From the NCBI GenBank assembly GCA_012512905.1, contig JAAZDF010000114.1:1-34491 (forward strand): DNA of 34,491 nucleotides. The letters are read 5' to 3'. The notes under the pieces were generated by a model. The model was not told the DNA's origin. It saw only the letters and a list, made by a program, of their open reading frames with translations, and ran no database searches. The stretch is from Clostridium sp. GTDB lineage: Bacteria; Bacillota; Clostridia; Clostridiales; Clostridiaceae. This document shows, in pieces, positions 1-34,491 of the stretch. Positions within the stretch are counted from its first letter, which is position 1. Each line of letters begins with the position of its first letter. Made by a program: the position numbers and the translations under genes.

Positions 1-182
1 CATAGAGAAAGCTTTATTAAAAATATAATCTGATATAAAATAAAACATTATTTTTATAAGAACTTAAATAAAAGAAGTTTTGGTTTATTAGTGTAAGTTT
101 TAAATAGTTTAAAGAGAAAACGAATTTCCTATATATTTATATAAATATTGTAGCAATTTTCATAAATATCAGAATATATTTT
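1..182. other. AT-rich intergenic start of window
   Basis: No gene can be supported here. Short open frames enter from the left edge and stop within about 33 bases, so the 3' end of an upstream gene may lie at the very start, but its frame and identity cannot be decided. The rest is AT-rich spacer with chance AT palindromes. The topA promoter begins just after it. Confidence 0.4.
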
Positions 183-211
183 TTGACATTTATAAAATCA
201 TAGTATAGAAT
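183..211 (+). promoter_or_regulatory. topA promoter (TTGACA-17-TAGAAT)
   Basis: A perfect sigma-A -35 box TTGACA at 183-188 is followed after exactly 17 bases by TAGAAT at 206-211. Transcription would start near 218, giving a leader of about 77 bases before topA. No strong competing promoter is seen in the spacer. Confidence 0.75.
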
Positions 212-294
212 TATAAATTAATTCATGAAATATAAATTAAAGTTTAGGAAATAACGATAAATATTATAGATTAAAAGTAAAAAAGGGAGTATAT

Positions 295-2412
295 ATGAGT
301 CAAAAATTGGTTATAGTGGAGTCTCCAGCTAAAGCAAAAACAATAAAAAAGTATTTAGGTAAAGGCTATGTTGTTGAAGCTTCGATGGGGCATGTTAGAG
401 ATTTACCTAAAAGTCAGCTTGGTGTTGATGTTGATAATAACTTTGAACCTAAATATATTACTATAAGAGGAAAAGGTCCAACATTAGCCACTTTAAGAAA
501 AGTAGCAAAGAAATCAGATAAAATATATATCGCAACTGACCCTGACAGAGAAGGCGAGGCTATTGGTTATCATTTAGCTACAGCTCTTAAATTAGACCCA
601 AAAGATGATATAAGAATAGAGTTTAATGAAATAACTAAAAAAGCAGTAAAAGAAGCTCTTACTAAAGCAAGACCTATAAATGAAGCATTGTTTGATGCTC
701 AGCAGGCTAGGAGAATTGTTGATAGACTTGTTGGATATCAAATAAGCCCTATCTTATGGGAGAATGTAAGGTACGGCCTTAGTGCAGGAAGAGTGCAGTC
801 TGTTGCGCTTAAAATGATATGTGATAGAGAAGCAGAAATTAAAGCCTTTGAGCCAGAAGAATACTGGAGCATTGAAGCTTTACTTTCAAAAGACAAAATG
901 AATGTACTTACAAAACTTGCACAATATAAAAACAAAAAAATTGAAATCAAAAACAAAGAAGAAAGCGATAAAATATTAAAAAGCTTAGATGAGGGCGAGT
1001 TTATCGTATCAGATTTAAAAAAGGGAAAAAGAAAAAGAAATTCACTTGCTCCTTTTACAACATCTACCCTTCAGCAGGAAGCATCAAAAAAGTTAGGCTA
1101 TCAAGTTAGAAGAACTATGAGTGTTGCTCAGAAACTATACGAAGGTATGAACATAAAAGGAAAAGGTACAGTAGGTCTTATAACATATATGAGAACAGAC
1201 TCTACTAGAATATCAGATTTAGCTAGAGAAGAAGCTAAGAATTTTATAGTTGAAAAATATGGAAAAGAATACTATCCTAAAACTCCAAGAACCTTTGATA
1301 CAGGAAAGAAAAGAACAGAAGATGCTCACGAAGCTATCAGACCAGCAGATGTAACTATAACACCAGAGATAGCAAAAGAAAATCTAAAACCATCAGATTA
1401 TAAACTTTACAAACTTATTTGGGAAAGATTTGTAGCAAGTCAAATGACTAATGCTGTACTGAATACAATAAGATTAGAAGTTCTAAATGGAGATTATAAA
1501 TTTAGGGCAAGCGGATCATCAATTCATTTTGATGGATTTATGGTTTTATATGATTATTCTGAAAACGAAGAAAACACAGAAGTTCCAGAGTTATCAAAAG
1601 ATGATAAATTAAATCCAACAAAAATAAAGCCAAATCAACATTTCACGCAACCACCTGGAAGATATACAGAAGCCTCTTTTGTAAAAACACTTGAAGAACT
1701 AGGTATAGGAAGACCTTCTACTTATTCACCTACGATTTCAACTCTTATAACTAGAAATTATGTAGAAAGAGAAAGTAAGAGTTTTGTTCCAACAGAGCTA
1801 GGAGAAATTGTTAACTCTATTATGAGTAAATATTTTACAAACATAGTAGACGTAGAATTTACTGCAGAAATGGAAGATAAGTTAGATGAAATTGAAAATG
1901 GAGATAAAGAGTGGAGAAACGTTGTAAAAGGATTTTATGATCCACTTAAAAAAGATATAGAAATAGCTGAAGCTAGTGTTGAAAAAGTTAAGATAGAAGA
2001 TGAGCCTACGGATGAAATCTGTGAAAAATGTGGCAGCCCGATGGTTATTAAGCGCGGAAGATATGGAAAATTCTTAGCGTGCTCTGCATATCCGGAATGT
2101 AAAAACACAAAAGCTATAATTAATAAAGTAGGAGTTCCTTGTCCTGAGTGTAAAGATGGGGATGTAATAGAGAGAAGATCAAGAAAAGGTAGAAAATTCT
2201 ATGGTTGTTCTAATTATCCTGATTGTAAATTTGTAAGCTGGTATGAACCGGTTAAAGAGAAATGTGCAAAGTGCGGTAGCATGATGTATAAAAAGTATTC
2301 TAAAAAGAAAGGTAATTATATTGAATGCTCAAATCCAGAGTGTAAGATTCAAGTACCTATAGTTGAAAAAGAAGAAAAACCAGAAAAAGAAGAAAAAAGT
2401 AGTAAAGCTTAG
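295..2412 (+). CDS. topA: DNA topoisomerase I (type IA)
   Basis: TopA relaxes negatively supercoiled DNA by cutting one strand through a tyrosine-DNA link and passing the other strand. The 705-residue protein starts with the TOPRIM domain: VESPAKAKTI at 8-17 and the DPDRE metal-binding motif near 82-86. The catalytic tyrosine is in GLITYMRTDS, about residue 298. Three C-terminal Cys4 zinc ribbons follow (about 576-602, 616-644 and 657-683), as in many Firmicute TopA proteins, and then a short E/K-rich tail. The ATG sits after a GGGAG ribosome binding site. The gene has its own promoter and terminator. The usual clostridial neighbours between topA and codY (for example xerC and hslVU) are absent. 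Identification is certain from the motifs and length. Confidence 0.98.
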   Translation: MSQKLVIVESPAKAKTIKKYLGKGYVVEASMGHVRDLPKSQLGVDVDNNFEPKYITIRGKGPTLATLRKVAKKSDKIYIATDPDREGEAIGYHLATALKLDPKDDIRIEFNEITKKAVKEALTKARPINEALFDAQQARRIVDRLVGYQISPILWENVRYGLSAGRVQSVALKMICDREAEIKAFEPEEYWSIEALLSKDKMNVLTKLAQYKNKKIEIKNKEESDKILKSLDEGEFIVSDLKKGKRKRNSLAPFTTSTLQQEASKKLGYQVRRTMSVAQKLYEGMNIKGKGTVGLITYMRTDSTRISDLAREEAKNFIVEKYGKEYYPKTPRTFDTGKKRTEDAHEAIRPADVTITPEIAKENLKPSDYKLYKLIWERFVASQMTNAVLNTIRLEVLNGDYKFRASGSSIHFDGFMVLYDYSENEENTEVPELSKDDKLNPTKIKPNQHFTQPPGRYTEASFVKTLEELGIGRPSTYSPTISTLITRNYVERESKSFVPTELGEIVNSIMSKYFTNIVDVEFTAEMEDKLDEIENGDKEWRNVVKGFYDPLKKDIEIAEASVEKVKIEDEPTDEICEKCGSPMVIKRGRYGKFLACSAYPECKNTKAIINKVGVPCPECKDGDVIERRSRKGRKFYGCSNYPDCKFVSWYEPVKEKCAKCGSMMYKKYSKKKGNYIECSNPECKIQVPIVEKEEKPEKEEKSSKA

Positions 2413-2435
2413 GGCTTTATTACTTTTTCTTTTTT
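2394..2435 (+). terminator. topA terminator overlapping the stop codon
   Basis: The arms AAAAAGTAGTAAAGC (2394-2408) and GCTTTATTACTTTTT (2414-2428) form a 15-bp stem with one G-U pair and a 5-base loop, followed by CTTTTTT. The upstream arm is the coding sequence for the last residues of TopA, so the stop codon lies in the hairpin. Confidence 0.8.
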
Positions 2436-2510
2436 AATATTGATTTAATTTTAATTATATAATATTGGTAATAAAAATTAAATATATTGAAGTATATTTT
2501 TTATTATGTT

Positions 2511-2525
2511 ATTATTCAGAAGTAT
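2511..2525 (+). promoter_or_regulatory. possible CodY box upstream of codY
   Basis: ATTATTCAGAAGTAT matches the CodY consensus AATTTTCWGAAAATT at 10 of 15 positions, including the central TTCAGAA core. It lies where the -35 box would be expected for the TATAAT at 2534-2539. Placement suits autorepression, but five mismatches in AT-rich DNA make it weak. Confidence 0.3.
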
Positions 2526-2533
2526 AGACATAT

Positions 2534-2539
2534 TATAAT
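2534..2539 (+). promoter_or_regulatory. codY -10 box
   Basis: A consensus TATAAT lies 29 bases before the codY ATG. No good -35 box is found at 16-18 bases spacing, so the promoter is either weak or activator-dependent, or the -10 match is chance. Confidence 0.4.
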
Positions 2540-2567
2540 GGGGTATTAAATAAACAAGGGGGTAAAA

Positions 2568-3335
2568 ATGTCATTACTAACAAGAACTAGAAAATTAAAC
2601 AGAATATTACAAAAAAGTGGCGCAGAGCCAGTAGTTTTTGAAGATATATGTAATATTTTGAGTGAAGATTTAGATGGCGATGTTTTTGTCGTTAGTAGAA
2701 AAGGGAAAATTCTAGGAGAACAGTATAAAGATAATTTTAAATTAAAAGATAAGTATAAGTCTATGGAAAATGATATAAACTTTTCCGAGAAATATAATGA
2801 TGAATTACTTGGCGTTTATCAAACTTTGATAAATTTAGACCAAGATGATGATAGATCTCTTAATATAAAAGATACGACTGAAGGTACTAAAGAGTATACA
2901 TCTATAATTCCTATAATTGGAAATAGAGAAAGACTTGGAACAATTATTGTTATTTCAGAGAATAGGGAACTTGACGATGATGATATTGTTTTACTTGAGT
3001 ACTCGTCAGCAATTATTGGACTTGAAATTATGAGGGCTAAACAAATTGAAAGAGATGTTGAGAAAAGAGAAAATGATATAGTCAATCTTGCTATTCAAAC
3101 ATTATCTTACAGTGAAGAAAAAGCCGTTGAACATATTTTTAGAGAACTAGGTGGTATAGAAGGGCTTCTTGTAGCTTCTAGAGTTGCAGATAAAGCAGGC
3201 ATAACAAGGTCTGTTATTGTAAATGCTCTTAGGAAACTTGAGAGTGCAGGAGTTATAGAATCAACTTCCCTTGGAATGAAGGGAACTAGAATAAAAGTAT
3301 TAAATGAAAAACTTTTAGAAAAACTTGATTTGTAA
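2568..3335 (+). CDS. codY: GTP-sensing global transcriptional repressor CodY
   Basis: CodY represses amino acid biosynthesis and transport genes in rich medium. In well-studied Firmicutes it senses branched-chain amino acids and GTP. The 255-residue protein has the usual two-part layout: an N-terminal GAF effector domain (about 1-155) and a C-terminal winged helix. The recognition region ITRSVIVNALRKLESAGVIE (about 212-231) and the following SLGMKG are nearly identical to the family, so DNA recognition should be conserved. The effector domain is much less conserved. By alignment from memory with B. subtilis CodY, Arg61 becomes Lys, Met62 Tyr, Pro72 Ser, and Phe98-Pro99 become Asn-Ile, whereas Met65, Phe71 and Tyr75 stay. 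Start ATG follows a GGGGG ribosome binding site. It is monocistronic with its own terminator. Confidence 0.97.
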   Translation: MSLLTRTRKLNRILQKSGAEPVVFEDICNILSEDLDGDVFVVSRKGKILGEQYKDNFKLKDKYKSMENDINFSEKYNDELLGVYQTLINLDQDDDRSLNIKDTTEGTKEYTSIIPIIGNRERLGTIIVISENRELDDDDIVLLEYSSAIIGLEIMRAKQIERDVEKRENDIVNLAIQTLSYSEEKAVEHIFRELGGIEGLLVASRVADKAGITRSVIVNALRKLESAGVIESTSLGMKGTRIKVLNEKLLEKLDL

Positions 3336-3387
3336 TTGAAAAGAATGAATTTAATCTTATCTAGTTAAGAAAACTATAGAAATTAGG

Positions 3388-3417
3388 AAAAGTGCTACAA
3401 AAGTGGTACTTTTTTTA
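3388..3417 (+). terminator. codY terminator
   Basis: AAAAGTGCTAC (3388-3398) pairs with GTGGTACTTTT (3403-3413) around an AAAA loop, with two G-U pairs, and is followed by a T-rich run. It lies 52 bases after the codY stop. Confidence 0.75.
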
Positions 3418-3454
3418 TTTATATAAGTATAATGAGGATTGTAGTATAAGAAGA

Positions 3455-3463
3455 TGATATAAT
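3455..3463 (+). promoter_or_regulatory. possible upstream rpsB promoter (extended -10)
   Basis: TGATATAAT is an extended -10 element. The sequence 17 bases upstream (AGGATT) is a poor -35 box. It could be a second, distal promoter for rpsB-tsf. The 3418-3550 stretch contains no gene that I can support. Confidence 0.35.
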
Positions 3464-3549
3464 GTTAAGGTACAATGATATTAAACTAATTGACATCCAA
3501 AGAGAAAATGAAATAAGCCTAAGTATAGCTTAAATGTATCATTTCTGTC

Positions 3550-3578
3550 TTGTAACATAATATTCAATGTGTTATAAT
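3550..3578 (+). promoter_or_regulatory. rpsB promoter (TTGTAA-17-TATAAT)
   Basis: The -35 TTGTAA (3550-3555) and perfect -10 TATAAT (3573-3578) are separated by 17 bases. The predicted start near 3585 gives a leader of about 100 bases containing a hairpin. Confidence 0.75.
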
Positions 3579-3607
3579 ATCAAAGGAAAATTAAACACAC
3601 TTTTGGA

Positions 3608-3640
3608 TTCTAATAGAGGTGCTTTATAGTCCTATTAGGA
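3608..3640 (+). promoter_or_regulatory. rpsB leader hairpin, candidate S2 autoregulatory site
   Basis: TTCTAATAG (3608-3616) pairs with CTATTAGGA (3632-3640) over 9 bp, with one G-U pair, closing a 15-base loop AGGTGCTTTATAGTC. It lies inside the predicted transcript, between the promoter and the ribosome binding site. There is no U-run after it, so it is not a terminator. Ribosomal protein operons often carry such protein-binding leaders. That this one binds S2 is inference. Confidence 0.45.
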
Positions 3641-3686
3641 GCGGAAGAAAGTGGAAGAAAAAAAACCAAAATCAGGAGGAAAGAAA

Positions 3687-4388
3687 ATGGCAGCAATATC
3701 AATGAAACAATTATTAGAAGCAGGTGTTCATTTTGGACATCAGACAAGAAGATGGGATCCTAAAATGGCTCAGTATATTTTTACAGAAAGAAATGGTATC
3801 TATATTATAGATCTGCAACAAACTGTAAAACTTATGGACGATGCTTACAACTTTGTAAGAGACGTAGCAGCTGATGGGAAAGATGTTTTATTTGTTGGAA
3901 CAAAAAAACAAGCTCAAGAAGCAATAGGTGAAGAAGCAGAAAGATCTGGCATGCATTTTGTAAATAATAGATGGCTAGGTGGAATGCTTACTAACTTTAA
4001 AACAATAAAACTTAGAATTGAAAGATTACAAGAAATTAAAGATATGGAAGAAGAAGGAATCTTTGAAGTTCTACCTAAAAAAGAAGTAGCAGCTTTAGAG
4101 CATGAAAGAGATAAACTTGAAAAAAATCTTGGCGGAATCAAAAATATGGACATTAATAAGCTAGGTGCAGTTTTCATAGTAGACCCAAGAAAAGAAGAGA
4201 TTGCAATTGCAGAAGCAAGAGCACTTAATATACCTATAGTAGCTATCGTTGATACAAACTGTGATCCGGATGAAATAGATTATGTTATTCCAGGAAACGA
4301 TGATGCTATAAGAGCTGTAAAACTAATTACAGCAAGTCTAGCAGATGCTGTGCTTGAAGGACGTCAAGGCGAATCTTTAGCAGAGTAA
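3687..4388 (+). CDS. rpsB: 30S ribosomal protein S2
   Basis: S2 binds the head-body junction region of the 30S subunit and is needed for S1 or mRNA engagement. The protein begins [27 protein letters not shown], a textbook S2 N-terminus, and runs 233 residues. The ORF track starts 12 codons earlier at a GTG (3651), but that extension ([11 protein letters not shown]) is really the leader: AGGAGG at 3674-3679 lies seven bases before the ATG at 3687. The central coiled-coil insertion ([24 protein letters not shown]) and [29 protein letters not shown] are typical. The gene is followed by tsf, the classic S2/EF-Ts pair, with a hairpin between them that could lower tsf expression. Confidence 0.98.
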
Positions 4389-4401
4389 TTTAAAGATTTA
4401 T

Positions 4402-4432
4402 AAAGGTAGGTGGCTTGCCATTTACCTTTTAT
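4402..4432 (+). terminator. rpsB-tsf intercistronic hairpin (partial terminator)
   Basis: AAAGGTAGGTGG (4402-4413) pairs with CCATTTACCTTT (4418-4429) around a CTTG loop, using two G-U pairs, and a T-rich stretch follows. It lies between two genes that are usually co-transcribed, so it probably attenuates and does not fully stop transcription. Confidence 0.55.
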
Positions 4433-4475
4433 TTTAAGAAATAAAAGATGAAATTAAAAGTAGGAGGCTTACAAA

Positions 4476-5381
4476 ATGATTAGTGCGAAAATGGTAAAAG
4501 AATTAAGAGATAAAACTGGTGCAGGAATGATGGATTGTAAAAAAGCATTAACTGAATCAAATGGTGATATTGAAAAAGCAACTGATTTGTTAAGAGAAAA
4601 AGGACTTGCAACAGCTGCAAAAAAATCTGGAAGAGTTGCGTCAGAAGGTTTAATATCAACATTTATCGAAGAAGATAAAGAAAATGCATCAATGATTGAG
4701 CTTAACTGTGAAACAGATTTTGTATCAATGAATCCAGAATTTAAAGCTTTATCAGATAATATAGCAGAGGCAGTAGCTAAAAATGATGTTGATAATCTTG
4801 ATGATGTTAATAATTTAGAGATAGATGGTGAAAAAATTAGTGTTAAAATAACTGATTTAATTGCTAAGCTTGGAGAAAACATGAATCTTAGAAGATATGA
4901 GAAATTATCAGTAAATGATGGTCTTATAGCATCTTATGTTCATATGGGTGGAAAAATCGGAGTACTTGTAAAAGTGAAATCTGAAAACACTTCAGATGAT
5001 GTAGTAGAAGTTGCAAGAGACGTTGCTATGCACGTTGCAGCTATAAATCCAGAATTTTTAGACAAAACTTCTGTAGATGAAGAAACTATTGAAAGAGAAA
5101 AAGAAATATATAAAGCTCAAGCAGAAAATGAAGGAAAGCCATCTCACATTGCAGAAAAAATGGTTATGGGTAGACTTAATAAGTTCTTTAAAGAATCTTG
5201 TCTTGTAAGCCAAGATTTTGTAAAAAACCCAGACTTAACAGTTGAAGGATATGTAAAAGATGCTTCAAAGAAATTTGGCAATATAGAAATTCTAGATTTC
5301 GTAAGATTTGAAACTGGCGAAGGAATAGAAAAAGAAGTTATGGACTTTGCAGATGAAGTAAAAGCTCAAATGAAAAACTAA
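4476..5381 (+). CDS. tsf: Translation elongation factor Ts
   Basis: EF-Ts is the nucleotide exchange factor that recharges EF-Tu from GDP to GTP form. The N-terminal UBA-like domain is clear (MVKELRDKTGAGMMDCKKAL), followed by the ELNCETDFV motif that contacts EF-Tu and the dimerisation domain with HVAAINPEFLD. The length, 301 residues, is normal. The ATG follows a TAGGAGG ribosome binding site. No promoter is seen directly in front, so it is probably read from rpsB. A strong terminator ends the unit. Confidence 0.97.
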   Translation: MISAKMVKELRDKTGAGMMDCKKALTESNGDIEKATDLLREKGLATAAKKSGRVASEGLISTFIEEDKENASMIELNCETDFVSMNPEFKALSDNIAEAVAKNDVDNLDDVNNLEIDGEKISVKITDLIAKLGENMNLRRYEKLSVNDGLIASYVHMGGKIGVLVKVKSENTSDDVVEVARDVAMHVAAINPEFLDKTSVDEETIEREKEIYKAQAENEGKPSHIAEKMVMGRLNKFFKESCLVSQDFVKNPDLTVEGYVKDASKKFGNIEILDFVRFETGEGIEKEVMDFADEVKAQMKN

Positions 5382-5388
5382 ACTATAC

Positions 5389-5421
5389 AAAAACCCTATA
5401 GAAAGGTCTATAGGGTTTTTT
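5389..5421 (+). terminator. tsf terminator
   Basis: A perfect 14-bp stem AAAAACCCTATAGA / TCTATAGGGTTTTT with an AAGG loop ends in a T-run. It begins 8 bases after the tsf stop codon. Confidence 0.92.
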
Positions 5422-5507
5422 AAAAGATAAAATTAAATTTTAGGAGTAATGAAATATTATGAGGTCTAATTTTATTAAAGTAATAAATTTAAATAATTTA
5501 TTTTATT

Positions 5508-5541
5508 AATAAGTAGAGTAACTGTTGTTACTCTACTTATT
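5508..5541. repeat. Perfect 15-4-15 palindrome over the pyrH promoter
   Basis: AATAAGTAGAGTAAC, loop TGTT, and GTTACTCTACTTATT form a perfect inverted repeat. It is not followed by a T-run on the plus strand (GTGCTC), so it does not read as an intrinsic terminator. The -35 box of the pyrH promoter (TTGTTA, 5525-5530) starts in its loop and runs into its right arm. That position suits an operator for a dimeric repressor. Alternatively it is a second, U-less hairpin stopping tsf read-through. Confidence 0.6.
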
Positions 5542-5553
5542 GTGCTCTATAAT
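5525..5553 (+). promoter_or_regulatory. pyrH promoter (TTGTTA-17-TATAAT)
   Basis: The -35 TTGTTA (5525-5530) is 17 bases from the consensus -10 TATAAT (5548-5553). The predicted start near 5560 leaves a 60-base leader before pyrH. The -35 box overlaps the right half of the perfect palindrome at 5508-5541. Confidence 0.7.
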
Positions 5554-5622
5554 TGTAATTGATAAATATTTTAACTATTATCTTTATTTACACAAAAAGC
5601 TTAAGATAAACGGGAGGAAAAG

Positions 5623-6345
5623 ATGTCAAAACCAAAGTATAAAAGAGTAATGCTGAAATTGTCAGGAGAGTCCTTGGCTGGAAAAGAAGGTTACGGCATA
5701 GATTTTGCGGTAGCAAAAAGAATAGCTCAAGAAATTAAAGAACTTGTTGACATGGGCGTTGAAGTGGGTGCTGTAATAGGTGCTGGTAATATTTGGCGTG
5801 GAAGACAAGGCAGTGGTATGGATAGGGTTACAGCTGATAATATGGGAATGCTAGCTACATCCATAAATGCTTTAGCACTACAAAATTCTCTTGAGGATTT
5901 AGGAATAGAAACTAGAGTTTTATCTGCAATTGAAATGAGAGAAATAGCAGAGCCTTTTATTAGAAGAAGAGCTATCAGGCACCTAGAGAAAGGCAGAGTT
6001 GTGATTTTTGCAGCAGGTCTTGGTAAACCTTATTTTACAACAGATACTGCAGCTGCTTTAAGAGCAGCAGAAATAAATGCGGACTGTATTTTACTTGCAA
6101 AAAAAGTTGATGGTGTTTATGATAAAGATCCAAACATTGAAAAAGATGCTGTGAAATATGATAAACTATCTTATGATGAGATTATTCAAAAAAATCTTGG
6201 AGTTATGGATATAACAGCAATAACTCTTTGCAAAGATAATGACATTCCACTTATAGTTTTCAGTCTTGATAAGTTAGGGAATATTAAAAAAGCAATAACT
6301 GGAGAGTCTTATGGAACCTTTATAGATAATGGCGAAAATCCTTAA
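5623..6345 (+). CDS. pyrH: UMP kinase
   Basis: PyrH phosphorylates UMP to UDP, feeding UTP, CTP and nucleotide-sugar pools. It is a hexamer of the amino acid kinase fold, unrelated to eukaryotic UMP kinases. The 240 residues start with [11 protein letters not shown], the ATP-binding Lys/Gly loop, followed by [13 protein letters not shown] and the [31 protein letters not shown] segment typical of the family. The ATG follows GGGAGG. It is the first gene of a unit with frr, uppS and cdsA, transcribed from a promoter that is overlapped by a palindrome. Confidence 0.97.
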
Positions 6346-6431
6346 ACTTTAATAGTAAACTTAGTTGTTCAAATAAAGCATATAAAAATATTTTTAATAA
6401 GTAATAAAATTTACAAAAATGGGAGGATAAA

Positions 6432-6983
6432 ATGATTAATGAACACATAAAAACTTTAGAAGATAGGATGAAAAAAACTATTTTAAATTTAGAAGAAGAA
6501 CTTAAGGTATTAAGAGCAGGAAGAGCAAACCCTTCAATTCTTGATAATATTGAAGTTGAGTATTATGGCGGTATGGTACCAGTAAATCAGGTTGCTAATG
6601 TTTCAGTGCCTGAGCCTCGAATAATTATGATTACTCCTTGGGAAAAATCATCACTAAAAAATATAGAAAAAGCAATTAATGCATCAGATTTAAATTTGAA
6701 TCCAAATAATGATGGAAAAGTGGTAAGACTTATAATTCCAGAGCTAACTGAGGAAACAAGAAAAAATCTTGTTAAAGTTGTTAACAAAAAAGGTGAAGAA
6801 GCTAAAATAGCCATAAGAGTTGTTAGAAGAGATGCTATAGAAGGCATCCGTAAACTTAAAGATGACATATCAGAGGACCTTATAAAAAAAGGTGAAGATG
6901 ATGTTCAAGACAAAGTTAACGAATATATAAAGATAGTAGATAAAACCACAGATGAAAAAGAAAAAGAGATAATGTCTGTATAA
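6432..6983 (+). CDS. frr: Ribosome recycling factor
   Basis: RRF works with EF-G to split post-termination ribosomes into subunits. The 183-residue length is normal, and LRAGRANPSILDNIEVEYYGG plus the C-terminal RRDAIEGIRKLK helix are hallmark segments. The ATG follows GGGAGG. An 86-base spacer separates it from pyrH with no convincing promoter or terminator, so co-transcription is likely. uppS follows 21 bases downstream. Confidence 0.97.
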   Translation: MINEHIKTLEDRMKKTILNLEEELKVLRAGRANPSILDNIEVEYYGGMVPVNQVANVSVPEPRIIMITPWEKSSLKNIEKAINASDLNLNPNNDGKVVRLIIPELTEETRKNLVKVVNKKGEEAKIAIRVVRRDAIEGIRKLKDDISEDLIKKGEDDVQDKVNEYIKIVDKTTDEKEKEIMSV

Positions 6984-7004
6984 ACTGCATAGGAAGTGAT
7001 TTAA

Positions 7005-7769
7005 ATGTTTAATCTTTCAAAAGGCAAGAAGGATGATAAAAACGAACAAGAGCTTGATATGAATAATATTCCAAAGCATATTGGCATTATTATGGATGGA
7101 AATGGAAGATGGGCTAAAGCAAGAAATCTTCCAAGAACTATGGGTCACAGGGCTGGAGTAGAAACTATAAGAGTTATAATTAAAGAGTGTGAACGCCTTG
7201 GAGTTGAGCATCTGACTTTATATGCTTTTTCAACTGAAAATTGGAAAAGACCAAAAAAAGAAGTAGGTGCCCTTATGAAACTTCTAGTAGAATATTTAAA
7301 AAATGAACTTAAAGAACTTCATGAGAATAATGTAATTATTACTTATATAGGTGATATAAGTGCTCTGCCTAAAGAAGCAAAAGATGAGGTAATTAGAGCC
7401 TCTGAATATACAAAGGAAAATACTGGAGTAAATCTCAATGTCGCTTTAAATTATGGTGGCAGAGAAGAGATAATTCACGGGGTAAGATCTGTGTTAGAAG
7501 ATATATTAAATGAAAAGTTTAATGTAGGTGATTTAAATGAAGAGTCATTTAAAAAATATCTCTATACAGGTGAAATAGACGACCCTGAACTTATAATAAG
7601 GCCTAGCGGCGAGTTTAGACTTTCAAACTTTCTTTTATACCAAGGAGCTTATTCAGAGCTTTGGTTTAATGAAATTTTCTGGCCGGATTTTAGGGAAAAA
7701 CATTTAAGAGAAGCTATCTTAGATTATCAAAATAGAGAAAGAAGATTTGGAGGAATAAAGGATGAATAA
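7005..7769 (+). CDS. uppS: Undecaprenyl diphosphate synthase (cis-prenyltransferase)
   Basis: UppS condenses isopentenyl diphosphate units onto farnesyl diphosphate to make the C55 lipid carrier for cell-wall and polymer synthesis. The catalytic motif HIGIIMDGNGRWA has its key aspartate at about residue 31. GHRAGVETIRVI, YAFSTENWKRP and the C-terminal RPSGEFRLSNFLLYQGAYSELWF with substrate-binding arginines are all present. The 254-residue length is normal, with a charged N-terminal extension of about 20 residues before the conserved core. It overlaps cdsA by 8 bases, which suggests translational coupling. Dxr and IspG, encoded downstream, make its substrate precursors. Confidence 0.97.
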   Translation: MFNLSKGKKDDKNEQELDMNNIPKHIGIIMDGNGRWAKARNLPRTMGHRAGVETIRVIIKECERLGVEHLTLYAFSTENWKRPKKEVGALMKLLVEYLKNELKELHENNVIITYIGDISALPKEAKDEVIRASEYTKENTGVNLNVALNYGGREEIIHGVRSVLEDILNEKFNVGDLNEESFKKYLYTGEIDDPELIIRPSGEFRLSNFLLYQGAYSELWFNEIFWPDFREKHLREAILDYQNRERRFGGIKDE

Positions 7770-8553
7770 TAGGTACCTCGGTGCCCTGACATTAATACCA
7801 ATACTTCTTTTAATATTTTTGGGTGGAAATTATTTAAAGATTGTAACATTTGTTTTATCATTAAGAGCTCTTTATGAATTTTATTTTATATTAAAAAAGA
7901 AAGGGCACAATCCATCATATGTACTAGGTTATGGAACTCTTATAAGCTACTATGTACTAATATTCTTTGATTTAGATCCAATTTATAATTTAAGCGTAAT
8001 TATAATTTTAAGTTTGTTTATTAATTTTATTGTAATGATATTTAAAGATAATATGACAATTGTTGATGTATCACTTGGGCTTACAGGATTTTTGTATAGT
8101 GGAGTATTTTTCAGTTTTCTTCCTTTGATGGATTTAAAAGAAAATGGGATTTATTTTGTTTATTTGGTATTTATAATATCCTGGTTTACAGATACCTTGG
8201 CTTACTACACCGGAAGATTTTTTGGCAAACATAAATTAATAGAAAAAGTCAGCCCGAAAAAGACAATAGAAGGGGCTGTAGGTGGAGTTTTAGGAGGAGC
8301 CTTAGGATCTCTCTTACTTGGTTTTTTAATAAAGGATATAGTTTTAATTTCTTTGGTTGAATTTTTTACTTTAGGCGCAATAGCATCAATATTTGGACAA
8401 ATAGGAGATCTTACAGCCTCAAGTATTAAAAGATATACAAAGGAAAAAGATTATCCGAAATTGATACCAGGTCATGGTGGCATATTAGATAGATTTGATT
8501 CGACATTATTCGTCTCAGTCATAGTATATATTTATTTATACTATTTAATCTAA
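7762..8553 (+). CDS. cdsA: Phosphatidate cytidylyltransferase (CDP-diglyceride synthase)
   Basis: CdsA makes CDP-diacylglycerol from phosphatidic acid and CTP, the branch point for phosphatidylglycerol and related lipids. It is a 263-residue, strongly hydrophobic protein with about seven or eight membrane segments. The family signature is at the C-terminus: SSIKRYTKEKDYPKLIPGHGGILDRFD (about 219-245). The ATG lies inside the 3' end of uppS after a GGAGG ribosome binding site. PgsA, which uses its product, is encoded at 30892 in this window. There is no clear terminator after it, so transcription may continue into the small ribbon-helix-helix gene. Confidence 0.96.
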   Translation: MNNRYLGALTLIPILLLIFLGGNYLKIVTFVLSLRALYEFYFILKKKGHNPSYVLGYGTLISYYVLIFFDLDPIYNLSVIIILSLFINFIVMIFKDNMTIVDVSLGLTGFLYSGVFFSFLPLMDLKENGIYFVYLVFIISWFTDTLAYYTGRFFGKHKLIEKVSPKKTIEGAVGGVLGGALGSLLLGFLIKDIVLISLVEFFTLGAIASIFGQIGDLTASSIKRYTKEKDYPKLIPGHGGILDRFDSTLFVSVIVYIYLYYLI

Positions 8554-8741
8554 AATAAATTGTTAAGAAACATATAATAGTTTGAACTTTTGATAATAAA
8601 ACTATATATTAACAGTTAAACTTTTAATATTAACAATATGTTTAAAGAATAGATATTGTAATAGTTATATTATAATTATAATATAATATTAGATATAGAT
8701 TTTATTAGCATTTATTGTAAAATGGGAGGTTTAACAATAAG

Positions 8742-8885
8742 ATGAAAAAAGAGCCTAAAACTAAAATACTTTTCACTCTTCCTGTAGATTTAAAAGAAGA
8801 GCTTCAAAAAGAAGCCGAAGAAGATCATAGATCTTTAAATAACTATATTTTGACACTGTTGCTTAAAAGGCATGATGAAAAATAA
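8742..8885 (+). CDS. Small ribbon-helix-helix (Arc-like) DNA-binding protein
   Basis: This 47-codon frame is absent from the ORF track. It encodes a basic start (MKKEPKTK), a beta strand ILFTLPVDLK, a helix EELQKEAEEDHR, and a turn with a second helix SLNNYILTLLLKRHDEK, which is the Arc/CopG/MetJ ribbon-helix-helix pattern. The hydrophobic spacing (LFTLPVDLKEEL...SLNNYILTLL) closely follows Arc-type proteins. Such proteins bind DNA as dimers through the strand. A GGGAGG ribosome binding site lies 12 bases before the ATG, longer than ideal. A strong terminator follows at 8907. It sits at the end of pyrH-frr-uppS-cdsA and just before dxr. No toxin gene is next to it, so an antitoxin role has no support. 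Its target is unknown. Confidence 0.75.
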   Translation: MKKEPKTKILFTLPVDLKEELQKEAEEDHRSLNNYILTLLLKRHDEK

Positions 8886-8906
8886 AACAATATAAGAAAA
8901 ATATAA

Positions 8907-8953
8907 AAAAAGTAATCCCGGAGTATAATCTTATTTTGGGGATTACTTTTTGT
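8907..8953 (+). terminator. Terminator after the small RHH gene
   Basis: AAAAAGTAATCCC (8907-8919) and GGGATTACTTTTT (8939-8951) form a perfect 13-bp stem with a 19-base loop and a T-run. It separates the pyrH-to-RHH unit from dxr. Confidence 0.85.
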
Positions 8954-8988
8954 TTTCAATATTCAAAGATTTTTTAAGAAATTTTCTG

Positions 8989-8994
8989 TATAAT
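8989..8994 (+). promoter_or_regulatory. possible dxr -10 box
   Basis: TATAAT lies 33 bases before the dxr start and just after the terminator at 8907-8953. There is no good -35 box at standard spacing. A promoter is expected here because of the upstream terminator. Confidence 0.4.
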
Positions 8995-9026
8995 GATTTA
9001 TATGGTTAATAAGTGGAGGTAAGAAA

Positions 9027-10184
9027 TTGAAATATATATCTATAATAGGAGCCTCGGGTTCTGTAGGAACTCAGGCTTTAGATGTAATAAAAAATAGTAG
9101 TAATATAAAACTATTAGGAGTTACAGTTCATTCAAATATTGATAAATTAATAGAAATAATAGATGAGTTTAATCCCCCCTATATTGGTATTACAAGTCTA
9201 GAAAAGCGTGACGAGGTAATGTCGAGACTTGAAAAGATAGAGTATAAGGGACAAATCTTTTTTGGAGAAGAATCTCTTGTTTCAATAGCTACTATAAAAG
9301 AAGTTGATTTAGTCCTTACGTCCGTAGTGGGTATGGTGGGCCTAAAAGCTACAATAGCAGCTATTAAAGCAAAAAAAGATATTGCTCTTGCCAACAAGGA
9401 AACCCTTGTTTCTGCTGGAGAAATAGTTATGGATTTAGTTGAAAAAGAAGGAGTCAATATTTACCCAGTTGATTCAGAGCACTCTGCAATTTTTCAGTGT
9501 CTTCAAGGCAGTGAAAAAAATGAAGTTGATAATATAATTATAACTGCCTCAGGAGGTCCCTTTTTAGGAAGAAATTTAGATTATCTTCAAACTGTAACCA
9601 AGAAAGAGGCTTTAAAGCATCCTAACTGGGAGATGGGTGCGAAAATAACGATAGACTCGTCTACTCTTATGAATAAAGGTTTAGAAGTTATTGAAGCAAG
9701 ATGGCTTTTTGATATTGACTATGAGAATATTAAAGTTGTTGTTCACCCTGAGAGTATTGTTCATTCAATGGTAGAGTATAAGGATAGTAGTATAATAGCC
9801 CAGTTGGGTGAAGCAGATATGAGACTACCTATACAGTACGCTTTAAATTATCCTCATAGAAAAAAATCAGTATCAAAAAAACTTGATATATATAATATGA
9901 AAGATTTAAGATTTATAAAACCTGATACAGAGACTTTTAAAGCATTAAGTTTATGCTATAAAGCAGGTAGGCTGGGCGGACTTCATACAACAGTCCTAAA
10001 CAGCGCTAATGAAGAAGCAGTAAGTTTGTTTTTAAATGATAAAATTAAGTACATTGATATAGTTAATCTTGTAGAGAAAGCTTTAAATAAATTCACTTCT
10101 CTTCCAGATATATCACTAGAGGGAGTTTTTGAAACAGACAAAATAGTAAGAGAATTTATAAGGAAAACATATAAAGAGGTGTAA
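9027..10184 (+). CDS. dxr: 1-deoxy-D-xylulose 5-phosphate reductoisomerase
   Basis: Dxr converts DXP to MEP with NADPH, the first committed step of the non-mevalonate isoprenoid route and the target of fosmidomycin. The 385-residue protein begins with the NADPH-binding loop GASGSVGTQAL (usually GSTGSIGTQ). It has LANKETLV near 121, metal-binding PVDSEHSAIFQ (Asp149, Glu151) and SSTLMNKGLEVIEA. It starts with TTG; GTGGAGGT lies six bases upstream and no better ATG exists, since conserved sequence begins at once. rseP follows after one base, with its ribosome binding site inside dxr. The dxr-rseP-ispG-polC order is normal for clostridia. Confidence 0.97.
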   Translation: MKYISIIGASGSVGTQALDVIKNSSNIKLLGVTVHSNIDKLIEIIDEFNPPYIGITSLEKRDEVMSRLEKIEYKGQIFFGEESLVSIATIKEVDLVLTSVVGMVGLKATIAAIKAKKDIALANKETLVSAGEIVMDLVEKEGVNIYPVDSEHSAIFQCLQGSEKNEVDNIIITASGGPFLGRNLDYLQTVTKKEALKHPNWEMGAKITIDSSTLMNKGLEVIEARWLFDIDYENIKVVVHPESIVHSMVEYKDSSIIAQLGEADMRLPIQYALNYPHRKKSVSKKLDIYNMKDLRFIKPDTETFKALSLCYKAGRLGGLHTTVLNSANEEAVSLFLNDKIKYIDIVNLVEKALNKFTSLPDISLEGVFETDKIVREFIRKTYKEV

Positions 10185-10185
10185 A

Positions 10186-11193
10186 ATGTATTTAATTATT
10201 TCACTGATAGCTTTTGGGCTGTTAGTTTTAGGACATGAATTTGGTCATTTTATAATGGCAAGGATAAATAAAGTTAAAGTAGAAGAATTTTCCATTGGAA
10301 TGGGACCAAGGCTTTATACTATAAAGGGCAAAAAGACAGACTATTCTATAAAAGCTCTTCCAATTGGTGGCTCTGTTCAAATGTATGGAGAAACAGATGA
10401 TATTGAAGGGGAAGGATCATTTTTTAGTCTTTCACCCCTTAGAAAAATAAGTATAATTATTGCTGGACCTTTGATGAATATAATTATGGCAGTAGTTTTA
10501 CTTTTCATAATTGTATTTAATACAGGTTATACAACAAACCAAATAAATGAAGTGCTAGATGGTTCTCCTGCAATGGAAGCAGGTATTGAAAGTGGAGATA
10601 AAATTTTAAAAGTGAATGGTCAAAAAACTTATACTTTTGAAGACTTATCTACATATATTGCTTTTAACGGTGACAAGGACCTGAGTTTACTAGTTTCTTC
10701 TGATGGGGAGAAAAAAACTATTAATTTAAGACCAGAGCTGGATGAAACAGACAGACCCTTAATTGGAATATCGCCTGTTATAGTTGAAAGCCCAAAACTC
10801 TTTGATTCTTTTAGAGAAAGTTTTAATAAAGGAAGATCTTTAATAGGGCAAACAGTATTTTCACTTAAAATATTATTTTCAGGTCAAGCTTCTATGAATG
10901 ATTTTGGTGGACCAGTTACAATATTTAAAATGTCCAGTGAAGTAGCAAGACTATCACTTTGGGCTCTTGCAAACTTTATGGCTTTTTTAAGCATAAATCT
11001 TGCAGTTTTAAATTTAGTTCCTTTTCCTGCTTTAGATGGAGGATGGATATTAATTCTTTTAGTTGAACTGGTAAGGGGTAAAAAACTTCCAGAAAGATTT
11101 GTTAATGCATGGAATATGTTTGGATTTGTAGTACTTATGAGCTTTATGCTTTTTATAACTTTCAAAGACATATTTTTTCCAGTAAGTTTTTAA
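10186..11193 (+). CDS. rseP: Site-2 protease, RseP/RasP-type intramembrane zinc metalloprotease
   Basis: This protease cleaves transmembrane substrates within the membrane, such as anti-sigma factors and remnant signal peptides in B. subtilis. Zinc ligands are in the first membrane segment, LGHEFGHF (HEFGH at 17-21), and the third ligand is in NLVPFPALDGG (Asp about 283). A single PDZ domain occupies about 115-190 (GSPAMEAGIESGDKILKVNG). The 335-residue length is normal. The family consensus PIPALDGGR is PFPALDGGW here, a small deviation. The substrate in this organism is unknown, and no anti-sigma factor lies nearby. It is translationally close to dxr and ispG. Confidence 0.95.
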   Translation: MYLIISLIAFGLLVLGHEFGHFIMARINKVKVEEFSIGMGPRLYTIKGKKTDYSIKALPIGGSVQMYGETDDIEGEGSFFSLSPLRKISIIIAGPLMNIIMAVVLLFIIVFNTGYTTNQINEVLDGSPAMEAGIESGDKILKVNGQKTYTFEDLSTYIAFNGDKDLSLLVSSDGEKKTINLRPELDETDRPLIGISPVIVESPKLFDSFRESFNKGRSLIGQTVFSLKILFSGQASMNDFGGPVTIFKMSSEVARLSLWALANFMAFLSINLAVLNLVPFPALDGGWILILLVELVRGKKLPERFVNAWNMFGFVVLMSFMLFITFKDIFFPVSF

Positions 11194-11214
11194 ATGAGAA
11201 GGTTGAGATAAAAA

Positions 11215-12264
11215 ATGATAAGAAAAGAAACACGAAAGATAAAAGTTAAAGATATTTATATAGGTGGAGATAGTCCTGTAAGTATTCAGTCTATGACAAA
11301 TACAGATACAAGAGACGCAGAGAAAACAATAGAACAAATAAGAGCTCTTATGGTTGCAGGAGTTGATATAATAAGAGTTGCTGTTCCAGATATGGAGGCA
11401 GCTGAAGCTTTAAAGGAAATTACAAAGGCTATTCCTATACCTGTTGTTGCAGATATACATTTTGATTATAAATTAGCTTTAAAAGCTATTGACAATGGAA
11501 TAAGTAAGCTAAGAATAAATCCTGGAAATATTGGTGGTAAAGAGAAAATTGATATTTTAGTACAAAAATGTATTGAAAAAGATATTCCAATAAGGATTGG
11601 AATAAATTCAGGTTCTCTTGAAGAGGATATTTTCATAAAATATAAAAAGGTAACTCCCGAAGCTTTAGTTGAGAGCGCTATGAGAAATGTTAGGCTGTTA
11701 GAAAAAAGTGATTTTCATAACATCATTATCTCTATAAAATCATCAGATGTTTTGGTAATGATGGAAAGTTATAGACTTTTAGCTAAGAAAGTTGACTACC
11801 CGCTACACCTTGGGGTTACAGAAGCTGGAACGCCCTACAGAGGTACTATTAAAAGCTCTATAGGAATAGGTGGCCTTTTATCTGAAGGTCTTGGAGATAC
11901 GATCAGGGTATCCTTAACAGGAGACCCTATAGAAGAAGTAAGGGTTGCAAGAGAAATACTCAAAGCAACAGGCCATAAAAAAGATGGGATAGAGTTTGTT
12001 TCTTGCCCTACATGTGGTCGAACTGAAATAAATTTAATAAAAATAGCCAATGAGGTTGAACAAGCTTTAGAAGGATGCAAAAAAAATATCAAAGTTGCTG
12101 TTATGGGCTGCGTTGTAAATGGTCCTGGCGAAGCAAGAGAAGCAGATATTGGCGTTGCAGGTGGAAAAGGATCTGGAGTTATCTTTAAAAAAGGTAAGAT
12201 AATTAGAAAAGTTAAAGAAGATGAGATTGTAAAGGCTCTTTTAGATGAGATTGAAAATATGTAA
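11215..12264 (+). CDS. ispG: 4-hydroxy-3-methylbut-2-en-1-yl diphosphate synthase (GcpE)
   Basis: IspG is a [4Fe-4S] enzyme making HMBPP from MEcPP, the penultimate step of the MEP pathway. The TIM-barrel part includes SIQSMTNTDTRD and VVADIHFDYKLAL. The cluster ligands are Cys264 and Cys267 (SCPTCGRTEIN) and Cys299 (MGCVVNGPGEAREADIG), with the conserved glutamate right after. The 349 residues match the short bacterial form without the plant insert. With dxr two genes upstream and uppS earlier, the window holds several steps of C5-to-C55 isoprenoid synthesis. Confidence 0.97.
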   Translation: MIRKETRKIKVKDIYIGGDSPVSIQSMTNTDTRDAEKTIEQIRALMVAGVDIIRVAVPDMEAAEALKEITKAIPIPVVADIHFDYKLALKAIDNGISKLRINPGNIGGKEKIDILVQKCIEKDIPIRIGINSGSLEEDIFIKYKKVTPEALVESAMRNVRLLEKSDFHNIIISIKSSDVLVMMESYRLLAKKVDYPLHLGVTEAGTPYRGTIKSSIGIGGLLSEGLGDTIRVSLTGDPIEEVRVAREILKATGHKKDGIEFVSCPTCGRTEINLIKIANEVEQALEGCKKNIKVAVMGCVVNGPGEAREADIGVAGGKGSGVIFKKGKIIRKVKEDEIVKALLDEIENM

Positions 12265-12294
12265 AACGCTTTTATAGAAGAAAGAGGGATTAAC

Positions 12295-15200
12295 TTGAGC
12301 ATAAAAAGTATTATACTTCAGGATGAAAACATACAAAAATATGATATTAGTGAAATTATAAAAATTGAATATTTACAAAAAAGTGGTGTTTTCAGGGTAT
12401 ATTTAAAAACAAAGAAATTAGTTTCACCTCTTATAAAAAAAGAAATTCAAAGAATATTACTTTCCAAAACTAAAATAGATGCTGATGTAGAGTATATAAA
12501 TATTTTAGATGAGATAAGGGATTCAAATATTAGGGATGTTATTTCTGGAATATTTAAAGTTGACCCATTAAAACATAACTTTTTTAAAGATGCAAAGATA
12601 AGTATTAAAGGCACAAATATTTATATCAGTCATTACAGTCAAGTTTTACTTAATAACTTTGAAGAAAGTCCTGACATGAGATGTATAAAAGATAATTTAA
12701 GAGAGTTTTATGATTTTCAGGGAAGAATAATATTCACCCTAGATAATGATTTAATTCCAGAGAAAAAAGAAGATGAATTAAATAATACTCTTAAAACAAT
12801 ACAAGAAGAAAACAAAAAAAATAGTTATAAAGTGAAAACTGCAGCAAAAAAATCTTTATCCAAGGATGGCTATACTTTAGGTAGAGAAATTAAAGATTCT
12901 CCTGTTCCTATAGTAGAACTTGATGATAATTCAGGTAGGGTAACAATAAAGGGTGAGGTTTTTAAAATTGAATCAAGGAAGCTTAGAAATTCTAAAGAGC
13001 TTTTAATGATTTATGTGACAGATAAAACGAGTTCTATAATCTTAAAAGTATTCTTAAATGCTGGTGACGAACTGGAATCTCTTGTAGAAGGGAATTTATA
13101 CTTATTCAGAGGAAATGTAACTTATGATATGTATTCCAAGGAACTTACAATGCTAGTTCGAGATATAAATGAACTTGTTAAATTAGAAAGAGAAGATTTG
13201 GAAAAAGAAAAGAGGGTTGAACTCCATGCCCATACAAATATGAGTATTATGGATGCTATAGAATCTCCAAGAGAGCTTGTTGAAAAGGCTAAGTCTTTTG
13301 GTCATAAAGCTGTAGCTATAACAGATCATGGAGTAGTTCAAGGATTCCCAGAAGCTCATGCTGCAGGAAAAGAGCATGGGGTTAAAATAATATATGGAAT
13401 GGAAGCCTATATGGTTGATGATGAAACTAATATCATTGAAAATATAGACGATAATATAAAAGATTTTCTTGTTTTTGATATTGAAACAACAGGATTTTCA
13501 TATAAAAATAATAAAATAATTGAAATTGGAGCAGCTCGGGTAAGAGACGGCGAAATCATAGATAAATTTTCTTCTTTTGTAAATCCAGAAACTAAAATAC
13601 CTCAAAAGATTACAGAGCTTACAGGTATAACAAATGAGATGGTAAAAGAAGCTCCATTAATCGATGTAGTTATAAAGGAATTTAATGAATTTATAAAAGA
13701 TTCAATTTTAGTTGCACATAATGCATACTTTGATGTTGGATTTATCAAAAAGAACCTAAAAGATATTGGAATAACTATAGACAATCCTATTTTAGATACA
13801 GTGCCTCTTGCAAGATATGTTTATACAGACCTTAAAAGACACAGGCTTGATGTTATAGCAAAACATATAGGAGTAGATATGGGTTCTCATCATAGGGCTT
13901 TAGATGATGCTTTTACAACAGTTAGAATCCTCGAAGATGCACTGAAAAAACTTAAAGATATGGGAATAGATGATTTTTATACGCTAAATAAAAGAAGTAA
14001 AGAAGAGATGGATGTAAAAAAACTACCAACTTTTCATATAACTCTTCTTGCGCAGAATTATAAAGGACTCAAAAACCTATATGAAATGATATCATCATCT
14101 CATATAGAGACATTTCATAGAGATCCGAGAATTAAAAAATCTATGATTAGAGAAAAAAGAGAGGGACTTTTACTAGGCTCAGCTTGTAAAGACTCTCAGC
14201 TTTCAAGATTTATTTTAGAAGGAAGAGAAGAAGATGAGATTAAAAAGGAAGCAAATTTTTATGATTTTATAGAGATTTCACCTATATCAAACAATTTAGA
14301 CCTACTGAAAAGTGAAAAAGTTATGGGCTTTGAAGGTCTTAAAGATTATAATAAAAATCTTATAAGTCTTGCTGAATCTCTGGGCAAAATACCAGTTGTG
14401 ACAGGTAATGTTCATTATTTAGATAAGGAAGATAAAACACTTAGAAAAATAGTGCTAAATGGTAAAACATTTAATATGTTAAATGATGATCTTGACCTTT
14501 ACTTTAAAACTACAGACGAAATGCTAAATGAATTTTCCTACCTTGGAAAAGATAAGGCAAAAGAAGTTGTAGTTGAAAATTCAAATAAGATAAATGATAT
14601 GATAGATGATTTAATTCCAATACCAGAAGGAACTTTTCCTCCTAGTATTGAAGGCTCTGAAAAAGAAATTAGGGATATGACTATGGAAAAAGCTCATTTT
14701 CTTTACGGTGAAAAACTTCCAGAGATTGTAGAGAAAAGGATAGACAAAGAGCTTACATCAATTATATCTAATGGATATGCGGTTTTGTACCTTGTAGCCC
14801 ATAAGCTTGTAGATAAATCTCTTAAAGATGGATATCTTGTAGGTTCAAGAGGGTCTGTAGGTTCAAGTCTTGTTGCTACCTTAACAGGGATTACTGAAGT
14901 AAATGGTCTTCCACCTCACTACAGATGCCCAAAATGTAAAGAGTCAGAGTTTATACTTGATGGCTCGATAAGTAGTGGAGCAGATCTTCCAGAGAAAAAA
15001 TGCAGTAGGTGTGATGTTTATTTTGAGAGGGATGGCCATGATATTCCTTTTGAAACATTTTTAGGTTTTGAGGGAGACAAAGAACCAGATATAGACCTTA
15101 ATTTCTCAGGTGAATACCAAGCCACTGTCCATAAGTACACAGAGGAGCTTTTTGGCGAGGGCTATGTTTTTAAAGCAGGTACTATAGGTACTGTAGCAAA

Positions 15201-16512
15201 TAAAACTGCCTATGCTTTTGTAAAAAAATATTTTGATGAAAGAGAAACATATTTGCCAAGTGCAGAGATTGAAAGACATATCATGGGAATAACAGGAGTT
15301 AAAAGAACTACAGGTCAGCATCCTGGAGGAATTATAGTTGTTCCAAGTGATAATGATATTCATAATTTTTCGCCAATACAAAGACCGGCAAATGATCAAA
15401 CAACAGATGTTACGACAACTCATTTTGATTATAGGTCCCTTGAAGGAAGACTTTTAAAACTTGATATTTTGGGACATGATGATCCGACAACCCTTAGGAT
15501 GCTTGAGGATTTAACGGGACATAACCCTATGGAAATACCTCTTAATGATAAAAAAGTTATTTCTCTATTTACATCGACAGATGCTCTTGGAGTTTCAGAA
15601 GAGGAACTTGGATTTCCCCTTGGATCTTTAGGTCTTCCAGAGTTTGGAACAAGTTTTGTTAGGGGCATGTTGTTAGATACAAAACCAGAGAGTTTTGCTG
15701 ATCTAGTAAGAATCTCAGGCCTGTCTCATGGAACTGACGTTTGGCTGAACAACGCTCAAAGTTATATCAGAGACGGAGATACTAGTCTTCAAAACTGCAT
15801 CAGTACAAGAGACGACATTATGGTTTATCTTATGCAAAAAGGACTCCCATCAAAAACGAGTTTTATTATAATGGAGGGAGTTAGGAGAGGTAAGGGACTT
15901 ACAGATGACCAGGAAAAAATTATGAAAGACTACGATGTTCCTAGCTGGTACATAGAGTCTTGTAAAAAGATTAAGTATATGTTTCCAAAAGGACACGCTG
16001 TAGCTTATGTAATGATGGCTGTAAGAATAGCTTATTATAAAGTTTATTATCCTCTTGCATATTACGCTGCTTACTTTACCAATAAAGTCGAAGACTTTGA
16101 TGGTGAGATTATTATAAAAGGTGAAGATTCAGTTAGCTTCAAGCTTAAAGAGCTAAGGGCACTCGGAAATGATGCGACTAATAAAGAAAAAAATATGATT
16201 ACAGTTTTAGAACTTGCTTTTGAAATGTATAAGAGAGGCTTTGAATTTAAAAATGTAGACCTTTATAAGTCAGATGCATATACATTTAAATTAGAAGACG
16301 GAAAATTAAGACCTCCTCTTAGTTCTCTAGTAGGAGTAGGAGTAAATGCAGCTATAAGTATTTACGAAGAAGCGAGAAAAGACGAATTTATATCTATAGA
16401 AGATATTAGGAAAAGATGTAAAGTTTCAAAAACTGTAATTGCAGCATTAGAGGAACATGGAGCTTTAAACGGACTTGATGAGACAAACCAGATTTCATTT
16501 TTTACTATGTAG
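12295..16512 (+). CDS. polC: DNA polymerase III PolC, alpha subunit with proofreading exonuclease
   Basis: PolC is the replicative polymerase of low-GC Gram-positives. The 1405-residue protein has, in order, an N-terminal domain (1-180), an OB fold (about 210-300), a PHP domain (VELHAHTNMSIMDAIESP at about 308) split by the inserted DnaQ-type 3'-5' exonuclease (DIETTG at 395, HNAYFD near 475, HRALDDA near 533), and the polymerase core. The zinc-binding region is CPKCKES...CSRC (878-906). The catalytic aspartates are in EPDIDLNFSGEYQ (about 931-933) and LKLDILGHDDPT (about 1057). The C-terminus NQISFFTM carries a beta-clamp binding motif. The start is TTG after GAGGG, followed directly by PolC-like sequence. 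A promoter or hairpins for rimP follow. Confidence 0.98.
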   Translation: MSIKSIILQDENIQKYDISEIIKIEYLQKSGVFRVYLKTKKLVSPLIKKEIQRILLSKTKIDADVEYINILDEIRDSNIRDVISGIFKVDPLKHNFFKDAKISIKGTNIYISHYSQVLLNNFEESPDMRCIKDNLREFYDFQGRIIFTLDNDLIPEKKEDELNNTLKTIQEENKKNSYKVKTAAKKSLSKDGYTLGREIKDSPVPIVELDDNSGRVTIKGEVFKIESRKLRNSKELLMIYVTDKTSSIILKVFLNAGDELESLVEGNLYLFRGNVTYDMYSKELTMLVRDINELVKLEREDLEKEKRVELHAHTNMSIMDAIESPRELVEKAKSFGHKAVAITDHGVVQGFPEAHAAGKEHGVKIIYGMEAYMVDDETNIIENIDDNIKDFLVFDIETTGFSYKNNKIIEIGAARVRDGEIIDKFSSFVNPETKIPQKITELTGITNEMVKEAPLIDVVIKEFNEFIKDSILVAHNAYFDVGFIKKNLKDIGITIDNPILDTVPLARYVYTDLKRHRLDVIAKHIGVDMGSHHRALDDAFTTVRILEDALKKLKDMGIDDFYTLNKRSKEEMDVKKLPTFHITLLAQNYKGLKNLYEMISSSHIETFHRDPRIKKSMIREKREGLLLGSACKDSQLSRFILEGREEDEIKKEANFYDFIEISPISNNLDLLKSEKVMGFEGLKDYNKNLISLAESLGKIPVVTGNVHYLDKEDKTLRKIVLNGKTFNMLNDDLDLYFKTTDEMLNEFSYLGKDKAKEVVVENSNKINDMIDDLIPIPEGTFPPSIEGSEKEIRDMTMEKAHFLYGEKLPEIVEKRIDKELTSIISNGYAVLYLVAHKLVDKSLKDGYLVGSRGSVGSSLVATLTGITEVNGLPPHYRCPKCKESEFILDGSISSGADLPEKKCSRCDVYFERDGHDIPFETFLGFEGDKEPDIDLNFSGEYQATVHKYTEELFGEGYVFKAGTIGTVANKTAYAFVKKYFDERETYLPSAEIERHIMGITGVKRTTGQHPGGIIVVPSDNDIHNFSPIQRPANDQTTDVTTTHFDYRSLEGRLLKLDILGHDDPTTLRMLEDLTGHNPMEIPLNDKKVISLFTSTDALGVSEEELGFPLGSLGLPEFGTSFVRGMLLDTKPESFADLVRISGLSHGTDVWLNNAQSYIRDGDTSLQNCISTRDDIMVYLMQKGLPSKTSFIIMEGVRRGKGLTDDQEKIMKDYDVPSWYIESCKKIKYMFPKGHAVAYVMMAVRIAYYKVYYPLAYYAAYFTNKVEDFDGEIIIKGEDSVSFKLKELRALGNDATNKEKNMITVLELAFEMYKRGFEFKNVDLYKSDAYTFKLEDGKLRPPLSSLVGVGVNAAISIYEEARKDEFISIEDIRKRCKVSKTVIAALEEHGALNGLDETNQISFFTM

Positions 16513-16531
16513 CATTGTAAAATTAAACGAG

Positions 16532-16560
16532 TTATGATATGATTATTAGAGTATTATAAT
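16532..16560 (+). promoter_or_regulatory. candidate rimP operon promoter (TTATGA-17-TATAAT)
   Basis: TATAAT at 16555-16560 is preceded, after 17 bases, by TTATGA (3 of 6 matches). It would start transcription near 16567, upstream of two hairpins. A second TATAAT at 16637-16642 lacks a well-spaced -35, so a start downstream of the hairpins is also possible. Confidence 0.5.
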
Positions 16561-16568
16561 TTGAACTT

Positions 16569-16596
16569 GAGAGTGGGCTGGGCCGCTCTTTCATTT
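16569..16596 (+). terminator. rimP leader hairpin 1
   Basis: GAGAGTGG (16569-16576) pairs with CCGCTCTT (16583-16590) around GCTGGG, with two G-U pairs, followed by TCATTTTG. It resembles a weak, factor-assisted terminator. It is either the end of the polC unit or an attenuator in front of rimP-nusA. Confidence 0.5.
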
Positions 16597-16599
16597 TGT

Positions 16600-16625
16600 A
16601 ACGCAACTATTTTGGTTGCGTTTTT
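16600..16625 (+). terminator. rimP leader hairpin 2 / polC terminator
   Basis: AACGCAAC (16600-16607) and GTTGCGTT (16615-16622) form a perfect 8-bp stem with a 7-base loop and a T-run (TTTTT up to C). It is a short intrinsic terminator 88 bases after polC and 54 bases before rimP. Confidence 0.7.
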
Positions 16626-16678
16626 CAATATGTAAATATAATTTAAAGTTAACTGTGTGTTAATTATGAGGTGATATA

Positions 16679-17137
16679 ATGAATAGGTTAGAAGGTATAA
16701 AAAAACAACTTGAAAAGGAAGTAAATGCTCTAGGATATGATCTTTACCATATGGAGTATGTTAAAGACCATGGGACTTTTTATCTTAGGTTTTTTATTGA
16801 TAATGAAAAAGGTATTGGTCTTAAGGACTGCGAAAAAGTAAGCAGAAAAATGAGTAGTATTTTGGATGAAAAAGATCCTATAAAAGATGAATATATTCTT
16901 GAAGTTTCATCTCCAGGAATATTTAGAACGCTTTTTACAAAAGAGCAAAGAGTGAATTCTATAGACGAAAGAGTTTTAGTAAGAACAAAAAAGCCGGTTG
17001 CAGGAAGTAAAAGCCTAATAGGACTGCTAAAATCTTATAACGATGAAAAACTTGTATTAACTGTAGAAGAAAAGGAAGAAGATATTGAAATCTTAACCGA
17101 AAATATTAGAAATATGAATGCTGAACCTTTAATATAA
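16679..17137 (+). CDS. rimP: Ribosome maturation factor RimP
   Basis: RimP helps mature the 30S subunit, aiding pre-16S processing and S12/S19 assembly. The 152 residues start LEKEVNALGYDLYHMEYVKDHGTFYLRFFID, and the conserved CEKVSRKMSSILDEKDPIKDEYILEVSSPGI segment follows. The C-terminal SH3-like domain ends the protein. GAGGTG lies six bases before the ATG. It is the first gene of the classic rimP-nusA-rnpM-ylxQ-infB-rbfA superoperon. nusA begins 22 bases downstream. Confidence 0.95.
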   Translation: MNRLEGIKKQLEKEVNALGYDLYHMEYVKDHGTFYLRFFIDNEKGIGLKDCEKVSRKMSSILDEKDPIKDEYILEVSSPGIFRTLFTKEQRVNSIDERVLVRTKKPVAGSKSLIGLLKSYNDEKLVLTVEEKEEDIEILTENIRNMNAEPLI

Positions 17138-17158
17138 AAGGAAGCAGGAGGTAAGAAA

Positions 17159-18553
17159 GTGGCAAAAAAACAAAAAGAAAAGAATAATGAAGTAATTTTA
17201 GCGCTTAAGGCTATTGTAGAAGAAAAAGGAATAAGTGAAGAACTTTTATTTGATACACTAGAAGATGCTCTTGTAGCAGCATATAGAAAAAATTATGCAA
17301 GCTCGGGAACTGAAAATGTAAGAGTAGATATGAATAAAGAAACAGGAGAGATTAAAGTTTTTTCTTTAAGGCAGGTAGTTTCTGAGGTAAATGATAAGGA
17401 CCAGGAGATATCTCTTGAAGAAGCAAAAGCAATTGATGAGAAATATGAACTTTTAGATATGGTTCAAAAAGAAGTTACTCCTGAAAATTTTGCAAGAGTA
17501 GCTGCCCAGTCTGCAAAACAGATTGTAACTCAAAGAATAAGAGAAGCAGAAAGAAATATAGTATACGATGAATTCCATGAAAAAGAGTTTGACATTGTAA
17601 TAGGCCATATGCAAAGAAAAGATAAAGGAAACCTATATATAGATCTTGGTAAAACTGAAACTATACTTCCTCCATCAGAGCAAATAATGGGAGAAGAGTA
17701 TGAGTTTAATGAAAAAATAGTCCTATATGTAGTAGAAGTAAAACAAAATCCTAAAGGTCCAATGATATTAGTTTCAAGAACTCACCCAGGTCTTGTAAAA
17801 AGACTTTTCGAAAAGGAAGTACCTGAAATATATGATGGGATAGTTGAAATTAATGCAATATCAAGAGAAGCAGGCTCAAGAACAAAAATAGCTGTGTCTT
17901 CAAATGATCCAGAAGTAGAGCCAATGGGAGCATGTGTAGGGCCAAGAGGAATAAGGGTTCAAAACATTGTAAATGAACTTGGAAACGAAAAAATTGATAT
18001 TATAAAATGGTCAGAAGATCCAGCAGAACTTATTGAAAATGCTCTAAGTCCTGCAAAAGTAATTAATGTTATAATAGATGAAGATACTAAATCTTCTAAA
18101 GTTATTGTAGACGATAATCAACTTTCTCTTGCAATAGGAAAAGAAGGTCAAAATGTTAGGCTTGCAGCTAAACTTACAGGATGGAAGATAGACATAAAAA
18201 ATGAAGAGCAATATGAAAAAGAACTTCAGGATGCGCTAGAAAAAGAAGCTAAGGAAGATCCTAATGTTGAAAAGGCTATTGACTCAGATTTAGAAAACCT
18301 TGAAAAACTAGAAGATGAAGCCGATATTGAAGGTGTAATAGAGGATGTAGATGCTCTTAAAGATGCCAAGCTTGAAGAGGAAACTTTAAAAGAAGAAGAA
18401 GTTTTAGAATCTCAGAATATTGAAAGAGATATTGAGCTTGTGCCAAAAGATGATGATGAGTATAAATTTAAAGAAACAGACGAAACTGAAACTGAAATAG
18501 TAGCTGATGAAGACTATGAATATAAAGTTCCAGAAGAAGAAAAAGAAGATTAA
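17159..18553 (+). CDS. nusA: Transcription termination/antitermination factor NusA, with acidic tail
   Basis: NusA binds RNA polymerase and modulates pausing and hairpin-dependent termination. The N-terminal polymerase-binding domain covers about 1-135, the S1 domain about 140-205, and the two KH domains about 210-345 with the GXXG loops GPRG (261-264) and GKEG (327-330). B. subtilis NusA ends near the second KH domain. Here about 117 more residues follow (348-464) that are very rich in Glu and Asp, such as KEEEVLESQ and PEEEKED, and no domain is recognised there. It starts with GTG after a GCAGGAGGT ribosome binding site. A weak hairpin (AAAACTA/TAGTTTT, 18553-18573) separates it from rnpM. 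Confidence 0.96.
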   Translation: MAKKQKEKNNEVILALKAIVEEKGISEELLFDTLEDALVAAYRKNYASSGTENVRVDMNKETGEIKVFSLRQVVSEVNDKDQEISLEEAKAIDEKYELLDMVQKEVTPENFARVAAQSAKQIVTQRIREAERNIVYDEFHEKEFDIVIGHMQRKDKGNLYIDLGKTETILPPSEQIMGEEYEFNEKIVLYVVEVKQNPKGPMILVSRTHPGLVKRLFEKEVPEIYDGIVEINAISREAGSRTKIAVSSNDPEVEPMGACVGPRGIRVQNIVNELGNEKIDIIKWSEDPAELIENALSPAKVINVIIDEDTKSSKVIVDDNQLSLAIGKEGQNVRLAAKLTGWKIDIKNEEQYEKELQDALEKEAKEDPNVEKAIDSDLENLEKLEDEADIEGVIEDVDALKDAKLEEETLKEEEVLESQNIERDIELVPKDDDEYKFKETDETETEIVADEDYEYKVPEEEKED

Positions 18554-18604
18554 AAACTATAAATTGTAGTTTTGTTTTAGAAAAAAATTAAAAGAGGTGT
18601 TTTT

Positions 18605-18871
18605 ATGAAAAAGAGAAAAATACCACTAAGGCTTTGCCTCGGATGTATGGAAATGAAGGAAAAAAGAAACCTTATAAGAGTAGTAAAAGATAAAGAAAAT
18701 AATATATCTATTGATTTGACAGGAAAAAAACCAGGTAGAGGTGCTTATATCTGTAAGGATGTAGAATGCCTTGAAAAAGCTTATAAGTTTAAAAGGCTAA
18801 ATAGCAGTCTAAAGCAAAATATAAGTGAAGATATTTATGAAGAGCTAAAAAAAGAGGTGCTGGGTGGATAA
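18605..18871 (+). CDS. rnpM: RNase P modulator RnpM (YlxR family)
   Basis: YlxR-family proteins are small RNA-binding proteins; the B. subtilis member was shown to bind RNase P RNA and reduce its activity. The 88-residue sequence has the expected LRLCLGCMEMKEKRNLIRVVK start (Cys11, Cys14), the PGRGAYICKD motif and a second cysteine pair (50 and 55). The length is normal. It overlaps the next gene, ylxQ, by 8 bases. Function is taken from the family, and the fit of sequence and position is very good. Confidence 0.92.
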   Translation: MKKRKIPLRLCLGCMEMKEKRNLIRVVKDKENNISIDLTGKKPGRGAYICKDVECLEKAYKFKRLNSSLKQNISEDIYEELKKEVLGG

Positions 18872-19175
18872 ATTCCTATCATTTCTTGGAATAGTTAGAA
18901 AGTCTGGTAATTTAGAAGTTGGATATAACAAATGCGAAGAAGCAATTAAGAGAAATGAACTTTCTCTTGTAATAGTGAGTCTCGATGCGTCTGATAATAC
19001 TTTGAAAAAATTTAATAATTATGCATTAAAATATAATACTCGAATTATCCACGATTTTAAAGAAGAGATTCTTGGAACTAGTCTTGGATATGATAGTATA
19101 AAAGTAGTTGGAATAAAAAATAGAAGGATGTCAAGAAACTTGATATCAATCTATGATACTGATAGTAAGAAATAA
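18864..19175 (+). CDS. ylxQ: L7Ae/YlxQ-family RNA-binding protein
   Basis: A 103-residue member of the L7Ae/L30e/Gadd45 fold, always found between rnpM and infB in Firmicutes. Family relatives bind kink-turn RNA, but the natural RNA for YlxQ is not well established. The opening FLSFLGIVRKSGNLEVGYNKCEEAIKRNELSLVIVSLDASDNTLKKF is typical. The start is GTG at 18864, inside the end of rnpM after GAGGTG, so the two are probably coupled in translation. infB begins 20 bases later. Confidence 0.9.
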   Translation: MDKFLSFLGIVRKSGNLEVGYNKCEEAIKRNELSLVIVSLDASDNTLKKFNNYALKYNTRIIHDFKEEILGTSLGYDSIKVVGIKNRRMSRNLISIYDTDSKK

Positions 19176-19194
19176 TATATGGAGGTGGTCCTAG

Positions 19195-21288
19195 TTGGCA
19201 AAAGTAAGAATTTATGAACTTTCAAAAGAACTTGGTATATCAAATAAAGAGTTAATGACTCTTCTAGAAAAAGAATTTGATATAGAAGTTAAAAGTCATA
19301 TGAATGTTGTTGATGAAGAGGATGCTAATTTAATAAAGGAACTACTCAAAGTAAAAGATGATGGGGATGAAGATTTAGAAGAAGACGAACCAAAAAAAGT
19401 TAAAGAAAAGAAAAAGACAAAAGCCCCAAAGAAAAAAGAAGAGAAAAAAGAGCCTGTTAAAAAAGCTAAAGAAAAAGTTGAAAAAGAAGAGAAACCAAAA
19501 AAAACTAAGAAAGAGTCTTTAAAAGACAAAGAGGATAAAGTTATAGAAATAGGAAAATTTATATCAGTAAAAGAGTTTGCAGACAAGATTAATAAACCTT
19601 CTTCGGAAGTAATAAAAGCATTAATGTTTAGTGGAATAATGGCTGGAATTAATCAGGAGATTAATTTCGAGGCTGCTAAAAAAGCTGCCGATAAGCTTGA
19701 AGTAGAAATTGTGAAAGAAGCAGATAAAGAAGCAGGCCTAGATGAAAACAAATTAGAAGATGAACTTGATGTTAATCTTGTAAAAAGACCTCCAATTGTA
19801 ACGGTTATGGGTCACGTTGATCATGGTAAAACTTCTCTATTAGATGCAATTAGAGAAGAAAAAGTAACTGAAAGTGAAGCTGGTGGAATTACTCAGCATA
19901 TAGGAGCTTATACAGTTGAAATTAACGGAGAAAAGGTTACCTTCCTTGATACTCCAGGTCACGAAGCTTTCACAGCTATGAGATCACGTGGAGCTCAAAT
20001 AACAGACGTTGTAATTCTTGTTGTAGCAGCAGATGACGGAATAATGCCTCAAACAAGAGAAGCAATTAGTCATTGTAAGGCAGCAGGGGTTCCAATTGTA
20101 GTTGCAATAAATAAAGTAGACAAGCCTGCGGCAAATATAGAACGTGTTATGCAGGAGCTAACAGAGTACGGACTTCTTGCTGAGGAATGGGGTGGAGACA
20201 CTATTTGCGTTCCAGTTTCTGCAATAGAAAGAACTGGTATAGATAGCTTGCTTGAAATGGTTGTATTAACAGCTGAAATAGAAGAGTTAAAAGCAGATCC
20301 TAATAGAAGATCTCAAGGAACAGTAATAGAATCTGAACTTGATAAAGGAAGAGGACCTGTAGCTACACTTCTAGTTCAAAAAGGAACATTAAATATAGGG
20401 GACTCAATCCAAGTTGGATCAACTTATGGAAGAATAAGAGCTATGTTTGATGACAAGGGTAAAACTATTAAAACAGCAGGACCATCTATTCCTGTTGAAG
20501 TTCTTGGACTTTCAGAAGTTCCAGAAGCTGGAGATAAATTTACTGAAACAGTAGACGAGAAAACTGCTAGAAACATTGCTAATGAAATAAAACAAGAAGA
20601 AAAGGAACTAGCTCTTAGCAGAGTTCGTGTTTCACTTGAAGACTTTTATAGTCAGATACAAAAAGGAACTGTAAGAGAACTTCCTATAATAGTTAAAGCA
20701 GATGTACAGGGCTCAATAGAGGCTCTAAAAGTATCCCTTGAAAACTTATCGACAGATGAGGTAAAGGTAAGAGTTATTCATGGCGGAGTTGGAGCTATAA
20801 CAGAAACTGACATAAGTCTAGCCACAGCAAGTAACGCTGTAGTTATAGGATTTAATGTAAGACCTGATAATAATGCACAACTTTTAGCTGAAAAAGAAGA
20901 AGTTGACGTAAAGACATACAGAGTTATTTATCATGCAATTGATGATATTAAGTCAGCTATGATAGGAATGCTTGAACCTGAAATTAAAGAAGTTATACAA
21001 GGAAGAGTTGAAGTTAGAGAAACTTATAAAGTTTCTGCAGTTGGAACAATAGCAGGATGCTATGTCCTATCTGGTAAAATAACTAGAAATTCAGAAATTA
21101 GAATACTTAGAAACAGTATTATAATTCACGAAGGAAATCTTGCTTCTCTTAAGAGATTTAAAGATGATGCCCGTGAAGTTAATGCTGGATATGAGTGTGG
21201 ACTTTCAATAGAGAATTTTAATGATATAAAAACAGGAGATGTAATAGAAGCTTTTGTTATGGAAAAAATAGTAAGAAAAGAACTTTAG
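19195..21288 (+). CDS. infB: Translation initiation factor IF-2
   Basis: IF-2 is the GTPase that brings fMet-tRNA to the 30S P site and drives subunit joining. The 697-residue protein starts with an IF2-N domain ([18 protein letters not shown]), then a Lys/Glu-rich linker (about 55-118), a second IF2-N domain ([18 protein letters not shown]), and the G domain: GHVDHGKT (206-213), DTPGHE (252-257) and NKVD (306-309). Domains II, III and the fMet-tRNA-binding C-terminal domain follow. The length is at the short end for IF-2. The TTG start follows GGAGGTGG. An internal start giving a shorter isoform, as in E. coli, was not examined. Confidence 0.98.
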
Positions 21289-21312
21289 TTAGTAAAACGT
21301 GAGGTGTTATTT

Positions 21313-21672
21313 ATGGCTAAATATCGTATTGGTAGAATTAGTGAAGAGATGAAAAAGGAAATTTCAAGTATTATTATGAATGATGTTAAAGATCCAAGGC
21401 TTACAGCAATGGTTTCTGTAACTGATGTAGAAACATCACCAGATCTTCAGCTTGCAAAAGTATTTGTAAGTATATTTGGAACTGAAGAAGAGAAAGAAGA
21501 AACTCTCTCGGCCCTTAAAAACTCTTCAGGATATATAAGACATGCAGTATCTCAAAGAATAAAGCTAAGACATATGCCAGAGCTATTATTTAAAGTAGAT
21601 GATACTATAGATAAAGGTATGCATATTGATAGTATTCTTAGAAAAATTAAAAATGAAAACACTGATGAATAG
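21313..21672 (+). CDS. rbfA: Ribosome-binding factor A
   Basis: RbfA is a KH-fold factor for 30S maturation, acting near the 5' helix of 16S rRNA. The conserved opening is YRIGRISEEMKKEISSIIMNDVKDPRL, with VSVTDVETSPDLQLAKVFVS next and RIKLRHMPELLFKVDDTIDKG at the C-terminus. The ORF track begins at a GTG (21304) that is part of the GAGGTG ribosome binding site. The ATG at 21313 fits the spacing and the family N-terminus, giving 119 residues. Confidence 0.95.
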   Translation: MAKYRIGRISEEMKKEISSIIMNDVKDPRLTAMVSVTDVETSPDLQLAKVFVSIFGTEEEKEETLSALKNSSGYIRHAVSQRIKLRHMPELLFKVDDTIDKGMHIDSILRKIKNENTDE

Positions 21673-21681
21673 GATTTGCTT

Positions 21682-22635
21682 ATGAATAAAATAATAAATA
21701 AAATTAAAAATTCTAATAAAATTGGAATAGCTGCTCACGTGTCACCTGATGGTGATGCTGTGGGTAGTGTTATTTCTTTTGCAGAGGGGCTGAGAAGTCT
21801 TGGTAAAGATGTAACAATTTTATCTAAAGATCAAGTACCATCTGATTTTGATTTTTTGAGTCTTTACGAAGAGTATAATCAGAATCTTCAATTTAAAGAT
21901 GATTTAGATATTTTGATTGCTGTAGATACAGCAAACCTTGATAGACTTTCTGTTGACTTAGAAAAAATAAAGGGAATATTTTTGATAAATATAGACCATC
22001 ATATATCGAATGACATGTATGGGGATTTAAACTTTGTAGATGGACATGCAGCCTCAGCGTCAGAGATAGTATATAAATTTTTGAGAAAATTAAAAGTAGA
22101 CATATCAAAAGATATGGCGGATGCCCTATATACAGGAATAGCATCTGATTCTGGTTCTTTTAGATTTCCTTCTACTAGTCCTGAAACCCATTTAATTGTT
22201 TCTGAAATTTTAAAAACAGGGATAGACTTTTCAAAAATACACAGAGATTTATTTGGAACAAAATCTTTTTATGAACTTAAGGTACTAGGAATAGCTCTTA
22301 GTTCAATGAGTTCATTTAACGATGGAGAAACTAATATTTTAAGTTTAAGTCACGATGATATGTCCCTTACAGATCCTATTAATAGTGATTTAGGATTTAT
22401 AGTGAACTATGGCCTTATGCCTAAAGAATCTGAAGTAGCTGTTCTTTTTAAAGAAACAAGCGATGGATATAAAGTTAGTGTAAGAACAAAAAATTATATA
22501 AATGCTAGTGAATTATGCGCTGAATTTGGAGGCGGAGGACATGCTAGAGCCGCAGGGTGTTTTATCAAAGACCACTCTCTTTCTGATTCCAAAAGGATGA
22601 TTTTAGAAGCAATTGAAAGGATAAAAAAATCTTGA
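21682..22635 (+). CDS. nrnA: Bifunctional oligoribonuclease and pAp phosphatase (NrnA, DHH family)
   Basis: NrnA degrades 2-5-mer RNAs to mononucleotides and removes 3'-phosphate from pAp, finishing RNA decay begun by enzymes such as PNPase. DHH-family metal motifs are HVSPDGDAVGS (about 19), AVDTAN, NIDHHISND (DHH at about 105-107) and DSGSFRF. The DHHA1 domain has the GGGGHARAAG motif near 283-292. The ATG at 21682 has an AGGA site eight bases upstream and is preferred to the TTG two codons earlier used by the track. It overlaps truB by four bases. Confidence 0.93.
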   Translation: MNKIINKIKNSNKIGIAAHVSPDGDAVGSVISFAEGLRSLGKDVTILSKDQVPSDFDFLSLYEEYNQNLQFKDDLDILIAVDTANLDRLSVDLEKIKGIFLINIDHHISNDMYGDLNFVDGHAASASEIVYKFLRKLKVDISKDMADALYTGIASDSGSFRFPSTSPETHLIVSEILKTGIDFSKIHRDLFGTKSFYELKVLGIALSSMSSFNDGETNILSLSHDDMSLTDPINSDLGFIVNYGLMPKESEVAVLFKETSDGYKVSVRTKNYINASELCAEFGGGGHARAAGCFIKDHSLSDSKRMILEAIERIKKS

Positions 22636-23495
22636 ACGGAGTAATAAATTTATATAAGGAAAAAGGAGAAACATCTTTTAAATCAGTAACTAGAATTAAA
22701 AAGATTTTAAAAATGAAAAAAGTAGGACATACAGGTACCTTGGATCCAGATGCAGAGGGAGTTTTACCTATTTGCATTGGAAGGGCAACAAAACTGGTTC
22801 CTTATATAATGGAAGGTCATAAAATTTACAAGGCATCTTTTAAGCTTGGCTATACTTCAGATACTTTAGATTCTTCAGGAACACTTACAGAGACATTTAA
22901 AGCAATTCCAGAACAAGAGAAAGTGGAAAAAGAAGTTTTAAAATTTAAAGGAGAGTCAATGCAGCTTCCTCCAATGTACTCTGCACTTAGAAAAGATGGA
23001 GTTAGGCTCTATACTCTTGCAAGACAAGGCATAGAAATCGAAAGAGAGAAAAGACCTATAAATGTTTATGACATAGAGCTTGTAAACTATAAAAATGGAG
23101 AAGGTCAAATTTTAATGAAGGTTTCAAAAGGCACCTATGTTAGAAGCATAATTGATGACTTGGGTGAAAACCTAGGGACAGGAGCCATAATGACAGATCT
23201 TGTAAGAGAAGAAACAGGCTTTTATAACATAAAAGATTCTGTTAAGATAGAAGAATTTGAAAAAGATCCTAAAAAGTATATAATAGCTATGGATATAGTT
23301 CTAGAAGAATATGAAAAGTTTGTTATACCAGATAAATTTTCTAAGTTTTTAATTAATGGAGTCAAGATAAGAGATAGGTCTTTAGTTGACAATATCTCTC
23401 TTGGGAAATATAGAACATATAATAGTAAAGGAGATTTCTTAGGTCTAAGTATTAGAGATGAGAATTCCTTATTTCTTAAAATCAATCTGATGTGA
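22632..23495 (+). CDS. truB: tRNA pseudouridine(55) synthase
   Basis: TruB makes pseudouridine 55 in the T-loop of most tRNAs. The catalytic aspartate is Asp38 in KKVGHTGTLDPDAEGVLPICIGRATKL. PPMYSALRKDGVRLYTLARQGIEIEREKR and the KGTYVRSIIDDLGENLGTGA motif are also conserved. The 287-residue length is normal. The start is TTG at 22632, overlapping the nrnA stop (TTGA), an arrangement typical of translational coupling. The core sequence begins immediately, which supports this start. Confidence 0.96.
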   Translation: MNGVINLYKEKGETSFKSVTRIKKILKMKKVGHTGTLDPDAEGVLPICIGRATKLVPYIMEGHKIYKASFKLGYTSDTLDSSGTLTETFKAIPEQEKVEKEVLKFKGESMQLPPMYSALRKDGVRLYTLARQGIEIEREKRPINVYDIELVNYKNGEGQILMKVSKGTYVRSIIDDLGENLGTGAIMTDLVREETGFYNIKDSVKIEEFEKDPKKYIIAMDIVLEEYEKFVIPDKFSKFLINGVKIRDRSLVDNISLGKYRTYNSKGDFLGLSIRDENSLFLKINLM

Positions 23496-23503
23496 GGTTT
23501 TAA

Positions 23504-24445
23504 ATGATAATTGTAAATGAAAAAATTACCGATAAAAATTTTAAAGAAGGTACATATATAGCTCTTGGTAGCTTTGATGGACTTCATAAAGGTCATATGG
23601 CTTTAATAAACAAAGTAGTTGATGAATCTTTAGCTGCTGGCTATAAAAGCTGTGTGTATACTTTTAAAAATCATCCTTTGACAGTTGCAATACCAGAGAT
23701 TGCTCCAAAGCTAATCATGGATACAAAACAAAAAATTCATTTACTTGAAAGTAAAGATGTTGATATGGCAGTATTCGTATCCTTTACTGAAAGTTATATG
23801 GAGATAGAAGCAGAAGACTTTATAAAACTTTTATTAGAAGAATATAATGCAAAAGGTTTTGTAGTTGGCTTCAACTTTAAATTTGGCAACCAAAATAAAG
23901 GTGATGTCAAAATGCTCAAAAAGCTATCTGAAAAGTATGGTTTTGATGTATTTGTTATTGATCCTGAGCTTAGCAAAGATAATGTAATAAGCTCAACAAG
24001 AATAAGAAATTTAATATCCAAAGGGCATATAGAGCAAGCAAATGATCTTTTATTTGAACCTTTCATGCTAAGAGGAACTATAATAGATGGTAAAAAACTT
24101 GGCCGTAAAATAGGCTTCCCAACTGCAAATATGAGCTACAATGATAAATATGTACTTCCTAAAAGAGGAGTTTATTATACTAATATAAAAATTGGAGAAA
24201 AACTTTATAAAAGTATTTCTTCTGTTGGATATAACCCTACAGTTAGCGATGAAGAAGTAATTAGTATTGAAAGCTATATATTAGATTTTGATCAAGAAAT
24301 TTATGGTGAAACTGTAAGTCTCTATTTTTTAAAGTACATAAGAGACGAGATGAAATTTGAAAACTTAGATGATCTAGTAGATCAACTGGATAAAGATAGA
24401 AATTATGCTAGAGACAAGGAAATGTTTGATTTTATGTATGATTAG
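23504..24445 (+). CDS. ribF: Bifunctional riboflavin kinase / FMN adenylyltransferase
   Basis: RibF turns riboflavin into FMN and then FAD. The N-terminal nucleotidyltransferase domain has LGSFDGLHKGHMAL (22-35), the HIGH-like loop, and SSTRIRNLISKGHIEQANDLL. The C-terminal flavokinase has GRKIGFPTANM (200-210), where the TAN motif binds metal and ATP. The 313-residue length is normal. No FMN riboswitch is seen upstream, as expected inside this operon. It closes the superoperon; rpsO has its own promoter 41 bases later. Confidence 0.96.
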   Translation: MIIVNEKITDKNFKEGTYIALGSFDGLHKGHMALINKVVDESLAAGYKSCVYTFKNHPLTVAIPEIAPKLIMDTKQKIHLLESKDVDMAVFVSFTESYMEIEAEDFIKLLLEEYNAKGFVVGFNFKFGNQNKGDVKMLKKLSEKYGFDVFVIDPELSKDNVISSTRIRNLISKGHIEQANDLLFEPFMLRGTIIDGKKLGRKIGFPTANMSYNDKYVLPKRGVYYTNIKIGEKLYKSISSVGYNPTVSDEEVISIESYILDFDQEIYGETVSLYFLKYIRDEMKFENLDDLVDQLDKDRNYARDKEMFDFMYD

Positions 24446-24485
24446 TAACTTACTTATAATTTAGATAAGATTAAAAGGTTAGTTA

Positions 24486-24514
24486 TTGTAAATATAAAAT
24501 TGCTATGATATAAT
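24486..24514 (+). promoter_or_regulatory. rpsO promoter (TTGTAA-17-TGATATAAT)
   Basis: The -35 TTGTAA (24486-24491) and -10 TATAAT (24509-24514) are 17 bases apart, with an extended TGA just before the -10. Transcription would begin near 24521. Confidence 0.75.
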
Positions 24515-24520
24515 AATTAC

Positions 24521-24594
24521 CGAACCATGAACTAAGATTTTAGGGTTGCGACCTTTTGTCTTGGACATAGGGGATAATACGAGGAGGAAATGCA
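24521..24594 (+). promoter_or_regulatory. rpsO leader, likely S15 autoregulatory element
   Basis: The 74-base leader can fold into a long hairpin in which CTAAGAT pairs with GTCTTGG and AGGG with CCTTT, capped by TTGCGA. AGGGGATAATACGAGGAGG then runs into the start. S15 is known to repress its own mRNA through leader RNA in several phyla. The match to a Firmicute-type S15 leader is by general layout only and was not checked against a covariance model. Confidence 0.5.
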
Positions 24595-24858
24595 ATGGAT
24601 AATTTAAACAAAACAGAAATAATTGAAAAACATGCTAGACACGAGGGTGATACTGGTTCACCTGAGGTTCAGATTGCGCTTTTAACAGCGAGAATTAATC
24701 TTTTAACTGAACATTTAAAAGAACATAAAAAAGACCACCATTCAAGAAGAGGACTTCTTATGATGGTAGGACAAAGAAGAGGACTTCTTAATTACTTAAA
24801 AGCTAAAGATATTGAAAGATACAGAGATCTAATAGCTAAGCTTAAGATTAGAAGATAG
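24595..24858 (+). CDS. rpsO: 30S ribosomal protein S15
   Basis: S15 is a primary 16S rRNA binder at the three-way junction of helices 20-22 and forms bridge B4 with the 50S. The 87-residue protein has [19 protein letters not shown] and [25 protein letters not shown], both family hallmarks. GAGGAGG precedes the ATG. It has its own promoter, leader and terminator. pnp follows, as in E. coli and many Firmicutes. Confidence 0.98.
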
Positions 24859-24873
24859 TCTATATTTAAATCT

Positions 24874-24899
24874 AAGCCTGCTTTTTAAGCAGGCTTTTA
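24874..24899 (+). terminator. rpsO terminator
   Basis: AAGCCTGCTT (24874-24883) and AAGCAGGCTT (24887-24896) form a perfect stem with a TTT loop, followed by TT and then A, so the T-tract is short. Some read-through into pnp is plausible. Confidence 0.75.
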
Positions 24900-24948
24900 T
24901 AAATTATAGGTATTTAATTATCAAAAAAAGTTTTATCGATGAAGTGTT

Positions 24949-25107
24949 TAACTTAAAAACTAACTAAATGGGATAGAGAATATTTTGTCTAATATTTTTT
25001 AAAAATCAAAGTTTATATAAGTTTATATTTAAATATAAGCTACTAATTGTAAATTTTGATTTTTAAAAAATATAATTTAGATAATACTCTCTAACGTGTT
25101 TAAGTTA
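24949..25107. repeat. ~160-nt imperfect inverted repeat in front of pnp
   Basis: The two halves of this spacer are mirror images. TAACTTAAA (24949-24957) pairs with TTTAAGTTA (25099-25107). GAGAATATT (24976-24984) pairs with AATACTCTC (25083-25091) with one mismatch. TCTAA pairs with TTAGA. TATTTTTTAAAAATCAAA (24993-25010) pairs perfectly with 25055-25072, and pairing extends five more bases inward with one G-U. The tip is the palindrome TTATATTTAAATATAA (25023-25038). As RNA it would be one long hairpin ending just before the pnp ribosome binding site. It could be an RNase III target or the remains of a small palindromic mobile element. Confidence 0.75.
25047..25076 (+). promoter_or_regulatory. 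candidate pnp promoter (TTGTAA-18-TATAAT)
   Basis: TTGTAA (25047-25052) and TATAAT (25071-25076) are 18 bases apart within the right arm of the inverted repeat. Transcription would start near 25083, leaving a ~39-base leader without most of the hairpin. pnp could thus be read either from here or by read-through from rpsO. Confidence 0.5.
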
Positions 25108-25121
25108 TAAGGAGAGATAAT

Positions 25122-27248
25122 ATGAAAATAAACAAAGAAATAACTTTAGCTGGCAGAAATTTTGGAGTTGAGTTTGGTGATACAGGATTTTTATCAGACG
25201 CAGCTATATTTGTAAACTACGGTGATACAGTTATTATGGTCAATACCAACGCGTCAAATTCTCCAAGAAAGGGAATGGATTTTTTCCCGTTATCAGTAGA
25301 TTATGAAGAAAGATTATATTCTGTTGGTAAAATACCAGGAGGATTTATTAAAAGAGAAGGTAGACCTTCTGAAGACTCTATTTTGAATGGTAGAGCTGTA
25401 GATAGAACAATAAGGCCTCTATTTCCAGATGGTCTTAGAAATGATGTACAAGTTGTTTGTACTATAATGTCTGTAGAAAATGATAATGCTCCATCAATTC
25501 TTGCAATAAACGGTGCTGTAACAGCTTTACTTTTATCGTCTATACCATACGATACTCCACTCGGAGCTGTTTCTGTGGGTTTAATAGATGGTGACTTTGT
25601 TTTAAATCCTAACTCAGAGCAAAGAGAAGCTTCAGACTTAGACCTTACTGTTTGTGCTACAGAAGATAGGGTTATGATGATTGAAGCTGCTGCAAATGAA
25701 GTATCAGAGCAAGTGATGATAGATGCCATTGATTTTGGATTTAATGAATGTAAACAAATCATTGAATTTCAAAAAGAACTTGTAAAAGAGTATGGTAAGG
25801 AAAAACGTGAACTTGAATACTTTACAGTAGATGAAGATATTAGATCTATGGTATCAAATTTTATTGGAAATGATATCAAAGATGCTATGCAAATATTAGA
25901 TAAAGATGAAAGAAACGATAAAATAAATGAAATCAAAGAAAAAGTAGCTGAAGAGTTCTCAGAAGAGTATGAAGATAGTTTAAAAGAAATAAATGAAGTT
26001 GTTTATGAAGCTCAAAAAAATTCGCTTAGAGATATGGTTTTACTTGAAAACAAAAGAATAGATGGTAGAGCATTTGATGAAACAAGACATTTAGAGTCAA
26101 GTGTTTCAATACTTCCAAGAACTCATGGTTCTGGAATATTTACAAGAGGACAAACTCAAGTTTTAGGAGTTACAACTCTAGGAGCTATAAGTGAAATACA
26201 AAAACTTGATGGAATATCAGAAGAAGAAACTAAAAGATATATGCACCATTACAATTTCCCATCATATTCTGTTGGAGAAACAGGACCAATGAGAGGGCCT
26301 GGTAGAAGAGAGATAGGTCACGGTGCTTTAGCTGAAAAAGCATTACTTCCTTTAATACCTAGTGAAGAAGAGTTTCCTTATGCTATAAGAGTGGTATCAG
26401 AGATCTTATCATCAAACGGATCAACATCACAAGCTGCTGTCTGCGCTTCAACACTTGCGCTTTTAGATGCAGGTGTTCCACTAAAAAGACCTGCTGCAGG
26501 TGTAGCTATGGGACTTTTCACAAATGATGATTTATCTGTTGAAAAAGTTGTTACTGATATCCAAGGAATAGAAGATTTCTTTGGAGATATGGATTTTAAA
26601 GTAGCAGGTACAGAAAAAGGAATAACATCTATTCAGGTAGATACAAAAATAAAAGGTTTTTCAAAGACTGTAGTTGAAGAATCTATAAATGGTGCAAGAA
26701 AAGCAAGACTTCAAATGCTAGATGTTATGAAGGCTGCTATTGATGGTCCAAGAGATGAAGTATCTCTTTACGCTCCAAAAATCTATACAATTAATATAGA
26801 CCCAGATAAAATAAGAGATGTTATCGGCGCTGGTGGAAAAACAATTAATAAAATAATTGATGAAACTGGAGTTAAGATAGACATTGACGATACTGGAAAA
26901 GTTTTTGTAGCTGGTGAAGATATTAATATGGTAAATGCAGCTCTGAAAACTATTGAAGGAATAACAAAAGATGTTAAAAAAGGTGAAATTTATCTTGGAA
27001 CAGTTAAAAAGATAATGCCTTTTGGATGTTTTGTTGAAATTCTTCCTGGAAAAGATGGGCTTGTACATATATCAAAACTTGAAGAAGGAAGAGTTGAAAA
27101 TGTAGAAGATGTTGTTTCTGAAGGCGATGAGATTTTAGTGAAAGTTCTTGAGATTGATAATCAAGGCAGAATTAATTTATCTAGAAAAGATGCCACAAAA
27201 GAAGCAGACGAAGTTGGAAGAGAAAACTTAAATATTCAAAAGTTTTAA
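25122..27248 (+). CDS. pnp: Polyribonucleotide nucleotidyltransferase (PNPase)
   Basis: PNPase is a trimeric 3'-5' exoribonuclease that uses phosphate to release nucleoside diphosphates; it can also add tails. It has two RNase PH-like domains: the first at about 10-230, and the second at about 310-540, including [18 protein letters not shown] with the catalytic aspartates near 489-491. An alpha-helical linker separates them. The C-terminal KH domain ([12 protein letters not shown], about 567) and S1 domain ([15 protein letters not shown], about 626-690) follow. The 708 residues are normal. AAGGAGAG precedes the ATG, directly after the long inverted repeat. NrnA, encoded upstream, degrades its short products. 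Confidence 0.98.
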
Positions 27249-27284
27249 AAGAATAAATTAAGTTAAAGATTAATAATAGATAAG

Positions 27285-27317
27285 AAACTACCAGAGAATA
27301 AATGCTGGTAGTTTTTT
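27285..27317 (+). terminator. pnp terminator
   Basis: AAACTACCAG (27285-27294) and CTGGTAGTTT (27305-27314) form a perfect 10-bp stem with a 10-base loop and a run of six T. Confidence 0.88.
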
Positions 27318-27331
27318 ACTATAGTTTAATA

Positions 27332-27340
27332 TGATATATT
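27332..27340 (+). promoter_or_regulatory. possible extended -10 for the CDF gene
   Basis: TGATATATT is an extended -10-like element 32 bases before the transporter start, just after the pnp terminator. No recognisable -35 box lies upstream, which is partly terminator sequence. Confidence 0.35.
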
Positions 27341-27371
27341 TAAGGTGTAAAGCTTATCAAAGGAGGAAAAA

Positions 27372-28262
27372 ATGAGTAAAGATCATAATCTTGGCAATAA
27401 AAATAAGAGCAGTGAAGTATCAAATATAAAACTAGCATTTTTCTTAAATCTTAGTTTTACTATTATAGAAGTTATTGGCGGAATCTGGATTAATAGTATA
27501 GCTATTATTTCTGATGCCATACACGATCTTGGTGATACTCTTTCCTTAGGTTTAGCTTGGTTTTTAGGCTATTACTCTGAAAAAGAAGAAGATGAGAAGT
27601 ATAGCTATGGTTATAAAAGATTTTCTTTATTATCGGCGCTTATAAACACAACAGTTCTTATTATAGGATCTTTTATAATATTTTATAATGCAGTTCCAAG
27701 ACTTTTCTCTCCGGAAGAAACTAACGCAAAAGGGATGATAGGGTTTGCAGTAGTTGGAATAATTGTAAATGGAATAGGTGCTTTTAAGACAAAAGAAGGG
27801 GCTTCTTTAAATGAGAAAGTTGTTAGCTGGCATTTATTAGAAGATGTCTTAGGCTGGGCCGCCGTATTAGTAGCTGGTATTATAATGCATTTTATAGAAA
27901 TTCCAATACTTGATCCACTACTTTCAATAGCTATAGCACTATATATACTTTATAATGTATTTATAAATTTTAAAAAGACAATTTCACTTTTTCTTCAAGC
28001 TGTACCTGAAGATATTGATATAAATGAAATTGTAAATAGGTTTAAAAAAATAGAGAAAGTAATAGGTACTCATCACACTCATATTTGGTCACTTGATAAT
28101 AAGCACCATGTTTTAACTACCCATCTAGAAGTTGATAAATCAGTAAGCTTAGAAGATATAACAAAAATAAAAAAAGAAGCTAAAAGCGTAGTTAAAAATT
28201 TTAATATGGAGCACATAACAATAGAAATTGATATTAAACAAGATGACTGCACAGTAAATTAG
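27372..28262 (+). CDS. Cation diffusion facilitator, probable Zn2+/H+ antiporter
   Basis: A 296-residue cation diffusion facilitator that should export a divalent metal in exchange for protons. Six membrane segments are visible. The intramembrane metal site is H51-x3-D55 in TM2 (ISDAIHDLGDTLSLG) and H154-x3-D158 in TM5 (WHLLEDVLGWAAVL). This HD/HD pattern is the zinc-type CzcD/ZitB site, and manganese-type members differ. The cytosolic C-terminal domain carries HTHIWSLDNKHHVLTTHLEVD, a family histidine motif. GGAGG precedes the ATG. It lies between a pnp terminator and a weak terminator, so it appears to be a single-gene unit inserted in an otherwise conserved pnp-ftsK neighbourhood. The true metal is inferred. 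No metal-responsive operator was recognised. Confidence 0.9.
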   Translation: MSKDHNLGNKNKSSEVSNIKLAFFLNLSFTIIEVIGGIWINSIAIISDAIHDLGDTLSLGLAWFLGYYSEKEEDEKYSYGYKRFSLLSALINTTVLIIGSFIIFYNAVPRLFSPEETNAKGMIGFAVVGIIVNGIGAFKTKEGASLNEKVVSWHLLEDVLGWAAVLVAGIIMHFIEIPILDPLLSIAIALYILYNVFINFKKTISLFLQAVPEDIDINEIVNRFKKIEKVIGTHHTHIWSLDNKHHVLTTHLEVDKSVSLEDITKIKKEAKSVVKNFNMEHITIEIDIKQDDCTVN

Positions 28263-28291
28263 ATATAATAAGCCTTTAATTAGTCTAAATG

Positions 28292-28326
28292 AAAAAAATT
28301 AGCTAATATCAGGGTGATTTTTTTAA
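28292..28326 (+). terminator. weak terminator after the CDF gene
   Basis: AAAAAAATTA (28292-28301) pairs with TGATTTTTTT (28315-28324) with one G-U pair and a 13-base loop. The stem is almost all A-T, so it is probably inefficient. Confidence 0.45.
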
Positions 28327-28385
28327 TATTCTTTTTGTTATGATAAAATGAAGTAAGTTAAATAAAACTATTGGAGGTATTTCTC

Positions 28386-30866
28386 TTGAAAAAATCTAGT
28401 AAAACAAAGTCTACTTCAAGACTTAAAACTAATAAAAAAAGAAAGACTAATAAATCTACTGGAAGAAAAACTAAAAGAAAATCTTCAGTAAAGAAAAGAA
28501 AAGAGACCACTAAACTATTTTATACTGAAATTATAGGTCTTTTATTTTTGGGACTTGGTATTTTTACATTAATATCAATGATATCTATTGATGTTGGAAT
28601 AATAGGGAATAGTGTTAAAAGTATTATGTTTTCTATACTCGGAATACTTGGGTATTCTATACCAGTATTTTTTATAATTATCGGTATATCATTAATTCTT
28701 AGAAAACCAGATATATTTTCTAATAAAACTATTTATGGACTGTTAATAGCAGTACTTACAACATCTTTAATATTATCAGTAAATAGAATAGATATAGTTT
28801 ATGAGAATGGAATTATGGTTTCGCTTAAAAACCTTATAGATTTAAATGATATTAATCATGGCGGTATATTTGGACTTTTAATTTCAATTCCAATTTTCAA
28901 GCTTATTGGTATAGTAGGAACGTATATATTATCTTTTGTTTTATATACAATTTCAATTATTTTAGTTTTTAATACTAGTCTTTATGATTTAGGAAAAAGC
29001 TTTAAGAAAAAATATAATAACATAAAAGAAAACAAAAATAATGAAAAAAACAATAAACTAGTGGAAGACAAACTTAGTGAAGATGAAATAATTGCAAAAA
29101 AACTCAAGATGCTTGAGGTGATGAATGAGGGAGAAACTTTAGATGAAAAAAACAATGCTAGAGATATCTCTATAAAATCACATATTGCAGATAAAAATAA
29201 ATCTCCTTTTCTAACGATCAATCATGAAGTCGATGAGGGAAAAAATAAAGAAGACCAGTTTTTAAATGAAAAAGAAATTTTAGATAAGGTATCAGAAGAA
29301 GTTTATTTGAAAAATTCCAAAGAGGTTAAGGATTTTGAAAAGAAAAAATCTGAAGATATAAAGGCTAATAATGAAAATAAGCTATTAGATAAAGAGAAAA
29401 CAGCAGAAGAAGATAGTAAATCTTCCCCGGATGAGTATGAATTTCCTGAGATTGCTCTTTTAAAGAGAAATATTAAAGGAATGCTTGAAGAGGAAGATAG
29501 GGAAGAAATTATTAAAAATGCTAAAATCCTTGAAGATACCCTTAGTAGCTTTGGAGTAGGTGCAAAAGTTAATAATGTATCAAAAGGTCCAACTGTAACT
29601 CGCTATGAGCTTCAGCCAGACTCTGGTGTAAAAGTTTCACGAATAGTTAGTCTGTCTGATGATATAGCCCTTGCCCTTGCAGCAAGTGGCGTTAGGATAG
29701 AAGCTCCTATACCAGGTAAAGCCGCTGTTGGAATTGAAATACCAAATAAAGAAACATCTGCTGTATACCTTAGAGAAGTCATTGAAGATAAATTATTTCA
29801 AAAAAGCACTAGTAAAATATCAGTTGCTTTAGGAAAAGATATTTCAGGAAATCCTGTTGTAGGAGACCTGTCAAAAATGCCTCACATGCTTATTGCAGGA
29901 GCTACGGGCTCGGGTAAAAGTGTATGCATAAATTCTATAATCATATCAATACTTTTTAAATATGATCCTGAAGATGTTAAGCTACTTATGATTGACCCTA
30001 AAGTAGTTGAACTTAATATCTATAATGGCATACCTCATCTACTTGTTCCTGTTGTAACAGATCCTAAAAAAGCAGCAGGAGCTTTAAACTGGGCTGTGAA
30101 AGAAATGATACGAAGATATGAATCTTTTGCAGAAAAAGGAGTTCGAAATATAGAAGGATTTAATGATCTTTCAAAAAGAAAAGCAGATATTGAAAAACTT
30201 CCTTATATTGTTATCATTGTAGACGAGCTTGCTGACCTTATGATGGTCTCTGCAAGTGAAGTGGAAGATTACATTGCAAGACTTGCACAAATGGCTAGAG
30301 CGGCGGGAATTCACCTTGTAATAGCAACTCAAAGGCCTTCAGTAGATGTAATCACAGGTGTTATAAAAGCAAACATACCATCTAGGATATCTTTTGCAGT
30401 TTCAAGTGCTATTGATTCAAGAACAATTTTAGATTCAGGTGGAGCAGAAAAGCTTCTTGGTAAAGGTGATATGCTTTATTATCCAGTAGGAGCTGCAAAA
30501 CCAAAAAGAATCCAAGGATCCTTTATATCTGAAGAAGAAGTTGAAGCAATAGTAAAAAGAATAAAAGTTTCTAAAAAGGAAATATCTTATGATAATGATA
30601 TAATAGAACATATTGAAAAAGAAAATGATATAATGGGCTTAGATGATGAAACAGATGAACTTTTTGAAGATGCCCTTAGAATTGTTTTTGAAAACGACGA
30701 GGCATCTACATCCTTACTCCAAAGAAGACTTAGAGTAGGTTATAATAGAGCTGCAAGAATTATGGATGACCTTGAAAATAGAGGTATTATATCTGAAAGA
30801 GACGGTACAAAAGCAAGAGATGTTTTAATTTCTAAACATGACTACTACGACAATAAAGAAAACTAA
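28386..30866 (+). CDS. ftsK: DNA translocase FtsK/SpoIIIE family
   Basis: FtsK/SpoIIIE proteins pump chromosomal DNA across the closing septum. The 826-residue protein starts with about 43 very basic residues (Lys/Arg/Ser/Thr), then four membrane segments up to about residue 195 and a charged, variable linker. The motor includes the alpha part (EDTLSSFGVGAKV), Walker A GATGSGKS (505-512) and Walker B YIVIIVDELADL (near 607). The C-terminal gamma winged helix, ASTSLLQRRLRVGYNRAARIMDDLENRGI, reads KOPS-like polarity sequences in studied members. The track starts at a TTG (28371) that overlaps GGAGG; the TTG at 28386 is eight bases after that site and is the better start. Whether it serves vegetative division or sporulation cannot be told here. 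Confidence 0.95.
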   Translation: MKKSSKTKSTSRLKTNKKRKTNKSTGRKTKRKSSVKKRKETTKLFYTEIIGLLFLGLGIFTLISMISIDVGIIGNSVKSIMFSILGILGYSIPVFFIIIGISLILRKPDIFSNKTIYGLLIAVLTTSLILSVNRIDIVYENGIMVSLKNLIDLNDINHGGIFGLLISIPIFKLIGIVGTYILSFVLYTISIILVFNTSLYDLGKSFKKKYNNIKENKNNEKNNKLVEDKLSEDEIIAKKLKMLEVMNEGETLDEKNNARDISIKSHIADKNKSPFLTINHEVDEGKNKEDQFLNEKEILDKVSEEVYLKNSKEVKDFEKKKSEDIKANNENKLLDKEKTAEEDSKSSPDEYEFPEIALLKRNIKGMLEEEDREEIIKNAKILEDTLSSFGVGAKVNNVSKGPTVTRYELQPDSGVKVSRIVSLSDDIALALAASGVRIEAPIPGKAAVGIEIPNKETSAVYLREVIEDKLFQKSTSKISVALGKDISGNPVVGDLSKMPHMLIAGATGSGKSVCINSIIISILFKYDPEDVKLLMIDPKVVELNIYNGIPHLLVPVVTDPKKAAGALNWAVKEMIRRYESFAEKGVRNIEGFNDLSKRKADIEKLPYIVIIVDELADLMMVSASEVEDYIARLAQMARAAGIHLVIATQRPSVDVITGVIKANIPSRISFAVSSAIDSRTILDSGGAEKLLGKGDMLYYPVGAAKPKRIQGSFISEEEVEAIVKRIKVSKKEISYDNDIIEHIEKENDIMGLDDETDELFEDALRIVFENDEASTSLLQRRLRVGYNRAARIMDDLENRGIISERDGTKARDVLISKHDYYDNKEN

Positions 30867-30891
30867 AATAATTTGAAATGGAGCATATAAA

Positions 30892-31482
30892 ATGAACTTA
30901 CCAAACAAACTAACTATTTTTAGAATAACTCTGGTCCCTTTTTTCCTTTTATTTATATCAATAGAGGCTATTCCTTATAATTTTACAATAGCTACAGTTA
31001 TATTTTTAGTAGCTGCCCTTACTGACCACTTGGATGGACGAATTGCTAGGAGTCAAAACATTATAACTGATTTCGGGAAATTTATGGACCCTCTTGCGGA
31101 CAAACTACTTGTAACAGCGGCTTTAATTGCTCTTGTCGAATATAACTTAATAGGTGGATGGATAGCTGTTATTATTATTGCAAGAGAGTTTGCTGTATCA
31201 GGGCTTAGAACTCTGGCTGCAAACGAAGGTACAGTAATTGCCGCTAGTGTATGGGGAAAAGTCAAAACTACAACTCAAATGGTTGCTGTTGTAGGACTTC
31301 TTATTGAACTTATTTCTTTAAATGAAACATATCTTATGGAATTATTTAAAAGCATCCCAGCCTTAGGATCTTTCTTTAGTATGGTTCCTATAGTTATTAT
31401 GTATGTAGCTACATTTTTTACAATATTATCAGGAATAGATTATTTTAGAAATGGTAAAGAATTTATAAATATTCATAAGTAA
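30892..31482 (+). CDS. pgsA: CDP-diacylglycerol-glycerol-3-phosphate 3-phosphatidyltransferase
   Basis: PgsA makes phosphatidylglycerol phosphate from CDP-diacylglycerol, the product of CdsA encoded at 7762. The CDP-alcohol phosphotransferase signature is complete: D45-x2-DG-x2-AR-x8-G-x3-D66-x3-D70 (DHLDGRIARSQNIITDFGKFMDPLADK). The 196 residues with several membrane helices are normal. It starts 25 bases after ftsK with a TGGAG site and no promoter between, so the two are co-transcribed. The usual next genes (cinA, recA, rny) are absent, so the conserved cluster ends here. Confidence 0.95.
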   Translation: MNLPNKLTIFRITLVPFFLLFISIEAIPYNFTIATVIFLVAALTDHLDGRIARSQNIITDFGKFMDPLADKLLVTAALIALVEYNLIGGWIAVIIIAREFAVSGLRTLAANEGTVIAASVWGKVKTTTQMVAVVGLLIELISLNETYLMELFKSIPALGSFFSMVPIVIMYVATFFTILSGIDYFRNGKEFINIHK

Positions 31483-31521
31483 AAGAGTAAAATTTGTTTA
31501 TAAATATATAAGTATCAGAGT

Positions 31522-31557
31522 AAAAAAAGAAGGATTATTAATTTCCTTCTTTTTTTT
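31522..31557 (+). terminator. pgsA terminator
   Basis: AAAAAAAGAAGGA (31522-31534) and TCCTTCTTTTTTT (31544-31556) form a perfect 13-bp stem with a 9-base loop inside a run of T. Confidence 0.9.
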
Positions 31558-31675
31558 GCTGGAATTTTAATTCCAAATTAAATTAAAAAGTTATTAAGTA
31601 TATGAATAAAAAGTATATAGAAATCATAATTAAATAATAATTCAAGAACTAAGTGTTATCATTCACCCTAAACTA

Positions 31676-31704
31676 TTGACCACTCCTCATTAAGATAATA
31701 TTAT
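31676..31704 (+). promoter_or_regulatory. glsB-like gene promoter (TTGACC-17-TATTAT)
   Basis: TTGACC (31676-31681) and TATTAT (31699-31704) are separated by exactly 17 bases, a good sigma-A promoter. It gives a leader of about 60 bases. No sigma-B-type sequence is seen. The 31558-31675 stretch before it holds nothing else that I can support. Confidence 0.65.
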
Positions 31705-31771
31705 GTAATTAATCAAGAAACAAATAAATAAAAAATAAATAAAATAATATAATTTCTAAAGGAGGAATTTT

Positions 31772-32032
31772 ATGCCAGAAGTAAGTAATTTAATTATATG
31801 GTTAGTTTTAGGTGGAATTTCAGGATGGATTGCAAGTATGATTGCCGGAAAAAATGCTGGAATGGGATTAATTGCAAATATAGTAGTAGGAATTATAGGA
31901 GCATTTATTGGAGGCTGGGTAGCAGGACTACTAAATTTAGGACCAGCTACAGGACTTAATCTTTGGAGCTTTTTAGTTTCAATAGTCGGAGCTTTGATTC
32001 TACTATGGTTAATAAATCTTTTTTCAAGATAG
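31772..32032 (+). CDS. GlsB/YeaQ/YmgE family small membrane protein
   Basis: An 86-residue protein with three hydrophobic segments and many glycines (GGISGWIASMIAGKNAGMGLIANIVVGIIGAFIGGWVAGLL), matching the transglycosylase-associated/GlsB/YeaQ family. Family members are often stress-induced in Gram-positives and linked to the Asp23 cluster, but their biochemical role is unknown and the transglycosylase label is historical. GGAGG precedes the ATG. It is monocistronic, with its own promoter and a terminator shared with the convergent HAD gene. No asp23 or amaP gene is nearby. Confidence 0.88.
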   Translation: MPEVSNLIIWLVLGGISGWIASMIAGKNAGMGLIANIVVGIIGAFIGGWVAGLLNLGPATGLNLWSFLVSIVGALILLWLINLFSR

Positions 32033-32098
32033 TAGAGTATTCAATAAAGCTAATAAAATAATATAAAATATTTCCCCCCATAAAAATATAAATATAAG

Positions 32099-32131
32099 AA
32101 AAGCCAGATTCTATAAGAGTCTGGCTTTTTT
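32099..32131. terminator. bidirectional terminator between the glsB-like and HAD genes
   Basis: AAAAGCCAGA (32099-32108) and TCTGGCTTTT (32120-32129) form a perfect 10-bp stem, followed by TT. It has a good T-tract on the plus strand and a shorter TTTTC on the minus strand. It lies between two convergent genes. Confidence 0.85.
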
Positions 32132-32138
32132 GTATTTA

Positions 32139-32861
32139 TTATTTTATATCAGGAAGGGATTTTACGAATTTTAAATAATCATTATAATCTCCTTCAAAAT
32201 CAGATATGTAATCTAGATTATGTCTATTTAATATATGATTATTGATTAAAAAGGTTTTAATTCCAAGTTCTCGAATAACAAGGTCTTCTAAAACATCATT
32301 TCCTACCATAAAACATTCATCAGGATCTTTTTTTATTTCATCTAATATTTCTTTATAGTAATTTATATTGGGTTTAGCAAAAGAGCTAGTTTCTATACTG
32401 GTAACAAATTTAAAATCATCGATATCTAAATTAGCCCATTCGACCCTTGCCTTTACTGCTTCAAAAGGAAAGAGAGGATTTGTTGCTATAACAAGCTCAT
32501 ATCCTTTTTCTTTAAGTATATCAATTGATTTTGGTATTGTATCTTCTGTTTTTACTGCTTTTTCCATAGAATGATATTCATTTTTATAAAAATTATTAAA
32601 TCTTGAGCTTACTTCTATGTATTCATCTTTAGATAAAATATCTTTAAAGGAATCTAAAAAGACATTTTTATTGGTTTGGCTTCCGTCATTTTTGATTGTG
32701 TTTTTGATAGGTTTTTCAAGAATTGTTTTAACAAACTTTGTATCTTTAAATCCTTCGAAAGCTTTTAAAAGAGAATTTACAAAATAGTTCTCAAAATCTT
32801 TCATATCTATAGATAAAAGAGTTCCATCTAAATCAAATAGTATTGTATTTACATTTTTCAT
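32139..32861 (-). CDS. HAD-superfamily hydrolase (phosphatase-like)
   Basis: A 240-residue haloacid dehalogenase-type enzyme, most likely a phosphatase on a small molecule. Motif I is ILFDLDGTLLS, with the nucleophile and acid aspartates. Motif II is the threonine in LVIATNPLFP. Motif III is the lysine in SFAKPNINYY. Motif IV is MVGNDVLEDLVI with the metal-binding aspartates. The insert between motifs I and II suggests an alpha-helical C1 cap. The substrate cannot be told from sequence. The ATG follows a GGGGG site. It is read towards the glsB-like gene and is separated from the exporter genes by about 180 bases of AT-rich spacer, in which no clear promoter was found. Confidence 0.88.
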   Translation of the reverse strand: MKNVNTILFDLDGTLLSIDMKDFENYFVNSLLKAFEGFKDTKFVKTILEKPIKNTIKNDGSQTNKNVFLDSFKDILSKDEYIEVSSRFNNFYKNEYHSMEKAVKTEDTIPKSIDILKEKGYELVIATNPLFPFEAVKARVEWANLDIDDFKFVTSIETSSFAKPNINYYKEILDEIKKDPDECFMVGNDVLEDLVIRELGIKTFLINNHILNRHNLDYISDFEGDYNDYLKFVKSLPDIK

Positions 32862-33043
32862 ATTATCCCCCTAAATAAAGTAACTTATTCTATAAAAGAT
32901 ATTAAAATTGCTCTTAGAAAATATAATAAACTATAAAAGTTAAATAAGCCTAAAAAATGGAAAATTAGTATTTCCTTATACAAAAGTATATATATAGGAG
33001 TTGATAAAAACATTTATAAATTTTATTTTCTAGCTATCACTTT

Positions 33044-33487
33044 TTAACTGATAGGTTTTACTCTCCCCTGAATTAGAAAATAACTTTTTATAATAGTTGA
33101 TACAACAATTATCCCCAGAGCTAGAGCTCCTGTTGCCATTATAGCGCTTACAAATCCATCTAAAGCACCTAAATGATCTTTTTTTATAAAGCTAAGCATA
33201 GTTTCATATAGCTCTCCACCTGGAACTAAAGGAATTAAGGCAGTCGTTAAAAATGCTGTAACAGGCATTTTTTTTATTCTAGCCATTATTTCTGCATAAA
33301 AAGAAATTACAACAGCTGCTAAAAAATATGATAGGCCATAAAGATTAAATGTATTTAACGAAGCAGAAAAACAAAGCCAGCCAAGAGCTCCTCCAAAAGC
33401 TGCTAGGTAAGATGTCTTTTTATCCACATTAAATATAATAGAGAAACTAAAAGATGCAATATAAGCATAAATAAAAGTTTTAAACAC
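33044..33487 (-). CDS. Threonine/serine exporter family, ThrE C-terminal half (ThrE_2)
   Basis: A hydrophobic 147-residue protein with about four or five membrane segments, including AEIMARIKKMPVTAFLTTALIPLVPGGELYETM, the motif region of the ThrE second domain. Together with the gene before it, it would make up a split version of the single-chain threonine/serine exporter ThrE; such YjjP/YjjB-like pairs are common. The track begins at an ATG (33499) whose own sequence contains GGAGG. The GTG at 33487 is five bases after that GGAGG and two bases after the stop of the upstream gene, so it is a much better start. Substrate is inferred from the family; the YjjPB pair of E. coli exports succinate. 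Confidence 0.85.
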   Translation of the reverse strand: MFKTFIYAYIASFSFSIIFNVDKKTSYLAAFGGALGWLCFSASLNTFNLYGLSYFLAAVVISFYAEIMARIKKMPVTAFLTTALIPLVPGGELYETMLSFIKKDHLGALDGFVSAIMATGALALGIIVVSTIIKSYFLIQGRVKPIS

Positions 33488-33489
33488 GT

Positions 33490-34284
33490 TTACCTCCATA
33501 GACCAGAAAAAAAGAAAACACTTCCTACTCCCACAGCTATACCAACTGCTGTAAGAAGTGCCTCTACAGCTCTTGAGCTTCCAGATAAATAATCACCCAT
33601 CAGTGTATCTCTCATGGCATTTGTAAAAGCTATGCCTGGAACCAGCACCATAACAGAACCAACAATTATTAAGTCTATATTTCTTGTGTTGAAAAAACTT
33701 AGTTTTGTGAGCATTAGAACAATTAACGCTGCGTAGGATCCTCCTATTATATTTGTGAAAATTGCATTTAAATTATATTTTTTAAATAATAACTGGATAA
33801 ATAAAAGTCCAGGTCCTATTATAAAGGACAAAATAGCATCTCTAGAATTTCCTCCAAGAAGTAAAGTAAAAGAGCTAGTCAATAAAGCTGCCATTAATAG
33901 CTGAGTTGAAGTTTTATAAGGAGTTTTTTCCTCTATAAGATCAAGTTCTTTTTTAAGAAGGCTTAGCTGAAGCGGATTTTCTTCAAGTTTTCTAGAAAGA
34001 TTATTTACAAGAGTTATTTTTTCAAGGTCCACTGTACTTCTTGAAACTCTTTTAGTAAGGGATATAATCTCACCAGTATCATCGATGATTGATACGATTA
34101 TAACCGTTGGAGTTGCAAAGCTTTCTGCATTTATTATTCCATAAGAAAAAAGCATTCTTTTAATTGTTTCCTCAACCCTGTAAGTTTCGCCGCCATTTTC
34201 TAGTATTATTTGACCAGCATAGGAAGCAAGTGTTATTAAACTTTTATTATCTATATTATTCATATTATTTTTCCTTTTTAGCAT
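33490..34284 (-). CDS. Threonine/serine exporter family, ThrE N-terminal half (ThrE_1)
   Basis: A 264-residue protein with a soluble N-terminal domain (YAGQIILENGGETYRVEETIKRM...ESFATPTVIIVSIIDDTGE, typical of the YjjP/ThrE N-half) and then about five membrane segments ending GLWR. It is translated just before the small second half and probably forms a complex with it. Substrates in the family include threonine and serine (ThrE) and succinate (YjjPB). A second ATG, seven codons in (34263), with an AGGA site, is an equally good start. It would be preferred if transcription begins from the minus-strand TATAAT at 34294-34299, which lies too near the first ATG. Confidence 0.85.
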   Translation of the reverse strand: MLKRKNNMNNIDNKSLITLASYAGQIILENGGETYRVEETIKRMLFSYGIINAESFATPTVIIVSIIDDTGEIISLTKRVSRSTVDLEKITLVNNLSRKLEENPLQLSLLKKELDLIEEKTPYKTSTQLLMAALLTSSFTLLLGGNSRDAILSFIIGPGLLFIQLLFKKYNLNAIFTNIIGGSYAALIVLMLTKLSFFNTRNIDLIIVGSVMVLVPGIAFTNAMRDTLMGDYLSGSSRAVEALLTAVGIAVGVGSVFFFSGLWR

Positions 34285-34491
34285 TTAAATCCTATTATAG
34301 TATATAACCTATTATAAAAATAGTGGAACCTTCGACCTATAGTTAGAATTTAATAAAGAATAAAATTTTTATTCAAAAAAATAAAATTCAAGGTTTTTTT
34401 CAAATATAAGTAAAAAAAATCTGAATAAGTGATATAGTTATATATAGTAGAAAAATGATTAAGACAAATTGTAAATGAAATAAATATTTGG
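34285..34491. other. AT-rich intergenic end of window
   Basis: No gene is supported here. On the minus strand a TATAAT (34299-34294) could serve the exporter genes, but it lacks a good -35 box. A short palindrome GAATAAAATTTTTATTC at 34358-34374 has no T-run on either side and is probably chance. Confidence 0.4.

Follow-up and report, generated by a model that had tools for sequence, protein, structure and literature searches.

A long conserved RNA hairpin in the pnp leader of a Clostridium sp., a probable element of PNPase feedback through RNase III

Results

A hairpin of about 60 pairs precedes pnp in the window, by which we mean the whole 34,491-nucleotide stretch of DNA analysed here, and comparison of sequences indicates with high confidence that it is selected as RNA. 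We consider it probable that this hairpin is a cis-acting RNA element in the 5′ untranslated part of the pnp mRNA, and that it would serve as a post-transcriptional switch for feedback on PNPase via RNase III. PNPase is among the principal enzymes of RNA degradation, and the way it controls itself in E. coli is a textbook case.

The hairpin (24949..25107; all features of this locus are on the + strand) lies in the 263-nt spacer between rpsO and pnp. The upstream gene, rpsO (24595..24858), codes for ribosomal protein S15 (Pfam Ribosomal_S15, 136 bits), and pnp (25122..27248) codes for a PNPase of 708 aa with two RNase PH units followed by KH and S1 domains. The first ~40 nt of the spacer are occupied by the intrinsic terminator of rpsO, a stem at 24874..24896 (AGCCTGCTT..AAGCAGGCT, then TTTTA; fold -14.4 kcal/mol, z -3.6). 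This terminator is separate from the hairpin, and therefore the repeat, placed correctly at 24949-25107 by the initial annotation, is not quite the entire spacer. A terminator of the same sequence type was found in the spacers of relatives from genera g58 and g60. A promoter-match search of 24900-24960 yielded no convincing sigma-70 site for pnp. The same genome encodes RNase III (Ribonucleas_3_3, 148 bits, in a 236-aa frame) and RNase J.

Folding of 24900-25125 gave a single unbranched hairpin of -49.7 kcal/mol (z = -5.2), and 0 of 200 shuffles were equally stable, which bears out the long inverted repeat first described in this leader. Direct pairing revealed a perfect core of 19 Watson-Crick bp (24992-25010 with 25055-25073), not 18 as first counted, and the G25011-U25054 wobble plus four further pairs extend it to 24 bp, not 23. 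The core arms thus span 24992..25015 (the last four pairs from 25012-25015) on the 5′ side and 25050..25073 on the 3′ side. With loops of up to 50, the 34-kb window contains no longer perfect inverted repeat; none of 2000 dinucleotide-shuffled spacers reached the observed 19 bp, the best perfect repeat among them being 16 bp (loop ≤50). The matching outer blocks were recovered by an inverted-repeat search, one of 41 nt at 78% (24975-25015/25050-25090) and the outermost of 12 nt at 92% (24949-24960/25096-25107). Since TAACTTAAA and TAACTAAA are near-repeats, two partners compete for the outermost block, which in the minimum-energy fold pairs with the inner of the two. The outer stem comprises 24949..24991, where pairing is kept and the sequence has diverged between genera, and 25074..25107 on the 3′ side. 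The apical part (25016..25049) forms a smaller stem-loop that is lineage-specific and longer here than in relatives, and its stretch 25020-25041 is close to palindromic. Only 1-2 bases, and not three as previously noted, separate the end of the hairpin from the AAGGAG ribosome binding site of pnp (25109..25114), which is mostly unpaired (mean pairing probability 0.35). No U tract follows the hairpin.

The nearest relatives by PNPase, four g58 genomes and one g60 genome, carry a long hairpin with the same core in this spacer. With that of the window they make six leaders from three genera, and the predicted fold of each is a single unbranched hairpin with 57-61 pairs and a z between -5.1 and -7.6. 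RNAalifold placed 32 pairs on the six-sequence alignment, with 95.7% of the cells paired; when partners were slid by one to three columns, pairing dropped to 37-66%. Both-side changes were seen in 11 cells; shuffles gave 4.8, and no slid version exceeded 6. The count is drawn from a small set (six sequences, four of them from one genus), and the shuffles keep relatedness. These compensatory changes, which it had been proposed to seek in relatives' spacers, were thus found among the closest relatives, in the outer pairs; the outermost pairs are the least conserved of the hairpin, and the 17-bp core is almost invariant. Its two segments, TTTTTTAAAAATCAAAG (24995-25011) and TTTTGATTTTTAAAAAA (25054-25070), are conserved in the window's own genus (g1), g58 and g60. 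In the main helix 19 of 28 pairs never vary among the six sequences; they are therefore uninformative on pairing, yet show sequence constraint. Since the inner 17 bp stay constant while the remainder is re-paired in changed sequence, we take the hairpin to be a real control element.

The strand under selection could also be assigned. Pair 25011/25054 is G-U in all six genomes, and on the other strand it would be C-A. A covariance model scored 79-98 bits on the pnp strand versus 39-48 on the other. The invariant G-U and the pnp-strand score, about twice that of the other strand, argue that the selected molecule is pnp-sense RNA.

The number of copies was then determined. In the window's own genome (1.88 Mb, 248 contigs) the hairpin matched substantially only itself, directly and as its reverse complement. 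When relatives were searched at the DNA level with the spacer as query, only short A+T-rich chance matches came back and the true homologues were missed, and so homologous hairpins were located via the spacer adjoining pnp. A genome-wide search with the covariance model (R1) missed at first look the window's own copy, and the exact core pattern (TTTTTTAAAAAYCAAAG, 14-44 nt, TTTTGRTTTTTAAAAAA) was used instead. Of the 227 genomes of the order, 6 have this pattern, each in a single copy and always in the rpsO-pnp spacer; these genomes span three genera of the family, the window's own and two others, and the arm spacing among the matches ranges from 17 to 42 nt. When 391 genomes sampled evenly across the class were searched, the window's own was the sole match. 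The reversed pattern, used as a control, gave zero matches in the same genome search. It is practically negligible that a mobile or repeated palindrome (MITE, REP-like) sits here by chance: a strong inverted repeat in intergenic space would suit such an element, but there is one genomic copy, it occupies the same place in every core-bearing genome, and the matches elsewhere are short A+T-rich stretches. The unlinked copies that would have marked a mobile element were sought and none was found, and a mobile repeat was discarded on copy number and position.

A known RNA family was likewise discarded, Rfam giving no match at its thresholds. With Rfam 15 at the gathering score no match was obtained in the window, a relaxed scan of 24400-25300 also left the hairpin unmatched, and a scan of 20 loci with pnp leaders recovered only one TPP riboswitch and one tRNA, both in other parts of these loci.

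In a PNPase tree (quick method), the window's genome and genera g58, g60 and g11 group together in a clade (SH-aLRT 99) to which the rest of the family is sister. A long leader hairpin is missing from 32 of the 33 rows sampled in this sister clade. Relatives lacking the repeat, named at the outset as evidence against the proposal, are therefore indeed most of the family, but they lie outside the core-bearing clade. This distribution fits either a gain in the core-bearing clade or a loss in the rest of the family, and it follows that feedback of such a kind is not universal there, a point against the feedback model. Genus g11, of the same clade, has a pnp-leader hairpin with a different core, GTGTATCTAATTATAATTC / GAACTATAATTAAGTATGC (G010, G217). 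In the g11 loci L101 and L182 the core of the hairpin upstream of pnp (GTGTATCTAATTATAAT) is unrelated to that of the window.

To place this hairpin among those of other Clostridia, 131 distinct rpsO-pnp spacers were folded from after the rpsO terminator. In 43 of them the fold held an unbranched hairpin with 27 pairs or more and a z below -2.5; most others had none. From these results, long hairpins before pnp seem to be widespread in Clostridia and absent from most of the window's family. Many of the hairpins belong to two further sequence classes. Class A has the core TTTAGCAGTGAAAC ... GTTTTATTGCTAAA; in 13 aligned sequences (alignment A4), 10 of 17 pairs show both-side changes. It occurs in Oscillospiraceae-like Clostridia (L020, L042, L045, L048, L050, L055, L057, L062, L072, L073, L075, L081; L217-L224, L226-L237), its upper stem covaries, and it has no Rfam entry. 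Class B, with the core GTAGCTTGTATAAT ... ATTATAGAGGTTAC, is represented by 7 sequences (alignment A5) with both-side changes in 9 of 19 pairs. It occurs in a second group of Clostridia (L040, L044, L051, L063, L078, L080, L083; L243-L249), has one conserved G-G mismatch, and is also without an Rfam entry. When the 391 class genomes were searched blind, the rpsO-pnp spacer accounted for 20 of the 21 loci that the class A model matched at E up to 5e-4 (21 of 26 over all matches) and for all 7 loci that the class B model matched at E below 1e-7 (7 of 10 over all matches), the search being not fully independent in that some genomes may share species with the training loci. The main texts of three comparative RNA-discovery papers (PMC8040213, PMC11109978 and PMC7247131) make no mention of pnp.

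A further pnp-leader core, GTAGTAATAATTT / AAATTATTATTAC, was observed in L033, L049 and L059, where rpsO was not found just upstream and a TATAAT-like box directly precedes the hairpin. In L048 a class A hairpin precedes pnp although rpsO was not found just upstream. The hairpins of these four loci precede pnp where no adjacent rpsO was found, and hence the hairpin goes with pnp. Taken together, the data suggest that: i) pnp-leader hairpins follow pnp and not rpsO, and ii) each lineage has its own nearly invariant core helix.

Discussion

A feedback model can be built on several observations: the hairpin is conserved as RNA and, within the clade, is linked to pnp alone, and the genome has genes for RNase III, RNase J and a KH/S1 PNPase. 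From these we infer that the region would be transcribed as part of the pnp leader and that RNase III would cleave its long double strand. The severed upstream arm would stay base-paired with the newly made 5′ end of the pnp mRNA and protect it. When PNPase is abundant, it would degrade the annealed arm from its free 3′ end, and the exposed single-stranded 5′ end would then be open to attack by RNase J and other decay enzymes, so that PNPase would reduce its own synthesis.

Repression of PNPase by RNase III has been reported for E. coli, S. coelicolor, S. pyogenes, B. burgdorferi and C. jejuni (PMC8708148), and pnp leaders of a similar kind are targets of RNase III in the first three of these (PMC8708148, PMC10126417, PMC6431027). 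As in E. coli, the hairpin of the window is long and lies between the rpsO terminator and pnp, in a genome that encodes RNase III and a KH/S1 PNPase; the E. coli rpsO-pnp spacer, folded by the same procedure, gave a comparable z of -5.5. The two hairpins are unrelated in sequence, however, and the core of the window, 19 bp without a mismatch, is nearly pure A-U and conserved in sequence between genera. This composition, unlike that of the E. coli hairpin, counts against the feedback model. Decay from the 5′ end in this bacterium, unlike in E. coli, would be expected to involve RNase J. In S. coelicolor the rpsO terminator is followed by a second stem-loop before pnp, which is cut by RNase III, and PNPase rises 2-4 fold in an rnc mutant (PMC10126417). 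The window has the same order of stems, but its core has no internal loop, whereas the S. coelicolor stem is cut at a 4/4 internal loop. In S. pyogenes, RNA-seq showed that RNase III cuts the pnp leader and that a 22-nt fragment is stable, from which a duplex mechanism like that of E. coli was proposed; fragments of 22 and 30 nt were predicted for the hairpin in its pnp 5′ UTR (PMC6431027). By this published description the window resembles S. pyogenes in its Firmicute host, its putative RNase III substrate upstream of pnp and its candidate duplex mechanism. The annotation of E. coli MG1655 places sraG across from the rpsO-pnp spacer, on the other strand (L216, 384-599).

The initial annotation proposed an E. 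coli-like control of PNPase, and the conserved hairpin together with the encoded RNase III and KH/S1 PNPase keep that proposal standing, except that it would not be the first Firmicute case, S. pyogenes having been published. A convergent control of the E. coli kind is plausible here and not new for Firmicutes. What is new is the hairpin family of the window and the two larger ones, with sequence-constrained cores that differ between lineages.

Two other functions were rejected. The Shine-Dalgarno (SD) sequence is mostly open, with a mean pairing probability of 0.30-0.40 in five of the six core-bearing leaders and 0.52 in the sixth, which makes simple masking of the ribosome binding site unlikely. 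The hairpin has no U tract and the rpsO terminator is a separate stem, and a transcription terminator was therefore dismissed. The open SD, the missing U tract and the lack of a repeat family together argue against masking, attenuation and mobile DNA.

The hairpin could instead be a 5′ stabiliser that bars entry of RNase J or RNase Y and keeps the pnp mRNA long-lived, without feedback. Its position near the probable 5′ end of the message would suit this role, as would the presence of RNase J and the short distance at which the hairpin starts after a visible TATAAT box of pnp in L033, L049, L059 and G010. We regard this as unlikely, though worth serious attention: 60 pairs and an almost invariant inner core go far beyond the needs of a protective stem, and conservation is lowest in the outermost pairs, on which protection would chiefly depend. 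The core might also be a binding site through which PNPase or another RNA-binding protein represses translation or stability of pnp without RNase III. The core is conserved in sequence as well (19 of the 28 main-helix pairs are invariant), as expected of a protein contact, and E. coli PNPase reportedly also represses its own translation independently of RNase III (Carzaniga 2015, listed in PMC10362022). In most of the six leaders, however, the SD is largely accessible, and the KH and S1 domains of PNPase bind single strands; we think this explanation improbable. That the repeat acts at the DNA level as an operator, or holds the promoter of an antisense RNA from the other strand, is very unlikely. 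The sraG annotation of E. coli and a promoter-like match inside the repeat (25047-25076) could be read in its favor, but promoter-like matches are near their chance number (7 found versus 4.9 expected), an arm spacing of 17 to 42 nt is unlike an operator, and the conserved G-U pair favors pnp-sense RNA.

RNase III-dependent feedback is the reading we retain, and one further feature counts against it. The almost invariant 17-bp core exceeds the general needs of RNase III and suggests some sequence-specific recognition beyond what the feedback model includes; it may set where RNase III cuts, or may contact PNPase or another protein. The hairpin of the window shares with classes A and B a long, covarying and pnp-dedicated stem with a short sequence-constrained core helix, and differs from them in its core sequence (theirs being TTTAGCAGTGAAAC/GTTTTATTGCTAAA and GTAGCTTGTATAAT/ATTATAGAGGTTAC, respectively). 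It is a reasonable possibility, which we advance tentatively, that Clostridia have several pnp-dedicated hairpin families (at least A, B and the present one, here C, and probably more), with place and architecture in common and sequence not, whose short cores are read by a lineage-specific partner (RNase III, PNPase or another protein), control of PNPase being kept while the recognition code is repeatedly replaced. If the cores mark recognition by RNase III or PNPase, they would offer natural experiments on how a dsRNA-cutting enzyme chooses its sites outside model species. The pnp-leader hairpins are also undescribed RNA families to be annotated.

Another hairpin was observed elsewhere in the window, between tsf and pyrH (5507-5542). 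It is a perfect 16-bp hairpin, AATAAGTAGAGTAAC/GTTACTCTACTTATT (z -6.5), without a U tract, and could be either an unusual terminator or another processing site.
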